Origin: Flavobacterium cupriresistens
GTDB lineage: Bacteria > Bacteroidota > Bacteroidia > Flavobacteriales > Flavobacteriaceae
Reading direction: 5' to 3'
Length of the DNA: 64,000 bases
NCBI RefSeq assembly: GCF_020911925.1
Contig: NZ_CP087134.1
Coordinates: forward strand, 930,001 to 994,000
Shown: positions 1 to 64,000 of the stretch, in pieces
Position numbering within the stretch: position 1 is the first letter of the stretch
Layout: each line of letters opens with the position of its first letter
Program-made: the position numbers and the translations under genes
The notes under the pieces: model-generated
Databases searched by the model: none
Told to the model about the DNA's origin: nothing
Seen by the model: the letters and a program-made list of their open reading frames with translations, nothing else

Positions 1-29
1 TTGGTTGCATTGTTTTTTTTAGTAGCCAT
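1..29 (-). CDS. Start of a CDS leaving the left edge, possibly penicillin-binding protein 1A
   Basis: Only nine codons are visible, reading MATKKNNAT from an ATG at 29. The frame is open to the window edge and starts 12 bases after the gldH stop, so it is probably co-transcribed with gldH. From memory, flavobacterial genomes often place a bifunctional transglycosylase/transpeptidase (PBP1A type) directly after gldH, and a short Lys/Asn-rich N-terminus suits such a protein. The identity rests on that remembered gene order and not on the residues seen here. Confidence 0.4.
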
Positions 30-41
30 AAATATATTCGT

Positions 42-521
42 CTAATCTTTTTGTTCTATTCTAAAACCTACGTCTGTAATACCTTCTAAAGTCTGAACAC
101 CAGGAATTTTACCTGATTCTCTAACCGCTTGTTTGATATGTACTTTGTACTTTCCTCTAAACTTTACATCTTCTTTGTAAAACAGTTTACTTTCTTTAAT
201 GTCTGTAAAACCGTTTCCTAATAATGTCCCATCCGGATTTGCCATTTGGTACTCTAAGGTATCCACTTTCGTGAATCCGCTTGGGGTTTCAATAGCAACA
301 ATTAAAAACAAATTATTGAAAGGATAATTGTTATTGTCTCTCAAATTCACAAACAAATTGTACTTTTTGGTAGAATCTAAAACTGGCAAATTGAAGGTAA
401 CCACACTGTCTTTATGCCAGGCACTGCCGACAGATTTATACTCATCAAATACTCTTTTTTTATCACAGGAAAAAAGAAGAATGGCAACCAAAAGTAGAAT
501 ACCGCTATTTTTTATTCTCAT
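42..521 (-). CDS. gldH: Gliding motility lipoprotein GldH
   Basis: The 159-residue protein starts with a lipoprotein signal peptide: a hydrophobic run followed by LLFSC, with Cys19 as the lipid-anchored residue. The rest is a compact soluble domain of the length usual for GldH. GldH is one of the Gld proteins needed for Bacteroidota gliding and for assembly of the type IX secretion apparatus. Its start overlaps the end of the upstream ricT-like gene by 17 bases, so the two are translated from one message. The overlap with a PSP1-domain gene upstream and a putative PBP downstream is the order I know for flavobacterial gldH. The secreted type-B proteins elsewhere in the window depend on this machinery. 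Confidence 0.9.
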   Translation of the reverse strand: MRIKNSGILLLVAILLFSCDKKRVFDEYKSVGSAWHKDSVVTFNLPVLDSTKKYNLFVNLRDNNNYPFNNLFLIVAIETPSGFTKVDTLEYQMANPDGTLLGNGFTDIKESKLFYKEDVKFRGKYKVHIKQAVRESGKIPGVQTLEGITDVGFRIEQKD

Positions 522-1866
522 TTTTAGTAATAATTATAGGTTTTCTTGGCTCGGCTGGTTTACCATCATTCGATTTGGGCTTATTCGATTGATTTGACCT
601 ATTGTTGTTATTATTTGGCTTATTCCCTTTATTTTGGTTTCCACCGGCCGGCTTCGCGTTATTATTGTTATTGCTATTATTGTTGTTACTCCCTTGTTTT
701 GGTTTCTCGGGAGCTGCAACGACAGCATTCTCAGCATTGGGTTTACGTTTTCGAGCTGGCTTTTTCTTTCTTTTAGGCTGATCAAAACGTGTTAAACTCT
801 CCTGACCCATTGCATTATTGAAATCTTTTTCAGGCTCTTCCGTCACCTCAATTGCAAAATCTTCAAGTGAAGACACTTTATTTTTCTGTTTGTTTTCGGC
901 AATAATTTCTTTTACCTGATCAATTTTCAAAACATGCCAGTTTGCAAAATTATTCGTGTAGGCAAACCACATTAACCCTTTAAAAATGTCTTGTTTCTGA
1001 CAGATCGCATCTCCTTTTTCAGTCACTAATTTAGTGTCGTAATCCGGGAAATCTTTCAAGGCATCCATGTAAGTATCTAACTCATAGTTCAAACAGCATT
1101 TTAATTTACCACATTGTCCCGCTAATTTTTGAGGATTTAGCGAAAGTTGCTGGTATCTGGCTGCCGATGTATTGACACTTCTGAAATCTGTTAACCAAGT
1201 CGAGCAGCAAAGCTCTCTTCCGCAAGAACCGATTCCGCCCAAACGAGCTGCTTCCTGACGAAAACCAACTTGTTTCATCTCTACTCTTGTACTGAATTCT
1301 TTTGCAAAATCCTTGATCAAAAGTCTAAAATCGACTCTGTCGTTTGCGGTGTAGTAAAAAGTAGCTTTTGATCCGTCACCTTGAAATTCAATATCAGAAA
1401 TTTTCATCTCCAATTTGTGCTGAATTGCCAATTCACGTGCACGAACCTTCATAGGCTCCTCACGTTCACGTGCTACAGACCAAATATCAATATCTTTTTG
1501 AGATGCTTTTCTATAGATTTTCGGTACTTCGTTACTCTCAGGATTAACTCCTTTTTTCTTCATTTGAATTTTTACCAATTCTCCTGTCAAAGTAACAATT
1601 CCAATATCGTGTCCCGGCGATGCAACAGTTGCTACAATATCACCCATGCTTAATGTTAATTTCTCCGAATTTCTAAAAAATTCCTTACGTCCGTTTTTAA
1701 AACGAACCTCAACACAATCAAAAATTGCTTCTCCATTAGACGGACTCATATTCGCGAGCCAATCAAAAACCGTCAATTTATTGCAGCTATCGGTGCCGCA
1801 AGTCCCATTATTTTTACAACCTTTTGGCGCACCGCCATCTGAGGTTGAACAACTTGTACATGCCAT
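505..1866 (-). CDS. ricT: PSP1 domain protein, RicT-like, with Asn-rich C-terminal tail
   Basis: The protein has 453 residues from the ATG at 1866; an upstream TTG would add ten residues but MACTSC is the natural start. The N-terminus is Cys-rich (MACTSC, then several more Cys within 30 residues). The PSP1 domain is seen by GSCGRELCC near residue 215 and CGKLKCC near residue 253, the cysteine pattern that holds an Fe-S cluster in RicT (YaaT) of Bacillus, a partner of RNase Y and the Y-complex. From about residue 375 the chain becomes a Lys/Arg then Asn-rich low-complexity tail with runs of five Asn, absent from classical RicT. It precedes gldH with an overlap. The family call is firm; the cellular role in flavobacteria is not established here. 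Confidence 0.85.
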   Translation of the reverse strand: MACTSCSTSDGGAPKGCKNNGTCGTDSCNKLTVFDWLANMSPSNGEAIFDCVEVRFKNGRKEFFRNSEKLTLSMGDIVATVASPGHDIGIVTLTGELVKIQMKKKGVNPESNEVPKIYRKASQKDIDIWSVAREREEPMKVRARELAIQHKLEMKISDIEFQGDGSKATFYYTANDRVDFRLLIKDFAKEFSTRVEMKQVGFRQEAARLGGIGSCGRELCCSTWLTDFRSVNTSAARYQQLSLNPQKLAGQCGKLKCCLNYELDTYMDALKDFPDYDTKLVTEKGDAICQKQDIFKGLMWFAYTNNFANWHVLKIDQVKEIIAENKQKNKVSSLEDFAIEVTEEPEKDFNNAMGQESLTRFDQPKRKKKPARKRKPNAENAVVAAPEKPKQGSNNNNSNNNNNAKPAGGNQNKGNKPNNNNNRSNQSNKPKSNDGKPAEPRKPIIITKNENKK

Positions 1867-2245
1867 AATTATATATGTAGTGTTGCATAAAAGCAACTTA
1901 AGTTCATAAACATTCGATCGGTAAAGATAGTATTTTTTTTAGTTGTCTTTTTATAGATTAAATCTAATGGCTTGTTAATTGTTAAAACTTTATGTTTTAC
2001 CGTATTACACCAGTTTTTTGGCTTAAAAGGACGATTTAATATTGTCATCGGATTTTTCTTTGCAAGAAAATATTCCATACAAATCTGTTTTTATAATAAT
2101 TCAATTTTAAGATCAGGTTCCATTTGCAAAGTATTCCCATATGATCTTCAAAAAACTTCACCTACTGACCTATCACAGTCTGTCAATTTACAAATCTTCT
2201 TTAATCCAACGCTTATTTAAGAGAAAAAAAAATATTTCGGCAATA
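1867..2245. other. Divergent intergenic region between ricT and the Ig-repeat gene
   Basis: This 379-base AT-rich region must hold promoters for both flanking genes. On the minus strand a TATCTTTA element (1922-1929 on the plus strand) is one base off the flavobacterial -7 consensus TAnnTTTG and lies about 55 bases upstream of the ricT start. No equally good element was found for the plus-strand gene. A short inverted repeat, TTGC-N6-GCAA, lies at 1882-1895. Open frames here of up to 69 codons show no coding character. Confidence 0.4.
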
Positions 2246-4261
2246 ATGAGCGCTATCAAATCAGCCGGAATTCTCTCTCTTTTTCTTTTCTCTTCTTTAA
2301 CACACAGTCAATGTACGATTCAAACTACAAATTCAGATTTTGAATACCCAGTTATAGCTTCTGGTAGTATTGCTTTTATAAATCAAACTCAGCATCCTGC
2401 AGCTTTACTTGGCTGGAGAACGACTGCTACAGATAACATAATGGAGTTTTGGAGTAATGGTTACGATGGTCGAAATGCCTATTCCGGAAATCAATTTATC
2501 GAACTTAATGCCTATCAATCTTCAGGTCTATTTCAGGATTACGACACTTCTACGACGCCTCATTTCAATTATTCGTTTAGTCACATGGGAAGATTTGGAG
2601 TTGATACCATGATATTAAAAGTGGGTCCCCCGGGAGGCCCTTACACCACTATTAAAACTGCCGCAACAGCCAAAGAATGGAAAGTATACTCCGGAACTTA
2701 CACTGTCCCGGCAGGTCAAACCAGAACACGATTTATCTTTGAATCTTCTGCAACTGCAACGGGAAACCCAACTGCAGGTAATTTTCTGGACGCCATAAGT
2801 TTTACAGCCTCTATTAACTCTCCTGTGGTAGCTGACAAAACAATCTGTTATAACTCATCTACCACGCTTACAGCCACCGGAGTCCCTAACGCCTCTTTTT
2901 ACTGGTACGATACAACAGGAACCAACTTACTTCATCAAGGTGCCACATTTACAACTCCTGTTCTCACATCTGACACCACTTACAAGGTCAAACAAATAAA
3001 CAGCTCGAATTGTGAAAGTAACTTTCTCGATGTTAAAGTCAGCGCAGCTAATATTGATCCCCCTGTGGCAGCCGACAAAACAATCTGCTATAACTCTTCT
3101 ACCACACTTACAGCTACCGGAATTACTGGTGCTTCTTTTTATTGGTATGATGCAACAGGAACCAACTTACTTTATCAAGGTGCCACATTTACAACTCCTA
3201 TTCTATCATCTGATACTAGTTATAAGGTTAAACAAATAAACAGTTCGAATTGTGAAAGTAATTTTCTGGATGTTAAAGTCAGCGCAGCTAATATTAGTCT
3301 CCCTATGGTAGCCCACAAAATAATCTGTAGTAATTCATCCGCTACGCTTACAGCCACCGGAGTCCCTAACGCCTCTTTTTATTGGTACGATGCAACAGGA
3401 ACAAACTTACTTTATCAAGGTGCTACGTTTACAACTCCAGTTCTCACATCTGACACCACTTACAAGGTTAAACAAATAAACAGTTCGAATTGCGAAAGTA
3501 ACTTTCTGGATGTTATAATCAGCGCAGCCCATCTTGGTCTCCCTGTGGTAACCGATAAAACAATCTGTTATAACTCACCTGCCACACTTACAGCCACCGG
3601 AGTTCCCGGTGCCTCTTTTTACTGGTACGATGCAAGAGGAACAAACTTACTTTATCAAGGTGCCACATTTACAACTCCTCTCCTTTCATCTGACACCACT
3701 TACAAGGTTAAGCAAATAAACAGTTCAAATTGTGAAAGCAACTTTCTGGATGTCGAAATCAAAATAAATAATCTAGCTAGTCCGCTTACTTTAACTTTAA
3801 CAGACGATGGGCAAAATGAGATTGTAGCAACTGCAAGTGGCGGAAAACCGGGATATCAGTATTCCATAAACGACGGGCCTGGCAGCCAGACTAACAAATT
3901 CGCCGTTTATGAATCAGGTACGTATACGATTAACACTACTGATGAAAATGGATGTACGGCATCGGTTTCAAAATATTTCGAATACACTAAAATTGATTTG
4001 TGCATTCCTAACTATTTCACACCTAATGGAGATGGACAAAATGATGAATGGGGTCCAGAATGTGAATTAAACTACAAAAATTTAACCTTTACTATTTTTG
4101 ACCGCTACGGCCGACCACTAGCAAATTGTAGCTACAACAAAAGATGGGACGGGAAATATAAAGGAAAAGAATTGCCTACGGGTGATTATTGGTATACATT
4201 GAACCTCAATGAACCTAAGCACGACAGCGATTTTATTGGACATTTTACTTTATATCGCTAA
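2246..4261 (+). CDS. Secreted Ig-repeat protein with T9SS type-B C-terminal sorting domain
   Basis: The start is set at the ATG at 2246, which begins a clean signal peptide ending near THSQ; an in-frame ATG 35 codons upstream would place a basic stretch before it. The 671-residue product has a jelly-roll-like N-terminal domain (about residues 25-190), four nearly identical 80-residue Ig-like modules of the kind found with CHU_C domains (about 192-511), one SprB/PKD-like module (about 512-580), and a gliding-motility-associated C-terminal domain (about 585-671) with NYFTPNGDGQNDEW, FDRYGR and GDYWYTL. Such a C-terminus directs export by the type IX system and cell-surface attachment. It stands alone, without an adjacent PorP/SprF gene. 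The likely role is adhesion or surface binding; the ligand is unknown. Confidence 0.88.
   Translation: MSAIKSAGILSLFLFSSLTHSQCTIQTTNSDFEYPVIASGSIAFINQTQHPAALLGWRTTATDNIMEFWSNGYDGRNAYSGNQFIELNAYQSSGLFQDYDTSTTPHFNYSFSHMGRFGVDTMILKVGPPGGPYTTIKTAATAKEWKVYSGTYTVPAGQTRTRFIFESSATATGNPTAGNFLDAISFTASINSPVVADKTICYNSSTTLTATGVPNASFYWYDTTGTNLLHQGATFTTPVLTSDTTYKVKQINSSNCESNFLDVKVSAANIDPPVAADKTICYNSSTTLTATGITGASFYWYDATGTNLLYQGATFTTPILSSDTSYKVKQINSSNCESNFLDVKVSAANISLPMVAHKIICSNSSATLTATGVPNASFYWYDATGTNLLYQGATFTTPVLTSDTTYKVKQINSSNCESNFLDVIISAAHLGLPVVTDKTICYNSPATLTATGVPGASFYWYDARGTNLLYQGATFTTPLLSSDTTYKVKQINSSNCESNFLDVEIKINNLASPLTLTLTDDGQNEIVATASGGKPGYQYSINDGPGSQTNKFAVYESGTYTINTTDENGCTASVSKYFEYTKIDLCIPNYFTPNGDGQNDEWGPECELNYKNLTFTIFDRYGRPLANCSYNKRWDGKYKGKELPTGDYWYTLNLNEPKHDSDFIGHFTLYR
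2821..3780 (+). repeat. Four in-frame 240-bp tandem repeats inside the Ig-repeat gene
   Basis: Units begin at 2821, 3061, 3301 and 3541 with an exact 240-bp period, each encoding one 80-residue Ig-like module with landmarks such as SFYWYD, GATFTTP and KVKQINSSNCESNFLD. The units agree at most nucleotide positions, including synonymous sites. That implies recent duplication or gene conversion, and copy number could vary between strains by recombination. Confidence 0.93.
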
Positions 4262-4374
4262 AGGTAAGCAGCAGTAACGTATCAGTACTGACAAGAGTAG
4301 TACAGTTCAAAAAACCGCAAAAAAAATAGGTTCTAATTTTAACCGGACAGGATTTTACAACCACTACAATGCAT

Positions 4375-4428
4375 AAAAAAACTCATAGCTCCCAACGAGA
4401 GCCATGAGTTGTTTATTTTATTTTTTTG
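4375..4428. terminator. Bidirectional rho-independent terminator
   Basis: An 11-bp stem, with arms ACTCATAGCTC at 4381-4391 and GAGCCATGAGT at 4399-4409 (one G-T type mismatch), is flanked by an A-run before it and a T-rich stretch after it. It sits between the convergent Ig-repeat gene and trhO and can stop transcription from both sides. Confidence 0.8.
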
Positions 4429-4438
4429 TTAGAATTAC

Positions 4439-5806
4439 CTAGTCTAGAACTTTATAGATTTTATCCGATAATCGTATTCTGAATGGCAATTGAAATGTAC
4501 AAGTATCACCGGAAACGGCTGTTTCTGATTCAATATCATTGACAAACATCTTTTCAATTATCAATTTTTGCTCTCCGGTTGTTGATCCTTTGATTAAAAC
4601 AGTATCCCCAATTTTGATTTCGTTTTCTTCAATTAAAAACTGACCAATAGAAGGTTTCGGAAAAAAGTGGGTTCCTTTTCCGATGTATTGTTTTTTTATT
4701 TTTGGTTGTTTTTTAGCAACCGCTTTCGTTTTCACTAAATCAGAAAGAGTCGGAACAGCTGCTAATGGGTCTAAATTGTTTTTGAAAGTCAAAACATCTG
4801 ATTTTCCTTTTTTGAAAATCATATTTCCGTTTTTAATCCCTCTTCGGATTGCTTTTTGCTCTTCTTCCGGTAAGTGAATTACAGAAATACAGTCGGTAGA
4901 ACAACAGCCTTCCATTGCCTGTGCACATTCTTCACATTGAATAAAAAGCAGATGACAGCCTTCATTCACACAATTGGTATGTACATCACAAGGTTTTCCA
5001 CATTGATGGCATTGCGAAACGATATCGTCAGTAATTCTTTCACCTAAGCGATGATCAAATACAAAGTTTTTACCTATGAATTTACTTTCTAATCCTTCTG
5101 CTTTTACCTGACGGGTATATTCTATAATCCCTCCTTCAAGCTGGTACACATTTTCAAAACCTTTGTGTTTAAAGTAAGCACTCGCTTTTTCACAACGAAT
5201 TCCCCCTGTGCAATACATCAACAATTTTTTATCTTGCTTATGTTCTGCCAGTTGCTCTTCGATAATAGGCAGACTTTCTCTAAAAGTATCTACATCTGGT
5301 CGTATTGCTTGTGTAAAATGACCGATTTCGCTTTCGTAATGATTACGCATATCGACCACAATTACATTTGGATCCTCTAATAAATCGTTGAATTCTTTGG
5401 CTTTCAGGTGAATTCCGATGTTTGTGGCATCAAAACTTTCATCTTCCAAACCATCGGCAACAATTTTATCACGCACTTTTATCGTCAATTTCAAAAAGGA
5501 ATGATCATCATGCTCTACCGCAATATTCAAACGAATCCCTTTCATAAAGTCATATTGCTCTATGGTATCTTTAAATTCATAGAAATGATCCGCCGGAAGA
5601 GACAATTGAGCATTGATTCCTTCGTTGGCTACATAAATTCGACCCAAAACCCCAAGCGGATTCCAAGCTAAAAATAAATCATTACGAAATTGAGTTGGAT
5701 TTGAAATTTGCGCATAAGCATAGAAAGACAGAGTAAGTCGTTGTTTACCTGCATCATCAATCATGATGGCTCTTTCTTCTGCGCTCAAAGTGTTATACAG
5801 TTGCAT
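4439..5806 (-). CDS. trhO: tRNA uridine(34) hydroxylase TrhO with extra C-terminal domain
   Basis: TrhO (YceA family) performs oxygen-dependent formation of 5-hydroxyuridine at tRNA position 34. Visible parts are the N-terminal UPF0176 domain, a rhodanese domain with the catalytic-loop cysteine in MYCTGGIRCEK (near residue 200), and a Cys-rich zinc-like region with CHQCGKPCD and CEEC. Usual TrhO proteins are about 310-350 residues; this one has 455. The extra ~80 residues from about 375, with FPKPSIGQFLIE, GDTVLIKGSTTGE and IRLSDKIYKVL, resemble the beta-barrel C-terminal domain of U32-family enzymes such as TrhP and RlhA. The gene is a single unit, with a terminator just beyond its stop. Confidence 0.9.
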   Translation of the reverse strand: MQLYNTLSAEERAIMIDDAGKQRLTLSFYAYAQISNPTQFRNDLFLAWNPLGVLGRIYVANEGINAQLSLPADHFYEFKDTIEQYDFMKGIRLNIAVEHDDHSFLKLTIKVRDKIVADGLEDESFDATNIGIHLKAKEFNDLLEDPNVIVVDMRNHYESEIGHFTQAIRPDVDTFRESLPIIEEQLAEHKQDKKLLMYCTGGIRCEKASAYFKHKGFENVYQLEGGIIEYTRQVKAEGLESKFIGKNFVFDHRLGERITDDIVSQCHQCGKPCDVHTNCVNEGCHLLFIQCEECAQAMEGCCSTDCISVIHLPEEEQKAIRRGIKNGNMIFKKGKSDVLTFKNNLDPLAAVPTLSDLVKTKAVAKKQPKIKKQYIGKGTHFFPKPSIGQFLIEENEIKIGDTVLIKGSTTGEQKLIIEKMFVNDIESETAVSGDTCTFQLPFRIRLSDKIYKVLD

Positions 5807-6025
5807 GCTATAAACAGATTTAAGTTAAGAGATATATTTTAATGAATTCCTATTCTGAATTCGGCTGCAAAGGTAGACCTTTATTTACAATTTAAAAATC
5901 CCTGCCGGTTTCTTATCTAAAAATTAAGAGAAACGAGGCCGAATCCCGAAATATAAGTCACAAACAATCAAGGGCTTGCCTTTTTTTACTATATTTATGT
6001 TAAACAATTTTAACATTTATGACTT

Positions 6026-7174
6026 ATGAATGCTTTAAAACTCTCTAAAACACTGCTCCCAATCTTTATCTTTTTAACCCTCTTAAGTTCTTGTAAAAAG
6101 GAACAACCAAAAGCGCCACCGCCCATGCAGGCGCCTTTTGTAACCGTAAAAAGTGAAGACGTTCCGATCTACAAAGATTTTGCCGGACAGACTTTTGGAG
6201 ACTTAGACATTGAACTGATCGCCAGAGTAGATGGAATTTTAACAGGAATTCATTTCAAAGAAGGTCAAAAGGTTAAAAAAGGACAATTACTCTATACGAT
6301 AGATCCACTTGAATATGAAACCAAGGTCGAACAGGTTCGCGGACAAGTTGCTGTTGCTCAGAGTAATTTAGTAAATGCTAATGAAGAACTGAAAAGGATT
6401 AAACCGCTGGCCGATATGAATGCGGTAAGTAAACGGGAGCTCGATGCGGCAGTTGCCAAAGACAAAGCCGCAAGATCTAATTATGCCAGTGTACAGGCAA
6501 GTTTAAAAAATCAGGAAATTGAAAGAGGTTATTGCAATATTAAATCACCAATAGATGGTGTTATTGGCCTTTCGAATGCGAGGTTAGGCGACTACATTAC
6601 TAAATTAGGCAACGCCTCCCGATTGAATACCGTTTCAAAACTCGAAAAAGTCAGAGTGCAATTTACGGTTAGCGAAGCTGATTTTCTCAGATATCAGAAA
6701 CAAACGAAAATAGGCGAAAGAATCACAGATCTTCAATTGATATTATCCGACGGTAGTTTTCATCCTCAAAAGGGAACACTCAATTTTTCTGACAGTAAAA
6801 TAGACCCAACGACAGGAACTGTTACCATTGAAGCACAATTTCCAAATCCGGACGGAACTTTGCGTTCGGGACAATTTGGTAAAGTCCGTGTTTTAATCCG
6901 AACCGAAAAAGATGCCATCGTGATTCCACAAAGAGCCGTTACCGAACTTCAAGGACTTTTTCAGGTTTCTGTAATTGATGCACAAAACAAAATCGAGACA
7001 CGAGTGGTTGAAGTAGGCCCAAAAACCGGCACCGATTGGGTCATTACCAAAGGATTAAAAGCGAATGAAAAAGTAGCCATAATTGGAAATCAGTTTATTC
7101 AGCCCGGATCGACAGTAGTCCCGGTTCCTTATGTGCCGGACCCGAAACAAATTGCTTCAACTCAAAAAAACTAA
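6026..7174 (+). CDS. RND efflux periplasmic adaptor lipoprotein (AcrA type)
   Basis: The 382-residue protein has a lipoprotein signal ending LLSSC (Cys23), so it is anchored in the inner membrane. It then shows the membrane-fusion-protein order: barrel-lipoyl halves (LIARVDGILTGIHFKEGQ near residue 72), an alpha-helical hairpin around 105-165, the returning lipoyl half with IKSPIDGVIGLS, and a C-terminal beta-barrel and membrane-proximal domain. It links the inner-membrane pump to the outer-membrane channel. It is the first gene of a three-gene operon, with the permease starting three bases after its stop. No regulator gene lies beside it, and the substrate cannot be read from the sequence. 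Confidence 0.95.
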   Translation: MNALKLSKTLLPIFIFLTLLSSCKKEQPKAPPPMQAPFVTVKSEDVPIYKDFAGQTFGDLDIELIARVDGILTGIHFKEGQKVKKGQLLYTIDPLEYETKVEQVRGQVAVAQSNLVNANEELKRIKPLADMNAVSKRELDAAVAKDKAARSNYASVQASLKNQEIERGYCNIKSPIDGVIGLSNARLGDYITKLGNASRLNTVSKLEKVRVQFTVSEADFLRYQKQTKIGERITDLQLILSDGSFHPQKGTLNFSDSKIDPTTGTVTIEAQFPNPDGTLRSGQFGKVRVLIRTEKDAIVIPQRAVTELQGLFQVSVIDAQNKIETRVVEVGPKTGTDWVITKGLKANEKVAIIGNQFIQPGSTVVPVPYVPDPKQIASTQKN

Positions 7175-7177
7175 ATT

Positions 7178-10100
7178 ATGGATAATTTTTTTGTACGAAG
7201 ACCGATAGTCGCCATAGTATTGTCCATTTTTATTGTTTTAATTGGTGGACTCTCTATACTCTCGACCCCTGTTGCGCAATATCCCGAAATTGCACCGCCT
7301 TTGGTACAGGTATCCACCAGCTATCGTGGAGCCAATGCCTTAAATGTCGAGCAAGCCGTAGCGACACCTATTGAGCAAAAAGTAAATGGTGTTGAAAACA
7401 TGCTTTACATGCAATCGACCAATACCGGAGACGGAAGTATGTCTCTTTCGATCACCTTTGATATGGGAACCGATTTGGATATCGCCACGATGTTAACACA
7501 AAACAGAGTTGCCGAGGCGACCAACAAACTCCCGCAAGATGTAAAAACCACCGGTGTGACTACCAAAAAGTCTCTCGCCATGCCGTTGTTGATTTTGTCC
7601 TTGTATTCGCCCAACAAAACCTTCGATAATAACTTTCTAACCAATTATGCCAACATTAATATTGTGGATGCATTGGCCCGTATTAAAGGAGTTGGAGAAG
7701 TAACTCTTTATGGAGGTAGCAGTTACGCCATGCGTATTTGGGTCAAACCCGATATCATGTCCAAATACAACCTGACAGTTCCCGACATTGTCCGATCAAT
7801 TCAGGAACAAAATGCGATTGCACCGGGGGGAAAATTTGGCGCACCACCCGCAAAAGACAAAAACGATTTTACTTATAATGTAACCCTTAAAGATCGTCTG
7901 GTAAATCCGGAAGATTTTGAGAATATTATTCTAAAATCAAATCTAAGCAATCAGCAGGTTCGATTAAAAGATGTCGCCACCGTTTCGTTGGGAACTGAAA
8001 GTTACGCTTCAATAGCCAAATTAAACGGAAGTCCCGCCGGAACCATTGGTATTAAACAAATGCCGGGTTCAAATGCTCTCGAAGTTGCTGAAAATGTCAA
8101 AAAAACAATCGAAGGATTAAGCAAACGCTTTCCACAGGATCTAAAATACAAAGTTTCTTTAGACACGACCCTTGCCATTTCGGAAGGAATAGATGAAATC
8201 CTGCACACTTTGTTTGAAGCCATTATTTTAGTGATTCTGGTTGTTTTTATCTTTTTGCAAAACTGGCGTGCGACTTTGATTCCGCTTTTAACTGTCCCTG
8301 TTTCACTTGTTGGTGTTTTTATGCTCTTTCCGCTCTTAGGATTTTCGGTCAATGTACTTTCTCTTTTAGGCTTAGTATTGGCCATCGGGATTGTGGTCGA
8401 TGATGCCATAGTCGTCGTCGAGGCCGTCATGCACCACATTGAGCAGGGTATGTCGCCCAGGGATGCCACCAACCAAGCCATGAAAGAAGTTTCGGGCCCT
8501 GTAATTGCCATTGCCATTGTATTAACGGCAGTATTTATTCCCGTAGCTTTAACACCCGGAATAACAGGCCGACTCTACCAACAATTTGCCATTACAATTG
8601 CTATATCGGTGATTTTCTCTGCTTTAAGCGCTTTAACTTTAAGTCCGGCTTTATGTTCTCTTTTGTTAAAACCCAATCAGGAATCAAAAGGATGGTTAGG
8701 CCGATTCTTTAAAGCCTTCAATCAAAAGTTTAGTGCGTTCACCGATAAATACACAGGTTTCTCCGGTTATCTTATCAAGAAAATGACGAGAAGTTTTATT
8801 TTCATCGGAATCTTAATTGTTGCCATTATTCTTTTAGGTGGAAGAATTCCAGGTGGATTTGTTCCCGAAGAAGATCAGGGCTATATGTTTGTGAATATTG
8901 AACTTCCCGGCGCTTCTTCCTTAGAAAGAACCAATAAAGTCATCGACAAAGTAGAAAACATCCTCTCCAAAAACGAAGGGATCGATTCCTATACTTCGAT
9001 TGCAGGATTTAGTTTGATCAAAAACTCTGTTGCTACTAATAATGGTTTCTTTTTTGTTTCGCTAAAAGAATGGAAAGAACGCGAGCAAGACGTTTTCCAA
9101 ATCCTCAAAGAGGTAAATGGAAAAGTGGTTTTTGGAATTCCCGAAGCTACTGTTTTTGCCTTTGGACCTCCGCCAATTTCCGGAATTGGAAATGCCGCCG
9201 GATTTACAATTATGCTTCAGGACAAAGAAGGACAAACGCCACAATATCTCTATCAAAACGCGCAACGTTTTATGGCAGAGGCTAAAAAACGTCCGGAAAT
9301 CGGAACCATCCGAACCACTTTTAATCCCAATGTACCACAGATTAGTCTGGATATTGATCGGGAGAAAGTCAGCGAACTTAATCTTTCGTTGTCTGATGTC
9401 AATCTTGCTATCGGAGCAAGTTTAGGAGGACAATATATCAATGAGTTCAATAAATTCGGCCGACAGTATATTGTGCTGTTACAGGCTGCGCCAAATTATA
9501 CCGTAAATCCGGAAGATATCAATAAGATTTTTGTTCGCAGTAAAGACAACAAAATGATTCCAATCTCGAGTATTGCTACGATCCGAAAAGAAAGTGGTCC
9601 TGAATTTACAACTCGTTTTAATTTATACCGGGCCGCCGAAGTTGGCGGAACTCCCGCACCGGGATACACCTCAGCGGAAGCCATGGATGCCTTGCAGGAA
9701 ACCGCCGAGAAAGTATTGCCTTCGGGAATGGGATATCAATGGTCGAATATGAGTTTTCAGGAAAAACAAGCCGAAGGAAAAGGGAATACAGTATTCCTCA
9801 TGGCATTGCTTTTTGTGTTCTTAATTTTAGCTGCGCAATACGAAAGCTGGAAATTGCCTTTTAGCGTGCTTTTAGGAACTCCTTTTGCCGTTTTCGGCGC
9901 TTTTCTGGGACTGTTCCTCTGCCGATTAATCAGTCCCGACTATGTCAATAATGTTTTTGCCCAGATTGGTTTAGTCATGTTAATTGGTTTGGCTGCGAAA
10001 AATGCCATTTTGATCGTAGAATTTGCCAAAGAAGAGTATGAAAAAGGAATGCCTGTAAAAGAAGCGGCGCTATATGCCGCCAAACTGCGTTTCCGCCCTA

Positions 10101-10321
10101 TTCTTATGACCGCTTTTGCTTTTATCTTAGGTGTTGTGCCTCTTTTAACCGCTAGTGGTGCCGGAGCTCAAGCCAGAAAGGTAATGGGATTAACGGTTTT
10201 CAGCGGTATGCTGGTTGCCACAATTTTGGGAGTTTGTTTGATTCCTGTCTTATTTGTATTTATTGAAAGTTTTGGTAAAAAACCTTCAGAAGAAATTGAT
10301 GAAACTAAAAAGGAAGAATGA
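7178..10321 (+). CDS. RND multidrug efflux permease, AcrB/HAE1 type
   Basis: At 1047 residues it has the normal length for a hydrophobe/amphiphile efflux-1 permease. It opens with FFVRRPIVAIVLSI and TPVAQYPEIAPP, the HAE1 N-terminal signature. Twelve membrane segments can be placed in two halves with large periplasmic loops after TM1 and TM7. TM4 contains GLVLAIGIVVDDAIVVVEAV with the paired Asp residues used for proton relay. It pumps drugs, bile-like compounds or lipids out through the adaptor and outer-membrane factor encoded on either side. Its stop overlaps the start of the next gene by four bases. Confidence 0.97.
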   Translation: MDNFFVRRPIVAIVLSIFIVLIGGLSILSTPVAQYPEIAPPLVQVSTSYRGANALNVEQAVATPIEQKVNGVENMLYMQSTNTGDGSMSLSITFDMGTDLDIATMLTQNRVAEATNKLPQDVKTTGVTTKKSLAMPLLILSLYSPNKTFDNNFLTNYANINIVDALARIKGVGEVTLYGGSSYAMRIWVKPDIMSKYNLTVPDIVRSIQEQNAIAPGGKFGAPPAKDKNDFTYNVTLKDRLVNPEDFENIILKSNLSNQQVRLKDVATVSLGTESYASIAKLNGSPAGTIGIKQMPGSNALEVAENVKKTIEGLSKRFPQDLKYKVSLDTTLAISEGIDEILHTLFEAIILVILVVFIFLQNWRATLIPLLTVPVSLVGVFMLFPLLGFSVNVLSLLGLVLAIGIVVDDAIVVVEAVMHHIEQGMSPRDATNQAMKEVSGPVIAIAIVLTAVFIPVALTPGITGRLYQQFAITIAISVIFSALSALTLSPALCSLLLKPNQESKGWLGRFFKAFNQKFSAFTDKYTGFSGYLIKKMTRSFIFIGILIVAIILLGGRIPGGFVPEEDQGYMFVNIELPGASSLERTNKVIDKVENILSKNEGIDSYTSIAGFSLIKNSVATNNGFFFVSLKEWKEREQDVFQILKEVNGKVVFGIPEATVFAFGPPPISGIGNAAGFTIMLQDKEGQTPQYLYQNAQRFMAEAKKRPEIGTIRTTFNPNVPQISLDIDREKVSELNLSLSDVNLAIGASLGGQYINEFNKFGRQYIVLLQAAPNYTVNPEDINKIFVRSKDNKMIPISSIATIRKESGPEFTTRFNLYRAAEVGGTPAPGYTSAEAMDALQETAEKVLPSGMGYQWSNMSFQEKQAEGKGNTVFLMALLFVFLILAAQYESWKLPFSVLLGTPFAVFGAFLGLFLCRLISPDYVNNVFAQIGLVMLIGLAAKNAILIVEFAKEEYEKGMPVKEAALYAAKLRFRPILMTAFAFILGVVPLLTASGAGAQARKVMGLTVFSGMLVATILGVCLIPVLFVFIESFGKKPSEEIDETKKEE

Positions 10322-11685
10322 TGAAAAATCTAAAATTAGTACTCGTATTACTTGCAATAGCTGTTTTTCCTTATAGCTGTATGGTGGGTCCAAAATATTC
10401 AAAACCAGAGCAACCCAAAACCGACAGTTTTCAATTCGGAAACAAAACAACAGACACAACTGCCAATGTAACTACCCTAAAATGGTCCACAATTTTCAAT
10501 GATGATGTATTGATCGGATTGATTCAGAAAGGGATTCAGAATAATTATGATTTAAAAATTGCTTTAGCACGTCTGGAACAGGCAAAAGCTAATTTAGGCA
10601 TTGCCAAAGCCGATTTATATCCGTCCTTTCAGTATTCAGGTCAGGTAAATAGCGCCCAGACTTTTCTGCAGCAAACTTCCTTGACCGCCAATATGTCCTG
10701 GGAGTTGGATTTTTGGGGGAAATTTCGTCATCAAAACAAAGCGCTACAAAGTGAACTTCTGGCAACTGATGAAGCCCGAAAAGTAGTGCTTTCCACTATT
10801 GTCAGCACCATTGCTGTTTCGTATTTTGAATTACGTGATTTCGATAATCAACTGGAAATCACGCAACACACTTTAGAAACCAGACAAAAAGCATATGATA
10901 TCATTAACGAAAGATTCAAAAGCGGTTATGTTGCGGAATTAGATAAAGTACAAATCGAACAACAGGTCGCAATTGCAGAAGCCAATATTCCATTGATTAA
11001 AAGACAGATTACAGCTTTAGAAAACTCCATTTCGGTACTAATAGGCCAGGTTCCCGCTCCTATCGAAAGAGGTAAAACCAACAATGATTTATTGATTTTG
11101 TCTACATTTCCGACTTCGGTACCTTCGGCCTTATTAGAAAACCGTCCTGATGTAAAAAGAACGGAACTTTTGTACCGCGCTTCCAACGAAAGAATTGGTG
11201 TTGCACAAGCGATGCGGTATCCATCGTTTAATATTGCAGCGCTTGCAGGTTTTGTAAGTCCAACGATTGGTGATTTGTTTACTGATGCTTCTTACCTCCA
11301 GAATATTGGAGCCGGCGTTAGTGGACCATTGTTTAACTTTGGAAAAAATAAACGCCGTGTTGAAGTAAACCGCCAGATAGCGGAAGAAAACAAACTGGTT
11401 TTTCAGAAAACGTATTTAATAGCCATCTCAGAAGTAGAAAACGCCTTGCAAAACGTAGCCATGTACAAAGAAGAATGGACCGCCCGAAACAGACAAATTG
11501 TAGCCGCGCAAAAAAACTACGACTTATCTAACGCCAGATATTACAACGGATATGTTTCATACCTCGAAGTTCTGGACGCCCAACGTTCCTTATTTGAAGC
11601 ACAATTAAGTCTTTCGCAATTAACCCAGAAACAGTTGAGTTCGATGGTTCTGTTGTATAAAGCACTTGGCGGCGGATGGAATTAG
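10318..11685 (+). CDS. RND efflux outer-membrane factor, NodT/OprM family lipoprotein
   Basis: The 455-residue protein begins with a lipoprotein signal (FPYSC, Cys21, followed by MVGPKYSKP, a typical OprM-family opening). Two internally related OEP halves follow, rich in long helices; each contains the RLEQAKANL or DAQRSLFEAQLSL type of repeat, with ALLENRPDV between them. It forms the trimeric channel through the outer membrane for the adaptor and permease encoded just upstream. Translation is coupled by the ATGA overlap at 10318-10321; a second ATG directly follows and could also be used. It is the last gene of the operon. Confidence 0.95.
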   Translation: MMKNLKLVLVLLAIAVFPYSCMVGPKYSKPEQPKTDSFQFGNKTTDTTANVTTLKWSTIFNDDVLIGLIQKGIQNNYDLKIALARLEQAKANLGIAKADLYPSFQYSGQVNSAQTFLQQTSLTANMSWELDFWGKFRHQNKALQSELLATDEARKVVLSTIVSTIAVSYFELRDFDNQLEITQHTLETRQKAYDIINERFKSGYVAELDKVQIEQQVAIAEANIPLIKRQITALENSISVLIGQVPAPIERGKTNNDLLILSTFPTSVPSALLENRPDVKRTELLYRASNERIGVAQAMRYPSFNIAALAGFVSPTIGDLFTDASYLQNIGAGVSGPLFNFGKNKRRVEVNRQIAEENKLVFQKTYLIAISEVENALQNVAMYKEEWTARNRQIVAAQKNYDLSNARYYNGYVSYLEVLDAQRSLFEAQLSLSQLTQKQLSSMVLLYKALGGGWN

Positions 11686-11784
11686 GGCATTGTCTCTTTT
11701 GGAAATTTGTGAGATGTTAAAACAAAAAATCACATAACTAAAACACTTATTAACAGCAATTTAAAACGAATCAATACACATAAC

Positions 11785-11797
11785 GCAACAATGTTGC
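11785..11797. promoter_or_regulatory. Isolated Fur-family-type palindrome
   Basis: GCAACA-A-TGTTGC is a perfect 6-1-6 palindrome. It matches the palindrome between merC and the fur-family gene (19855-19867) at every base except the centre. It lies about 100 bases downstream of the efflux operon and just before the 237-bp array, with no gene in a sensible position to be controlled. It may be a relic of a lost promoter or act on an unseen transcript. Confidence 0.45.
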
Positions 11798-11820
11798 AAA
11801 TAATAGAGAGAGGTTTTTTC

Positions 11821-12690
11821 ACGCAGATTTAGCAGATATGGCAGATTTTTTTCTTATTCATACAATTGAAATCGGTGTGTTAGTTCAAAAAACATTCGCA
11901 CAGATCCGCTTAATCTGCTAAATCTGCGTGCTAAAAACTTTGCGGCTCTGCGAGAAAAAAAACACCGCGCATAATCCTTCGACTTCGCTCAGGAGGACAG
12001 CTCTGAGTATTTAATAAAACTCTGAAAATCCCAAAATTAAAAGATGAAGAGCTCGCACGCAGATTTGGCAGATTGAGCAGATTTTTTTCTTATTGGTACA
12101 ATTGAAATCGATGTGTTTGCGCAAAAAACATTCGAACAGATCCGCTTAATCTGCTAAATCTGCGAAAAAAAAACTTTGCGGCTCTGCGAGAAATACAAAA
12201 CACCGCGCATAGTCCTTCGACTTCGCTCAGGGGGACAGCTCTGAGTATTTAATAAAACCCTGAAAATCCCAAATTAAAAGAAGAAGCTCTCGCACGCAGA
12301 TTTGGCAGATTGAGCAGATTTTTTTCTTATTGGTACAATTGAAATCGATGTGTTTGCGCAAAAAACATTCGAACAGATCCGCTTAATCTGCTAAATCTGC
12401 GAGAAAAAAACTTTGCGGCTCTGCGAGAAATACAAAACACCGCGCATAATCCTTCGACTTCGCTCAGGAGGACAGCTCTGAGTATTTAATAAAACCCTGA
12501 AAATCCCAAATTAAAAGAAGAACATCTCGCACGCAGATTTGGCAGATTTTCTTCTTATTACACAATTGAAATCGATGTGTTTGCGCAAAAAACATTCGCA
12601 CAGATCCGCTAAATCTGCTAAATCTGCGTGCAAAAAAACTTTGCGTAACCCTTCGACTTCGCTCAGGGGGACAGCTTCAAGTATTTAATT
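11821..12690. repeat. Tandem array of ~237-bp intergenic units, 3.7 copies
   Basis: Units start at 11821, 12057, 12294 and 12531; the last is cut short. Each unit carries an inverted repeat (ACGCAGATTTGGCAGAT ... ATCTGCTAAATCTGCG), then CTTTGCGGCTCTGCGAG, then CCTTCGACTTCGCTCAGG and CTCTGAGTATTTAATAAAA. Units two and three are almost identical. No start codon is followed by a plausible reading frame. The parts recur singly elsewhere in the window, so the array looks like several dispersed hairpin elements joined and then amplified. The whole gap 11686-12837 has no other gene. Confidence 0.9.
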
Positions 12691-12761
12691 AAAAGCGGAA
12701 ACTCTTAAAATCAAAATAAGCATTCGAGAATTCTTACTACTGCCTGGAATCCAAAAAACAA

Positions 12762-12800
12762 AAAAAAGAGTGCATTTCATGATGAAACGCACTCTTTTTT
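12762..12800 (-). terminator. Terminator of the bacilliredoxin gene
   Basis: A long hairpin has arms at 12762-12780 and 12782-12800, with a core of AAAAAAGAGTGC pairing with GCACTCTTTTTT and one mismatch. It is followed on the minus strand by a T-run and lies about 40 bases past the bacilliredoxin stop. Confidence 0.8.
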
Positions 12801-12837
12801 ATAAAATCTTAGTATCTAAGAAACTTAGCTTCTCAGA

Positions 12838-13248
12838 CTAGCAATACTCGTTAAACGCGTCTTGCAAGTTTTCCGCGATCAATTCAGCTGGACGGCCTTC
12901 AATATGGTGACGCTCTAACATGTGAACCAATTCTCCGTTTTTGAACAAAGCCATACTTGGCGATGATGGAGGAAAAGGAAACATATGTTGTCTTGCAGCA
13001 TCAACCGCTTCTTTGTCAACACCAGCAAAAACGGTGATCAAATGATCCGGTTTTTTAGCTCCTTCTAAACTCATTTTTGCTCCCGGACGTGCATTTCTTG
13101 CAGCACAACCACAAACAGAGTTTACAACAACCAAAGTGGTACCTTCAGCTTTAATAGCATTATCAACAGCGTCAGCACTATGTAAATCTTGAAAACCTGC
13201 AGCAGTAAGTTCAGCCTGCATTGGTTTTACCATTTCTTCTGGATACAT
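12838..13248 (-). CDS. BrxA/BrxB family bacilliredoxin
   Basis: The 136-residue protein matches the YphP/YqiW (DUF1094) family: MYPEEMVKPM at the start and VVNSVCGCAARNARPG in the middle, where CGC replaces the CxxC of thioredoxins. In Firmicutes these proteins remove bacillithiol from mixed disulfides; Bacteroidota also carry them. It is cytoplasmic, with no signal peptide. It stands alone between the repeat array and an AT-rich promoter gap, and has its own terminator. The family is clear; the thiol used by this organism is not shown here. Confidence 0.92.
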   Translation of the reverse strand: MYPEEMVKPMQAELTAAGFQDLHSADAVDNAIKAEGTTLVVVNSVCGCAARNARPGAKMSLEGAKKPDHLITVFAGVDKEAVDAARQHMFPFPPSSPSMALFKNGELVHMLERHHIEGRPAELIAENLQDAFNEYC

Positions 13249-13345
13249 ATTTTTATTTTTTAAATTTTACTTTTGAACTGCAAAGTTACAAAGTTTAGCG
13301 GCAACTACTTAATTTGAGGTATAAAGTTTTGTTATAGTTCGATTG

Positions 13346-14143
13346 TTATTTCCTAAACTTCACTTGGTACGGATAGGTTTCATAAACGGTATTATCTTCA
13401 TTTATCGTAAATCCTTTAGCAGCATCTTCTTTTGCGCTATCAATTAATGCCACGACCTCTACTCTGGATTTCCCTTGTTTCAGCCAACAAATGGCTTTAT
13501 AATACTTTACATCCGAAAATTCAGGGTAAATCTTCAGTGCTTTATCAAAAACGGCAATTGCTTCGTCCCACTTCTTCAATTCATATTTGGCAATTCCTTG
13601 GTAAAAATAGGCTGTCGGATGTTCTAATTGCTGCCTGTTAGTATAAATATCATCTACATAGTCACCTATAATTTTTTCGGCTTTTTCATATTCATTCAAC
13701 TGTAAGTAACAAAGTCCAATATAAAAACGATACGAATGGTCCATTCTGTACCCGTTACCATACAGTTTGATACATTCCTCAAAATCGGCGATTGCTTCTT
13801 TGTAATTCTTTGAAAAGATGCATTTCATAAAACCACGATAGGGTAGCCATTCTTGTTTATCATACAAAACGGCTTTGTCTAAAAATGTCATTCCTACTTC
13901 ATACTTTCTACATTTAAAATAGGGCATCGCCTTTTGCTGCCATAATTGAGCAACTGTGCTGTCTTTTTTCAAACCTTCATCGAGGCAATTTTGCCATTCG
14001 GTCATTTCAAAAATGTAGTTGTGTTTTTCGGCTCCATTCGTCAAAAATTCTTCTATAATAGCATCATGTGCTTTGTTTACAGAAACTTGCCCAAAGGACA
14101 AAAGGGTAAAAAGGAAACTTAGTCCTAAAATGGTATTTTTCAA
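13346..14143 (-). CDS. Exported tetratricopeptide-repeat protein
   Basis: The 265-residue protein has an N-terminal signal peptide (hydrophobic run ending SFGQ) and at least four TPR-like helix pairs, with motifs such as AIADFEECIKLYGNG and AIAVFDKALKIYPEFSDVKYY. TPRs make a scaffold for protein contacts, here in the periplasm or outer membrane. The only workable start is a TTG at 14143, three bases after the stop of crtY, which implies translational coupling to that gene. No enzymatic motif is visible. Function is unknown beyond protein binding. Confidence 0.8.
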   Translation of the reverse strand: MKNTILGLSFLFTLLSFGQVSVNKAHDAIIEEFLTNGAEKHNYIFEMTEWQNCLDEGLKKDSTVAQLWQQKAMPYFKCRKYEVGMTFLDKAVLYDKQEWLPYRGFMKCIFSKNYKEAIADFEECIKLYGNGYRMDHSYRFYIGLCYLQLNEYEKAEKIIGDYVDDIYTNRQQLEHPTAYFYQGIAKYELKKWDEAIAVFDKALKIYPEFSDVKYYKAICWLKQGKSRVEVVALIDSAKEDAAKGFTINEDNTVYETYPYQVKFRK

Positions 14144-14146
14144 AGT

Positions 14147-15340
14147 TTATTGGTTTTGGTTGTATTTATTTGAAAGAAAAATCAACCCAAATAACGCTTT
14201 AATAAATGGTGTTTTGGGGCACTTTAAAATAACTTTAACATCTTGAATTAATGTCGTTTCTTCATCCAAAAATTTAAAAATAAAAACCGGATTTCCTTTT
14301 TTGAATAGGGCAGAAAAAATACGATTCCCTAGTTCATTATGGCGATAGAGAATATCCAGCAACAACAGATCGTAAAACCAAAATCGGCTCTTTTTATGAA
14401 AATCTTTCATTTTCAATGAAGTGGAAGGATTATCTAACAAAAATGCCACCAGTTCCGTTGATTTTTTATCCGAATTTTTAAATGTATATCCTGTACTCGC
14501 CTTTGTCCATCCGCCGGCAGTACCGATATTAAGCACTCGTTTGGTATTTCGCTCCCAAAAAGGAAAACAGGTCATTGGAATACTTCCCTGCTCCTTTTCC
14601 AGAATTTCATACGCAGTTGCGCCTAAATTCTTTAAATAGTTTTGAATCTCCTTTTCATACTCTTCTTCCGGAAGTAATTTCTCCGAAAATAGTGTATACT
14701 CAACCAAGGCCTCTGTTTTTGATATTGGCAAAACATACATAAAACGGGTATTCTCTTTTTGTTCTACCGAGAAATCCATAAAAGTAACTTGCTCCGGATT
14801 GAAGATCTCCGATTCGCTCTTGACCAGCCAACCTATAAAATGCTGTTGCAAAACGGCATATTGGGATTGATTTTCAGCAAAAGCTTTAGTGTAAATGCTA
14901 TTGAATAAGTGACTGCAAGTGTAGCTGTTATCTTCTGTACCAACATAAACATGGGTATCGAGTTCGTTGATATCGGTTACTTTATCTGTTAAAAAAGTAA
15001 TGTTTGATTCTTTTAAAAGAGCTTTCAAAACAAAGCTATAAAAATCCAAACCTCTAATCTGATTGTACTGATAAGGACGAAGGTCTAAATCGCGTTTAAA
15101 ATCCTGATTGGCAAACAAAGCAGCATCCCACTTTTTTGAAATAACCGAATCCCAAATCGTTTCCTCCTCCGACCAAAAACACCAGGTTCTGTCATTGGAT
15201 TGTTTTGAACTTGCATCTAACAACAAAATCGATTTGGTGCTGAATTTACCGGACAAAACCATTTTATAAACCGTCATTAAAGCCGAGAGACCTGTTCCGG
15301 TGAAAATGTAGTCGAAATGTTTGATTTGTGAGGAATGCAT
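14147..15340 (-). CDS. crtY: Lycopene beta-cyclase family protein
   Basis: CrtY converts linear lycopene to beta-carotene, the branch leading to zeaxanthin-type pigments in flavobacteria. The 397-residue protein starts at the ATG at 15340. The N-terminus has the dinucleotide-binding pattern DYIFTGTGLSALMTVY, then DASSKQSNDRTWCFW, the conserved Asp/Trp region of lycopene cyclases. TAGGWTKASTGYTF in the second half is another family landmark. The other carotenoid genes (crtB, crtI, crtZ) are not nearby, so the gene is separated from its pathway. It sits between a thioredoxin-like gene (18 bases upstream) and a TPR gene (3 bases downstream), with which it probably shares a message. Confidence 0.9.
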   Translation of the reverse strand: MHSSQIKHFDYIFTGTGLSALMTVYKMVLSGKFSTKSILLLDASSKQSNDRTWCFWSEEETIWDSVISKKWDAALFANQDFKRDLDLRPYQYNQIRGLDFYSFVLKALLKESNITFLTDKVTDINELDTHVYVGTEDNSYTCSHLFNSIYTKAFAENQSQYAVLQQHFIGWLVKSESEIFNPEQVTFMDFSVEQKENTRFMYVLPISKTEALVEYTLFSEKLLPEEEYEKEIQNYLKNLGATAYEILEKEQGSIPMTCFPFWERNTKRVLNIGTAGGWTKASTGYTFKNSDKKSTELVAFLLDNPSTSLKMKDFHKKSRFWFYDLLLLDILYRHNELGNRIFSALFKKGNPVFIFKFLDEETTLIQDVKVILKCPKTPFIKALFGLIFLSNKYNQNQ

Positions 15341-15358
15341 GTTCAAAAATAAGAAATT

Positions 15359-15823
15359 TTATTCTTTTGCTATTTCTAAAAACAGTTTAAAATCCGCCTC
15401 ATTTAAGTAGCTGTTATACTGGAGAATGATTTCATTATTCGCATTCAAAACACACAAAACCGGATACGCAATTTGTTTATTAATCGTTCCTAACTGAACG
15501 GCCAGCTCGTTTATGCCCACATTATTACCCGAGGGCCGGTATTTGAAAACCTGATTATTAAACGAAATGTCTCTTTTTTCTTCTGCATTCAAATCAATAA
15601 AATAAAAATCCGAATTCAACTTGTCTATGATTTCGTGATTGTTGAAGGTCATACTTTTCATTCGCTGACAAAACTGACACCAATCGGTATGGATAAAAAC
15701 AATCACATTTTTCTTTTGAATTTGCTGCAAGCTGTCAATCGCCTCAAACGGAGTGCTTTTGAGCTGGCAGAATCCTGTTGAAGTAATTCCAAGGAAGAAG
15801 ATAATAAGGGTCAGCTTTCCCAT
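15359..15823 (-). CDS. Periplasmic thioredoxin-fold protein
   Basis: The 154-residue protein has a signal peptide (MGKLTLIIFFLGITSTGFCQ) and a single thioredoxin-like domain with the active site HTDWCQFCQRM near residue 48 and the cis-Pro in IAYPVLCVL. The CQFC motif and the WC context fit the thioredoxin_7/SoxW-like group used for disulfide reduction or protein folding in the periplasm. It lies between a TonB-dependent receptor (189 bases upstream, same strand) and crtY. A link to the receptor is possible because that receptor has a CGVC motif in its plug domain. Confidence 0.85.
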   Translation of the reverse strand: MGKLTLIIFFLGITSTGFCQLKSTPFEAIDSLQQIQKKNVIVFIHTDWCQFCQRMKSMTFNNHEIIDKLNSDFYFIDLNAEEKRDISFNNQVFKYRPSGNNVGINELAVQLGTINKQIAYPVLCVLNANNEIILQYNSYLNEADFKLFLEIAKE

Positions 15824-15838
15824 TTTGGTGTTGTTTTT

Positions 15839-15990
15839 TTTGCCACTGATTTCACAGATTAAAAGGATTAAGCTTGTTCTGAATATTCTTTTCTAAATCT
15901 GTGAGGTCTGTGGTGTAACTTATTCTTATCTCAAAGCATAATAAATAAAAACAATTCGTGAAAATTCGTGTAATTCGTGTTCAAAATTAT
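15839..15990. repeat. Dispersed intergenic repeat remnants
   Basis: The gap between the TonB receptor and the thioredoxin gene contains GATTTCACAGATTAAAAGG with a later partner AAATCTGTGAGGTCTGTGG, which can pair as an imperfect hairpin. Next comes AATTCGTG repeated three times (15953-15980). The AATTCGTGTAA type recurs near 29214. Confidence 0.55.
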
Positions 15991-16012
15991 TTTTAAATGG
16001 CAACTTAAATCC

Positions 16013-18298
16013 CTACTTTAAATTATATCTCAAACCAAAGAAGCCTCTAATGGTTTGGTTTTGTCCATAAACATAAGTTGTGTCAAAAGTCAAACCGTAC
16101 GGATTATCTGAAGTAGTCACAATTTGCCCTTTTGGAACTACTTGTCCATTTAAGCCAACATTTGTTCCATCTGATGTTTGCACATTTTTATCGAAAGGAT
16201 CATTTGTTCTTGAAATCAAAAAGGGATTATTGCGTTTTGGTGTAAAATTCAACAGGTTTTTAATTCCCCCGTACACTTCAAAATTCTTCCATCCGAAATA
16301 CGTAAACTGAATGTTCTGAATACTATACCACGGCGATTTCGGGCTTCTCGGGTCTAAATCACTTAATAAAGGTAACTTCATCGGGCTGTACACATTCCCC
16401 GTATAATCCAACAATAAATTTAGTGAATCTATTTTATATGAAACACTCCAGGTTGCTGTGAATTTCTCGGTTAAAAAAGGTGTTGCCGAAACTCCATTTT
16501 CTACATTTTTATTATCCAGTAGCGTTGCACCAACAATAAACTTTAAACCTGATGGAAAATTAAGATCCACATTCGTACTGATTCCCTGACTTAACGCATA
16601 ACCATTGATGTTATCGTAAATGATTTTATTCGGATCGCTTTCGTAATCTGAAACAATTTTATTACTGAATCGAGTATAAAAAGCCGTTGTTTCGATCCCC
16701 ATAAAAGTTCCGTTTCCAAAATTGATTTTCTGTATGTAATTCAGATTCACATTAACGGATCGCTCCGGTTTTAAATCACTTTTGATCACCACATCTCTGG
16801 AGCCAGTAAGTGCTGCGTGGTCTTCGGTAAATAGATTCACTACCCGAAATCCGGTTCCCGCGTTCAATCTGAAAATAGTGTTTGGATTTTTCTTCCATCG
16901 ATAGGCTACTCTGGGAGTATAAATAGAACCGTGAATCGAATTGTAATCGTATCGCATTCCTAACAAAACCTGACTTTTTGGAGAAATCGTGATTTCATCC
17001 TGAACAAAAATTCCGGGTAACCAGGTACTTTCGGCTTCTTTAGTTGCGGTTGTATTGTCGTCGTAGTAAGAATAACGATTGGCAATTCCGGCCAGAAAAT
17101 CGTTTCTACCCATTTTTTTATCCCAGGTCAATTGCAAAAATCCAATTTTCTGATTGGCGATATAAGAGGTCGTTCCGTAGCGACTGTCCTGATAATGCAC
17201 ATTTCCGGAGAAAGACACCATCAATTTTTCTTCAAAAGGCAATTGATAACTTCCTATTAATTCTCCTCTTTTGGTGTAAATGCTTTCTCCATAAATTTCA
17301 TCCCCTCCGCGGAATTTCTTCTCCCAACGCACATCTCCACCCCAGCGATCTTCGTACATTCCTCTTGCAGCAATGGTAAACAAACGGTTATTGTCTCTCA
17401 AAAAACTCCACTTATTAAAAACTGAAATTCGTTCTGACAAGGTTACATCGGTAAAATTATCACGATCCTTATCGATAATCTGATTGTAATTGAAGTAATT
17501 AACCCCTAAAAGCGTTGTTGCTTTTTTTGACGGATTGAATTTCATTCCTAAATCGACATTGGTTTCTAAATAGGAAGTCGTAAAAACATCAGCAGAAAAC
17601 AACGGCGCGTTAGTCGGATTTTTGGTAATGATATTGATCAAGCCTCCCACAGCCTCACTTCCGTACAAGGAGGAAGCCGGGCCTTTTACGATTTCAATGC
17701 GTTCTACAAGCGAATTTGGAATTCCGGATAGTCCATAAACCGTTGATAGACTACTCACAATTGGCATCCCGTCAATTAAAATCAAAGTATATGGTCCTTC
17801 AAGACCATTAATATGAATGTCTCCCGTATTGCAGACCCCACAATTCAACTGAGGCCGAACACCGTTTATATTTTGAAGTGCCTCATAAATACTAGGCGTT
17901 GGGTTTTTCTTGAAGAAAACCGTAGAATAAACCTCAACCGGAACGGCACTTTCTAATCGCTTTACGGGTTTTAGAGTTCCGGAAACCACCACTTCATTGA
18001 GTTCGTTATCGTTGTCTTTTAATTCAAAATCAAGATTCAGTTTTTCATTCTCTGCAACCAAAATCCTTTGAGTTACGGGTTTAAATCCCATAGAGGTAAC
18101 CTGAATTTTATATTCTCCCTGAGGAATGCTCTCCAATTTATAATACCCTAAACTATCAGCTTCTGTTTTAAATGCAGTATTTAACAAGGTAATTTTAATC
18201 AATTGAGCGTCATTATCCCTGTTTACCTTTCCCGAAATAGTTTGCGAATGAACCATTTTCGCAGAAAATAAAAACAAGACTAAAAATAAATATTTCAT
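16013..18298 (-). CDS. TonB-dependent outer-membrane receptor, likely metal-related
   Basis: The 761-residue protein has a signal peptide, an N-terminal carboxypeptidase-regulatory-like beta domain (about 20-95), a plug domain (about 105-230) with LILIDGMPIVSSLSTVYG and RIEIVKGPASSLYGSEAVGG, and a C-terminal barrel ending in aromatic FFGLRYNLK. It imports a substrate through the outer membrane using TonB energy. The plug carries two cysteines in NCGVCNTGDIHING (Cys153, Cys156), unusual for this domain. A palindrome directly upstream (18311-18334) matches the one in front of the Nramp gene in half-sites and spacing, which points to control by the DtxR/MntR-type regulator and to Mn or Fe as the substrate. 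There is no SusD partner, so glycan import is unlikely. Confidence 0.92.
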   Translation of the reverse strand: MKYLFLVLFLFSAKMVHSQTISGKVNRDNDAQLIKITLLNTAFKTEADSLGYYKLESIPQGEYKIQVTSMGFKPVTQRILVAENEKLNLDFELKDNDNELNEVVVSGTLKPVKRLESAVPVEVYSTVFFKKNPTPSIYEALQNINGVRPQLNCGVCNTGDIHINGLEGPYTLILIDGMPIVSSLSTVYGLSGIPNSLVERIEIVKGPASSLYGSEAVGGLINIITKNPTNAPLFSADVFTTSYLETNVDLGMKFNPSKKATTLLGVNYFNYNQIIDKDRDNFTDVTLSERISVFNKWSFLRDNNRLFTIAARGMYEDRWGGDVRWEKKFRGGDEIYGESIYTKRGELIGSYQLPFEEKLMVSFSGNVHYQDSRYGTTSYIANQKIGFLQLTWDKKMGRNDFLAGIANRYSYYDDNTTATKEAESTWLPGIFVQDEITISPKSQVLLGMRYDYNSIHGSIYTPRVAYRWKKNPNTIFRLNAGTGFRVVNLFTEDHAALTGSRDVVIKSDLKPERSVNVNLNYIQKINFGNGTFMGIETTAFYTRFSNKIVSDYESDPNKIIYDNINGYALSQGISTNVDLNFPSGLKFIVGATLLDNKNVENGVSATPFLTEKFTATWSVSYKIDSLNLLLDYTGNVYSPMKLPLLSDLDPRSPKSPWYSIQNIQFTYFGWKNFEVYGGIKNLLNFTPKRNNPFLISRTNDPFDKNVQTSDGTNVGLNGQVVPKGQIVTTSDNPYGLTFDTTYVYGQNQTIRGFFGLRYNLK

Positions 18299-18310
18299 TC
18301 TATATAAATT

Positions 18311-18334
18311 AATTTTTAGGCAAATCTAAAAATT
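18311..18334. promoter_or_regulatory. Candidate DtxR/MntR operator at the TonB receptor promoter
   Basis: AATTTTTAG and CTAAAAATT form a perfect 9-bp inverted repeat around GCAAAT. The core TTTTAG-N6-CTAAAA is the same as in the operator of the Nramp gene (20283-20300). On the minus strand the palindrome contains TAGATTTG (18321-18328), a match to the flavobacterial -7 consensus, about 25 bases upstream of the receptor start. A bound repressor would therefore block the promoter. Confidence 0.7.
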
Positions 18335-18547
18335 AAATTTGACAAATAATGTTTACAAGGCTAAAAACTTAAAAATGAAATCATTTAGTGGGTTTGGATA
18401 AAAGAAAAAACACACAGAATCATAAGAAAAACCGAGCTAAACCTAACCAAAAACCTATTTAACTCTGTAACCTTTAAAAAACAAAACCCCTTTTAATTAA
18501 GTAAAGGAAATTATGATTCCATGTGTTATAAAAGAATAAGGAGATCC

Positions 18548-19459
18548 TTAAACGAAACTTTCATCGATAAGTTCTCTATTAATTGAAGCTCCTGCAAAAG
18601 AGCCTGAAGAAACTGCCATTGCAACAGATCGTGCCTGAATGGTACTATCCCCACTGGCATAAATTCCGGGGATATTGGTCCGCTGCAACAGATCTACTTT
18701 TAGCAAACCTTGCTCGGTCAATTCACACCCTAAAATTTCAGGTAAGGGACAGTGCTGTACAAAAGGAACTTTGGCATAAACCGCCTTTACTTTAATTTTT
18801 GATTTGTTTTTGAAAACTACCTCACGAATGCTTCCGTTTTCATGAAGAAATGAATCAATCTCCTCTTCAATGATCTTAATTCCATGTTTTTGAAGCAACT
18901 CCATTTGCGCTATACTAAAATTTGCTTTTCCGTTTGTTAGCAAACTAAGCTCTTTTGTCCAGTTTGAAATCATCTTCACATATTCAAAACCCAGATCACC
19001 GTTGGCAATAACCGCTGTTTTCTCACCTTTCACTTCATAACCATGACAATACGGGCAATGCAAAACGGAGATTCCCCAACAGGCACCAAAGCCATTAATA
19101 TTCGGAATCAAATCTTTTATTCCGGTTGCGAAAAGAATTTTCTTTGCTGTAAACGTTTTTCCTGATTCTGTTTTAAGTTCAAAACCATTTTCTATTCTAA
19201 TAGCGCTAACCGCTAATTCGTTATGAAATTGAACCGTATCATAAGAGCTAATCTCTTCTTTGGCTTTCTTCGAAATAGTTGCCGGCTTCTCTCCATCCTG
19301 TGTAATAAAATTATGCGAATAGGGTGTTTGTCTGTTACATGGCAGTCCACTATCTATCACCAAAACCTCACGCAAAGAACGCCCCAGACTCATCGCGGCA
19401 GCTAGTCCGCTGTAACTTCCTCCTACAACAATAACTTCAAAATGATTTTGCTGTGCCAT
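18548..19459 (-). CDS. Thioredoxin-reductase-like NAD(P)/FAD oxidoreductase
   Basis: The 303-residue protein begins VIVVGGSYSGLAAAMSLGR (FAD-binding GxGxxG type), has CPYCHGYEV near residue 135 as its CxxC redox site, and ends with YASGDSTIQARSVAMA, the second FAD motif. This is the thioredoxin-reductase architecture, but such short proteins next to metal genes often are not true TrxB and their partner is uncertain. It follows merC by five bases, so it should share the merC promoter with the Fur-type palindrome. No obvious heavy-metal binding domain is present. Confidence 0.88.
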   Translation of the reverse strand: MAQQNHFEVIVVGGSYSGLAAAMSLGRSLREVLVIDSGLPCNRQTPYSHNFITQDGEKPATISKKAKEEISSYDTVQFHNELAVSAIRIENGFELKTESGKTFTAKKILFATGIKDLIPNINGFGACWGISVLHCPYCHGYEVKGEKTAVIANGDLGFEYVKMISNWTKELSLLTNGKANFSIAQMELLQKHGIKIIEEEIDSFLHENGSIREVVFKNKSKIKVKAVYAKVPFVQHCPLPEILGCELTEQGLLKVDLLQRTNIPGIYASGDSTIQARSVAMAVSSGSFAGASINRELIDESFV

Positions 19460-19464
19460 AATTG

Positions 19465-19809
19465 TTATCTTTTATGTGATTTATAATTCAAAAAATGTCC
19501 CACAATCATCCCTATTCCTCCAAAAAAAATCCAATCAAGATGAATTTCCAAAAAAATATCGACCAAAACACTGATCCAAATCATGGCCATAGAAATAATA
19601 AAAATGCTGGAGACCAAAAGGTTCGATTTTTTAATTATTTTTAAAATCGCAAAAAGTCCAATTGAAGCAAAAACCAAATCGATAAAAGGATTGTGAGTTA
19701 ATCCTAATGGCAGAATGGTTAGCAAAGGAAAGAGCAAGCAATGCACCAAACAAATGGTAGCGCTCGAAATTCCTAAAATATCGTAAAGGGCCATGGTCGT
19801 TTTCTTCAT
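19465..19809 (-). CDS. MerC domain inner-membrane protein
   Basis: The 114-residue protein has four hydrophobic segments and the MerC-type first helix ATICLVHCLLFPLL with its Cys and His residues. MerC proteins were first described as mercuric-ion transporters, but in Bacteroidota they often stand beside Fur-family regulators, which suggests another metal such as zinc. It is divergent from the fur-family gene, with an 82-base gap holding a palindrome that overlaps the probable -33 element of its promoter. The next gene, a flavin oxidoreductase, is co-transcribed. Confidence 0.88.
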   Translation of the reverse strand: MKKTTMALYDILGISSATICLVHCLLFPLLTILPLGLTHNPFIDLVFASIGLFAILKIIKKSNLLVSSIFIISMAMIWISVLVDIFLEIHLDWIFFGGIGMIVGHFLNYKSHKR

Positions 19810-19830
19810 TTCTCGTACTTTTGCTTAATG

Positions 19831-19858
19831 CAAATATATAAAATTATTTCAATCGCAA
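19831..19858 (-). promoter_or_regulatory. merC promoter (-33/-7)
   Basis: On the minus strand TATATTTG (19831-19838) matches the flavobacterial -7 consensus TAnnTTTG. A TTG (19856-19858) lies 17 bases upstream as the -33 element. The TTG falls inside the palindrome at 19854-19868, so repressor binding would compete with RNA polymerase. Confidence 0.6.
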
Positions 19859-19868
19859 CATTGTTGCG
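19854..19868. promoter_or_regulatory. Fur-family operator between merC and the fur-like gene
   Basis: CGCAACA-T-TGTTGCG is a perfect 7-1-7 palindrome in the short divergent region. Its position and symmetry suit a dimeric Fur-superfamily regulator encoded 24 bases away, which would control both merC and itself. A near-identical copy is found at 11785-11797. Confidence 0.7.
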
Positions 19869-19891
19869 TTAATATATTTAATTGATTTAGA

Positions 19892-20281
19892 ATGAAAAAC
19901 ACTAGAAATACTACCGCAAAGACGGCCGTTACACAGATTCTCACCGAATCGAAAACGGCATTGTCACATACAGAAATTCACAAACTAACAGCAGATTTGT
20001 GTGATCGTGTTACTATTTACAGAATATTGGATCGTCTTGTAAATGACGATATCGTTCATAAAATTGTAGATCTTGACGGTACGGTAAAATATGCCAAATG
20101 CCATCATGCACATCCAGTACACATTCATAATCACGCTCATTTCAGCTGTGAAAATTGCCACGAAATAACCTGCCTTGAAAATGTAAAACCAAGTTACATT
20201 ATTCCGCACAACTATAAAGTAAATGATATTAACTTTACGTTATCAGGTTTGTGTCCCAATTGTTTAAATTCTAACATTTAA
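19892..20281 (+). CDS. Fur-family metal-dependent transcriptional regulator
   Basis: The 129-residue protein has a winged-helix N-terminus (TDLCDRVTIYRILDRL as the recognition region) and a C-terminal metal domain with His-rich KCHHAHPVHIHNHAHFSCENC and a later CPNC. The two CxxC pairs hold a structural zinc, and the His cluster is the sensing region. It is short for Fur and closest in shape to Zur-like members. It is divergent from merC across a palindrome that is its likely operator. The Nramp gene follows in the same direction after 74 bases but has its own promoter. Whether the sensed metal is zinc or iron cannot be settled here. Confidence 0.9.
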   Translation: MKNTRNTTAKTAVTQILTESKTALSHTEIHKLTADLCDRVTIYRILDRLVNDDIVHKIVDLDGTVKYAKCHHAHPVHIHNHAHFSCENCHEITCLENVKPSYIIPHNYKVNDINFTLSGLCPNCLNSNI

Positions 20282-20282
20282 C

Positions 20283-20300
20283 TTTTAGACTTGTCTAAAA
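20283..20300. promoter_or_regulatory. Candidate DtxR/MntR operator of the Nramp gene
   Basis: TTTTAGAC-TT-GTCTAAAA is a perfect 8-2-8 palindrome placed seven bases upstream of the -33 element of the Nramp promoter. It shares TTTTAG-N6-CTAAAA with the site in front of the TonB receptor. The regulator gene two positions downstream (22319-22972) is the obvious candidate to bind it. Confidence 0.75.
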
Positions 20301-20306
20301 ATATTG

Positions 20307-20336
20307 TTGAGCGAATGCAATTTTTCTATATATTTG
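20307..20336 (+). promoter_or_regulatory. Nramp gene promoter (-33/-7)
   Basis: TTG at 20307-20309 and TATATTTG at 20329-20336, with a 19-base spacer, match the flavobacterial promoter form TTG-N17-23-TAnnTTTG. Transcription would start near 20343, leaving a leader of about 13 bases before the ATG. Confidence 0.65.
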
Positions 20337-20355
20337 GAAAATCAATATTTTGACA

Positions 20356-22227
20356 ATGACCAAATCTTTAGAAGAAGTAAACCAATCGGTTCCCACCGAG
20401 AATAAAAAAACAGGATTCAGAAAAATATTAGCCTTCTTCGGTCCGGCATACTTAGTAAGTGTAGGTTACATGGACCCCGGAAACTGGGCTACCGATATTG
20501 CGGGAGGGAGTCAGTTTGGCTACACCCTGGTTTGGGTTTTGCTTATGAGTAATTTGATGGCTTTACTACTTCAAAGCCTAAGTGCCCGACTTGGAATTGT
20601 GACACAGCGCGATCTGGCGCAAGCTTCGAGAGAAACCTACTCTAAATACATCAATTACATTTTATACTTTCTGGCAGAAATTGCTATTGCAGCTTGTGAT
20701 CTGGCAGAAGTTCTCGGAATGGCGATCGGAATTAATCTGTTATTTGGCATTCCGCTTCTCGAAGCGGTTTTAATTACCGTTTTAGATACCTTTTTACTGC
20801 TTTTCCTGATCAATAAAGGAATTCGCAAGATGGAAGCCTTCATTATTGCTTTGGTTGCCATTATCGGCTTCTCTTTTATTTTTGAAATGATTTTTGCAGA
20901 ACCGGAAATGCATAAAGTGCTCGAAGGCCTCATTCCTTCTATACCAAATTCTGCTGCTTTGTATATCGCCATCGGAATTATTGGGGCAACTGTAATGCCT
21001 CACAATTTATACCTACACTCCTCTTTGGTGCAAACCAGAAAATTTGACCGAACACCGGCAGGTATCAAACAAGCTTTAAAATACAATTTCATCGATTCGA
21101 CCATTGCTTTAAATCTGGCCTTTTTTGTAAATGCAGCCATTTTGATTCTTGCGGCGGCAACTTTTCATAAAAACGGTATGTTTGAAGTAGCCGAAATTCA
21201 GGATGCACATCAATTTCTGGAACCGCTGTTGGGAACCAAGTGGGCTCCCATTTTATTTGCTGTTGCATTGATTGCAGCAGGACAAAGTTCTACGGTTACC
21301 GGAACGCTGGCCGGACAGATTGTAATGGAAGGCTATCTCCATTTGCGTATTCAGCCTTGGGTTCGTCGTATCCTTACGCGTTTAATTGCCATTATTCCTG
21401 CCGTTATCGTTATTTTAATTTATGGTGAAAGCGTCACCGGAAAACTATTGATTCTAAGTCAGGTCATTTTAAGTTTGCAATTGGGTTTTGCGATTATCCC
21501 TCTGATTCATTTTGTGAGTGATAAATCAAAAATGAACGGTTTTCATATTTCCAGAACGACACAGGTAGTTTCGTGGATTATTGCGGCGATTATAGTTTCA
21601 TTGAATGCAAAATTAGTATACGATGAAATTACTTCCTGGCTTGAAAACTCCAGCAATCCAATAGTGCTATGGCTTACCGTTGTTCCATTGGCTTTCGCAT
21701 TCCTTGCTTTACTGCTTTATATCGTGGTTGGACCTTTTATCGCTAAGGTAAAAAACAAGATTGTGAACCACTCCCCTCATCATTTAAAATTACAGTTTTC
21801 GCCAAAAGAAAACCAAACGATTAAGAACATAGCCATTTCGGTCGATTTCTCAAATGCTGACGAGCCCGCATTAAACAAAGCCTTTGAATTGGGGGGCATT
21901 GACACGCAATATACCTTAATTCATATTGTAGAAACGGTTGGCGCTTTAATGTACGGCGTCGAAATACAAGATCATGAAACTACTATTGATGAAAAATTAT
22001 TATTGGAATACAAAGAAATGCTTTCCAAAAAAGGATTTAAAATCAAAACCGAGCTTGGATTTGGAAAACCCAATACGATTATCGCAAAAATTATAAATGA
22101 AGGTGATTTTGATATTTTGGTAATGGGAACCCATGGACATACGGGTCTAAAGGATCTTCTTTTTGGCACAACAGTAGACAAACTGCGTCATAAAATTTCA
22201 ATACCTTTGTTGATTGTTAAAAAATAG
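20356..22227 (+). CDS. mntH: Nramp divalent-metal transporter fused to a UspA domain
   Basis: The start is the ATG at 20356; a TTG two codons upstream is less likely. The first ~460 residues are an Nramp proton-coupled Mn(II)/Fe(II) importer with the metal-site motif MDPGNWATD (near residue 38) and MPHNLYLHSSLVQTR in TM6, plus ten or eleven membrane segments. From about residue 480 a universal-stress-protein domain follows, ending MGTHGHTGLKDLLFG and IPLLIVKK, with the ATP-loop pattern GxxGxxxxxxG. Total length is 623, against about 410-450 for plain MntH. The UspA part may sense nucleotides and modulate transport. An operator-like palindrome and promoter lie upstream, and a DtxR-family gene lies downstream. 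Confidence 0.93.
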   Translation: MTKSLEEVNQSVPTENKKTGFRKILAFFGPAYLVSVGYMDPGNWATDIAGGSQFGYTLVWVLLMSNLMALLLQSLSARLGIVTQRDLAQASRETYSKYINYILYFLAEIAIAACDLAEVLGMAIGINLLFGIPLLEAVLITVLDTFLLLFLINKGIRKMEAFIIALVAIIGFSFIFEMIFAEPEMHKVLEGLIPSIPNSAALYIAIGIIGATVMPHNLYLHSSLVQTRKFDRTPAGIKQALKYNFIDSTIALNLAFFVNAAILILAAATFHKNGMFEVAEIQDAHQFLEPLLGTKWAPILFAVALIAAGQSSTVTGTLAGQIVMEGYLHLRIQPWVRRILTRLIAIIPAVIVILIYGESVTGKLLILSQVILSLQLGFAIIPLIHFVSDKSKMNGFHISRTTQVVSWIIAAIIVSLNAKLVYDEITSWLENSSNPIVLWLTVVPLAFAFLALLLYIVVGPFIAKVKNKIVNHSPHHLKLQFSPKENQTIKNIAISVDFSNADEPALNKAFELGGIDTQYTLIHIVETVGALMYGVEIQDHETTIDEKLLLEYKEMLSKKGFKIKTELGFGKPNTIIAKIINEGDFDILVMGTHGHTGLKDLLFGTTVDKLRHKISIPLLIVKK

Positions 22228-22310
22228 CGGCTAAGATTCTGAGTTACTAAGTGACTAAGATTTTAAATCTTTACACTCAGAACCTCAGCATCTCAGCCGC
22301 TTAGAACCTT
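22228..22310. repeat. Hairpin-forming intergenic repeat
   Basis: CGGCTAAG and TTCTGAG at the left pair with CTCAGAA and AGCCG further right, giving an imperfect long hairpin between the Nramp and DtxR-family genes. The wording GATTCTGAG/TTGCTAAG recurs at 45944-45990. It may also act as a transcription attenuator, but there is no T-run directly after it. Confidence 0.55.
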
Positions 22311-22318
22311 AAAAAAGA

Positions 22319-22972
22319 ATGACTTTCTCAGAAGAAAACTACTTAAAAGCGATATACCACCTTACTGCTTCTTTAGAAACAGAAGTGAGCACAAATGCTA
22401 TTGCCGAAATGATGGAGACCAAAGCTTCATCGGTTACAGATATGCTTAAAAAGCTGTCCGAAAAGGATTTAGTAAATTATAAAAAATACCAAGGCGTTTC
22501 TTTGACGGAAAACGGCAAACTGGCTGCCAAGATGATCGTTAGAAAACATCGTTTGTGGGAAGTATTTCTAGTTGAAAAATTAAATTTCAGTTGGGATGAA
22601 GTCCACGATATTGCAGAACAGTTAGAACATATTAAATCCGAGCAACTGATCAACCGTCTGGATGATTTTCTTGGAAACCCAACAGAAGACCCGCACGGTG
22701 ATCCTATTCCGGATGCTAACGGTCGTATCGTTAAAATTGAGAAACATCTGCTGTCAGAGTTAAACGAAGGTCAAATTGGCGTTTGTGTCGGCGTAAAAGA
22801 CACCTCTTCGGAGTTTTTAAAATATCTGGACAAACAGGAAATTGCTTTGGGCTCTAAAATTGAACTCTTGTCGAAAGAGTCTTTTGATTTATCAGTAAAA
22901 ATAAAGGTCGACGGTAGAGAATTATCGATTTCTAATAAAATTGCTTCTAATTTGTTTGTGAAACTGGTTTAG
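22319..22972 (+). CDS. DtxR/MntR-family metal-dependent repressor
   Basis: The 217-residue protein has an N-terminal winged helix (EENYLKAIYHL, then TKASSVTDMLKKLSEKDLV as the recognition part), a dimerisation domain with the metal-site residues of HRLWEVFLVEKL and HDIAEQLEHI, then DPHGDPIPD, and a C-terminal FeoA/SH3-like domain (about 140-217). The gene is 91 bases behind the Nramp gene. This placement, and a perfect palindrome at the Nramp promoter, argue that it represses Mn or Fe uptake when the metal is plentiful. The MntR versus IdeR choice is inferred from the neighbour only. Confidence 0.92.
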   Translation: MTFSEENYLKAIYHLTASLETEVSTNAIAEMMETKASSVTDMLKKLSEKDLVNYKKYQGVSLTENGKLAAKMIVRKHRLWEVFLVEKLNFSWDEVHDIAEQLEHIKSEQLINRLDDFLGNPTEDPHGDPIPDANGRIVKIEKHLLSELNEGQIGVCVGVKDTSSEFLKYLDKQEIALGSKIELLSKESFDLSVKIKVDGRELSISNKIASNLFVKLV

Positions 22973-22980
22973 AAACAAAA

Positions 22981-23011
22981 AAAATCCCAAAACTTAAAGT
23001 TTTGGGATTTT
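22981..23011. terminator. Bidirectional terminator
   Basis: A perfect 15-bp inverted repeat (AAAATCCCAAAACTT and its complement) with flanking A and T runs lies between the convergent DtxR-family gene and the gene at 23014-23541. It can serve both. Confidence 0.85.
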
Positions 23012-23013
23012 TT

Positions 23014-23541
23014 TTAATCTTTCAAGCTGTAAAGTATCTTTTGAAAATCGCCCTTGAACTTGTCTTTATTTGCCGTTGAAGTCCATGAAAACACTTTATA
23101 AAAAGCTTTTTTAGTTTCAACAATTCCCACTAAATAATAAATATCCATCGCGGCATCTTTATCATAATAGCTAATATCGGCTTCCAGAAAATTGGTTTCA
23201 TTGATCTTCTTTGAAACAGGAGTCGAAACCGTTTTTTTCTCTACATCACTAAGGAAATCCTTCATAAAGTCCTCATAAAAGTCATTTGCCGAAGCATAAT
23301 TTAACTCTACAAGACTCAAATCTTCTTTCAAATCATAGATTACAAACCCATAGGTTTCTTTGACTTCGCTTTTGTATTCAATAGCCGATGATGTATTTAT
23401 ACCGGCCGTTTTATTCATATAGTCAGGCAAATTAACGGTAAAAGTATGTCCTGCTTTATATTCTTTCATTTTCGTTTGAGCAGAAACCGTTGCAGAAGCA
23501 AAAATCAATGCCAACATAAAAAGAGTAATTCTTTTCTTCAT
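23014..23541 (-). CDS. Exported hypothetical protein
   Basis: The 175-residue protein has a signal peptide (MKKRITLFMLALIFASATVSAQ) and one small mixed alpha/beta domain without cysteines or recognisable catalytic motifs. The pattern of alternating hydrophobics and the ending FKGDFQKILYSLKD resemble small periplasmic proteins common in flavobacteria. It has its own terminator and faces the DtxR-family gene tail to tail, so there is no operon context. I do not recognise a family with a known role. Confidence 0.75.
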   Translation of the reverse strand: MKKRITLFMLALIFASATVSAQTKMKEYKAGHTFTVNLPDYMNKTAGINTSSAIEYKSEVKETYGFVIYDLKEDLSLVELNYASANDFYEDFMKDFLSDVEKKTVSTPVSKKINETNFLEADISYYDKDAAMDIYYLVGIVETKKAFYKVFSWTSTANKDKFKGDFQKILYSLKD

Positions 23542-23604
23542 TTGGGGTAAACTTAAATTATAATTTTATGATTTATTCTAACGCACCATGCTGTTCAATA
23601 ACAC

Positions 23605-24006
23605 TTAAACAATCCCTTTCTCAATCATTTCAAGCATTACGGGCGAAGCATTTTTAAAAGTCGGCGGTTGCTCGATGATGCTACCGGCATTTTTCTTGTT
23701 GACTTTAAACGTCAGGTCATTGTCGGTTGTGAATAAAAGTGCCGTCAAAAATGGGTTTTTAATATACGAACCTAGCACCAATAAAGCCTCGTCTAAAGTA
23801 TGGATACTTTCTATTTCTTCGGTTTTATAACGGGTTGTTAACGATATCGAATAGGTATTATCTTCATTCAGAACCAATCTGAAATAGATGTTTTTGATCT
23901 CGGTATCACCAATGGTTTTGGCTAAAGTTAATTTGGCAAAGGTGCCGCTTTGAATGCTTTCTTTCACGCGTTCGCTGAAAAGAGCAAATATTGGTTCGTA
24001 GGACAT
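23605..24006 (-). CDS. Conserved hypothetical cytoplasmic protein
   Basis: The start is placed at the ATG at 24006 (MSYEPIFALFSERVKE); the longer open frame adds a basic stretch from a repeat-rich leader. The 133-residue protein has no signal peptide or membrane segment. Its layout, beginning with a YEPIFxLFSERVKESI helix and followed by a strand-rich middle, reminds me of the N-terminal extension found on some class I SAM-dependent methyltransferases, but no methyltransferase domain follows. The call stays hypothetical. It lies 71 bases downstream of the crotonase start side, on the same strand, separated by a hairpin. Confidence 0.65.
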   Translation of the reverse strand: MSYEPIFALFSERVKESIQSGTFAKLTLAKTIGDTEIKNIYFRLVLNEDNTYSISLTTRYKTEEIESIHTLDEALLVLGSYIKNPFLTALLFTTDNDLTFKVNKKNAGSIIEQPPTFKNASPVMLEMIEKGIV

Positions 24007-24026
24007 GATAATTATTATTTGTTTTT

Positions 24027-24068
24027 TTAACCGCGAGATTCGCAAAGCTTAGCGAACCTTGCGGTTAA
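24027..24068. repeat. Hairpin repeat of the CGCAAAG/GCGGTTAA type
   Basis: TTAACCGC (24027-24034) pairs with GCGGTTAA (24061-24068), and inside it TTCGC pairs with GCGAA, making a nested hairpin just after the crotonase gene. Related wording (AACCGCAAG, CGCAAAG, TTCGCAAAG) occurs at 54467-54715. It may double as a terminator for the crotonase. Confidence 0.65.
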
Positions 24069-24077
24069 ATATTTTTA

Positions 24078-24860
24078 TTACTTCCCTGTAAATTCAGGTT
24101 TTCTTTTCTCCAAAAAAGCGGTAGTTCCTTCTTTAAAATCCTGCGTTCCGAAACATTTTCCGAATGACTTTATTTCAGTTTCAAAACCATTTTTACCATC
24201 CACAAAATTCGCATTGATAGACTTGATGGCTTTACTGATTGCAAAAGGAGCATTTTTGATGATTTTTTGTGCAATTCCTTTAGTAAATTCTAAAAGTTCT
24301 GCCTGAGGGACTACATGGTTTACTAAACCGTATTGTTTAGCTTCTTCGGCAGTAAGCATTCCGGCTGTCATTATTAATTCCATCGCTCGTCCTTTACCAA
24401 CAAGCTGCGGCAAACGTTGTGTTCCTCCATATCCCGGAATTAGTCCCAGACTTACTTCAGGTAATCCCATTTTAGCATTCTCTGAGGCTACTCTAAAATG
24501 ACATGCCATCGCTAATTCCAATCCTCCGCCTAAAGCGAAACCATTGACAGCAGCGATAACCGGTTTTTTCAAATTCTCAATATGATCAAACAACGCTTCC
24601 TGTCCTTCGGCAGCCAATTGTGCGCCTTCAATAATCGTGTAATTTGCAAATTCTGAAATATCGGCTCCCGCCACAAATGCTTTTTCGCCGCTTCCGGTCA
24701 AAACAATAACTCTGACATCGTTATTTTTACCTAACAATTTTATAGCTTTATTCAGGTCACTAATCGTCGCTTTGTTTAACGCATTTAGTTTCGTTGGCCT
24801 GTTAATAGTAACGGTTGCAATATTTTCTTCAATAGAAATTAAAAGATTCTCGTAGTTCAT
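24078..24860 (-). CDS. Enoyl-CoA hydratase/isomerase (crotonase family)
   Basis: The 260-residue protein is a complete crotonase. It shows the oxyanion-hole motif GSGEKAFVAGADISEFA (near residue 56), NGFALGGGLELAMACHFR, and the catalytic glutamates in GLPEVSLGLIPGYGGTQRL. Hydration of trans-enoyl-CoA in fatty-acid or related CoA degradation is the expected reaction. The motifs fit the short-chain EchA/Crt type. It lies 10 bases downstream of a sensor kinase gene on the same strand, with no other beta-oxidation gene near. Exact chain length or pathway cannot be read here. Confidence 0.93.
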   Translation of the reverse strand: MNYENLLISIEENIATVTINRPTKLNALNKATISDLNKAIKLLGKNNDVRVIVLTGSGEKAFVAGADISEFANYTIIEGAQLAAEGQEALFDHIENLKKPVIAAVNGFALGGGLELAMACHFRVASENAKMGLPEVSLGLIPGYGGTQRLPQLVGKGRAMELIMTAGMLTAEEAKQYGLVNHVVPQAELLEFTKGIAQKIIKNAPFAISKAIKSINANFVDGKNGFETEIKSFGKCFGTQDFKEGTTAFLEKRKPEFTGK

Positions 24861-24870
24861 GACGCTTATT

Positions 24871-26343
24871 TTAAGAGTTTATGATTGGTAAAGAAACTCT
24901 GAATGTAGTTCCTTTTCCATATGTTGATTCAAAGGTAATTGTTCCTTTGTAATTTTCGATTATGTTTTTTATAATTCCTAGTCCAAGACCCATTCCGCTA
25001 GTTTTGGTGGTGAACTTGGGTTCAAAAATTCTGCTGGTATCCTGTTTTTGAATTCCAACTCCATTATCTTTTACCGCTATTTCAACATTATTATTCCGAC
25101 GTTTCACGGTAACTAAAATAGATTTCTGAGTTTGATTCTCCGGAATAGCTTGTGTGGCATTTTTAACCAGATTGGTAATCACACGGATCAATTGTGTACG
25201 ATCCATTTTAGAGATAATTTCCTCTTCCTGACTTTCAAAGACGATATAATCTTCATTAAAAATATCCAATGCCAACTCCACAACCTCCACTACATTTAAG
25301 GTTTCGTTCTGTTGCGCCGGCATAGATGCAAAATTCGAAAATGCCGAAGCCACGGCCGTCATGGTATCAATTTGCTGAATCAGCGTTTCGGAGTAATCAT
25401 TCAGCTTTTGTTTGACATCGGGAACTGTGGGATCGAACTTTCGTTGAAAACTCTGCACCGTCAGACGCATTGGCGTTAGCGGATTTTTAATCTCATGCGC
25501 CACCTGCTTTGCCATTTCCCTCCATGCTTCTTCCCGCTCACTCTGGGCAAGTTTTATAGCACTGGTCTCCAGTTTATCCACCATTCCATTATAGGCTTTG
25601 ATCAGGAAGTTTACTTCTTTGCTATTCGCCTCCAAAACAATTTTCTCATTCTTCTGATCTAAATTGGTTTCTTCCAATCGGTCTGAAATGGTTTTCAATG
25701 ATTTCGTAATATAGGTCGATAAAAAGTAGGCTAAGGCAAAAGCTACCAGAAGCATAAACGAGTACACCTGACTCAAACGAATCAAAAAGGTGTTTAATTC
25801 ATTGTCATAATAGCCGTCATCTTCGAGGTAAGGGAGATTCAAAATCCCCAAGGGTTTGAATTTTTCGTCCTTAATTAAGCTATAGGAAGATCTGTTCTTG
25901 ACTCCATCGATGGTTTTGATATCTACAAAACGCTTTTCGATAGAAGAGCGAACCAATTTAAGAATGTATTCCGGAATTGGCGGTGGTGCTTTATCCACAG
26001 CAAAAGACTCTTTGGACGATTTTAGCAATTTTCCGTCCAAACTGTAAATATTGATCTCAATTTTATGAATCTGAGCTAATTCGTGGATTTTATCTTTAAA
26101 AATTAAATCCAGATTCCCGGTTTTCAGCGGATAAGTTGTAGTCGACAACACATAATTGATGTGTTCTTTTACCGCATTTTCCTTGCGCTCTAAACGTTCC
26201 TGATGGTATTCTTTGGCTTCATTTTTAAACTGAATAATCGAAATAGACGCCAATAAAAAAGATGCCACAACAATCAATACAATCATCGACAGGAAAATCC
26301 TGGTACGCAAAGAAAGCATCGACATTTTGAAGTTGTTCAACAT
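24871..26343 (-). CDS. Membrane sensor histidine kinase, NtrY-like, orphan
   Basis: The start is the ATG at 26343 (MLNNFKMSML). The 490-residue protein has TM1 near residues 15-37, a periplasmic sensing region of about 150 residues, TM2 near 190-212, a HAMP linker, a HisKA domain with VAHEIKNPLTPMRLTVQ (phospho-accepting His near 283), and a C-terminal ATPase with N-box NLVKNATQAI, DNGVGI and GMGLGLGI. The HEIKNPLTP wording is typical of the NtrY group. No response regulator gene is adjacent, so the partner lies elsewhere. The next gene, a crotonase 10 bases on, is probably co-transcribed. Confidence 0.92.
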   Translation of the reverse strand: MLNNFKMSMLSLRTRIFLSMIVLIVVASFLLASISIIQFKNEAKEYHQERLERKENAVKEHINYVLSTTTYPLKTGNLDLIFKDKIHELAQIHKIEINIYSLDGKLLKSSKESFAVDKAPPPIPEYILKLVRSSIEKRFVDIKTIDGVKNRSSYSLIKDEKFKPLGILNLPYLEDDGYYDNELNTFLIRLSQVYSFMLLVAFALAYFLSTYITKSLKTISDRLEETNLDQKNEKIVLEANSKEVNFLIKAYNGMVDKLETSAIKLAQSEREEAWREMAKQVAHEIKNPLTPMRLTVQSFQRKFDPTVPDVKQKLNDYSETLIQQIDTMTAVASAFSNFASMPAQQNETLNVVEVVELALDIFNEDYIVFESQEEEIISKMDRTQLIRVITNLVKNATQAIPENQTQKSILVTVKRRNNNVEIAVKDNGVGIQKQDTSRIFEPKFTTKTSGMGLGLGIIKNIIENYKGTITFESTYGKGTTFRVSLPIINS

Positions 26344-26354
26344 AGTTTTTTTTT

Positions 26355-26428
26355 GTTTCAGGTTCAAAGTTTCAGGTTTCAGGTTTCAGGTTCTTGAGAA
26401 TAACAACTTGAAACTTTGAACCTGAAAC
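26355..26428. repeat. Perfect 20-bp inverted repeat between hemJ and the kinase gene
   Basis: Arms at 26355-26374 and 26409-26428 are exact complements beginning GTTTCAGGTTCAAAG. The left arm is followed by extra TTTCAGG copies in tandem. The element fills the gap between hemJ and the histidine kinase on the same strand and could form a strong hairpin in the transcript. Confidence 0.8.
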
Positions 26429-26435
26429 AAAAACT

Positions 26436-26984
26436 CTATTTCTTCTCTCGAATTCTTTTATAAAATCTAAAACCTAACATGATTAAAATCGAGAATGCCA
26501 TGATTCCGATTACACCGTAGATCCAGTTGATCGCGCTTTTTAGCACTACTAAAAAAACGACTGCGAATAATATAATCGTTGCCCCTTCATTCCACAAACG
26601 CATAAAATTATTGGTGTATTTCACCTCATCGTTTTGCAATTGCTTGAAAATCTGATGGCACTTGCCGTGATACAAATACAACAAAAACACGAAACACAAT
26701 TTAACGTGCATCCACGGCATTTTGAGCCAGGCGTTTCCTAAATCTGTAAAAAACAGCATCCAAAAAGCAAAAATACTTGCCAAAACTGCAGACGGCCATG
26801 TGATAATATACCACAAACGGTAGGCCATAATTTTATATTGCGCCTGTAAAATTTCCTTTTCAGGAGAAGGCTTTTCGTTGGCTTCTATTTGATATACAAA
26901 CAAACGTACAATATAAAACAATCCCGCAAACCAGGTAATTACAAAAATAAGATGTAAGGATTTTAGGTAATTATAATATTCCAT
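26436..26984 (-). CDS. hemJ: Protoporphyrinogen IX oxidase HemJ
   Basis: The 182-residue integral membrane protein has four or five membrane segments. It begins with YYNYLKSLHLIFVITWFAGL, in which the conserved His of HemJ sits near residue 11, and later has the Lys/His-rich WMHVKLCFVFLLYLYHGKC and FMRLWNEGATIILFAVVF. HemJ oxidises protoporphyrinogen IX to protoporphyrin IX, the step before ferrochelatase. It is sometimes labelled CopD family, but the size, motifs and the presence of hemH two genes upstream on the same strand support HemJ. A DUF1016 nuclease gene is wedged between them. Confidence 0.88.
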   Translation of the reverse strand: MEYYNYLKSLHLIFVITWFAGLFYIVRLFVYQIEANEKPSPEKEILQAQYKIMAYRLWYIITWPSAVLASIFAFWMLFFTDLGNAWLKMPWMHVKLCFVFLLYLYHGKCHQIFKQLQNDEVKYTNNFMRLWNEGATIILFAVVFLVVLKSAINWIYGVIGIMAFSILIMLGFRFYKRIREKK

Positions 26985-26989
26985 TATTA

Positions 26990-28003
26990 TTATTCAAAAT
27001 TAGATTTTAGTATGCTTTCAAATTCTTGTTCAGTAGGAAGATATCTCGCAATGTCTTCGGGCAATTGACGGTAACTATATGTCGCTACACCCATTGGTTT
27101 ATTAGCCATTTCTAATGCGTACTCAACAGTCAATTTACTCTTCGTTTTACAAAGTAATATTCCTATACTTTGATTGTCTTCAGGATATTTTATTGTTTTA
27201 TCTAATAATTGTAAGTACCAATTAAGTTGTTGGCTATGTTCCGGTTTAAATTCTGAAGTTTTAAGTTCAATTGCAATCATTGATTTCAATTTTCTATGAT
27301 AAAAAAGAATATCAACAAAATATTCCTTTTCATCCAATTCAAGTCTAAACTGCCTTCCCATAAAAGCAAAATCATTACCAAACTGTCCTAATGTTTTTGT
27401 GATATTATTTACAATTGCATTCTCCAATTCTCGTTCGCTATGTATATCTTCAAGATTTAAAAACGATAAATTGTATTCATCTTTAAATTCTAACCTATAT
27501 TCAATTAATTTGCTCTCTGATACTCTTGTGGAAAAGTTATTCTGAAATTCATTTGTTTTTGTAAAACTATCAAATTTTATTTCTTCTTCTAAAACAGCTC
27601 TACTCCAACCTCTTTCTTGGCATTTTTGAAGATAAAAAGTTCTTTTTTCGGAATCCTTTACTTTAGAAAATATAACATTTGTATGTCCCCAAGGTATTTT
27701 GGACACAAGCTGTGACCAAATTGAATTATGCTCTATCTCCTCAAAAACAAGCCTCATTCTTCTCAAATTTCGGGAAGAAAACCCTTTAACTCCAACGTAT
27801 TCTGATTGTAAATCTTTAGACAAATTATCGACTATACTTTCTCCCCACCCTGACTTTAATTTCTCAGAAAGCACTCTTCCAAAATCAAGATACATCGAAA
27901 TCAACTCTGTATTAACAAGAGATAAACTTTGATATTGAGCAAGTTTAATTCTCTCTTTTAATAGAAGAAGTGTTTGATGATAATTTGTGGGCAAATTTTT
28001 CAT
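26990..28003 (-). CDS. DUF1016 (YhcG) PDDEXK nuclease-family protein
   Basis: The 337-residue protein has the DUF1016 N-terminal helical domain (MYLDFGRVLSEKLKSGWG, LSKDLQSEYVGVKGFSSRNL, SKIPWGHTNVIF) and a C-terminal PDDEXK nuclease fold with FVDILFYHRKLKSMIAIELK, where the Asp, Glu and Lys form the active site. Such proteins are often linked with restriction-modification or other mobile defence clusters, but none is found here. It sits between hemH and hemJ with gaps of 8 and 5 bases, an unusual place. Its codon use looks more AT-rich than the heme genes, which fits acquisition. The role is not known. Confidence 0.9.
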   Translation of the reverse strand: MKNLPTNYHQTLLLLKERIKLAQYQSLSLVNTELISMYLDFGRVLSEKLKSGWGESIVDNLSKDLQSEYVGVKGFSSRNLRRMRLVFEEIEHNSIWSQLVSKIPWGHTNVIFSKVKDSEKRTFYLQKCQERGWSRAVLEEEIKFDSFTKTNEFQNNFSTRVSESKLIEYRLEFKDEYNLSFLNLEDIHSERELENAIVNNITKTLGQFGNDFAFMGRQFRLELDEKEYFVDILFYHRKLKSMIAIELKTSEFKPEHSQQLNWYLQLLDKTIKYPEDNQSIGILLCKTKSKLTVEYALEMANKPMGVATYSYRQLPEDIARYLPTEQEFESILKSNFE

Positions 28004-28011
28004 TGTTAATT

Positions 28012-29037
28012 TTATTTAACCTGGGCCCAATCATTAATCCAGTTACTAACTGTCTCGCACCACTCGTCATCATCATTCAAACATGGAATGGCCAAAAACT
28101 CTTTCCCTCCGTTGGCTTCAAAGTCTTCTTTGGCACGCATTGCAATTTCTTCCAGTGTTTCTAAACAATCGGTAACAAAGGCAGGGGTTACAACTGCAAT
28201 TTTATTAATTCCTCTTGAAGGCATTTTGTCGATTTCGACATCTGTATAAGGCTCAAGCCATTTATCACCGGCCAATCTGGACTGGAAAGTCACACAATAT
28301 TTGTCTTTTGGAATTCCTAATCGCTCTATTACCAGACGTGTCGTTTCATAACAATGTGTTCTGTAGCAAAATTCCGCTTCGGGAGTTCCGACTTCGCAAC
28401 ACATTTCGTTAGTAACAAACTTTTTATGTGATTTTGTTTTATCTGTTTTACGAACGTGACGTTCCGGGATTCCGTGATAAGAAAAAACCAACTGATCGTA
28501 ATCAAACCCTTTTAGATTTTTCTCAATAGAATCGGCAACGTTTTTAATGTAATCCGGTTTGTTGTAAAACGCAGGAACATCCGTAAACTTCATGTTTGGA
28601 AATTTCTTCTTACGAATCTCTTCTGCTAACACTAAAATGGTCAAAGTCGAAGCCATCGCATATTGCGGGTACAGCGGAAAAAGCAATACCTCAGTAACTC
28701 CTTTGTCGTGCAATTCCTGAAGTCCTTTTTCGATTGTCATCGATCCGTAACGCATCGCTAGTGCAACCGGGACAGCCGTTAAAGGTTGTACTTTTTTCTT
28801 CATTCTCTCGGAAAGCACTACTAATGGTGAGCCTCCATCCCACCAAATTTTTGCATAGGCATGTGCCGATTCTTCCGGTCTTTTTCTTAGAATAATACCT
28901 CTAACCAAAAAGGCTCTCAATAAATACGGAACATCAATCACGTATTTATCCATTAAAAATTCATCTAAATAAGGTTTTACGTCTTTTGCAGTTGGACTGT
29001 CCGGAGATCCTAAGTTTACTAATAATACGCCTTTCAT
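28012..29037 (-). CDS. hemH: Ferrochelatase HemH
   Basis: HemH inserts ferrous iron into protoporphyrin IX to make protoheme. The 341-residue protein starts GVLLVNLGSPDSPTAKDVKPYL and contains FSYHGIPERHVRKTDK with the conserved catalytic His, and later VVTPAFVTDCLETLEEI with the conserved glutamates. No membrane segment is seen. It is the first gene of a minus-strand set (hemH, DUF1016, hemJ), and the rest of the pathway lies on the plus strand beyond an AraC regulator. The leader upstream holds TACTTTTG (29103-29110 on the complement), a -7-like box, and a repeated TAGGCTTTAAGC. Confidence 0.96.
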   Translation of the reverse strand: MKGVLLVNLGSPDSPTAKDVKPYLDEFLMDKYVIDVPYLLRAFLVRGIILRKRPEESAHAYAKIWWDGGSPLVVLSERMKKKVQPLTAVPVALAMRYGSMTIEKGLQELHDKGVTEVLLFPLYPQYAMASTLTILVLAEEIRKKKFPNMKFTDVPAFYNKPDYIKNVADSIEKNLKGFDYDQLVFSYHGIPERHVRKTDKTKSHKKFVTNEMCCEVGTPEAEFCYRTHCYETTRLVIERLGIPKDKYCVTFQSRLAGDKWLEPYTDVEIDKMPSRGINKIAVVTPAFVTDCLETLEEIAMRAKEDFEANGGKEFLAIPCLNDDDEWCETVSNWINDWAQVK

Positions 29038-29250
29038 TATCTTTTTTATTGCTTTAGGCTTTAAGCCCTAGGCTTTAAGCTTTTGTTTAATTAAATTTTC
29101 TTCAAAAGTAGCTCTTACAACTTTTTAGAAATATGATAAATGTTATTTTTTATTTATTGTTGAATATCAAAAAACAATCTCTTAGATTCTTTTATGCCGT
29201 TTCAGCAGATTGTACATTCGTGTAAATCCGTGCAATTAGTGGCAAAAAAC

Positions 29251-30123
29251 CTAAACATTTGTATTAATCGACATCAAATATTTTTTTGGAGTTGTGGCAA
29301 ACTTTTTCTTGAACGCCGCAATAAAGTGACTTCCTGTACTGTAACCAATTTTCAATCCAACTTCGTTTACATTATAAGAACCGCTGTCAAGTAGTTTTCT
29401 GGCGAAATCCATTTTGTAATCAAACAGAAAACCATAAACGGTATCGCCGTAAATTTGTTTGAAACCCATCTTTAGTTTCTTCAAATTCAATCCAATTTCA
29501 TCCGCCAGTTCTTGTAAACCTGGTGGTTCGGCCATATTGGCTATAATGATTTCTTTGGCTTTCCTGATTTTCAAAACATTGTCTTCATCAATCAAAAACG
29601 GACATTGCTCTGCATTTGGGTCTTCGGTTCTGTTAAAATACAGACTCAACAATTCGTATCCTTTTCCTTTATAATACAGATTTTTAATAGACGGATGCAG
29701 ATTATAATGAAACAACTGACTCAATACAATCGCCATAGACGGACTAATATTTCCCTCGTTATAATACTTTTTATCCTTATTATCAGGACTTAAAAAAGTA
29801 ATATAATCAGCTTCGGCAGAAAATAACGCATGAAATTTCTTTATTGAAACAATTACAGAAATCACCCATGAATTTGGAGCAAGTTCTAAATGAAGTGGTA
29901 ATTCTTTCTGCGGATTGTATAAAAGCAGCGATTTTTCTTCCTTCAATTCCAAAGCATAATTACCCTGATTGAATAAAAATTTAGCGTTCCCTTTTATACC
30001 GAAGTGAAACTGTATCAGACCACTACCAACTTCATGCTGTGCAAAAAATGGCTCCGGACTGTCATTCTGAAAACGGATTAGCGTAAAATCGTCTTCAATT
30101 TTTATAATTTCCTGAGAACTCAT
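29251..30123 (-). CDS. AraC-family transcriptional regulator
   Basis: The 290-residue protein, from the ATG at 30123, has a cupin-like N-terminal sensing domain of about 180 residues and a C-terminal double helix-turn-helix with LQELADEIGLNLKKLKMGFK and the family landmark VGLKIGYSTGSHFIAAFKKKF. It is divergent from hemA, 227 bases away, and lies between the two halves of the heme cluster, so control of heme synthesis is the natural guess. Three copies of a TTTAGAATnA motif lie in the gap. The ligand is unknown; related flavobacterial regulators are often near hemA. Confidence 0.9.
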   Translation of the reverse strand: MSSQEIIKIEDDFTLIRFQNDSPEPFFAQHEVGSGLIQFHFGIKGNAKFLFNQGNYALELKEEKSLLLYNPQKELPLHLELAPNSWVISVIVSIKKFHALFSAEADYITFLSPDNKDKKYYNEGNISPSMAIVLSQLFHYNLHPSIKNLYYKGKGYELLSLYFNRTEDPNAEQCPFLIDEDNVLKIRKAKEIIIANMAEPPGLQELADEIGLNLKKLKMGFKQIYGDTVYGFLFDYKMDFARKLLDSGSYNVNEVGLKIGYSTGSHFIAAFKKKFATTPKKYLMSINTNV

Positions 30124-30168
30124 AGCGATATTTTTTTGAAGGATAAATTGCTTAAAAAACAAAATCTT

Positions 30169-30258
30169 ATTTAGAATGACTCTAAACAAATCAATTCTAA
30201 CAACTTGATTTTGCTACAAAAATAATCCTTTTTGCATAAAAACAGCTGTTTAGAATCA
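30169..30258. promoter_or_regulatory. Three TTTAGAAT-type boxes between the AraC gene and hemA
   Basis: ATTTAGAATGA (30169-30179), its near-reverse GTTAGAATTGA on the minus strand (30191-30201), and GTTTAGAATCA (30248-30258) fall within 90 bases. The first is also part of TTTAGA-ATGAC-TCTAAA. Repeated half-sites in a divergent region suit an AraC-type regulator, but this is pattern only. Confidence 0.35.
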
Positions 30259-30318
30259 AAAAAACATATAGCGACACAAAAAGTACTTTGAGCGTTACTT
30301 TTATAAAAGCTATAATGA

Positions 30319-30326
30319 TAATTTTG
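30319..30326 (+). promoter_or_regulatory. Candidate -7 element of hemA
   Basis: TAATTTTG fits TAnnTTTG and would start transcription about 17 bases before the hemA ATG. I see no convincing -33 TTG at the right distance, which would suit an activator-dependent promoter. Confidence 0.4.
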
Positions 30327-30350
30327 TTGCACTTTTATGAAAGTGGATTT

Positions 30351-31601
30351 ATGGAAAACAACAACGCACCAAAACATCTTTATTTTTACTCAGTTGGTCT
30401 GAGTTACAAAAAAGCCGATGCAGAGGTCAGAGGTAAATTTAGTTTGGACGCAATTGCCAAAACGCGTCTATTAGAACAAGCCAAAAACGAAGGGATCGAA
30501 AGCTTAATCGTAACTTCGACCTGCAACAGAACTGAAATTTATGGTTTTGCAGAACACCCGTTTCAATTGATAAAGCTAATCTGCGATAACAGCAATGGTT
30601 CTGTTGATGCCTTTCAAAAGGTGGGTTTTGTTTATAAAAATCAGGAAGCGATTAATCATATGTTTCGCGTAGGAACAGGATTAGACAGTCAGATTTTGGG
30701 TGACTTCGAAATTATCTCTCAAATAAAAACCAGCTTTTCGCATTCAAAATCAATGAATTTGGCCAATGCTTTTTTAGAAAGATTGGTAAATGCAGTCATT
30801 CAGGCGAGTAAGAAAATCAAAAACGAAACGGAAATCAGTTCAGGTGCTACTTCGGTTTCTTTTGCATCTGTACAATACATTCTTAAAAATGTTGCCGACA
30901 TCAGTAATAAAAACATCTTGTTGTTCGGAACCGGAAAAATCGGAAGAAATACTTGCGAAAATCTCGTAAAACATACCAAAAACGAACATATCACTTTAAT
31001 TAACAGAACAAAAGACAAAGCCGAGAAATTGGCCGGAAAACTAAATCTGATTGTTAAAGACTACTCAGAATTACACCTTGAACTTCAAAAAGCCGATGTT
31101 GTTGTTGTGGCAACAGGAGCTCAGAACCCAACGGTTGACAAAGCGATTCTAAATCTTAAAAAACCATTATTAATTCTGGATCTTTCTATTCCGAAAAATG
31201 TAGATGAAAATGTAGAGGATTTAGAAGGTGTTACTTTAATCCACATGGATTATTTGTCTCAGCTGACAGACGAAACTTTAGAAAACCGTAAACTGCACAT
31301 TCCTGCAGCAGAAGCGATTATCGAAGAGGTAAAGGAAGAATTTATAACCTGGACTAAAGGAAGAAAATTTGCTCCTACCATTAATGCTTTAAAAGAAAAA
31401 CTGAATGCCATAAAAAATTCAGAACTGGATTTTCAAAGCAGAAAAATAACTGATTTTAATGAAGAACAAGCTGAAATCATCAGTGCAAGAATCATTCAGA
31501 AAATCACCACTCATTTTGCCAATCACTTAAAAGACGACAACACCATGGTCGATGAAAGCATCGAATGGATCGAGAAAGTCTTCAAAATAAAGGCTTCATA
31601 A
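30351..31601 (+). CDS. hemA: Glutamyl-tRNA reductase HemA
   Basis: HemA reduces glutamyl-tRNA to glutamate-1-semialdehyde, the first committed step of C5-pathway heme synthesis. The ATG at 30351 is chosen because the family begins close to YFYSVGLSYKKADAEVRGKF; the longer frame adds 21 residues of leader. The 416-residue protein has the catalytic Cys in TSTCNRTEIYGF, GTGLDSQILGDFEII, the NADPH-binding ILLFGTGKIGR and a C-terminal dimerisation helix. It leads the plus-strand heme genes. A tandem repeat array separates it from hemC. HemL, the next enzyme, is absent from the window. Confidence 0.96.
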   Translation: MENNNAPKHLYFYSVGLSYKKADAEVRGKFSLDAIAKTRLLEQAKNEGIESLIVTSTCNRTEIYGFAEHPFQLIKLICDNSNGSVDAFQKVGFVYKNQEAINHMFRVGTGLDSQILGDFEIISQIKTSFSHSKSMNLANAFLERLVNAVIQASKKIKNETEISSGATSVSFASVQYILKNVADISNKNILLFGTGKIGRNTCENLVKHTKNEHITLINRTKDKAEKLAGKLNLIVKDYSELHLELQKADVVVVATGAQNPTVDKAILNLKKPLLILDLSIPKNVDENVEDLEGVTLIHMDYLSQLTDETLENRKLHIPAAEAIIEEVKEEFITWTKGRKFAPTINALKEKLNAIKNSELDFQSRKITDFNEEQAEIISARIIQKITTHFANHLKDDNTMVDESIEWIEKVFKIKAS

Positions 31602-31649
31602 AGCTTGAGAAAATATTTAAACCATATAAGTTATATAAGTTCATTTTAA

Positions 31650-31980
31650 AAAAAGCCGCTACTATCATCTTGCGGAAAGCTTAAATGAGCTCATATAACT
31701 TAAATGGTAAAAAAAATAAGTCATGCAAATTCAAATAAAAAGCCGCTAACACTATGTTGCGCAAAACTTAAATGAGCTTACATAACTTATATGGTTTAAA
31801 AAAATAAGTTATACAAATTCAAATAAAAAACCGCTAACACTATGTTGCGCAAAACTTAAATGAGCTTATAGAACTTATACGGTTAAAAAAATAAGTTATG
31901 CAAATTCAAATAAAAAGCCGCTAACACTATGTCACGCGAAACTTAAATGAGCTTACATAACTTATATGGTTTAAAAAAAC
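31650..31980. repeat. Tandem array of ~87-bp units between hemA and hemC
   Basis: The anchor GCCGCTA occurs at 31655, 31742, 31831 (as ACCGCTA) and 31917, so four units of 86-89 bases fill almost all of the 383-base gap. Each unit contains ATGTTGCGCAAAACTTAAATG and the complementary pair ATAACTTAT/ATAAGTTAT, able to form a 9-bp stem. Units differ by a few bases. There is no open frame. The start of the hemC gene follows only a few bases after the last unit. Confidence 0.9.
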
Positions 31981-31984
31981 AATA

Positions 31985-32908
31985 ATGAACAAAAAAGTAA
32001 TAAGAATTGGAACGCGCGATAGCGAATTAGCACTTTGGCAAGCACATACCGTCGAAAAACAACTTAACGATTTAGGTTATGAAACCTCAATTGTAGCGGT
32101 AAAATCTACCGGTGATATTATTCTCGACAAACCTCTTTACGAACTTGGAATTACAGGAATTTTCACCAAAACCTTAGACATTGCTATGATTAATGGTGAT
32201 GTTGATATTGCGGTACATTCGATGAAAGACGTTCCGACCGCTTTGCCAAAAGGAATCGTTCAGGCGGCAGTTCTGGAAAGAGCCAATGTGCTGGATATTT
32301 TAGTTCATAAAGGAAATCCTGATTTTACTACACCAAGTACCATCGCCACCGGAAGTCTTAGACGTCAGGCGCAATGGTTCAATAAATATCCTAATCATAC
32401 TGTGGTTGACTTACGTGGAAACGTAAACACCCGCATGCAAAAATTACAAGACAATAACTGGGATGGAGCTGTTTTTGCCGCTGCAGGTTTGGAGCGCATC
32501 AACCTAAAACCGCAAAACTGTATCGATTTAGATTGGATGATTCCTGCGCCGGCTCAAGGAGCAATGCTTGTCGTGGCAATGGAAAATGACAATTATACTC
32601 TGGATGCATTATCCCAATTAAATCATATTGAAACTGAAATTTGTACCTATATCGAGCGTCAGTTTTTAAGAACCTTAGAAGGTGGTTGTACTGCGCCAAT
32701 TGGAGCTTTGGTCACGTATAATGAAGATGAAGACACCCTTCACTTTCAAGGTGTTCTACTTTCTATTGATGGAAAACAAAAACTGGAAATCAACAAAACT
32801 GTTGGAATTGAAGAATGGAAAAAACTAGGATTCTTTGCCGCTCAGGAAATCCTGAACAATGGCGGAACCGAATTGATGCAAACAATTAAAGAATCTCTGA
32901 AAAAATAA
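31985..32908 (+). CDS. hemC: Hydroxymethylbilane synthase HemC
   Basis: HemC joins four porphobilinogens into hydroxymethylbilane. The 307-residue protein begins IRIGTRDSELALWQAHTVE, has the conserved HSMKDVPTALPKG, GSLRRQAQW and DLRGNVNTRMQKL, and the cofactor-binding Cys in EGGCTAPIGALV near residue 234, to which the dipyrromethane is attached. It is of normal length. Its stop overlaps the start of hemD by one base (TAATG). Its promoter, if it has its own, must lie within or beside the 87-bp repeat array. Confidence 0.97.
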   Translation: MNKKVIRIGTRDSELALWQAHTVEKQLNDLGYETSIVAVKSTGDIILDKPLYELGITGIFTKTLDIAMINGDVDIAVHSMKDVPTALPKGIVQAAVLERANVLDILVHKGNPDFTTPSTIATGSLRRQAQWFNKYPNHTVVDLRGNVNTRMQKLQDNNWDGAVFAAAGLERINLKPQNCIDLDWMIPAPAQGAMLVVAMENDNYTLDALSQLNHIETEICTYIERQFLRTLEGGCTAPIGALVTYNEDEDTLHFQGVLLSIDGKQKLEINKTVGIEEWKKLGFFAAQEILNNGGTELMQTIKESLKK

Positions 32909-33573
32909 TGACAAAATCAATTCAAATACTGTCGACTAAAACGCTTTCGAACATTCAAAAGCAAGAACTGCAAAAAGCCGGTCTTGAACTTATCGAAGCC
33001 GATTTTATACAAACCGCAAACAAACCTTTTGAGATTAAAGACCTTAACGACAATTTGATTTTCACCAGTCAAAATGCTGTTCACAGTATTTTAGCAGATC
33101 CAAATTGTGAAAAATTAAAGTCTAAAAATGTTTTTTGCGTTGGGTTAAAAACTAAGATTCTTTTATCCGATAGCGGATTCAACGTTGTCGCTTACACTGG
33201 TTATGCCTCGGACTTGGCTGAGATCATCACCTTGATCTATTCTCAGGAAAGCTATACTTTTTTCAGCGGAAATCTTCGTAGAGAAACGTTGCCTAAAGCT
33301 TTAAAAGATGCCAATGTAAAGCTAAATGAGATTCAGGTTTATGAAACTTCATTAACTCCACAGAAGATAAAAACCACGGCAGATGCTATTTTGTTTTTTA
33401 GTCCTTCGGGCGTTGATAGTTATTTAAAAGAGAACACAATCAAGAAAGAGACTTGTTTCTGTATCGGAGAAACTACAGCTCAAGCATTAGAGAAAATTAC
33501 AAAAAACATCATAATCGCCGATCAGCCTACTATTGAGGATGTGATTGAAGATGTGATCAACGAATATAAATAA
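32908..33573 (+). CDS. hemD: Uroporphyrinogen-III synthase HemD
   Basis: HemD closes hydroxymethylbilane to uroporphyrinogen III with inversion of ring D. The family is poorly conserved; the call rests on position (overlapping hemC, before hemE), on the 221-residue length, and on the two-lobed pattern: [16 protein letters not shown] at the start, [35 protein letters not shown], and [13 protein letters not shown] with [10 protein letters not shown] near the end. No signal peptide or membrane segment is seen. Translation is coupled to hemC. Confidence 0.92.
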
Positions 33574-33583
33574 TTATAACACA

Positions 33584-33616
33584 ACACCTAACCGATTTTA
33601 AAAACCTGTTAGGTGT
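33584..33616. repeat. Short inverted repeat between hemD and hemE
   Basis: ACACCTAAC (33584-33592) and GTTAGGTGT (33608-33616) form a perfect 9-bp stem with a loop that itself reads TTTTAAAAA. There is no T-run of a strong terminator, and the heme genes continue beyond it, so it may act as a processing site or be a dispersed repeat. Confidence 0.7.
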
Positions 33617-33629
33617 AAAAATAAAAAAC

Positions 33630-34655
33630 ATGTTAAAAAACGATCTATTTTTAAGAGCATTAAAAGGAGAAACTGTTCAACGTCCACCCGTATGGATGAT
33701 GCGTCAGGCAGGAAGATATTTACCGGAATTTAGAGCTTTACGTGATAAATACGATTTCTTTACCCGTTGTGAAACTCCGGAATTGGCTGCAGAGATAACG
33801 GTTCAGCCTATTCGCAGAATTGCTCCCGATGCTGCTATTTTGTTTTCGGATATTTTGGTGGTACCTCGCGCTATGGGAATTCACGTTGAATTGAAAGATA
33901 ACCTGGGCCCAATTATTCCGGATCCAATTCGCACAATGGAGCAAGTAAATCAGGTTTTTGTTCCGGATGTGAATGAAACTTTAGGGTATGTTTTTGATGC
34001 CATTAAATTGACTAAAGAAATGTTGAACGACGAAGTGCCTTTAATTGGTTTCGCCGGTTCACCTTGGACAATTTTCTGTTATGCTGTTGAAGGAAAAGGT
34101 TCTAAAAGTTTTGATACTGCGAAAGGATTCTGTTTTTCGAACCCGGTTGCAGCACATACTTTATTGCAAAAAATTACAGACACTACCATTTTATACTTAA
34201 AAGAAAAAGTAAAAGCAGGTGTTAATGCCGTTCAGATTTTTGATTCTTGGGGAGGAATGCTTTCTCCGGTTGATTATCAGGAATTCTCATGGAAATACAT
34301 CAACCAAATTATTGATGCTTTGGCAGAGGTTACTCCGGTTATTGTTTTCGGAAAAGGATGTTGGTTTGCTTTAGGTGAAATGGGTAAAAGTAAAGCCTCG
34401 GCTTTGGGTGTAGATTGGACTTGTTCTGCAAGAAATGCACGTTACTTGTCTGGTGGAAACATCACACTTCAAGGAAATTTTGACCCGTCAAGATTATTTT
34501 CTCCAATTCCAACCATCAAGAAAATGGTTCACGAAATGATCGACGAATTCGGAAAAGATAAATACATCGTAAATTTAGGTCACGGAATTTTACCAAATAT
34601 CCCTGTAGATCACGCCAAGGCATTTATTGACGCGGTGAAGGAATACGGGAATTAG
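33630..34655 (+). CDS. hemE: Uroporphyrinogen decarboxylase HemE
   Basis: HemE removes four carboxyl groups from uroporphyrinogen III to give coproporphyrinogen III. The 341-residue protein has the family's N-terminal [17 protein letters not shown], the catalytic Asp region [43 protein letters not shown] and a C-terminal NLGHGILPN. Its length is typical. It lies 56 bases behind hemD, with a small hairpin between. Two small genes and hemF follow in the same direction. Confidence 0.97.
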
Positions 34656-34667
34656 TTTGCAGTTTTA

Positions 34668-34724
34668 AGTCTCAGTCTCAGTTTTCAGTTATCTCTTAAC
34701 AAACTGAAAACTGAGACCGAGACT
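34668..34724. repeat. Long inverted repeat downstream of hemE
   Basis: Arms at 34668-34690 and 34702-34724 are complementary at 22 of 23 positions and are built from CTGAGACTGAGACT and CTGAAAACTGAG words. The right arm runs on into further ACTGAGAC copies to about 34750. The same words fill 46305-46355. It may stop or slow transcription after hemE. Confidence 0.75.
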
Positions 34725-34764
34725 GAGACTGGGACTGAGACCGGGACTGAAAACGCTATAAATC

Positions 34765-35142
34765 ATGCTTAACAAAGGTTTACGAGACGAGGAAAAAATT
34801 AGAATCGATAATGTTTTAAAAACGTTGCGAACTATTGTTTTTGTACCTCAACCATTAAGCAACTCAGATAAAATTGACCTCGATAATCAATTAAAAGAAT
34901 TCGGTTTAAAGATCGAAACATTGGTTGATTATTCAAATGAAGATTTGATCACCTTATTGCTCCGACTTCATTTTGACTGGGATCATCTCGAACAATTTGC
35001 TGATTTTCTAATGCATTTTTCCAAAGCCGAAGGTTACACTTTTCACGAAAAAGCTTTGGCTGTTTATCAATACATCCAGCAGGAAAGCAAGGTCTTTTCT
35101 TTTGGAATTAATACTAAAATCACTGCTGCTAAAAACAAATAG
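34765..35142 (+). CDS. Small conserved hypothetical protein in the heme cluster
   Basis: The 125-residue protein has no signal peptide, membrane segment or cysteine. It is mostly helical with an acidic middle (LLLRLHFDWDHLEQFADFL). The start is the ATG at 34765. It ends two bases before the next gene starts, so it is co-translated with the GNAT gene and then hemF. I do not recognise the family. Its constant company with heme genes in the window is the only clue, and co-transcription need not mean a shared function. Confidence 0.75.
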   Translation: MLNKGLRDEEKIRIDNVLKTLRTIVFVPQPLSNSDKIDLDNQLKEFGLKIETLVDYSNEDLITLLLRLHFDWDHLEQFADFLMHFSKAEGYTFHEKALAVYQYIQQESKVFSFGINTKITAAKNK

Positions 35143-35144
35143 AG

Positions 35145-35696
35145 ATGAGTAATACCGATTGGAAAACTGACCGAATTAAAAACATTCTTCCCCAAGAGTT
35201 CTACCAACTTATTGACAAGAATAAAAGTCATATTGCACAAACCTTTCCGCTAACACTGGCCAACTCTGACACGCTAAAGAAAACAGAGGGCTTCCTGACT
35301 GTCAATCTTGAGAAAGAGAAAAACAAAGAAGGTTATTTCTTTTTCGCAAGAGCAATCGAAACCAATGCTTTAATTGGTTATCTGTGTGTAAAGTCTATAG
35401 ATTATCGCAACTCTAAATGCGAACTCGGTTATTTCATTGACGAAGATTTTCAGGGAAAAGGAATAATATCAAAAATGGCGTCTGATGCGCTTGATTTTTG
35501 TTTCAATGAATTATTGATGAATAAAGTTTTCATCTGTACTTCAGAAATTAATTTCGCAAGTCAGCAGATTGCATTAAAAAACAACTTCAAACAAGAAGGA
35601 ATTTTACGCGACGAATTTAGAAACGGTGCTGGCGAATTGCAGAACACCGTTTATTTCGGCTTGCTTAAATCAGAATACGAAAACAATGAAAGATAA
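35145..35696 (+). CDS. GNAT-family N-acetyltransferase, RimJ/RimL-like
   Basis: The 183-residue protein has the GNAT acetyl-CoA site in GYFIDEDFQGKGIISKMASDALDFCFN (about 105-130; Q/RxxGxG/A form) and the C-terminal NKVFICTSEINFASQQIALKNNFKQEG, the layout of RimJ/RimL enzymes that acetylate ribosomal-protein or other N-termini. It starts two bases after the hypothetical gene and overlaps hemF by 11 bases. Its substrate cannot be stated. The overlap implies coupled expression with hemF. Confidence 0.9.
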   Translation: MSNTDWKTDRIKNILPQEFYQLIDKNKSHIAQTFPLTLANSDTLKKTEGFLTVNLEKEKNKEGYFFFARAIETNALIGYLCVKSIDYRNSKCELGYFIDEDFQGKGIISKMASDALDFCFNELLMNKVFICTSEINFASQQIALKNNFKQEGILRDEFRNGAGELQNTVYFGLLKSEYENNER

Positions 35697-36609
35697 ATTT
35701 TACGCCTACATACAAAAACTACAAGATCAGATTTGCGCCCGATTAGAAGCCGTTGATGGAACTGCAAAATTCCGTGAAGATCTTTGGAAACGTCCGGAAG
35801 GTGGTGGCGGAAGAACCCGCGTGATCGAAAATGGAGCTGTTTTTGAAAAAGGTGGTGTCAACATTTCAGCCGTTCACGGAAAATTACCGGAAGCCATGCA
35901 AAAGATGTTTGGTGTTGGCGAAGCAGATTTTTTTGCCTGCGGACTAAGTTTGGTTTTACACCCAAAAAACCCAATGGTTCCTACAGTTCATGCCAACTGG
36001 CGTTACTTCGAAATGTATGATACTTCATCTTCGCTCAGTACAGAACCAAGAAAAGTAATCGAGCAATGGTTTGGTGGTGGTCAGGATTTAACGCCCTATT
36101 ATTTGTTCGAAGACGATGCAAAACACTTTCACCAAACCTGTAAAACAGCCTGTGACAAACACAATCCGGAGTTTTATCCAAAATATAAAAAGCAATGTGA
36201 TACTTACTTCTGGAATGCACACCGAAATGAGGCTCGCGGACTAGGCGGTTTGTTCTTTGATTATTGCAAAGCAAATGAACAGATGTCAATGGAAAACTGG
36301 TTCAATTTTGTCAGTGAAGTGGGAAATAGTTTCCTTGAAGCTTACGTTCCGATTGCAGAAAGAAGAAAAAATCTTCCATACACACCTGAACAAAGAAACT
36401 GGCAGGAAATCCGTCGTGGCCGTTATGTTGAATTTAATTTAGTTCATGACAAAGGCACTTTATTCGGTTTAAAAACCAACGGAAGAATCGAAAGTATACT
36501 GATGAGTTTACCTCCTCATGTGCAGTGGGTTTACGATCATCATCCGGAAACGGGAAGTGAGGAAGAGAAATTATTAAATGTTCTTGAAAATCCGATTGAT
36601 TGGATTTAA
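35686..36609 (+). CDS. hemF: Oxygen-dependent coproporphyrinogen III oxidase HemF
   Basis: HemF uses oxygen to turn coproporphyrinogen III into protoporphyrinogen IX. The start is the ATG at 35686 (MKDKFYAYIQKL), giving 307 residues, the normal size; the longer frame runs back into the GNAT gene. Motifs are GGGGRTRVIENG, HANWRYFEMYD, WFGGGQDLTPYYLFEDDAKHFH and GRYVEFNLVHDKGTLFGL. The aerobic enzyme, with HemJ rather than HemG or HemY, marks this as the pathway of an aerobe. It overlaps the GNAT gene by 11 bases. Confidence 0.97.
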   Translation: MKDKFYAYIQKLQDQICARLEAVDGTAKFREDLWKRPEGGGGRTRVIENGAVFEKGGVNISAVHGKLPEAMQKMFGVGEADFFACGLSLVLHPKNPMVPTVHANWRYFEMYDTSSSLSTEPRKVIEQWFGGGQDLTPYYLFEDDAKHFHQTCKTACDKHNPEFYPKYKKQCDTYFWNAHRNEARGLGGLFFDYCKANEQMSMENWFNFVSEVGNSFLEAYVPIAERRKNLPYTPEQRNWQEIRRGRYVEFNLVHDKGTLFGLKTNGRIESILMSLPPHVQWVYDHHPETGSEEEKLLNVLENPIDWI

Positions 36610-36675
36610 AATATAAAACTAAACAACAACACGATTTTAAGAAAGCAGATCCATGACTTATGATTTCAAGAAGTC

Positions 36676-36710
36676 AAAATCTAAAATCTAAAATCCAAAA
36701 ATCTAAAATT
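36676..36710. repeat. AATCTAAAATCTAAAATC-type repeat before hemB
   Basis: The word ATCTAAA recurs three times, plus one variant ATCCAAA, in 35 bases just upstream of the hemB ATG. A similar stretch lies at 47251-47280 at the end of the desaturase gene. It is a low-complexity intergenic element of unknown effect. Confidence 0.55.
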
Positions 36711-36712
36711 AT

Positions 36713-37708
36713 ATGTTCCCATTACACAGAGGCAGAAGATTAAGAGTAAATGAATCCATTCGTTCTTTAGTCCGCGAAACCACTTTGAGTCCATCAGACT
36801 TTATGTTTCCTATGTTTATTGCTGAAGGCGAAAATGTAAAAGTAGAAATTCCTTCTATGCCGGGAATTTATCGCAGATCAATTGATTTAACCGTTGAAGA
36901 AGTCAAAGAAGTTTATGCTTTGGGGATTCGCGCCGTTAACATTTATGTAAAAGTCAGCGAAAACTTAAAAGACAATACTGGTAAAGAAGCCTGGAACAAA
37001 GACGGATTGATGCAACAGGCCATTCGTGCCATCAAAGCAGCTTGTCCTGAAATGATTGTTATGCCGGATGTAGCTTTAGATCCTTATTCTATCTACGGTC
37101 ATGACGGAATTATAACCAATGGCGATGTAGAAAATGACAGCACCGTTGAAGCTTTGGTCAAAATGGCCGTTTCTCACGCTCAGGCCGGAGCCGATTTTGT
37201 CGCCCCGAGTGATATGATGGACGGACGTGTTTTGCGCTTAAGAGAAGGCTTAGATGCAGCCGGTTTTCATAATGTGGGTATCATGAGTTATTCGGCTAAA
37301 TATGCTTCTGCTTTTTACGGTCCATTTCGCGATGCATTAGATTCTGCACCAAGAGAAGCTGATGTGGTAGTTCCAAAAGATAAAAAGACCTATCAAATGG
37401 ATTATGCCAACCGTATTGAGGCTATCAAAGAAGCTTTATGGGATGTAGAAGAAGGAGCTGATATGGTTATGGTAAAACCGGGAATTGCCTATTTGGATAT
37501 TGTTCGTGAAATAAAAAACGCTGTGAACGTTCCTGTTACCGTGTACCATGTTTCGGGAGAATATGCCATGATTAAAGCAGCCGCAGAAAGAGGTTGGTTA
37601 GACCATGATAAAATCATGATGGAACAGTTAATGTGTATCAAACGCGCGGGAGCCAGTTTAATTTCGACTTATTTTGCTAAAGAAGCCTCCATACTTTTAA
37701 ATAAATAA
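36713..37708 (+). CDS. hemB: Porphobilinogen synthase HemB, aspartate-type metal site
   Basis: HemB condenses two 5-aminolevulinates into porphobilinogen. The 331-residue protein has the Schiff-base lysines in SYSAKYASAFYGPFR (near residue 199) and MVMVKPGIAYLD (near 252). The metal-binding loop reads MPDVALDPYSIYGHDG, with Asp residues where zinc-type enzymes have three Cys, so it belongs to the magnesium-dependent class like that of Pseudomonas. It begins after a short AT-rich repeat and is followed by a DinB-family gene after two bases. Confidence 0.97.
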   Translation: MFPLHRGRRLRVNESIRSLVRETTLSPSDFMFPMFIAEGENVKVEIPSMPGIYRRSIDLTVEEVKEVYALGIRAVNIYVKVSENLKDNTGKEAWNKDGLMQQAIRAIKAACPEMIVMPDVALDPYSIYGHDGIITNGDVENDSTVEALVKMAVSHAQAGADFVAPSDMMDGRVLRLREGLDAAGFHNVGIMSYSAKYASAFYGPFRDALDSAPREADVVVPKDKKTYQMDYANRIEAIKEALWDVEEGADMVMVKPGIAYLDIVREIKNAVNVPVTVYHVSGEYAMIKAAAERGWLDHDKIMMEQLMCIKRAGASLISTYFAKEASILLNK

Positions 37709-37710
37709 AG

Positions 37711-38220
37711 ATGAAAAAAACGATCTGTATTCTAGTACTGTTTATATCGGCCGTTGTTTCTGCTCAACAAGAAATCACAACAACCTTTATAGAAAAGTGG
37801 GACAATTCTAAAACCTATCTTTATGACATCGCGAAAGCAATGCCTGAGAGTCAATATGATTTTAAGGCTACTGCAAGAGAAATGAGTTTTAAAGAGCAAG
37901 TATTTCATATTTTAGAAAATATGGATTGGTTGAGTACTACTTATTTTTCGACAGCTAAATACCAAAAGAAAGATCGTTCAAAAATCACATCAAAAGAAGC
38001 TATTTTAAAAGAAATTGAAAGCGCTTTTGATAAAGCAAAAAACACCATAAAAGAGGACAAAAATCCAAATTTAAATGAGAAAGTAGATTTTTTTGCCGGG
38101 CCGAAAACAAGGCTCCAAATTCTAAATTTAATGCAGGATCATGTCACACATCATCGCGGACAACTAATTGTCTATTTAAATTTAAATCAAATCGAACCCC
38201 CTAAATATGTTGGTTGGTAA
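37711..38220 (+). CDS. Exported DinB-like four-helix protein
   Basis: The 169-residue protein has a signal peptide (MKKTICILVLFISAVVSAQ) and a DinB/YfiT-type four-helix body with EQVFHILENMDWLS and a C-terminal LMQDHVTHHRGQLIVYLNLN, where the spaced His residues form the usual metal site. Most DinB proteins are cytoplasmic thiol-transferase relatives; secreted members are common in Bacteroidota. It follows hemB by two bases and precedes a cytochrome c gene by 12, so all three share a message. Its reaction is unknown. Confidence 0.88.
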   Translation: MKKTICILVLFISAVVSAQQEITTTFIEKWDNSKTYLYDIAKAMPESQYDFKATAREMSFKEQVFHILENMDWLSTTYFSTAKYQKKDRSKITSKEAILKEIESAFDKAKNTIKEDKNPNLNEKVDFFAGPKTRLQILNLMQDHVTHHRGQLIVYLNLNQIEPPKYVGW

Positions 38221-38232
38221 AATTAATTAATC

Positions 38233-38634
38233 ATGAAAAAAATACTATTTCTATCTGCCGTTTTAGCTTTGGCTTCCTGTAAAAAAGAAACTGCAGAAAA
38301 CCCTGTTCCGGAAACAACAGAAGCGTATTCAGAAGGAGAAACGGCAAAAGCAGCAACTCCGGAAGCTTTAGGACAACAAATTTTTGAAGGAAGAGGAAAC
38401 TGTACTTCCTGTCATCAGGTAGATCAAAAAGTGATTGGTCCAAGTATTAAGGAAATTGCAAAAATCTACAAAGACAAAAATGGGGACATTGTTACTTTCT
38501 TGAAAGGAAATGCGGAACCAATCGTAGATCCTAGTCAGTTTACCGTTATGAAAACTAATTTTCCGGTAACTCAGGCCATGTCTGATGAAGAACTGAAAGC
38601 AATAGAAACGTATATTTACAGTAAACTAAAGTAA
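38233..38634 (+). CDS. Mono-heme c-type cytochrome lipoprotein
   Basis: The 133-residue protein is a lipoprotein (LALASC, Cys16) with an acidic linker and one class I cytochrome c domain. The heme-binding motif is NCTSCHQ near residue 56, and the distal Met lies in FTVMKTNFP. It should be tethered to the outer or inner membrane facing the periplasm and carry single electrons. It ends the plus-strand heme cluster, just after hemB and the DinB-like gene, and a strong terminator follows. That a cytochrome is co-encoded with heme synthesis is suggestive but not proof of a functional link. Confidence 0.92.
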   Translation: MKKILFLSAVLALASCKKETAENPVPETTEAYSEGETAKAATPEALGQQIFEGRGNCTSCHQVDQKVIGPSIKEIAKIYKDKNGDIVTFLKGNAEPIVDPSQFTVMKTNFPVTQAMSDEELKAIETYIYSKLK

Positions 38635-38657
38635 TTCAGAAATACATAAAAAAGTAA

Positions 38658-38686
38658 AACGGCGCTAATTCAGCGCCGTTTTTTTA
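38658..38686 (+). terminator. Strong rho-independent terminator after the cytochrome c gene
   Basis: AACGGCGCT (38658-38666) and AGCGCCGTT (38672-38680) form a GC-rich perfect 9-bp stem with a five-base loop, followed by a run of T. It closes the heme operon 23 bases beyond the cytochrome stop. Confidence 0.9.
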
Positions 38687-38798
38687 TACTGTTCTTTCAA
38701 AACTATTCCTTAAACCGCAACAAAAAACGAACCCTTGACATACGGTTGTCACAGCACTATTTTAGTTTTGTATCATATTAAACTAAAAATTAAAAAAC

Positions 38799-39248
38799 AT
38801 GTACACTCAAAAATTCAATGTAATTGGTATTTCCATGCGAACGACTAATGAAAACGGTCAATCCGGTAAGGACATTCCGGCACTTTGGAACAAATTTTTC
38901 TCTGAGGCTGTCGGTGAAAAAATTCCAAACAAGATATCGCAGGACATCATCTGTATGTACACCGATTATGAAAAAGACCACACCAAACCTTATACCACCA
39001 TTATAGGTTGCGTGGTAAACAATTTAGAGGTTATTCCTGAAGGAATGATCGCAAAAACAATCGAAGGAATTCAATATCAAACGTTCACCGCAAAAGGAAA
39101 TTTAGCAGAAGGAGCCGTCTATAACGAATGGATGAAAATCTGGGACTCCAATCTGAACCGCACTTTTACCACCGATTTTGAAGTTTATGGGGAGAAAGCC
39201 CAAAATCGCGAGGATGCAGAAGTTCCTATTTATATCGCTATCCAGTAA
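38799..39248 (+). CDS. GyrI-like effector-binding domain protein
   Basis: The 149-residue protein consists of one AraC-effector/GyrI-like small-molecule-binding domain without a DNA-binding part. Landmarks are IPALWNKFF near the start, YTTIIGCVVNNLEVIPEGM in the middle and EVPIYIAIQ at the end. Stand-alone members often bind drugs or other hydrophobic cations and can detoxify or sense them. It is a single gene between two terminators, with no regulator beside it. The promoter must lie in 38690-38798. Confidence 0.88.
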   Translation: MYTQKFNVIGISMRTTNENGQSGKDIPALWNKFFSEAVGEKIPNKISQDIICMYTDYEKDHTKPYTTIIGCVVNNLEVIPEGMIAKTIEGIQYQTFTAKGNLAEGAVYNEWMKIWDSNLNRTFTTDFEVYGEKAQNREDAEVPIYIAIQ

Positions 39249-39277
39249 TAAAGAAACCCGGTAGTATATTTTCTCTT

Positions 39278-39338
39278 ACGCAGATTAAGCTGATCTTTTA
39301 ATAGAGAAAAAATCCCCTCAATCTGTTAAATCTGCGTG
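39278..39338. repeat. ACGCAGATTAAG/ATCTGCGT dispersed hairpin repeat
   Basis: ACGCAGATTAAGCTGAT at the left and AATCTGTTAAATCTGCGT at the right are imperfect complements around an AT-rich loop. This is one copy of the element type that also opens each 237-bp unit at 11821-12690 and occurs at 46083 and 53623. Confidence 0.75.
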
Positions 39339-39374
39339 AAACCCTTCCACAAACAAAACACTACCGCACAAAAA

Positions 39375-39400
39375 AACCGTCTCTTGTTAGGGAGACGGTT
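39375..39400 (-). terminator. Terminator of the M13 peptidase gene
   Basis: AACCGTCTC and GAGACGGTT form a perfect 9-bp stem; on the minus strand it is followed by a T-run. It lies 22 bases past the peptidase stop and has a T-rich side on the plus strand too. Confidence 0.85.
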
Positions 39401-39421
39401 TGCTTATTTTATAGTTTCTGA

Positions 39422-41482
39422 TTACCAGATTTTAACTCGTTTGTCCGGGTCAACATACATTTTATCCCCTTTCTTGATTCCGAAAGCATCATAAAAAGCA
39501 TCTACATTCTGAATTGGCACATACGCTCTGTACATTCCAGGAGAGTGCGGATCTGTTTTCACCTGACTTTTGATTGCTTCGTCTCTTGATTTTGTTCTCC
39601 AAACAGTAGCCCAAGAAATAAAGAAACGTTGCTCCGGTGTAAATCCATCAATTAAACCAGGATTTCCGTTTGCTTTTAAATACAATTGTAGTCCATCGTA
39701 AGCAGCGTTTATTCCACCTAAATCACCAATATTTTCCCCTAAAGTAAATTTACCATCTACGTGAATTCCAGGTAACGGCTCTAAAGCACTGTATTGTGCT
39801 GCAAGTGCCCCACCAAGTGCTGTAAATTGTTTCAAGTCATCAGCAGTCCACCAGTCAACTAAATTTCCGTCAGCGTTGTAACGAGCACCTGAATCATCAA
39901 AACCGTGTGAAATTTCGTGACCAATTACCGCTCCGATTCCACCATAATTTACTGCTTCATCAGCTTGGTAGTTGTAAAATGGAGGTTGCAGAATAGCTGC
40001 AGGGAAAACAATTTCGTTATAAGAAGGATTAAAATAAGCATTTACCGTTTGTGGAGACATTCCCCATTCTGTTTTGTCAACCGGTTTGCCCAATTTAGCT
40101 AAATCTTCTTTGAAATCCCATTTAGAGAACGTTTGCATGTTAGAGAAATACGTTCCTCCTTCAGCAACATTTTTAATTGTCAAAGCAGAATAATCTTTCC
40201 ATTTGTCCGGATAACCAATTTTAACGGTAAGTTTCTTCAACTTTTCAATTGCTTTTACTTTTGTCTCAGCCGACATCCATGCCAAAGCATTGATTCTGTT
40301 TTCGTATGCCAAAATCACATTTTGAATCATTTTCTGCGCTTTCACTTTTGCTTCAGCAGGAAATAATTTTTCAACATATAATTTCCCTAACGCTTCTCCA
40401 ACAGTATTATTAACTACCTGCAAAGCTCTTTCTTCACGTGGACGTTGTTTTAACGTTCCGGTTAATGTTTTTCCGTAGAAATCAAAATTAGCATTTTCGA
40501 TATCAGTCGATAACAAAGAAGCTGATCCGTTAAGAACAGACCATTTTAGGTATTCTTTCCACTCTTCTACTTTTTTTGCTGTAAAAATCTTTTCCAGATC
40601 GGCCATGTAACGGGGTTGAGTTACAATAACAGTATCAACTTTTGCCATTCCGATTCCGGCAAAATATTTATCCCATTGAATAGAAGGAACTGTCTTTTTT
40701 AAATCCGCAACAGCAGTTGGGTTGTATTGTTTTCTACGGTCTCTGCGTTCTACACGATCTAATCTTGGTGCAGACATAGCGGTTTCTAAAGCTAAAATCT
40801 GAGCTGCACTTTGTTTTGCTTTTGCAGGAGACTCGCCAATAAACTGCATCATTCTGGCAATGTGAAGTTCGTATTTAGCGCGTTTTTCTTTAGAATCTTT
40901 ATCATCAGCATTGTAATAATCTTTATCCGATAAACCTAAACGTCCTGGTCCCATACTCACCGAATTCACATTACTGTTTTTCGCATCAGCACTAACTCCA
41001 ACTCCAAAAAAACCAACACCACCCTGAGGTTCCATTTCGATAAGGAAATTTTGTAAATCCGCTACGTTTTTAATAGCATCAATTTTCTTTAAAATAGGCT
41101 CAATCGGTTTTATACCTTGTTTGTTTCTTCCAACAGTATCTAAAATAGTATTGTATAAAGCAATTGCCTTACCTTGATCTGTGTTTGATTTGTACTTTGG
41201 ATCTTTCGAAGCTTCTTTTAATATAGCAAGCGAATTATCATCCGTTCTTTGTCTCAATTCATTAAAACTTCCCCATGAATTTCTGTCACTAGGAATTTCC
41301 GTTTTGTCTAACCAACTTCCGTTTACGTAGCGAAAAAAATCTTCACTTGGACTAATTTTGGTATTCATGTACGAAACATTGATACCCGGTTCCTTTGGTT
41401 TTGCATCCTGAGCCTGCGCAGCTAAAAATGTAAACATTGCAGAAACAACACAAAACATAGGCTTGTTTAGCTGTTTAATCAT
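39422..41482 (-). CDS. pepO: M13-family (neprilysin-like) zinc metallopeptidase, exported
   Basis: The 686-residue protein has a signal peptide (ending AAQAQ) and the complete M13 fold. Zinc is bound by the two His of GAVIGHEISHGFDDSGARY (near residue 520) and the Glu of ENIGDLGG downstream; NAYFNPSYNEIVFPAAILQ supplies the substrate-binding Asn-Ala-Tyr. It should cleave peptides in the periplasm. Length and both domains are normal. It is a single gene with its own terminator and a 200-base upstream gap shared with the divergent EamA transporter gene. Confidence 0.96.
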   Translation of the reverse strand: MIKQLNKPMFCVVSAMFTFLAAQAQDAKPKEPGINVSYMNTKISPSEDFFRYVNGSWLDKTEIPSDRNSWGSFNELRQRTDDNSLAILKEASKDPKYKSNTDQGKAIALYNTILDTVGRNKQGIKPIEPILKKIDAIKNVADLQNFLIEMEPQGGVGFFGVGVSADAKNSNVNSVSMGPGRLGLSDKDYYNADDKDSKEKRAKYELHIARMMQFIGESPAKAKQSAAQILALETAMSAPRLDRVERRDRRKQYNPTAVADLKKTVPSIQWDKYFAGIGMAKVDTVIVTQPRYMADLEKIFTAKKVEEWKEYLKWSVLNGSASLLSTDIENANFDFYGKTLTGTLKQRPREERALQVVNNTVGEALGKLYVEKLFPAEAKVKAQKMIQNVILAYENRINALAWMSAETKVKAIEKLKKLTVKIGYPDKWKDYSALTIKNVAEGGTYFSNMQTFSKWDFKEDLAKLGKPVDKTEWGMSPQTVNAYFNPSYNEIVFPAAILQPPFYNYQADEAVNYGGIGAVIGHEISHGFDDSGARYNADGNLVDWWTADDLKQFTALGGALAAQYSALEPLPGIHVDGKFTLGENIGDLGGINAAYDGLQLYLKANGNPGLIDGFTPEQRFFISWATVWRTKSRDEAIKSQVKTDPHSPGMYRAYVPIQNVDAFYDAFGIKKGDKMYVDPDKRVKIW

Positions 41483-41683
41483 TATAATTTATTATTTAAG
41501 GTTTAACACAAACATATTGTTATTATTTCAAACTTTATGTTAAAATTGAACAATAATCTGCCACAGCTTTTTTAATGCAAATATTTCATCACAATAAGCT
41601 AAAAATTTCATGAATATATATTCCCTTTTTACCTTCTATTTGAAATTGTTTTTGGAATATTTGCCAAACCAATTCAAACAAAA

Positions 41684-42607
41684 GTGAAAGCAAGAATACA
41701 AGCCGCATTATCCGGTAGAGTTGAAGCTATCGGACTACCAATTCTCGCCTTATGTTGGGTAAGTTTCTTTTGGGGAACTACTTGGCTGGCCTCAAAAGAA
41801 GGTGTAAAACATATGCCTGCTTTACAACTGGCAACCATTCGTCAGTTTTTAGGAGGCATACTCTATGTTGGTTATTTCTTATATAAAAAAGAACTTTGGC
41901 CCAAAGGCAAACAATGGACAACGATTTTGATCCTAGCCATCTTAAATTTTGTTTGCAGTAACGGTTTAAGCACCTGGGGAGTAAAATACATAAGCAGCGG
42001 ACTTGGTGCCATCATTGGTGCGATCTTCCCAATCTGGATTGTTGTTATTTGTTTCTTTAAAGGGGAGCGAATAGCCAAACTGGCCGTAACCGGACTTTTA
42101 ATTTGTTTTGGAGGAATCTGTATTATTTTTATGGATCATTTGGGTGATTTTTTACGACCGGATTTTCAATTTGGAATCTTCCTGTCTGTTGCATCGACCA
42201 TTACGTGGGCTTTCGGGATTTTACATACCAAGAAAAAAGCAGCCAGTTTTAATCCGTATTTTAGTTTGGGATTACAAATGCTGATTTCAAGTTTTATCCT
42301 TTTGAGTGTAACAGAGCTTTCCGGAATTAATATCCCTTACAGTCAAATACCAACAACTTCCTGGTGGGCGATTGCCTATTTGGTAATCATTGGTTCTGTA
42401 TTAACTTTTATTGCTTTTATATATTCTTTGCAACATCTTCCAACTGAAGTTAGCAGCATTTATGCGTATATCAATCCGGTTGTAGCTATTTTATTAGGCT
42501 CCTTTATTTTTGGGGAAATGCTTACACAGGCCATTACAATTGGAGTGATCGTAACATTGATTGGATTGTATCTCGTAAACAAATCGATTCGAAAATTAAA
42601 AAAATAA
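41684..42607 (+). CDS. EamA/DMT-superfamily metabolite exporter
   Basis: The 307-residue protein has ten predicted membrane segments in two EamA repeats, with FFWGTTWLASKEGVKHMPALQLA in the first and VSSIYAYINPVVAILLGSFIFGE in the second, the latter a family hallmark. The start is a GTG at 41684; no ATG gives the full first segment. These carriers export amino acids, nucleosides or other small metabolites; the substrate is not predictable. It lies divergent to the M13 gene and 87 bases before the SCO gene. Confidence 0.9.
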   Translation: MKARIQAALSGRVEAIGLPILALCWVSFFWGTTWLASKEGVKHMPALQLATIRQFLGGILYVGYFLYKKELWPKGKQWTTILILAILNFVCSNGLSTWGVKYISSGLGAIIGAIFPIWIVVICFFKGERIAKLAVTGLLICFGGICIIFMDHLGDFLRPDFQFGIFLSVASTITWAFGILHTKKKAASFNPYFSLGLQMLISSFILLSVTELSGINIPYSQIPTTSWWAIAYLVIIGSVLTFIAFIYSLQHLPTEVSSIYAYINPVVAILLGSFIFGEMLTQAITIGVIVTLIGLYLVNKSIRKLKK

Positions 42608-42671
42608 TATAAAATAGTACATCACCAAAGTTAAAAAAACAAGGAATAAGGGTTTTAAAAACTGCTTTTTG

Positions 42672-42679
42672 TATTTTTG
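42672..42679 (+). promoter_or_regulatory. Candidate -7 element of the SCO gene
   Basis: TATTTTTG matches TAnnTTTG 15 bases before the ATG at 42695. A good -33 TTG was not seen. Confidence 0.45.
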
Positions 42680-42694
42680 CGCCAAATCAAGTTT

Positions 42695-43360
42695 ATGAAA
42701 TCCTTACTTTACAAATACCGCAAATTCTTTATCGTATTAACTGTATTTTCTGTTATAACTCTTTCTTTGTTTTATTCTGCTTTAAAACCGCAAAAAACAT
42801 TACCGATTTACAATCCCGCCGATGTAAATCCGGAAATGGTAGACAGTACGGTTCAATACAAAAGTAAGTACCACACCATTGCCGATTTCTCTTTTGTAAA
42901 CCAAAACGGAGATACTATCACGCAGAAAAACTATGAAGGCAAAGTATATGTAGCCGATTTTTTCTTTACAACTTGTGGTTCTATCTGTCCTAAAATGACA
43001 ACCAATCTGGCCGATGTTCAAAAGGCCGTTCTGAATAACCCAAAAGTAATGTTATTGTCCCATACTGTATTTCCTGAAGTAGACAGCATTCCTGTTCTAA
43101 AAGCGTACGCCATAAAACATGGTGTAGTAGACAGCAAATGGAATTTGGTTACCGGAGACAAAAAAGAGATTTACACCATGGCCAGAAAATCTTATCTGGC
43201 AGTAAAATTGGGCAGACCCGATCAACTATACGATATGGTGCATACCGAGAATTTTGTTTTGGTAGATCAAAAACGTCGCGTTAGAGGTTTCTACGACGGA
43301 ACGAATAAAGAAGACGTAAAACGTCTGATAGAAGACATCAATTTCCTTTGCGAAGAGTAA
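42695..43360 (+). CDS. SCO1/SenC-family copper chaperone or thiol protein
   Basis: The start is the ATG at 42695 (MKSLLYKYRK), which gives 221 residues. One N-terminal membrane anchor is followed by a thioredoxin-like SCO domain with the copper-binding pair in TTCGSICPKM and the third ligand His in MVHTENFVLVD. SCO proteins help deliver copper to the CuA centre of cytochrome oxidase or keep its cysteines reduced. The protein faces the periplasm. The feo genes follow after 104 bases and have their own -7 box. Confidence 0.92.
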   Translation: MKSLLYKYRKFFIVLTVFSVITLSLFYSALKPQKTLPIYNPADVNPEMVDSTVQYKSKYHTIADFSFVNQNGDTITQKNYEGKVYVADFFFTTCGSICPKMTTNLADVQKAVLNNPKVMLLSHTVFPEVDSIPVLKAYAIKHGVVDSKWNLVTGDKKEIYTMARKSYLAVKLGRPDQLYDMVHTENFVLVDQKRRVRGFYDGTNKEDVKRLIEDINFLCEE

Positions 43361-43431
43361 AATCTCTCAATTTTTAGAAACATTTAGCATTTGTGTAAGC
43401 ATTAAACGCCATTAAATACAGAATAATTGCC

Positions 43432-43439
43432 TATTTTTG
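43432..43439 (+). promoter_or_regulatory. Candidate -7 element of the feo operon
   Basis: TATTTTTG fits TAnnTTTG and would start transcription near 43446, about 19 bases before the TTG start of feoA. The direct repeat AATCTAAA (43440-43458) follows it and could be a regulator site, but it does not match the TTTTAG-N6-CTAAAA palindrome. Confidence 0.5.
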
Positions 43440-43464
43440 CAATCTAAATTCAATCTAAATAAGC

Positions 43465-43704
43465 TTGCAAAATACTATCCACACTCTGAAAAAAGGCGAG
43501 AAAGCCATTATCAAAGATTTTGATATCGATGTTATTCCTCTCAAATTATTAGAAATGGGTTGCTTGCCGGGCAGCATAGTAGAATTACTTCAGATTGCCC
43601 CTTTTGGAGATCCTTTGTACTTGGACATTAATGGTTCTCATGTGGCTATTCGCATAGAAACTGCTCGTGAAATTGAAGTTGAACTTATCAAAACCAATTT
43701 GTAA
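43465..43704 (+). CDS. feoA: Ferrous iron transport protein FeoA
   Basis: The 79-residue SH3-like protein has LLEMGCLPGSIVELLQIAPFGDPLYLDINGSHVAIR, the core of FeoA (about 27-65). It is a small cytoplasmic partner of FeoB. No ATG gives the full domain: an in-frame stop lies three codons upstream, so the start is the TTG at 43465. A rare start may keep FeoA low relative to FeoB. It overlaps feoB by one base (TAATG). Confidence 0.9.
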   Translation: MQNTIHTLKKGEKAIIKDFDIDVIPLKLLEMGCLPGSIVELLQIAPFGDPLYLDINGSHVAIRIETAREIEVELIKTNL

Positions 43705-45803
43705 TGAGTGTTCAAAATATCAATGTTGCCCTTATTGGGAATCCAAATACAGGAAAAACTTCAGTATTCAATCAACTTACCGGACTAAACCAACACGTTG
43801 GGAACTATCCGGGGATTACCGTTGAGAAAAAAATGGGTTTCTGTAAACTCCCTCAAAACATCAAAGCAAACATACTGGACCTTCCGGGAACGTATAGTCT
43901 GAACGCAAGTTCTATGGATGAAAGTGTCGTGATTGAGCTTTTGCTTAACAAAAACGACAAATTATATCCCGATGTTGCCATTGTTATTACGGATGTAGAG
44001 AATTTAAAACGAAATCTTCTTATTTATACCCAAATAAAAGACCTTGAAATTCCAACGATATTAGTCATCAACATGGCCGATCGCATGGAAACAAAAGGAA
44101 TTACCCTTGACATTCCGCTACTTGAAGCGCAACTTAAGACTAAAATTGCTTTGGTTAGTTCGCGCAAAGGGCACGGAATTGATGCGTTAAAAGAATTAAT
44201 TGTTTCGTACAAAACACTTCCAACAGAACCTTGCCTGAATGCATCGGTTATGGATAAAGCTTATTTTGAAAGCTTACAACAGGCATTCCCGAATCAATTG
44301 TTATATAAATTGTGGCTGGTTATTACCCAAGATGTAAACTTTTCGAATTTAGATCGACATGAAATTCGTAATACATTTACAAAATCACATTCTGAATTAA
44401 AACGCCTGCAACAGCAGGAAACCATAAAACGTTATCAATTTATAAATAATGTTTTAAAAGAAGGATTGAAAGTCGATGCCTCAATGGCAAAAGACATCAG
44501 AGCCAAATTAGATCGTGTATTGACCCACAAAGTATGGGGATATGCTATTTTTCTTGGAATTTTGTTTCTTATTTTCCAATCGATTTTTTCATGGTCTACT
44601 ATTCCAATGGACTTTATTGACGGTAGTTTTGCGGCATTAAGTGCCTGGACAGCCGAAACATTACCAAGTGGAATCCTAACAGACTTACTCTCTGAAGGAA
44701 TAATTCCGGGAATAGGTGGAGTGATCATTTTCATTCCTCAAATTGCCTTTCTGTTTTTATTCATTTCGATTTTAGAAGAAAGCGGTTATATGAGTCGCGT
44801 CGTCTTTTTGATGGATAAAATCATGCGCAGATTTGGGCTTTCAGGAAAAAGTGTGGTGCCTTTAATATCGGGAACGGCTTGTGCTATTCCGGCGATCATG
44901 GCAACCCGTAATATTGAAAACTGGAAAGAACGTCTCATTACCATTTTAGTAACACCATTTACAACCTGTTCCGCAAGATTACCGGTTTATGCGATTATTA
45001 TCTCTTTAGTAATACCAAGTAAACGAGTGTTCGGAATCCTGAATCTTCAAGGTTTAACGCTGATGCTTCTGTATGTTTTAGGATTTGCAGGTGCGATTAT
45101 TTCAGCCTATATTTTAAATAAAGTTCTAAAATTAAATACTAAAACGTATTTCGTTGTCGAAATGCCAAGTTATAAACTACCCCTTTTTAAGAATGTTGCC
45201 ATCAATGTTGTTGAAAAAACCAAAGCGTTTGTTGTAGGTGCAGGTAAAATCATTTTGGCCATATCGGTTATTTTGTGGTTTTTGGCATCTTACGGGCCAG
45301 GAAAGAATTTTAACGACGCGGAAGCCATCGTAAAAGAAAGAACTGCTGAAAAGCATTTGAATGAGGTTGAATTTCAAAACGAAGTAAACTCTCAAAAACT
45401 AGAGAATTCGTATATCGGATTGATGGGAAGAGCCATCGAACCGGCAATTGCACCATTGGGTTACGATTGGAAAATTGGAATCGCACTAATCAGCTCATTT
45501 GCAGCCCGTGAAGTTTTTGTGGGGACTTTAGCAACGATATACAGTGTGGGTGACAGTGAAAACGAAGACACTATAAAAAGTAAGATGCAACAGGAAGTTA
45601 ATCCGCAAACCGGTGAAAAGATCTTTAATTTTGCTTCGGGAATTTCACTCTTGTTATTCTATGCCTTTGCGATGCAATGTGCCAGTACACTTGCCATCAC
45701 AAAAAAAGAAACCAATTCGTGGAAATGGCCTGCTATGCAGCTATTCCTTATGAGTGCTTTGGCTTATTTTGCTGCATTAATTGCCTTCCAAATTTTAAAA
45801 TAA
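43704..45803 (+). CDS. feoB: Ferrous iron transporter FeoB
   Basis: FeoB is the membrane transporter for Fe(II). The 699-residue protein has an N-terminal G domain with GNPNTGKTSVFNQLTG (G1), DLPGTYSL (G3) and NMAD (G4), followed by a helical spacer and a membrane domain with two gates: FIPQIAFLFLFISILEESGY and SGTACAIPAIMATR. A soluble loop near 560-620 is rich in charged residues. It is translationally coupled to feoA and followed six bases later by a tiny Cys-rich protein. Confidence 0.97.
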   Translation: MSVQNINVALIGNPNTGKTSVFNQLTGLNQHVGNYPGITVEKKMGFCKLPQNIKANILDLPGTYSLNASSMDESVVIELLLNKNDKLYPDVAIVITDVENLKRNLLIYTQIKDLEIPTILVINMADRMETKGITLDIPLLEAQLKTKIALVSSRKGHGIDALKELIVSYKTLPTEPCLNASVMDKAYFESLQQAFPNQLLYKLWLVITQDVNFSNLDRHEIRNTFTKSHSELKRLQQQETIKRYQFINNVLKEGLKVDASMAKDIRAKLDRVLTHKVWGYAIFLGILFLIFQSIFSWSTIPMDFIDGSFAALSAWTAETLPSGILTDLLSEGIIPGIGGVIIFIPQIAFLFLFISILEESGYMSRVVFLMDKIMRRFGLSGKSVVPLISGTACAIPAIMATRNIENWKERLITILVTPFTTCSARLPVYAIIISLVIPSKRVFGILNLQGLTLMLLYVLGFAGAIISAYILNKVLKLNTKTYFVVEMPSYKLPLFKNVAINVVEKTKAFVVGAGKIILAISVILWFLASYGPGKNFNDAEAIVKERTAEKHLNEVEFQNEVNSQKLENSYIGLMGRAIEPAIAPLGYDWKIGIALISSFAAREVFVGTLATIYSVGDSENEDTIKSKMQQEVNPQTGEKIFNFASGISLLLFYAFAMQCASTLAITKKETNSWKWPAMQLFLMSALAYFAALIAFQILK

Positions 45804-45809
45804 AAAGCC

Positions 45810-45932
45810 ATGGTACAAGAAATTATTGCCTTCGCCATATTAGGATTCGCCGTTGCCTTTCTGATCAAAAAATTCTTCTGGAAATCTAAGAAGAAAAAAG
45901 ATTGTGGTGATGACAATTGCGGGTGTGGGTGA
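45810..45932 (+). CDS. FeoB-associated Cys-rich membrane protein, 40 residues
   Basis: This ORF starts six bases after feoB. The 40-residue product reads MVQEIIAFAILGFAVAFLIK, then a basic KKFFWKSKKKK and a Cys tail DCGDDNCGCG. One membrane helix and a terminal Cys cluster match the small FeoB-associated proteins of Bacteroidota that take the place of FeoC in enterobacteria. The cysteines may bind iron or a cluster at the inner face. It is easy to miss because of its size. Confidence 0.85.
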   Translation: MVQEIIAFAILGFAVAFLIKKFFWKSKKKKDCGDDNCGCG

Positions 45933-45939
45933 TTTTTTT

Positions 45940-46360
45940 TCTAAAGGCTCTGAGGTTCTGAGTTGCTAAGATTCTGAGATTTTAAACTTAGCAACTATAT
46001 TTCCCTTGAGATTTAACTGCAAGCAACGGAAAGTTTGAGCATAACATTACGATTCCTTTTTACTTTTATACCCTATTTTTCTGCACGCAGATTTAGCAGA
46101 TTAGGCTGATCTTATTTACCTCTTATAAAAAATCTGTGCAATCTGCTATCCGAGTGATAGCGAACTGGCGAAGGAAATCTGCCTGCAAAAGAAAATCTTT
46201 TCGAGCCTTGGTTAATTTTTTAATTACAAAGTAAAGACACGGTTCGCAAAATTTTTCCGCACAGTCCACTTTCGCTCAGGAAGACAAAAAGACGGTCATC
46301 GAAACCAAAACTGAAAACTGAGACTGAAAACTGAGACTGAGACTGAGACTGAAAACTAAA
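45940..46360. repeat. Repeat-filled intergenic gap after the feo operon
   Basis: The 433-base gap holds three dispersed repeat types in series: CTGAGGTTCTGAGTTGCTAAG (45948-45980), like that at 22228; ACGCAGATTTAGCAGATTAGG with an ATCTGTGCAATCTGC partner (46084-46150), like the 237-bp array; and CTGAAAACTGAGACTGAGAC words (46308-46355), like those after hemE. A TTTCGCTCAGGAAGACA fragment at 46270-46286 is part of the TTCGACTTCGCTCAGG type. No gene was found. Confidence 0.75.
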
Positions 46361-46365
46361 AAAAA

Positions 46366-47019
46366 CTACTTAACACCCTCCCACTCAGCATAGAACTGCG
46401 ACAGGAACAACTCCATAAAATGATGTCTTTCGGCAGCGATTTGTTTTCCGGTTTCGGTATTCATTTTGTCTTTTAGGAGTAAAAGCTTTTCGTAGAAATG
46501 ATTTATTGTAGGCGCATTGTTATTCTTGTACTCCTCTTTGGTCATGTTTGTAACCGGAGCAATTTCGGGATTATACAATGCTCTGTTTTTAAAGCCTCCA
46601 TAGTTAAAAGCTCTAGCCACTCCAATGGCTCCAATGGCATCTAAACGATCCGCATCCTGGACAATATCTAACTCTATAGAAGAAAACTTCTTTTCGAAGT
46701 TACCGCCTTTGTATGAGATGTTTTCAATGATTTTTATAACGTGTACAATAAGTTCTTCGGAAACATTTTCTGATTCCAGAAACAAACGAGCAGTCTTTGG
46801 TCCAATCGTTTCATCTCCGTTATGAAATTTACTGTCGGCAATATCATGAAGCAAAGCTCCTAATTGAACTACTGTAAGATCACAAGTTGTGTTTTTAGCA
46901 ATTAAAAGCGCATTTTTATACACACGCTCAATATGAAACCAATCGTGTCCGCCTTCAGCATCGTTCAATTTTTCTTTTACAAAAACTATCGTTTTGTTTA
47001 TTAGGTCTGTAATATTCAT
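46366..47019 (-). CDS. HD-domain phosphohydrolase
   Basis: The 217-residue protein is a one-domain HD hydrolase of the YedJ type. The metal ligands are in HDWFHIERVYKNAL (near residue 24), LGALLHDIADSKFHNGDE (near 56) and DIVQDADRLDAIGAIGVARAF (near 118). Such enzymes cleave phosphomonoesters or nucleotides; the substrate is not known. It has no signal peptide. It lies after the desaturase gene on the same strand, but a hairpin with a T-run separates them, so it is probably expressed on its own. Confidence 0.92.
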   Translation of the reverse strand: MNITDLINKTIVFVKEKLNDAEGGHDWFHIERVYKNALLIAKNTTCDLTVVQLGALLHDIADSKFHNGDETIGPKTARLFLESENVSEELIVHVIKIIENISYKGGNFEKKFSSIELDIVQDADRLDAIGAIGVARAFNYGGFKNRALYNPEIAPVTNMTKEEYKNNNAPTINHFYEKLLLLKDKMNTETGKQIAAERHHFMELFLSQFYAEWEGVK

Positions 47020-47127
47020 AACTTTTTTACTGTTAAACGAATTCTATTTATGTTTAGTATCGGTACAAAGATTTACTTGAGCTCCCTCATTTTCATTTAA
47101 ATCTAAACTGAAATTAACCTTATAAAA

Positions 47128-47170
47128 AATGTTGATTATCAAAGACTTGTTAGCTTCAACAATCAACATT
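47128..47170 (-). terminator. Terminator after the acyl-ACP desaturase gene
   Basis: AATGTTGATT (47128-47137) and AATCAACATT (47161-47170) are perfect complements around a 23-base loop. On the minus strand the stem runs straight into a T-run. It lies about 110 bases past the desaturase stop. Confidence 0.7.
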
Positions 47171-47280
47171 AATTTATTATTTTTATTAAATGCAACTTAA
47201 TTGCAATATCAAAAATCAATCAAAATCAGAAATTCAAGCCTCGCCAAAAAATCTAAAATCTAAAATCTTAAGTCTAAGAT

Positions 47281-48273
47281 TTACAATCTAGCCGGTTCTA
47301 CCCATTTGAAAATATGCGACTCCTGTGGAATAACCAATCTCTCCGAGATTCTTGCCATACGAGCCGGTAATTTCATTAAATAATCACGTGCTTTTTCGGC
47401 TTCATCTGTTAAATTAGAAATCTTATCAATTTCCCATTTATCGATTAGTTTTTGCATGATATCTACATAATCGTTTGCTGTGTAAACACCGATACGTTGT
47501 GCTGAATCTGAAAATTGCTCAAAAGCAGAACTAATCTTTTGACCTGATTCTCTTAGGAAATGTGCCGGCATAACGATTTTTTGTTTCATCATATATTGAA
47601 ACGCCAACATCATTTCGCTTGGATCAACCTGGAAAATTCTAGTTACAAATTCGCTGTACGCATGATGATGACGCATTTCGTCACCAGCAATCATTTTACA
47701 CATTTTAGACAACTTATTGTCACCAAACTTCTTCGCCATTTGAGCAACTCTATTGTGCGAAACATAAGTTGCTAATTCCTGGAAACTAGTGTATACAAAG
47801 TTTTTATACGGATCAGATCCCGTTCCGATATCAAAACCGTCGTTGATTAAATGCTGTGTGGTCATTTCGATTTCACGCATGTTCACACGTCCTGACAAAT
47901 ACAAGTATTTATTCAATAAATCTCCGTGGCGGTTTTCTTCACCCGTCCATTGACGGATCCATTTTGACCAACCATTTCCACCATTTTCTACCTGATTTAT
48001 TCCTTCTACATCCATCAACCAGGATTCGTAAGTTGGTAAAGCTTCTTCTGTGATCGTATCACCAACAAGTGTTACCCAGAAATCATATGGCAATTCTTTA
48101 GCAATCTCGCGCAACTCTCTTACCTCTTCAAAGAAGTTATCTCCTTCAGAATTAGGCAAAAAATCAGACGGTTGCCAAATTTTTTCCACTGGAATTAAAT
48201 ACTGCTCAACGAAGCTGTCCACGTTTTTTTCCAAAAACTGCATTACTTCTAATCTAATGTTTTTTATAGACAT
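47281..48273 (-). CDS. Acyl-[ACP] desaturase (soluble, di-iron)
   Basis: The 330-residue protein belongs to the stearoyl-ACP desaturase family, soluble ferritin-like enzymes that place a double bond in ACP-bound fatty acids. The di-iron ligands are in WTGEENRHGDLLNKYLYL (near residue 112) and IAGDEMRHHHAYSEF (near 195), the pair of EExxH-like motifs. Length is normal for bacterial members. It lies 52 bases downstream of plsC on the same strand, so a fatty-acid desaturase and the acyltransferase that uses its products appear to be made together. Oxygen and reduced ferredoxin are needed. Confidence 0.95.
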   Translation of the reverse strand: MSIKNIRLEVMQFLEKNVDSFVEQYLIPVEKIWQPSDFLPNSEGDNFFEEVRELREIAKELPYDFWVTLVGDTITEEALPTYESWLMDVEGINQVENGGNGWSKWIRQWTGEENRHGDLLNKYLYLSGRVNMREIEMTTQHLINDGFDIGTGSDPYKNFVYTSFQELATYVSHNRVAQMAKKFGDNKLSKMCKMIAGDEMRHHHAYSEFVTRIFQVDPSEMMLAFQYMMKQKIVMPAHFLRESGQKISSAFEQFSDSAQRIGVYTANDYVDIMQKLIDKWEIDKISNLTDEAEKARDYLMKLPARMARISERLVIPQESHIFKWVEPARL

Positions 48274-48325
48274 TACTTATTTTAGATTTGGGATTTAAGC
48301 TTTAGCATACACTACAAGCAAAAAT

Positions 48326-49066
48326 CTATTTATATTCATTTACTCCTTCTACAACTGCCTTTTCTGTAAGCGCCATTAACTCGGCAAAATCATAATCCTT
48401 TACCGCCATCGCTTTATGAGCTGTAAAGGTAAGGTGATTTCCTAAACCAACAGGAAAAAAACCAAAACGTACCATTTTCCATGAATTGTTGATACTTATC
48501 GGTACCACATAGGCTGATGGTGCATATTTACATAAGATTTTTAATCCACTTTGGGCAAATTCTTTCGGTTTTCCGGTTTTGCTTCTTGTGCCTTCGGGGA
48601 AAATAACGGCAGATCTCGTGTTTTTTTCAATATACTCAGACAGACCCTTGATTACCGGGATCGCCTGTTTAGGGTCTTTACGGTCAATTAGCACAGATCC
48701 TCCATGTCGTAAATTGAATGAGACACTTGGAATTCCACTACCTAACTCTTTCTTACTGACAAATTTACAATGAAATCGTCTAAAGTACCAAATCATTGCC
48801 ACGATATCGTACATACTTTGGTGATTCGACACAAATATTAAGGGAACTCCGGTAGGAATTATCTCCCTGTTCTCTATTTTATAAGTTGTTCCCGCAAGAT
48901 TAGTACATCTTAAAAGGAAGAAGTTTAAATAATCAACGCTTTTTTTATGAGCCTGATAACCAAAAACGTTTAGGCAGATCCATTGAATTGGGTGAAAAAC
49001 AACCAGACACAATCCAAAACATAAATAATAAATTACGGATATGGGATACGAAATTATCTTTTGCAT
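48326..49066 (-). CDS. plsC: 1-acyl-sn-glycerol-3-phosphate acyltransferase PlsC
   Basis: PlsC acylates lysophosphatidic acid to phosphatidic acid. The 246-residue protein has an N-terminal hydrophobic segment, then the catalytic NHQSMYDI (HxxxxD, near residue 81), FVSKKELG, and FPEGTRSKTGKPKEFAQSG with the substrate-binding Glu-Gly-Thr-Arg. It is an inner-membrane protein. The order plsC then acyl-ACP desaturase on the minus strand suggests joint control of membrane lipid composition. rnpA is divergent, 127 bases away. Confidence 0.95.
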   Translation of the reverse strand: MQKIISYPISVIYYLCFGLCLVVFHPIQWICLNVFGYQAHKKSVDYLNFFLLRCTNLAGTTYKIENREIIPTGVPLIFVSNHQSMYDIVAMIWYFRRFHCKFVSKKELGSGIPSVSFNLRHGGSVLIDRKDPKQAIPVIKGLSEYIEKNTRSAVIFPEGTRSKTGKPKEFAQSGLKILCKYAPSAYVVPISINNSWKMVRFGFFPVGLGNHLTFTAHKAMAVKDYDFAELMALTEKAVVEGVNEYK

Positions 49067-49153
49067 GCTTGAAAAAATTAAAGGCCAAAAGTAATAAATA
49101 AATTTTTAGCGCTATTAAAATTAAAAACAATAACCGTATTTCTGGTTTAATTG

Positions 49154-49174
49154 TACCTTTGCCTGATAATTTTG
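49154..49174 (+). promoter_or_regulatory. Two candidate -7 elements upstream of rnpA
   Basis: TACCTTTG (49154-49161) and TAATTTTG (49167-49174) both fit TAnnTTTG. The first leaves a leader of about 26 bases before the rnpA ATG. No clear -33 TTG was found. Confidence 0.45.
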
Positions 49175-49193
49175 CAAATTTTTTCTGAACTAA

Positions 49194-49598
49194 ATGAACT
49201 TTACCTATCCCAAAAATGAACGTTTAAAAAGCAAAACAACAATTGGTTTACTGTTTTCTGAAGGAAAATCAGTTTCAAAATACCCGTTGCGTTTGGTTTA
49301 TCATGTTGGAGAAGTGGAAGCTGAAGAAAAAATCAAAGTTGGCGTTTCGGTCTCAAAAAAGTACTTCAAAAAGGCCGTCGACCGCAATTACTTCAAACGT
49401 GTTTTAAGGGAAACCTATCGCCTCAACAAACACTTACTTTGGGACAATCTGGAAGGAAACTATTCTTTTATGCTTTTTTACCAGACTAAAGACCGATTAT
49501 CGTACGAAGAAATCAATACCAAAACAATCCAGTTGTTTGAAAAATTCCTTATTCAGCTAAACAAAACGAACGATTCTGAAAATAAAACTGAGTTATAA
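49194..49598 (+). CDS. rnpA: Ribonuclease P protein component RnpA
   Basis: RnpA is the protein subunit of RNase P, which matures the 5' ends of tRNAs. The 134-residue basic protein has FTYPKNERLKSKTTIGLLF at the start and the RNA-binding helix KAVDRNYFKRVLRETYRL (near residue 61), where the family shows the RNxxKR signature; here it is RNYFKR. It is not beside rpmH as in many bacteria. It is followed after 80 bases by a DUF4349 lipoprotein gene. Confidence 0.96.
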   Translation: MNFTYPKNERLKSKTTIGLLFSEGKSVSKYPLRLVYHVGEVEAEEKIKVGVSVSKKYFKKAVDRNYFKRVLRETYRLNKHLLWDNLEGNYSFMLFYQTKDRLSYEEINTKTIQLFEKFLIQLNKTNDSENKTEL

Positions 49599-49678
49599 GA
49601 TTCGAAAGACAACTTAATTTATCAAATTAGATAAAAAATTCTAAAAAAATTGTAGTTTTAGCTCTAAATTGAAATTTT

Positions 49679-50503
49679 ATGCGATATATCTTCTACGTAT
49701 TCTTTTTTGTATTGTTTTTAGCGGGTTGTGGAAAGGAACAACAAGATGAAGTTAATAACGACATTAAGATTTCGGCTATAAAACTGCCTGCCAAAAAAAT
49801 GGAATCGGATGCAAGTTATGACAAAGAAGTTCCGCCGCCACCTGAAATTCCACAAAAAATAATCCGACAAGCCACTTTGCGATTTGAAACGAGTGATTTA
49901 GAAAGTACTTTTGAACAAATCCAAAAAGCGATAAAAGACAACAAAGGAAACGTACAGAATGATACGGAAGAAAAAGGATATAATACAGCATCCAGAAACA
50001 TAACCGTTCGTGTTCCCAGTCAGAATTTTGATGCTTTCCTGCAATCCATTTCAAAAGGAGTTTCTTATTTTGATACCAAGCAGATTTCCAGTGATGATGT
50101 AACAACACAATATATCGACCTGGATTCCAGATTAAAAACAAAACGCAAATTAGAAAGCCGCTATCTCGAGATCCTTCAAAGAGCCACTAAAATCAGTGAG
50201 ATATTAGAAATAGAAAAACAGATTTCTGCTATCCGCGAAGAAATTGAAGCAAAAGAAGGGCAATTAAAATACTTAGAAAACCGTGTTTCGGAAAGCACTT
50301 TTTATATTGAGTTTTATAAAACAACAGCCGAAAGAGAAGGCGTTAAGGTTTCCTATGGTTCAAAAATACTAAACGCTATAAAATCCGGTTTTTTCGAATT
50401 ATCCGGTTTATTTATCTGGATCATAAGTGTCTGGCCGTTTATACTATTATTTGGCGTGTTGGGTTATTACATTAGAAGAAGATTTAAAAGAAAAAAAATA
50501 TAA
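49679..50503 (+). CDS. DUF4349 lipoprotein
   Basis: The 274-residue protein has a lipoprotein signal (LFLAGC, Cys17), a soluble domain with RNITVRVPSQNFDAFLQSI (near residue 103), a coiled-coil-forming helix (about 160-205, EIEKQISAIREEIEAKEGQL), a short strand-rich part and one C-terminal membrane helix followed by a basic tail RRRFKRKK. So it is anchored at both ends. DUF4349 proteins have no settled role. It ends two bases before the S41 protease gene and probably shares its transcript. Confidence 0.9.
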   Translation: MRYIFYVFFFVLFLAGCGKEQQDEVNNDIKISAIKLPAKKMESDASYDKEVPPPPEIPQKIIRQATLRFETSDLESTFEQIQKAIKDNKGNVQNDTEEKGYNTASRNITVRVPSQNFDAFLQSISKGVSYFDTKQISSDDVTTQYIDLDSRLKTKRKLESRYLEILQRATKISEILEIEKQISAIREEIEAKEGQLKYLENRVSESTFYIEFYKTTAEREGVKVSYGSKILNAIKSGFFELSGLFIWIISVWPFILLFGVLGYYIRRRFKRKKI

Positions 50504-50505
50504 TC

Positions 50506-52143
50506 ATGTATCCTTATTTCAAAAAGAAGTTTGTCATTCCTGTCGTTGCGGCCGGGTTTTTATTTATCGGAACCAGTTTCAAAGACGATTTTTTCGAAAT
50601 AGCCAAGCAAATCGAAATTTTCACCACCTTATTCAAAGCGGTGAACACCAATTATGTGGACGACACTAATCCGGGAGATTTGATGGATAAAGCCATTAAA
50701 AGCATGTTGGGCAGCTTAGATCCGTACACGGTTTATTTTAATGAACAGGATGTTGTCAACTTCAAAATCAACAACACAGGTGAGTATACCGGAATTGGTG
50801 CTCTGATTGCCCGAAAAAAAGACCGTCTGATTGTTCGTGAACCTTATAAAAATTATCCTGCCGACAAAGCCGGACTAAAAGCGGGAGATGAAATTATCCA
50901 GATTGGGGATGTCTTAATCGCCGATTTTCAAGATGATGCTTCGCAATTATTAAAAGGAGCAAAAAATACCAAAATCACCATAAAATACCTGCGTCAGGGA
51001 AAACCATTTACAACAGAATTGGTTTTAGACGAGGTCGATATTAAATCGGTGCCCTTTTACGGAAAAATCGATGATAAAACCGGTTATATCGTTTTGGCCC
51101 ATTTTAGCAGAAAAGCAGCCGCTGAAGTAAAAGAAGCTTTAGAAAAATTAAAAGCGGACGGCGCCAAACAAATTGTACTTGATCTACGCGGAAATCCGGG
51201 AGGTTTGTTAAACGAAGCCATCGATATTTGCAATTTGTTTGTTCCAAAGAATGAGGTAATTGTGACTACAAAATCAAGGATTGAAAAACACAACAATATT
51301 TACAAAACACAAAGAGACCCTGTAGATACCGAGATTCCGTTAGCCATCTTGGTAAACGGGAGAAGTGCCTCGGCATCAGAAATTGTCTCTGGAGCTTTAC
51401 AGGATTTAGATCGTGCTGTAATTCTGGGAAGTCGCAGTTTTGGAAAAGGTCTGGTACAACGTTCTGTTGATCTGACCTACGGAACACAGCTAAAAGTGAC
51501 TATTTCACGTTATTACACCCCTTCCGGTCGTTGCATACAGGCTTTGGATTATGCGCATAAAGACAAAAATGGTGTGGCACAAAAAACGGACTCCAAAAAC
51601 TTTACTGCTTTTAAAACCCGAAAAGGCAGAACCGTATATGATGGTGGTGGCGTTTTACCGGATATTGAATTAGACGAGGCAAAAATGAGTCCGATCACCA
51701 CTGCCTTATTAAAAAACGACGGTATCTTTGACTATGCTACAACTTACTACTATAAAAATCCGAATCTGGGTGATAAAATCCCTGTTGTAACCGATGCTGA
51801 TTACACCAGTTTTAAACAGTATTTAAAAACCAACAAAATTACTTTTGATACAGAAACAGAAGTGGCTTTGAAAAACACTTTGGCTGCAGCCAAAAACGAA
51901 AAAATAGACGAAACAATTGCGCCTGAATACCAACAATTATTAAACGCCCTTGAGAAAAGCGAAACTACTTTGCTAGATAAAAACCAGAAAGAAATTAAAA
52001 ACCTGATTCAGGAGGAACTTATCAAAAGGTACCAATATCAGGAAGGTTTGTATCAATTTTACATTAAAAACAATTCAGAAATTAAAAAGGCCGTAAACGT
52101 TTTAAACAATCAGACTGAATATAAAACGATTTTAAAAATGTAA
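50506..52143 (+). CDS. S41 C-terminal processing peptidase (CtpA type)
   Basis: The 545-residue protein has an N-terminal membrane anchor or signal, a PDZ domain (about 90-165, YTGIGALIARKKDRLIV, then AGLKAGDEIIQIGD), and the S41 catalytic domain with the nucleophile in NGRSASASEIVSGAL (Ser near residue 290) and the Lys of GSRSFGKGLVQ about 25 residues later. It removes C-terminal peptides from exported proteins. The C-terminal 150 residues, with coiled-coil character, are an extension common in Bacteroidota. It lies between the DUF4349 gene and an OmpA gene, with gaps of two and three bases. Confidence 0.95.
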   Translation: MYPYFKKKFVIPVVAAGFLFIGTSFKDDFFEIAKQIEIFTTLFKAVNTNYVDDTNPGDLMDKAIKSMLGSLDPYTVYFNEQDVVNFKINNTGEYTGIGALIARKKDRLIVREPYKNYPADKAGLKAGDEIIQIGDVLIADFQDDASQLLKGAKNTKITIKYLRQGKPFTTELVLDEVDIKSVPFYGKIDDKTGYIVLAHFSRKAAAEVKEALEKLKADGAKQIVLDLRGNPGGLLNEAIDICNLFVPKNEVIVTTKSRIEKHNNIYKTQRDPVDTEIPLAILVNGRSASASEIVSGALQDLDRAVILGSRSFGKGLVQRSVDLTYGTQLKVTISRYYTPSGRCIQALDYAHKDKNGVAQKTDSKNFTAFKTRKGRTVYDGGGVLPDIELDEAKMSPITTALLKNDGIFDYATTYYYKNPNLGDKIPVVTDADYTSFKQYLKTNKITFDTETEVALKNTLAAAKNEKIDETIAPEYQQLLNALEKSETTLLDKNQKEIKNLIQEELIKRYQYQEGLYQFYIKNNSEIKKAVNVLNNQTEYKTILKM

Positions 52144-52146
52144 AAA

Positions 52147-52953
52147 ATGAAATTTTGTAAAACACTGTTTCTTTTCTTTATTTTCATCCACCTGTCAGCT
52201 CAAAAGAAACCCGTCGAAACGGTATATTTTGATTTTGACAAATTTGATCTTACTGAAAAACAGACAGACGTTATTACAAAATTTATAAAAACCATTGACA
52301 CTTCAAAAATCGAATCGGTACAGATTTACGGGTATTGTGACGATCGCGGTAATGATGAATACAATTTTCGATTGTCTAATAATCGCGTCAATACCATTCA
52401 GAAATTATTAATAGAAAATGGTTTTAATCAAAGTAAAATAATCATCCTTGAAGGAAAAGGACGGGTGATCATCAAACCCGATACAGTAGAAAACCTGCAC
52501 GAAACCCGTTCGCAAAACCGCCGTGTCGATTTGATCGCCGTAAAGAAGAACTCGTTCGGAAAAGGAATTCATACTTCGTTTAAAAACCGTCTAAAAGTAG
52601 GCGATAAAATCTATTTAGACAATATTTTATTTGATTTAGGAAGTTCTAAACTCACGAATAATTCCAAAAAAGAATTAGACAAAATCGCCAAAATTCTTGA
52701 GCAAAAGAAAACCCTTGAGTTCGAAATTCGAGGACATGTCTGTTGCACGCCTGAAATTTATAGCGACGGAATTGACAAAGTTACTAAGGAAAGGAGACTT
52801 TCCTGGAACCGGGCCAAAACCGTTTTTATCTATTTGATGGATCGAAAAATATCCAAAAGTCGCATGACGTATCAAGGTTGTGGCAATAAATATCCACTGG
52901 GCAAAGGAGACAACTTAGACCGACGCGTGGAGTTTGTGATTACCAAAGTTTGA
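52147..52953 (+). CDS. OmpA-family protein with two peptidoglycan-binding domains
   Basis: The 268-residue protein has a signal peptide (ending LSAQ) and two OmpA/MotB-type domains in tandem: one with VYFDFDKFDLTEKQ and YCDDRGNDEYNFRLSNNRV (about 25-130), the other with ILFDLGSSKLTNNSKKELD and GCGNKYPLGKGDNLDRRVEF (about 155-268). There is no barrel part, so it should be a periplasmic protein that links the envelope to peptidoglycan. It follows the S41 protease by three bases. A tandem pair of such domains is less common than a single one. Confidence 0.9.
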   Translation: MKFCKTLFLFFIFIHLSAQKKPVETVYFDFDKFDLTEKQTDVITKFIKTIDTSKIESVQIYGYCDDRGNDEYNFRLSNNRVNTIQKLLIENGFNQSKIIILEGKGRVIIKPDTVENLHETRSQNRRVDLIAVKKNSFGKGIHTSFKNRLKVGDKIYLDNILFDLGSSKLTNNSKKELDKIAKILEQKKTLEFEIRGHVCCTPEIYSDGIDKVTKERRLSWNRAKTVFIYLMDRKISKSRMTYQGCGNKYPLGKGDNLDRRVEFVITKV

Positions 52954-52960
52954 TTTTAAC

Positions 52961-53407
52961 TTAAGTCCGTTGCATTTCAATATGCGGGATATCGTCTTCC
53001 AGATACATTTCGCTAGTTGGAACAAAACCGTGACTTTCGTAGAATTTCTTTAGATACAACTGCGCTCCGATTGTAATTTTATCGGTACCAAAATTAGCTT
53101 TTATGCCTGCAATGGCCTCGCGCATTAAATCGTGTCCCCATTTCTTATCTCTATAATTGGCATCGACCACCACTCTGCCGATTGACGCATAGTCAAAACT
53201 AATTCCGGCATCAAATAATCGCGAATAAGCGACTACTTTTCCATCGTACTCACCAATTAGGTGCAAAGCGAGCTTGTCTTTACCGTCAGGATCTAAATAA
53301 ACGCAGTTTTGCTCGACTACAAAGATCTCACTCCTTAGTTTGAGCAAATCATATACCTCATGTGCTGTTAATGCCTCAAAGGGCTTTATTTTCCATTTTA
53401 TTTCCAT
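52961..53407 (-). CDS. ElaA-type GNAT N-acetyltransferase
   Basis: The 148-residue protein starts at the ATG at 53407 (MEIKWKIKPFEALTAHEVYDLL); a longer frame exists but the family starts here. It has the ElaA pattern LKLRSEIFVVEQNCVYLDPDG, ASIGRVVVDANYRDKKWGHDLMREAI with the acetyl-CoA site, and the C-terminal FYESHGFVPTSEMYLEDDIPH. The acceptor is unknown. It is convergent with the OmpA gene, only seven bases apart, with no clear terminator between them. Confidence 0.92.
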   Translation of the reverse strand: MEIKWKIKPFEALTAHEVYDLLKLRSEIFVVEQNCVYLDPDGKDKLALHLIGEYDGKVVAYSRLFDAGISFDYASIGRVVVDANYRDKKWGHDLMREAIAGIKANFGTDKITIGAQLYLKKFYESHGFVPTSEMYLEDDIPHIEMQRT

Positions 53408-53837
53408 CTGATTCTGTTTTTGTGCTATTGTAAAAATGGATTCCATCTTTTCTATATTTCAAACATAGAAAAATTATTCTTTAGAGTTGTGTTAAAGAAC
53501 TAAATTAATTTTACAGACTTAATGGGTCGCTTAACGGTTAACAAGTCAAATTTTACGTGTTTTATGGTATTAAGGTCGACTAAGATCACTAAAAATTCGA
53601 ATGGTATTGTTTACAAAATATTATGCACGCGGATTTTACAGATTTAGCGGATTTTTTTATTGGGCAGATTAACAAATCTTCTTGATCTGTCATCCTTGTT
53701 ATAGTGAACAGGTCAAGCAAATCCGCTTGAAAATGTTAATTCCAACTTGCTTGAATTAATATCTGAAGGTGTAGACAACTTCATATCCTTGAATAGCCCT
53801 GCGAAAGGATTTCCCAGGTTTCAAACTATAGTTGCCC
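53408..53837. other. Intergenic region with one dispersed repeat
   Basis: The 430-base gap between the ElaA gene and a membrane protein gene has no plausible ORF. From 53626 to about 53735 it carries an ACGCGGATTTTACAGATTTAGC element with an AAATCCGCTTG partner, a diverged copy of the repeat type seen at 11821, 39278 and 46084. The remaining sequence shows nothing I can name. Confidence 0.6.
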
Positions 53838-54386
53838 TTATACCAACAGGCTGTTAAACGAGCATGCTAATGCAATTATGATTAATAAAATTCCCGCAAT
53901 TAAAAAAAAGCAGGAAGCAAACAACAACAATCCACAATAATTTAAATCTTTCTCAAAGCTTAATCCTTCCCTTTTTATAGATTCTCCAAGTCGGATAAGT
54001 TCGGGTCTGTTATTTATTACTTTCTCCTCCATTTCTGACAATTTTTGTCGCATACGAAAACCCCTTATAAAATGAGTCATGCAATGGGTCGAAAAGTAAC
54101 GGTGAATTAATGCTACCAGTGCTGCAACTATTAATGTTAATGCGCCAAGAAACAGAAGTATTTTATTTTCGGAAAATGGATCGATAAATATATTTTTCTT
54201 TCCATCATCTGTAACTTTAAATAGTACATTGGTAATTAAAAATCCATATATCGTTAAACCAAGTAATGAAAGCCTCAATATCTCTGAGGAAAAACCTTGA
54301 TACTTCTCTAAAATTATAAAATCAACTTTATAGATATCCTCACCAATTGGGATGTCACTTAAATATTTACTTCGAAGTGTTCTCAT
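53838..54386 (-). CDS. Hypothetical membrane protein
   Basis: The 182-residue protein has three hydrophobic segments, near residues 38-56, 77-94 and 150-175, the last being very long and Ile/Leu/Ala/Cys-rich. A soluble, charged region with a coiled-coil tendency (MRQKLSEMEEKVINNRPELIRLGESIKRE) lies between the second and third. It has no signal peptide or recognised domain. Both sides are repeat-rich gaps, so there is no operon context. I do not recognise it; the general shape recalls small membrane proteins of signalling or effector loci, but no partner gene is here. Confidence 0.65.
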   Translation of the reverse strand: MRTLRSKYLSDIPIGEDIYKVDFIILEKYQGFSSEILRLSLLGLTIYGFLITNVLFKVTDDGKKNIFIDPFSENKILLFLGALTLIVAALVALIHRYFSTHCMTHFIRGFRMRQKLSEMEEKVINNRPELIRLGESIKREGLSFEKDLNYCGLLLFASCFFLIAGILLIIIALACSFNSLLV

Positions 54387-54459
54387 AAGTTAAACGTTAG
54401 GTAGTTACATACAACTTCAAATGTACGAAACTCTTATAAAATGCGGTAAAAATATCCTA

Positions 54460-54745
54460 AAGCTGATTTAACCGCAAGGAGCGCAAAGAGGTTACGCAAG
54501 GTTCGCTAAGTTTTTTTTCCCCGTATGTCAGGCTGAGCGAAGTCGAAGCCCCCCCCTTTTCAATTAACTAGCCTTCGACTTCGCTCAGGGTGACAGTAGT
54601 ATGAAGTAGAAATTGATTGTTATTTTGTGAAAACTTGTTTTTAACCGCAAGCAACGCAAGGTTTTTTTGATATGGGGGGCTTTGCAAAAAACGCAAAGTT
54701 CGCAAAGCTTGATCTGAAAAACTTTATGCAAGGGCCACAAAGTTT
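54460..54745. repeat. Cluster of dispersed hairpin repeats
   Basis: Within the 420-base gap (54387-54806) lie AACCGCAAGGAGCGCAAAG and related words (54470-54510, 54642-54662, 54683-54712). An inverted pair follows: TGTCAGGCTGAGCGAAGTCG (54526-54545) and CGACTTCGCTCAGGGTGACA (54577-54596). This second pair is the isolated form of the CTTCGACTTCGCTCAGG part of the 237-bp array. No gene is seen. Confidence 0.75.
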
Positions 54746-54746
54746 A

Positions 54747-54788
54747 AAAAAAGTGGCCATCCCAATAATTTGAGACGGCCACTTTTTT
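54747..54788 (-). terminator. Terminator of the DUF1579 gene
   Basis: AAAAAAGTGGCC (54747-54758) and GGCCACTTTTTT (54777-54788) form a perfect 12-bp stem with an 18-base loop and T-runs on both sides. It lies just past the stop of the lipoprotein gene at 54807. Confidence 0.88.
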
Positions 54789-54806
54789 TCCTTGTAGAAA
54801 ATAGGA

Positions 54807-55448
54807 TTACTGTTTCTTCATCAAGATTTCCATACTCTTGAATTCCTCCCCTTTTTTGACTTCAAACATTTCCATTTTACGGGTTGTGGCGTCTACGAAG
54901 GTGTATAATTCTCTGTAGGGTGTTTTTTTGCCGTTTAATGGGTTTATCATGTCGCCTTTAAATTCTATACTTTTACTTTTTTCATCGTACTTCCCTATGG
55001 CCACCAACATACCGGTTCCCATATTATCAATGAAAGTAGTGGTGTATTCTTTACTGGCATTATTGTAGGCTAAGGTGCTTTTACCCTCAAAGGATTGTCC
55101 CATCATCATTCCTTTGTAATTGGATTCCTGATAACGACCGCCAAGTATCATTTTGTTGACTGCGGTAGAACTCGCTTTTTGAGGTTTGCCGTTCGGTTCC
55201 ATCCAAAAAGTCATGTCACACTTCCAGGTACCATTTTCGTCAGCCATCATTTTGTGTGGAGTTCCGGGGGTTCCGTAAGCAATCCACGCTTTTTCTTGTG
55301 CCGCAGAATCGAGAGGTCGTTCTGCAATTGCTTCTTCTGTTTTTATACTGTCCGCAACTTTAGCATTATCGGCTTCGGTTTTCCCATCCTTTTTACAAGA
55401 AGAAAAACAAAATACGGACATCGATACTATCACATAAATTTTTTTCAT
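54807..55448 (-). CDS. DUF1579-family lipoprotein
   Basis: The 213-residue protein is a lipoprotein (FCFSSC, Cys18) with an acidic linker, followed by a lipocalin-like beta-barrel domain of the DUF1579 type: WKCDMTFWMEPNGKPQKAS, ILGGRYQESNYKGMMMGQSFEGKSTLAYN and GKYDEKSKSIEFKGD. Such proteins bind or hold small hydrophobic molecules in the periplasm; the ligand is unknown. It has a clear terminator and is 49 bases downstream of another lipoprotein gene (DUF4837) on the same strand. Confidence 0.88.
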   Translation of the reverse strand: MKKIYVIVSMSVFCFSSCKKDGKTEADNAKVADSIKTEEAIAERPLDSAAQEKAWIAYGTPGTPHKMMADENGTWKCDMTFWMEPNGKPQKASSTAVNKMILGGRYQESNYKGMMMGQSFEGKSTLAYNNASKEYTTTFIDNMGTGMLVAIGKYDEKSKSIEFKGDMINPLNGKKTPYRELYTFVDATTRKMEMFEVKKGEEFKSMEILMKKQ

Positions 55449-55497
55449 AATTATCTCATTTAAAGTTTATTAAACAAAAGTAACGAAAAAACAGAAG

Positions 55498-56469
55498 CTA
55501 TCTTTTATCTACTTTAACTGATTTTATGATCGCTTCAAGATCCAGCATTAAATCACGTTCTTCATCGGATGGGGAATAACAAAATCCTTCAATAACCAAA
55601 ATTCTATTGTATGCCTCATCAATAATAGCATAATTGATAAACGGACCGGTCATGAAATCATTTTTTAGTTCCCAGGTTCCTTTGGTCTCAAAAGTCTTCT
55701 TTCCGTTTAATTCCGTCACTAAAAAATAGGGTGCATAGGCTTCACCCGTTATCATTTGTGTATTGGTTTCCCGTCCCTTTATATATCGGCCAACAGAATC
55801 TCTCATTTTAACGATATCCTCTACAACATTAGACCCTCGTTTAAGTTTTTTTAAGGGAACTTGATAGATAAGCAAACTTGTACTGCCACTAATGATCTCC
55901 TTTTTTAGCCAGATAAAATTCTTTTTATGCAACATGTATTCGTATCCGCTGGGAATTTGCAAATCGATATGAAATTTATTCTTTATAATAGTCGGATGCA
56001 AAAGTGATTTGCTGTTATCTTCCTGAATTTTCTGAATTTCGGCATCGCGGATCATTTTGATCATTTCAGCCGAATTTAATTCGATGCTGCAAATGATATC
56101 ATCGACCGATTTTGCATAAATCCGAAAGGTGTTGTGCGGTAAAGAATGGGGATTGTGTTTTATCTCGAACTTATCGATCGTGCCTTTTTTTATGACAATA
56201 ATACTTCGGCTGTCGGTAACGAAGCCTTCAAGAAGTTTGGCAGGATATTGATTGATCGTAAACAAAGGTTCTTCCTGTGTAAGACCAAGAACCGGAGAGG
56301 CAAATTTATTTCTGACGCTGTCGCCCACTTCGCCATACCACAACTGATCATCGATGATAACAGAAATGGTGTTTGTTTTGCCTGATACAGGCTCAGGATG
56401 TTTGTCGTTTTTAAAACAAGAAACGAACAAACACGAAAGTAAAAGCAATAAAAAATGGGTTTTATTCAT
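55498..56469 (-). CDS. DUF4837-family lipoprotein
   Basis: The 323-residue protein has a lipoprotein signal (LFVSC, Cys18) and one large alpha/beta domain typical of DUF4837: SVIIDDQLWYGEVGDSVR near the start, FHIDLQIPSGYEYMLHKKNFIWLKKE in the middle and ILVIEGFCYSPSDEERDLML near the end. The family is restricted to Bacteroidota and has no known reaction. It lies 46 bases downstream of a LysM lytic transglycosylase gene on the same strand, which hints at an envelope role. Confidence 0.9.
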   Translation of the reverse strand: MNKTHFLLLLLSCLFVSCFKNDKHPEPVSGKTNTISVIIDDQLWYGEVGDSVRNKFASPVLGLTQEEPLFTINQYPAKLLEGFVTDSRSIIVIKKGTIDKFEIKHNPHSLPHNTFRIYAKSVDDIICSIELNSAEMIKMIRDAEIQKIQEDNSKSLLHPTIIKNKFHIDLQIPSGYEYMLHKKNFIWLKKEIISGSTSLLIYQVPLKKLKRGSNVVEDIVKMRDSVGRYIKGRETNTQMITGEAYAPYFLVTELNGKKTFETKGTWELKNDFMTGPFINYAIIDEAYNRILVIEGFCYSPSDEERDLMLDLEAIIKSVKVDKR

Positions 56470-56515
56470 TTTTTTAATTTATGAAATAAAACCCAAATTT
56501 AGTTAAGATTTTTTA

Positions 56516-58360
56516 TTATCCGTTTATTTTAAGTTTCATTCCCGGTTTTAAATCATCATCTTTAATTCCATTCCACTTTTTAATATCTGAAATTGTTACT
56601 CCAGGATACTTTTTAGAAATACTATACAATGAATCTCCCTTTTTAACGTAATAGTCTTTACCTAAGTCTTTTGATGCTGCTTTCTTTTTGAATGAATCAA
56701 CAGAATTTGAAGCAATTGCTTTCGTTTCTACAGTAACCTCTTCAATAACAGCTGTGTTTTTAGAAACTACCAAAGTTTTTCCTAAAACAATATTATTTGA
56801 AGTCAGACTATTTAGTTCTTTTAAGTCAGCAATAGTCGTACCGAATTTTTTAGCAATACTACCTAAATTATCTCCGCTTGCCACAATATACTCCTGAGAC
56901 TGCTCCGTTGCTTTTTCTTTATGGTCTGCAGCTGCAATAGCTTCTTCATTCGCTTTTCTATCCAAATCCGGAGTTTTCAACTCTTTCGAATTTTTAGCTA
57001 GCGGATCATTTGCTTTGATTTTTAACGTTTTACCGTAAGCTACCGTGTTCGTTTTGATATTGTTCCATTTTTTTAATTCCGGAATCGAAACATCATATTT
57101 ACTTGCAATTGAACCTAGATTGTCTCCTTTACGAACTTTATAAAATTGGATATCTTGTATGTCTTTTTCTACTTTCGCATCGACTTTTACTTTCGCTTTC
57201 GCTTTAGGTGCAACCTTCATAGCCAGTTGGATAGGAAGACCTTTAAATTCAGAATCGTGTTTTACGTATGCGTAAATTTTATCCTCGTTAGAAACAAAAG
57301 TTGCCACTTTATCTTTTGGCAAACGCAGATAATGCGCTTCGTTTTGATAAAACGGTACTATATTTAATTTGTATGAAGGATTTAAAAGTTGAATCTGTGC
57401 TTGTGGCATGTCTAACAAATCAGCTATTTGTTTGAATGACATTTGCGACTTAACCTGAACCGTATCGGTTTCGAAGTTTTTTACTACAGCTCTTTGTGGA
57501 TTAATACCGTGTTCTTTATGGTATTCAAAAAGATACATGGTAGCCAGGAAAGCAGGAACATACCCTTGTGTTTCTTTTGGAAGGTGATTGCGAATATCCC
57601 AGTATTTTGTTTTTCCGCCGGAACGACGAATTGCTTTAGTAACATTTCCGGGTCCTGAATTGTAAGAGGCTAAAACAAGTTCCCAATTGCCAAAGATGTT
57701 AAACATCTTGGTCATGTATTCTGAACAGGCTGCAGTTGCTTTTAAAGGATCACTGCGTTCGTCAATATAGGAATCGATTTTAAGCGCGTATTGCTTTCCG
57801 GTTCCGTACATGAATTGCCAAATTCCTGTGGCGCCCATTTTAGAAACTGCTTTAGGATTTAAAGCAGATTCTACAACGGCTAAATATTTAATTTCCAAAG
57901 GAACATTTTGCTTGGCAAAGGCGTCCTCAAAAATTGGAAAATAGTATTCTGATAAGGACATCAATCGTGAAAACGATTTTTTCCTGTTTTTCAAGAACGA
58001 TTTTATAATATTTTCAAGTCCCTGATTGTACTCAATTTCAAAAGGCGATTTCCCATTCATGGCCTGCAGTCGCTCCTTGAGCAACTCGGTTGGCAATTCT
58101 TCATTGACCGAAACATCAGAATTGATGGTTTGAATGTCTTTTGTTAAATCGTCGTATATATCCAGGCTCACTAATTCATTCATCCAGAGACTGTCTACAC
58201 GTGTAGCCAGTTCATCTTTTTTGAAAGTACTCTTAACCGAATCTAAATACGATATTTTTACTTCAGGCTTAATTGGAGCGTCTGTATTTGCAACATCTTG
58301 TGCAAAAGCAGCGATCGAAAAAAAAGCTGAAACCGCTAAGGAAATTTTTTTTACAATCAT
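56516..58360 (-). CDS. MltD-like lytic transglycosylase with three LysM domains
   Basis: The enzyme cleaves peptidoglycan glycan strands without hydrolysis. The 614-residue protein has a signal peptide (ending AAFAQ), a catalytic SLT domain (about 145-270) with the Glu of ESALNPKAVSKMGATGIWQFM and ASYNSGPGNVTKAI, and three C-terminal LysM modules beginning YKVRKGDNLGSIASKY (near 410), YIVASGDNLGSIAKKF (near 492) and YYVKKGDSLYSISKKYP (near 570), which bind peptidoglycan. The linkers are Lys/Ala-rich. It is probably the first gene of a unit with the DUF4837 and DUF1579 lipoproteins. Confidence 0.95.
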   Translation of the reverse strand: MIVKKISLAVSAFFSIAAFAQDVANTDAPIKPEVKISYLDSVKSTFKKDELATRVDSLWMNELVSLDIYDDLTKDIQTINSDVSVNEELPTELLKERLQAMNGKSPFEIEYNQGLENIIKSFLKNRKKSFSRLMSLSEYYFPIFEDAFAKQNVPLEIKYLAVVESALNPKAVSKMGATGIWQFMYGTGKQYALKIDSYIDERSDPLKATAACSEYMTKMFNIFGNWELVLASYNSGPGNVTKAIRRSGGKTKYWDIRNHLPKETQGYVPAFLATMYLFEYHKEHGINPQRAVVKNFETDTVQVKSQMSFKQIADLLDMPQAQIQLLNPSYKLNIVPFYQNEAHYLRLPKDKVATFVSNEDKIYAYVKHDSEFKGLPIQLAMKVAPKAKAKVKVDAKVEKDIQDIQFYKVRKGDNLGSIASKYDVSIPELKKWNNIKTNTVAYGKTLKIKANDPLAKNSKELKTPDLDRKANEEAIAAADHKEKATEQSQEYIVASGDNLGSIAKKFGTTIADLKELNSLTSNNIVLGKTLVVSKNTAVIEEVTVETKAIASNSVDSFKKKAASKDLGKDYYVKKGDSLYSISKKYPGVTISDIKKWNGIKDDDLKPGMKLKING

Positions 58361-58469
58361 AGAACATTTATTTCAATAGGCTATAATTCAAAGCATTATA
58401 ACACCATCATTTTGCAAACTTAAATGGTTTACAGCTGAAAACTATCTAAAAAAATGTTAAAACTACGAT

Positions 58470-59657
58470 TTAATCTAAAATCGCAGCGATTCCCGGAAGT
58501 ACTTTTCCTTCTAACATTTCAAGCATAGCACCACCACCTGTAGACACATAACTCATTTTATCTTCGAAACCAAATTGCTTCACTGCTGCAACAGAATCAC
58601 CCCCTCCAACTAAAGAGAAAGCTCCGTTTCCTGTAGCTTCTGCGATATAATCACCAAGGGCAATTGTACCTTTCGCAAAAGATTCCATTTCAAAAACACC
58701 TAATGGACCATTCCATAAAATTGTTTTTGACTCTAAAATCACTTTTTTGAAGCTTTCTAAAGATTTAGGACCTGCATCAAGACCTTGCCATCCATCAGGA
58801 ATTGCTGTAACATCTACTACTTGCGTATTTGCCGTATTAGAGAAATCATCAGCAGCGACAACATCAACAGGAATGTGAACCTGTACCCCTTTTTCTTTAG
58901 CTAATCTTAGGATTTCAAGCGCTAATTCTTGTTTATCATCTTCACAAATAGATTTTCCAATTTTACCACCAAGCGCTTTAACGAACGTAAAAGTCATTCC
59001 GCCTCCAATGATCATGTGATCTACTTTGTCCAAAATATTTTCGATAACCGTAATTTTAGAAGATACTTTAGATCCGCCTAAAATAGCAGTTACCGGTTTT
59101 TCACTGTTTTTAAGTACTTTGTTTAAGCTTTCTATTTCTTTTGCCAATAAGGTTCCAAAACATTTTTCAGTTGGAAAGAATTGGGCAATAATAGTCGTAG
59201 AAGCATGCGCTCTGTGCGCCGTTCCGAAGGCATCATTTACATAGATGTCTCCAAGTGACGCTAATTCTTTCGCAAAAGCCACATCTCCAGCTTCTTCTTC
59301 TTTATGAAAACGCAAATTTTCCAATAATAGTACTTCTCCCGCTTTAAGATTATTTGAAGCAGTCTGAGCAACATCTCCAACACAGTTTTCAGCGAACTGA
59401 ACAGGAACTCCTAAAATTTCAGAAGCTGTCTTTAAAATATGTTTTAATGAGTATTTCTCTTCAACACCAGTTGGTCTTCCTAAGTGCGACATTAAAATTA
59501 CACTTCCGCCTTGTGCCAAAATAGCATCAATAGTTGGTTTTGCAGCTTCGATACGCGTAGCATCCGTTACATTAAATTTTTCATCCAGCGGCACATTAAA
59601 GTCAACACGGATTATTGCTTTTTTATTTTTAAAATCGAAATTGTTTAAAGTTTTCAT
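58470..59657 (-). CDS. pgk: Phosphoglycerate kinase
   Basis: Pgk makes ATP from 1,3-bisphosphoglycerate in glycolysis. The 395-residue protein has [20 protein letters not shown] at the substrate site, [44 protein letters not shown] and the nucleotide loop [16 protein letters not shown]. The length is normal. It stands alone, with 109 bases to the lytic transglycosylase gene and about 250 bases to the secretion gene upstream; I found no gap or other glycolytic gene nearby. Confidence 0.98.
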
Positions 59658-59835
59658 TTGATACTTATTTAATATTTTGAAAGAAAAACAAATATAGAAC
59701 TTTTAAAGTAGTATTAAATTCGAAAAAAACAAAAATAGCGGGTCTATGAAAACGAAAACGTTGTAAATTATGAAAAAAAACAAATTTATATTTAAAAAAG
59801 ATAAAAATGCTTATTTATATACTAACCGTTAAAAC

Positions 59836-59885
59836 ATACTGCAAACTAAAACTCCTGATCTTGTCAGAAAATTAGTTTGCAGTAT
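59836..59885 (-). terminator. Hairpin terminator after the PorP/SprF gene
   Basis: ATACTGCAAACTAA (59836-59849) and TTAGTTTGCAGTAT (59872-59885) are perfect 14-bp complements, with a CTGA/TCAG pair inside the loop. It lies 20 bases after the stop on the minus strand. The following T-run is weak (GTTTTAAC). Confidence 0.7.
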
Positions 59886-59904
59886 ACCTCAACTGTAAAT
59901 TTTA

Positions 59905-60900
59905 TTAATCGTGAACCGGACTTTGTGTACAAGGACAGCTACTAATAGATCCCAAGAAATCGAATCCGATAGTGACCATGTGCGTTCCTGAGTTGTAAGC
60001 TCCAAGATCATTGAACATCACCTGATACGAATACCCGAAGTAGAACTTAGATTTCATAAACCCGGCCATTGGTCCTACTGCCAAAGGTTTTCCAAACTGA
60101 TCGTTTAGGAATCTATACGAAACCCCAACCCAGTAATAGTCTTCGTAACGGTTGTAGTGTCTGTACTTGAAGTTAAAATCGGTACTGGAACGTTTATCAT
60201 TTGCAAAATACTGGTAGTACACAGATGGTTCGTATTCTATTCGACTGTTTTCTGAATCTCTAAATACATATCCGGTATATACCTGATAATTGGATAACAA
60301 TCGTGGTTCAAGAGCTCTGCTGGCATCCTTGCCGGTAACACCAAACTTGTCTATATTTTTCTTTAAGAGGTTGTTGGCATTAAAACTAACATAAAAATCT
60401 TTGAAACGATATAAGGCACTGACATCAAAGTTATTGTTTGCTGTATATCTGTCATCTGTAACATAGGCATCCAACGGTCTATTGGTCGTACTCTCGAACT
60501 CATTAACATCAATTCGGAAAGTATTGAAGTTATATGAAATACCAAATGATAAATATTGTTTAGAATAATAATCTAAGATCAAATGGTGTGCGAAAGAGAC
60601 TTTAGCACCGGTTTGTCTGGTGTATCCATTTTTATCATTATACATCGAAATACCAACTCCCGAACGATCGAGAATCCTGAAATCTGCATACACAGACTGG
60701 TTTTGAGGAGCGTCTTTGACACCAACCCATTGTGTAAGTCCATTGGCCCTAATTCTAAGATTGTCGCCAATACCTGCATAGGCAGGAGAAAGAACAAAAG
60801 GGTTGTCGGCAAGATACTGCGTAAATACCGGTAGGTTTAACTCCTGGCTGTAACTTGTCGTTACAGCCATAAGTACTAAGGATAAAATTAATTTTTTCAT
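59905..60900 (-). CDS. T9SS-associated PorP/SprF-family outer-membrane protein
   Basis: The start is the ATG at 60900 (MKKLILSLVLMAVTTSYSQ, a signal peptide). The 331-residue product has the PorP/SprF pattern: LPVFTQYLADNPFVLSPAYAG near the start, ADFRILDRSGVGISMYNDKNG, HHLILDYYSKQYLSFGISYNF, and a C-terminal beta-rich region with YHMVTIGFDFLG-like ending. These are 14-stranded outer-membrane barrels. In Flavobacterium johnsoniae SprF is needed for surface secretion of SprB, and type-B substrates generally pair with such a protein. It follows the adhesin gene by 43 bases, the sprB-sprF order. Confidence 0.93.
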   Translation of the reverse strand: MKKLILSLVLMAVTTSYSQELNLPVFTQYLADNPFVLSPAYAGIGDNLRIRANGLTQWVGVKDAPQNQSVYADFRILDRSGVGISMYNDKNGYTRQTGAKVSFAHHLILDYYSKQYLSFGISYNFNTFRIDVNEFESTTNRPLDAYVTDDRYTANNNFDVSALYRFKDFYVSFNANNLLKKNIDKFGVTGKDASRALEPRLLSNYQVYTGYVFRDSENSRIEYEPSVYYQYFANDKRSSTDFNFKYRHYNRYEDYYWVGVSYRFLNDQFGKPLAVGPMAGFMKSKFYFGYSYQVMFNDLGAYNSGTHMVTIGFDFLGSISSCPCTQSPVHD

Positions 60901-60943
60901 TGTAATAATTTTTTTAGATAACATCATAGGGGCTATTATTTTG

Positions 60944-63900
60944 TTATCTGTATAAAGTGAAATGTCCAACAAACTCTCTCATATCTCTCTCATCATTTAG
61001 TTTAAGAACATACCAGTAATCACCAGAAGGTAATTCTATACCATTGTATTTACCGTCCCATTTTTGACCGTAACGGTATTTACCAACTTCACGACCGTAT
61101 CTGTCAAAGATAGAGAACGTTAGATTGTTGTAAATATTGGTACAACCAGGACCCCATTCGGTATAACTACCGTTTGGTGTAAAATAATTGTCAAGACAAA
61201 CGTCTACAAATTCTCTGTAAAGATTTAATTCAGCTTCACAACCATTCTGATCTCTAACTATAATTTTATAAGTTCCTGTTTTGTAGAACTTAAATTTGTT
61301 AGAAGATGTAAACGGTCCTCCTTCAAAACTGTATTCGTAAGCAGGAGATCCACCAGCAGCCGTAACAGAAATTACATTCATTTCCTGTTGACCGGTAGTC
61401 TCAGCTAAAGTCAATTTGGTGTAAGCTTTAACCGTGAAATCGTCAGTGAACTTGAAACAGCCGTTGGCATGAATTGCAGTCACCTTATGAAGACCAGGAG
61501 CAACATTTAAAAATACCGGATCATTCGGATTTGTATTAGCAACACCGTCAAGTTCATATGTGATAAGTGATAAATCATAATTACTAGGATCCACACTTAC
61601 AGTAACAGTAGCTGTTGCCTGATCGCTATCAACACATGGATAATCAATTTTAACTTTAGGGTCAAGCGTAACCGGGAATGGTAATGTTACCAACTGCTCA
61701 CCAAAACAACCTTTACTGTCTATAATGTAAACCGTGTGTCCACCATCTATTAGGTTAGGGAAACTAAATACCGTTTGTCCAACTGCACCAACTGTAAATG
61801 GTCCTTTATCATTATCCAGACTATAGCTGTAAGGACCTGTTCCGCCTTTTACTTCTACCTCAAAATAACCATCTTTATCATCTTTACATAGTTCTGGTTT
61901 TGTATTGGCTACAATTTCAGTAACTACGATTGGATCCGGTTGTTTAACCTCAACATCTTTGATGATGATATAACAACCATTTTCATCCTGAACCATAACA
62001 TCGTAGAATCCTGGTTTCAAGTTTACAAATTTATTATCATCAAAGAACTGTTTGAACTCAGGCTCTATAGCATATTTATAAACTCCTGTTCCTCCTTGTG
62101 CATTTACTGTTATTATACCGTTATTGTAACCGTTACAGCTTATATCTGTAGCAATTGCTACTGCCGTTAAAGGTGCTTTTGGTTCTGTAATATCGATTAC
62201 AGCCGAAGGTTGCTCACAATCTACACTGCTTACCTTCACGATATATCTTCCAACTTTTAAATCGGTAAAGACACCTGGTGTAAGCTGAATCGGAGCCGGA
62301 GTAATATCTTTTCCTGCAGCATCTTGTAAAGTATAGATATAGTTTCCTAAACCTCCTTTAGCAATCGCGGTAATAGCACCCGTAGCACTTCCACTACACA
62401 TGATATCGATATCAACTAACTTGTCAAATGTTAACGCTGGAATTACAGGCATTTCTACATAATTAGACTCCGAACTTGTACATCCGTTTGCATCTTTTAC
62501 AAAATACTTGTAAGTCGTTTTAGTAGTTATAAATGGTAACGTTATATCAATTGACGAACCTGTCATTGAAATATAGTTGGTACCATCTTCACTATAGAAA
62601 TAAGGTGCAGTACCTCCTGTAGCACTAAGTGTAAGAACTGGGAAAACTTTACAAGTTTCGTTCGTTTTCGTATCTAGTGAAGCCTTAACTTTTGTAGGCT
62701 CAGCAATAGTCACTGTATTAGAAACTCCTTTACAAGTCCAGCTATCATTAACCGTTACAGAATACGTTCCGGCTTTAAGTCCTGTAAATTGCAGAGCTCC
62801 TTGTGATTGTTGACTGATTACTGTTCCGTCTACTAAAGTTCCGTTCAAAGTATACGTATAGTTACCTGAACCACCTGTTACTGTATTAATCGTAACCACT
62901 CCATTTTCGTCATCATAACAAGCAAGTAATGGTGTAGCGCTGATCACAACATCAATTGGTTTTGGAATCTCTAACACCACTGGTGTAGAAACTTCACATC
63001 CTTTACTGTCTCTCACAAATACCGTATAAGATCCCGGAATTAATCCTGGGAAAATTCTATCTGAAGAGTAAGCCACATTTACAGGTCCTACCAATTTAAA
63101 CTCATAACCACCTGGCCATCCACCTTCAGCAGAAGCTGAAATTCTACCGTCTTTATTCCCTACAGCACAAGTAATATCATCTTTAGATGCTAAAATTGTT
63201 AATTCAGCTGTTGGTCCTTCAATACTAAATTCAGTTTGAACTGGACAGAACGGAGTGCTGTTTAATGTAGCCTCTACTGTATAAGTACCACTTACCAAAT
63301 TAGTAAGATCTAATTTAGCCGAAGTAGTAACTCCATTACGAGTTGCACCTGATTCTTTATGTGTAATCACGTAAGTAAAGATACCTGCTTCATCTGTTGG
63401 AACAATGTTGTCAACCAATGTTAAAGTAGCGCTACCGTTAGCCTCACCAAAACAAATAACATTTTTCACATTTGAAGCTACGATTTTGAATGTATTTGGC
63501 TCATTCACTTTATGGAATTTTTCGATGCTACATCCCGTTACCGTGTTAGTCACGATAATTTTATATAGACCAACTTTTAATCCTGTAAACAATCCTGTAG
63601 GACTAGATGTAATAGGGTAAACCGTACCGTCAACACCTTCTAGGGTATACGTTAACGTTGGTAATGTTCCTATTGTCGAGATTGCCGAAACACGAATCGA
63701 CTCATCGTCTTTACAAGTAATTGTAGTAACATCAATTTTTAAATCACTGATGTTAGCATATGGAGCAATAACAACACTGTTAGACTGACCTTGACAATTG
63801 TTAGAATCAAAAACAGTTACGGTGTATGTACCACCTAAATAATCAAATTCTGTAAAGGTATTTCTGCCGTCTTTTTGAACAGAAACTCCATTTCTAAAGA

Positions 63901-64000
63901 ATTCGTAAATCACATATTTACCTGAACCTCCTGCAACAGAACCCGGGGTTACCGTGATTGTAGCATTGTTTGCGTCATTAGTACCCGCAGTACAAAGGTA
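60944..64000 (-). CDS. Large SprB-repeat adhesin with type-B T9SS signal, 5' end outside the window
   Basis: The frame is open from 60944 to the right edge, so 1018 residues are visible and the N-terminus lies beyond 64000; the GTG at 63913 is internal. At least ten SprB-like or PKD-like modules of 75-100 residues follow each other, each with patterns such as ISCNGYNNGIITVNAQGGTG and CxxxxNG. The C-terminus (about the last 85 residues) is type B: CLDNYFTPNGSYTEWGPGC, FDRYGREVG and SGDYWYVLKLND. It should be exported by the type IX system, attached to the surface and possibly moved by the gliding motor. The adjacent PorP/SprF gene is its likely secretion partner. Confidence 0.93.
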   Translation of the reverse strand, partial: YLCTAGTNDANNATITVTPGSVAGGSGKYVIYEFFRNGVSVQKDGRNTFTEFDYLGGTYTVTVFDSNNCQGQSNSVVIAPYANISDLKIDVTTITCKDDESIRVSAISTIGTLPTLTYTLEGVDGTVYPITSSPTGLFTGLKVGLYKIIVTNTVTGCSIEKFHKVNEPNTFKIVASNVKNVICFGEANGSATLTLVDNIVPTDEAGIFTYVITHKESGATRNGVTTSAKLDLTNLVSGTYTVEATLNSTPFCPVQTEFSIEGPTAELTILASKDDITCAVGNKDGRISASAEGGWPGGYEFKLVGPVNVAYSSDRIFPGLIPGSYTVFVRDSKGCEVSTPVVLEIPKPIDVVISATPLLACYDDENGVVTINTVTGGSGNYTYTLNGTLVDGTVISQQSQGALQFTGLKAGTYSVTVNDSWTCKGVSNTVTIAEPTKVKASLDTKTNETCKVFPVLTLSATGGTAPYFYSEDGTNYISMTGSSIDITLPFITTKTTYKYFVKDANGCTSSESNYVEMPVIPALTFDKLVDIDIMCSGSATGAITAIAKGGLGNYIYTLQDAAGKDITPAPIQLTPGVFTDLKVGRYIVKVSSVDCEQPSAVIDITEPKAPLTAVAIATDISCNGYNNGIITVNAQGGTGVYKYAIEPEFKQFFDDNKFVNLKPGFYDVMVQDENGCYIIIKDVEVKQPDPIVVTEIVANTKPELCKDDKDGYFEVEVKGGTGPYSYSLDNDKGPFTVGAVGQTVFSFPNLIDGGHTVYIIDSKGCFGEQLVTLPFPVTLDPKVKIDYPCVDSDQATATVTVSVDPSNYDLSLITYELDGVANTNPNDPVFLNVAPGLHKVTAIHANGCFKFTDDFTVKAYTKLTLAETTGQQEMNVISVTAAGGSPAYEYSFEGGPFTSSNKFKFYKTGTYKIIVRDQNGCEAELNLYREFVDVCLDNYFTPNGSYTEWGPGCTNIYNNLTFSIFDRYGREVGKYRYGQKWDGKYNGIELPSGDYWYVLKLNDERDMREFVGHFTLYR

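Follow-up and report, generated by a model that had tools for sequence, protein, structure and literature searches.

MnoT of Bradyrhizobium is a TonB-dependent outer-membrane manganese transporter, and the receptor considered here is proposed to be a transporter of the same kind, likened to it by description and not by sequence. MnoT-TseM of Burkholderia thailandensis, which includes a type VI-secreted manganese-binding protein, is cited in a 2026 paper (PMC13217887) on an MntR-regulated TBDR-pTFP module of Stenotrophomonas maltophilia Sm18, where a TonB-dependent receptor lies next to mntR and mntH. According to that paper, the plug of the receptor carries a CQNC motif, a periplasmic thioredoxin-fold protein with a CxxC motif is encoded behind it, and MntR boxes, 25-bp inverted palindromes, were predicted at the module, whose promoter fusions were derepressed in an mntR deletion (PMC13217887). 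The receptor locus was strongly induced under joint shortage of manganese and iron, the module is syntenic in Lysobacterales, Sphingomonadales and Opitutales, and its precise function is left to be determined; a text search of the paper returns no words beginning with "Bacteroid" (PMC13217887).

Simpler arrangements are described for the DR2539-mntH pair of Deinococcus radiodurans (PMC3327659) and for TroR of Treponema denticola (PMC2628430). In both, a DtxR-family repressor with a C-terminal domain acts on an inverted repeat that precedes the gene for a metal importer, as is proposed for the locus described below; unlike here, an outer-membrane receptor is mentioned for neither in the available portions of these papers. 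In Bizionia, a mutant of a different regulator, MliR, showed decreased TonB receptors, Rieske protein, cytochrome c and Mn/Zn ABC importer (PMC9478572), and neither DtxR nor MntR was found mentioned in the accessible text of that study. In the available portions of open-licence PMC papers, including PMC9478572, PMC9936198 and PMC12574912, neither an outer-membrane manganese receptor nor a receptor controlled by MntR is described from Bacteroidota.

The DNA analysed here, called the window, is a stretch of 64,000 nucleotides from Flavobacterium cupriresistens (contig NZ_CP087134.1, positions 930,001 to 994,000), numbered from its first letter. It encodes a TonB-dependent receptor of 761 aa (16013..18298, minus strand), a fusion of an Nramp (MntH) transporter with a universal-stress (Usp) domain (20356..22227, plus strand) and a DtxR/MntR-family regulator of 217 aa (22319..22972, plus strand), which is the proposed operator-binding protein. 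Like the Stenotrophomonas module, the locus has a receptor with CxxC in the plug followed by a thioredoxin-fold gene with its own CxxC (CQFC here), and an mntR-type gene and mntH adjoin (PMC13217887). Unlike the receptor of that module, the window receptor has CGVC in its plug and is not assigned here to the CQNC clade, being likened to the Stenotrophomonas receptor by description; in addition, the importer partner in the loci compared here can also be a ZIP or an ABC transporter. CQNC, as in the Stenotrophomonas plug, occurs in a second receptor family found at the same locus in Flavobacteriaceae.

The earlier note on this DNA had described two palindromes, and their letters, read directly, bear out both the positions and the arm lengths. 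The proposed operator of the receptor, AATTTTTAG-GCAAAT-CTAAAAATT (18311..18334), is a perfect 9-6-9 inverted repeat, and that of mntH, TTTTAGAC-TT-GTCTAAAA (20283..20300), is a perfect 8-2-8 repeat that starts 73 bp ahead of the mntH ATG; neither is assigned to a strand. In the window, TTTTAG-N6-CTAAAA occurs exactly at these two sites only, and with up to one mismatch six times, versus 1.21 (sd 1.17) in shuffled sequence. The whole genome (5.74 Mb) contains 184 matches with up to one mismatch, 11 of them exact, and the reversed pattern, used as a control, is commoner (229 matches); with such numbers the bare motif is no rarity and, taken alone, is weak proof. The nine remaining exact matches fall within open reading frames (six), over the 3' end of a frame (one) or between frames (two, loci L010 and L011). 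A tighter pattern, TTTAG-NN-TTG-N-CTAAA, has four matches in the genome, both window sites and two inside open reading frames, and a wider regulon in this genome was rejected on that result. The tighter pattern was also read in 20 stretches of DNA from elsewhere, other genomes included; of 20 matches there, 18 fall within called frames and two between them. As a side lead, two tighter-pattern matches (L304 and L317) front di-haem oxidoreductase-type genes, that of L304 being one of the 18 intra-frame matches and lying at the very start of its frame.

It might be argued that the palindrome does no more than form part of a promoter, or that it arose by chance in AT-rich sequence. The genome-wide counts are in keeping with such a reading, and so is the overlap with a -7 box claimed earlier: TAGATTTG is present within the 18311-18334 palindrome on the receptor strand, and a TAnnTTTG-like box lies inside 119 of 171 good sites. 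The promoter consensus also includes a TTTG upstream of this box at a characteristic spacing. Inspection of the receptor front by eye showed none at that distance, which makes the promoter reading weaker than the operator reading. The comparison of gene fronts set out below weighs further against it.

Conservation was scored with TTTTAG-N6-CTAAAA, a motif taken from the window itself. In a set of 61 Flavobacterium genomes (the window's own and 60 others), a clear receptor orthologue was found in 41, an Nramp match in 40 and a regulator match in 55. The earlier note had made its proposal depend on the palindrome being conserved before receptor orthologues, and the site is present with up to one mismatch at the receptor start in 40 of the 41 (39 from a recount and one, G040, unreadable in the recount, from an earlier reading); the 41st orthologue, in G018, has it with two mismatches. 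The same threshold is reached ahead of Nramp in 27 of 30 loci, fetched out of the 40 Nramp-bearing genomes, and 26 of these 27 sites lie 70-78 bp upstream of the ATG. The three fronts without a site are those of G014, G026 and G035 (for G035, locus L078, upstream DNA is absent from the contig). G014 and G026, two cases only and in genomes that are 88-90% complete, have no regulator that could be found, no Nramp-front site with up to one mismatch, and a lycopene cyclase gene abutting Nramp. Beyond the genus, the site was found with up to two mismatches in 29 of 30 fetched Flavobacteriaceae receptor loci, one of which is the window's own, and at the class level conservation is weaker (12 of 26 readable receptor loci, up to one mismatch). 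No canonical site was found at the small-genome receptors L222, L223, L225, L227 and L228.

A further collection of 80 named loci comes from Flavobacterium, Pedobacter, Allomuricauda, Zobellia, Chryseobacterium, a Saprospiraceae bin and others, and 58 of its 72 readable receptor fronts carry the site with up to one mismatch. In a de-duplicated set of 204 receptors, 161 carry the site at this threshold (window type, 134 of 172; second type, 27 of 32), versus 4 of 380 fronts of other genes within the named loci. The count admits only receptors in which a CxxC motif can be recognised and whose open frame is preceded by no less than 150 bp; they are mutually related and were chosen as best matches, so that the counts show conservation and not independent events. 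In it L034 and L143 were scored on a distant match; in the recount, the start of L034 has the site with up to one mismatch. Among 16 paralogous receptors, hand-picked from the receptor search listing, only one front has such a site. Information content, in an alignment of sites selected by the motif itself, peaks at both arms and the centre, and is low outside, apart from a smaller peak some 16 bp upstream. Both arms are thus conserved, including the arm that lies outside the TAnnTTTG-like box, and many Nramp-front sites have centres that differ from the receptor-type site. With the control fronts and the paralogue fronts ruling against it, the palindrome being a promoter element alone, or a product of chance, is scarcely credible.

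Two further features fit an operator. In ten loci, including three from Pedobacter, one from a Kaistella and one from an Epilithonimonas, both arms have changed together to GTTAG-N6-CTAAC, a variant noticed after the score had been set; such a coupled change is as expected for a symmetric protein. Three receptors that were checked and are unlinked from the regulator, in G055, G033 and G212 (loci L092, L093 and L235), have kept the site, so that its presence is not explained by intergenic DNA that the two genes share. Taken together, these comparisons give good support to the view that the regulatory DNA link between receptor and metal-import genes in Flavobacteriaceae is real and strongly conserved.

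Between the two palindromes, directly upstream of mntH, the window contains a gene that was absent from the earlier note, encoding a FUR-family protein of 129 aa (19892..20281, plus strand) with a weak match to PF01475 (21.7 bits versus a cut-off of 23.1). Its position would suit a reading in which this protein, and not the DtxR-type one, binds the palindrome. Of the 30 Nramp loci, 14 have a relative of it, as do 23 of the 80 named loci, set against 27 of 30 Nramp fronts and 58 of 72 receptor fronts for the site with up to one mismatch, and the usual neighbour is a DtxR-type gene. Because it is present in only part of the loci, the FUR-family protein is not a likely binder; it was rejected as a candidate on this uneven presence, and we consider the idea very improbable. 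The DtxR/MntR-type regulator is thus the preferred candidate, and its linkage to the receptor recurs, if less often at class level. Of 199 Flavobacteriaceae genomes, 65 have a match to the receptor profile and 177 one to the regulator profile, the two genes being divergent and adjacent, by coordinates and among the matches listed, in 48 of the 65 receptor rows; in the fetched Flavobacteriaceae loci they stand back to back in 26 of 30. In the named loci the regulator lies within the fetched stretch in 70 of 80, and in 39 it is the receptor's immediate back-to-back neighbour. Across 295 genomes of the class, the receptor was found in 104 and the regulator in 235, and the regulator is inside the 1.5-kb flank in 15 of 26 readable loci. 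Judged by predicted gene families, the recurring linkage of the receptor is with the DtxR-type regulator and not with the FUR-type gene.

The Nramp-Usp protein matches PF01566 and PF00582 and passes the NCBIfam cut-off of the MntH subfamily (600.9 bits versus 430), both searches having used the frame from 20350. It contains DPGN and MPHN, which we take to be the significant motifs of Nramp transporters. The importer that follows the regulator is exchanged between loci: on the same strand and within 700 bp, it is Nramp in 33 and ZIP in 27 of the 70 named loci with a regulator, the ZIP identity resting on Pfam in three examples, and the two were never found together in one fetched stretch (0 of 80 named loci). 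In three genomes (G077, G204 and G156), a single gene row combines the receptor with a DtxR-type gene and the genes of an ABC importer. For G077, ZnuA, ABC and ABC-3 domains were confirmed, the permeases also matching FecCD, much more weakly; the canonical site was not found before any of the three ABC gene rows. Another genome, G064, has a perfect site followed by the regulator, a ZIP gene and a more distant receptor. No clear receptor orthologue was found in 20 of the 61 Flavobacterium genomes, and it follows that the receptor is not needed for general manganese uptake.

Two of these 20 genomes (G024 and G059) have instead a TonB receptor of the second family (loci L099 and L101), whose plug motif is CQNC or CQTC; these two receptors are 27% identical to the window receptor and 38% identical to each other. 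In both genomes this receptor carries the same site, and a lycopene cyclase gene follows, as in the window. The second family was found in 33 of the 199 Flavobacteriaceae genomes, with the regulator as back-to-back neighbour in 24 of 34 rows (among the matches listed), and the site is present with up to one mismatch in 25 of 30 fetched fronts, some of which have the regulator elsewhere. The two families, in 65 and 33 genomes, meet in only one of the 199, G202 (hypergeometric P about 1e-5). By sequence and position, a second, non-orthologous receptor family is found to occupy the same place under the same putative operator. Used as a plasmid query, a second-type receptor matched Bacteroidota records, and no regulator is listed within about 6 kb of the CQNC-type plasmid receptors in three such records, for which the gene table is incomplete.

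The window receptor consists of a CarboxypepD-like N-terminal domain (PF13715), a plug (PF07715) with CGVC (Cys153 and Cys156) and a beta-barrel (PF00593). Its identity as a TonB-dependent receptor is supported by the plug and barrel domains, by the AF2 model (mean pLDDT 75, below 50 in the cysteine loop) and by fold matches in the PDB, the nearest being CirA and BtuB; a PDB search by sequence returned general receptor relatives only. Cys153 and Cys156 are invariant in a 15-row receptor alignment, and no cysteine pair stands at this position in any of the 15 alignable receptors among the 16 paralogues, which come from 14 Flavobacterium genomes. Directly downstream, on the same strand, is a gene that the earlier note had also passed over, for a thioredoxin-fold protein of 154 aa with CQFC (15359..15823, minus strand; PF13098 and PF13899 above cut-off). 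CxxC is present in seven of seven aligned relatives, and a relative lies no more than 0.9 kb behind the receptor in 46 of the 80 named loci; as a plasmid query, the protein gave one Hymenobacter match, near which no receptor is listed. Cysteine rarely serves as a ligand of Mn(II), and the plug CxxC therefore argues for redox gating or another metal. The plugs also match weakly some NCBIfam models named with U motifs (FCYXU for the window receptor; FCYXU, CU and PUIUD for the second type); as a lead, the U might stand for selenocysteine, which would fit a redox role.

The regulator has a DNA-binding domain (PF01325) and a metal-binding and dimerisation domain (PF02742), both above cut-off and placing it in the DtxR/MntR family, followed by a C-terminal domain of FeoA type (PF04023). 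The earlier note had found it to be the only DtxR-family gene in the window, and genome-wide no other match reaches E <= 1e-10. Its best relatives in the PDB are 5zr4, SloR and ScaR; E100, invariant in 15 of 15 rows, aligns with the glutamate of ScaR and SloR. We take E100 to be position 102 of DtxR, where Glu instead of Cys would presumably mark the MntR type. MntR equivalog cut-offs in NCBIfam were not reached (best NF047407, 158 bits versus 350). At the position taken as equivalent to Glu11 of MntR the regulator has lysine, as does DR2539 of Deinococcus, which responds to manganese and iron (PMC3327659); the regulator is therefore read as responding to manganese and possibly to iron, and the earlier wording of "Mn or Fe" was fair, given the dual response described for DR2539.

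This leaves room for another reading, in which the co-regulation is real, the regulator senses both metals and the cargo of the receptor is iron, either free or in a chelate. Response to both metals is described for TroR (PMC2628430) as well as for DR2539, the induction of the Stenotrophomonas locus was seen when manganese and iron were short together (PMC13217887), and the NCBIfam matches of the window receptor are to siderophore, haem or B12 receptor models, all far below cut-off. Against iron stand the linked importers, which are Nramp, ZIP, or ABC systems with ZnuA and ABC-3 as best domains (the neighbour genes being annotated in part, so that siderophore genes might lie close by). On balance iron as the cargo appears unlikely, and manganese is the likely one.

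From the comparisons above we infer protein-DNA binding, the metal, its transport and the role of the cysteine pair as follows. The 217-residue regulator, loaded with Mn(II) or possibly Fe(II), would bind TTTTTAG-N6-CTAAAAA as a symmetric oligomer. When metal is replete, it would sit on the palindrome, at the receptor over the TAnnTTTG-like box, and block both the receptor and the Nramp promoters; when metal is scarce, the receptor and the importer would both be produced. The TonB-driven receptor would then carry Mn(II) or a manganese complex across the outer membrane, and Nramp would carry the metal across the inner one, while the thioredoxin-fold protein probably works on the cysteine pair of the receptor plug. 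That the receptor belongs to the regulon of this regulator is very likely in our judgement, and the scheme as a whole, a regulator-repressed uptake of Mn(II), perhaps also of Fe(II), across both membranes, is quite probable. A broader proposal is put forward tentatively, as something that may well turn out otherwise: Bacteroidota might possess a widespread redox-gated outer-membrane route for manganese, in which two non-orthologous families of CxxC receptors occupy an MntR-controlled locus, the first often with a thioredoxin-fold partner that would reduce the plug disulfide and so release the metal, and the importer is interchangeable (Nramp, ZIP or ABC).

The passage of manganese over the outer membrane has rarely been assigned to a specific protein, and a candidate, together with its proposed switch, can now be named in a large phylum of environmental and host-associated bacteria. 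The gene order and conserved sites suggest a dedicated outer-membrane manganese gate in Flavobacterium and many of its relatives, and the window protein is likely a manganese receptor that resembles, with differences, the very recently described Stenotrophomonas kind (PMC13217887). The module reported there thus has counterparts in Bacteroidota. The role of the plug cysteine pair and its thioredoxin-like neighbour becomes a concrete question, and receptors of this family that have been labelled only as TonB-dependent receptors could gain a working name.

The two proposed operators of the window, TTTTAG-N6-CTAAAA at 18311-18334 (receptor) and 20283-20300 (mntH), enclose a FUR-family gene (19892-20281), which was found in just part of the loci searched. 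Also between them, at 18548-19809, are a MerC-like gene and a thioredoxin-reductase-like gene, from which the FUR-family gene is divergently oriented. In many of the gene neighbourhoods examined, a lycopene cyclase gene (14147-15346 in the window) lies close to the receptor or the regulator; these include neighbourhoods with a receptor of the second, non-orthologous type (L099 and L101) and others in which the receptor is missing (L218 and L219).

In three genomes (G077, G204 and G156; loci L232, L233 and L234, respectively), the row of genes that holds the receptor also encodes a second regulator of the DtxR type, with about 34% identity, and an importer of the ZnuA/ABC/ABC-3 type; the canonical site is absent from these rows. 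In four small-genome Flavobacteriaceae (G112, G125, G159 and G237; loci L225-L228), the receptor is divergent from a short regulator of 136-166 aa, with no canonical site seen at these receptor/regulator loci; in the L225 regulator, the one of the four checked against Pfam, the FeoA domain is absent. Receptors of the CQNC type were also found in the plasmid collection, on Parabacteroides, Bacteroides and Persicobacter records (L297, L298 and L299), with no DtxR-type neighbour among the genes listed for these records within about 6 kb, in an incomplete gene table.

The genome of F. cupriresistens contains two more exact matches to the palindrome that lie between open reading frames (contig C1, positions 3637172 and 5464691; L010 and L011), about 170 bp and about 100 bp upstream of the next frame, respectively. 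In two other genomes, the palindrome is located at, or just upstream of, the start of a gene row (L321:9985 in G060 and L322:1402 in G009). In the L321 row, Pfam identifies one protein as a di-haem oxidoreductase (PF06537) and another as a Rieske protein (PF00355), whereas the third has no Pfam match; the L322 row resembles it by eye, the Pfam domain check having covered L321 alone. The di-haem oxidoreductase/Rieske row may be an extra target in some Flavobacterium.
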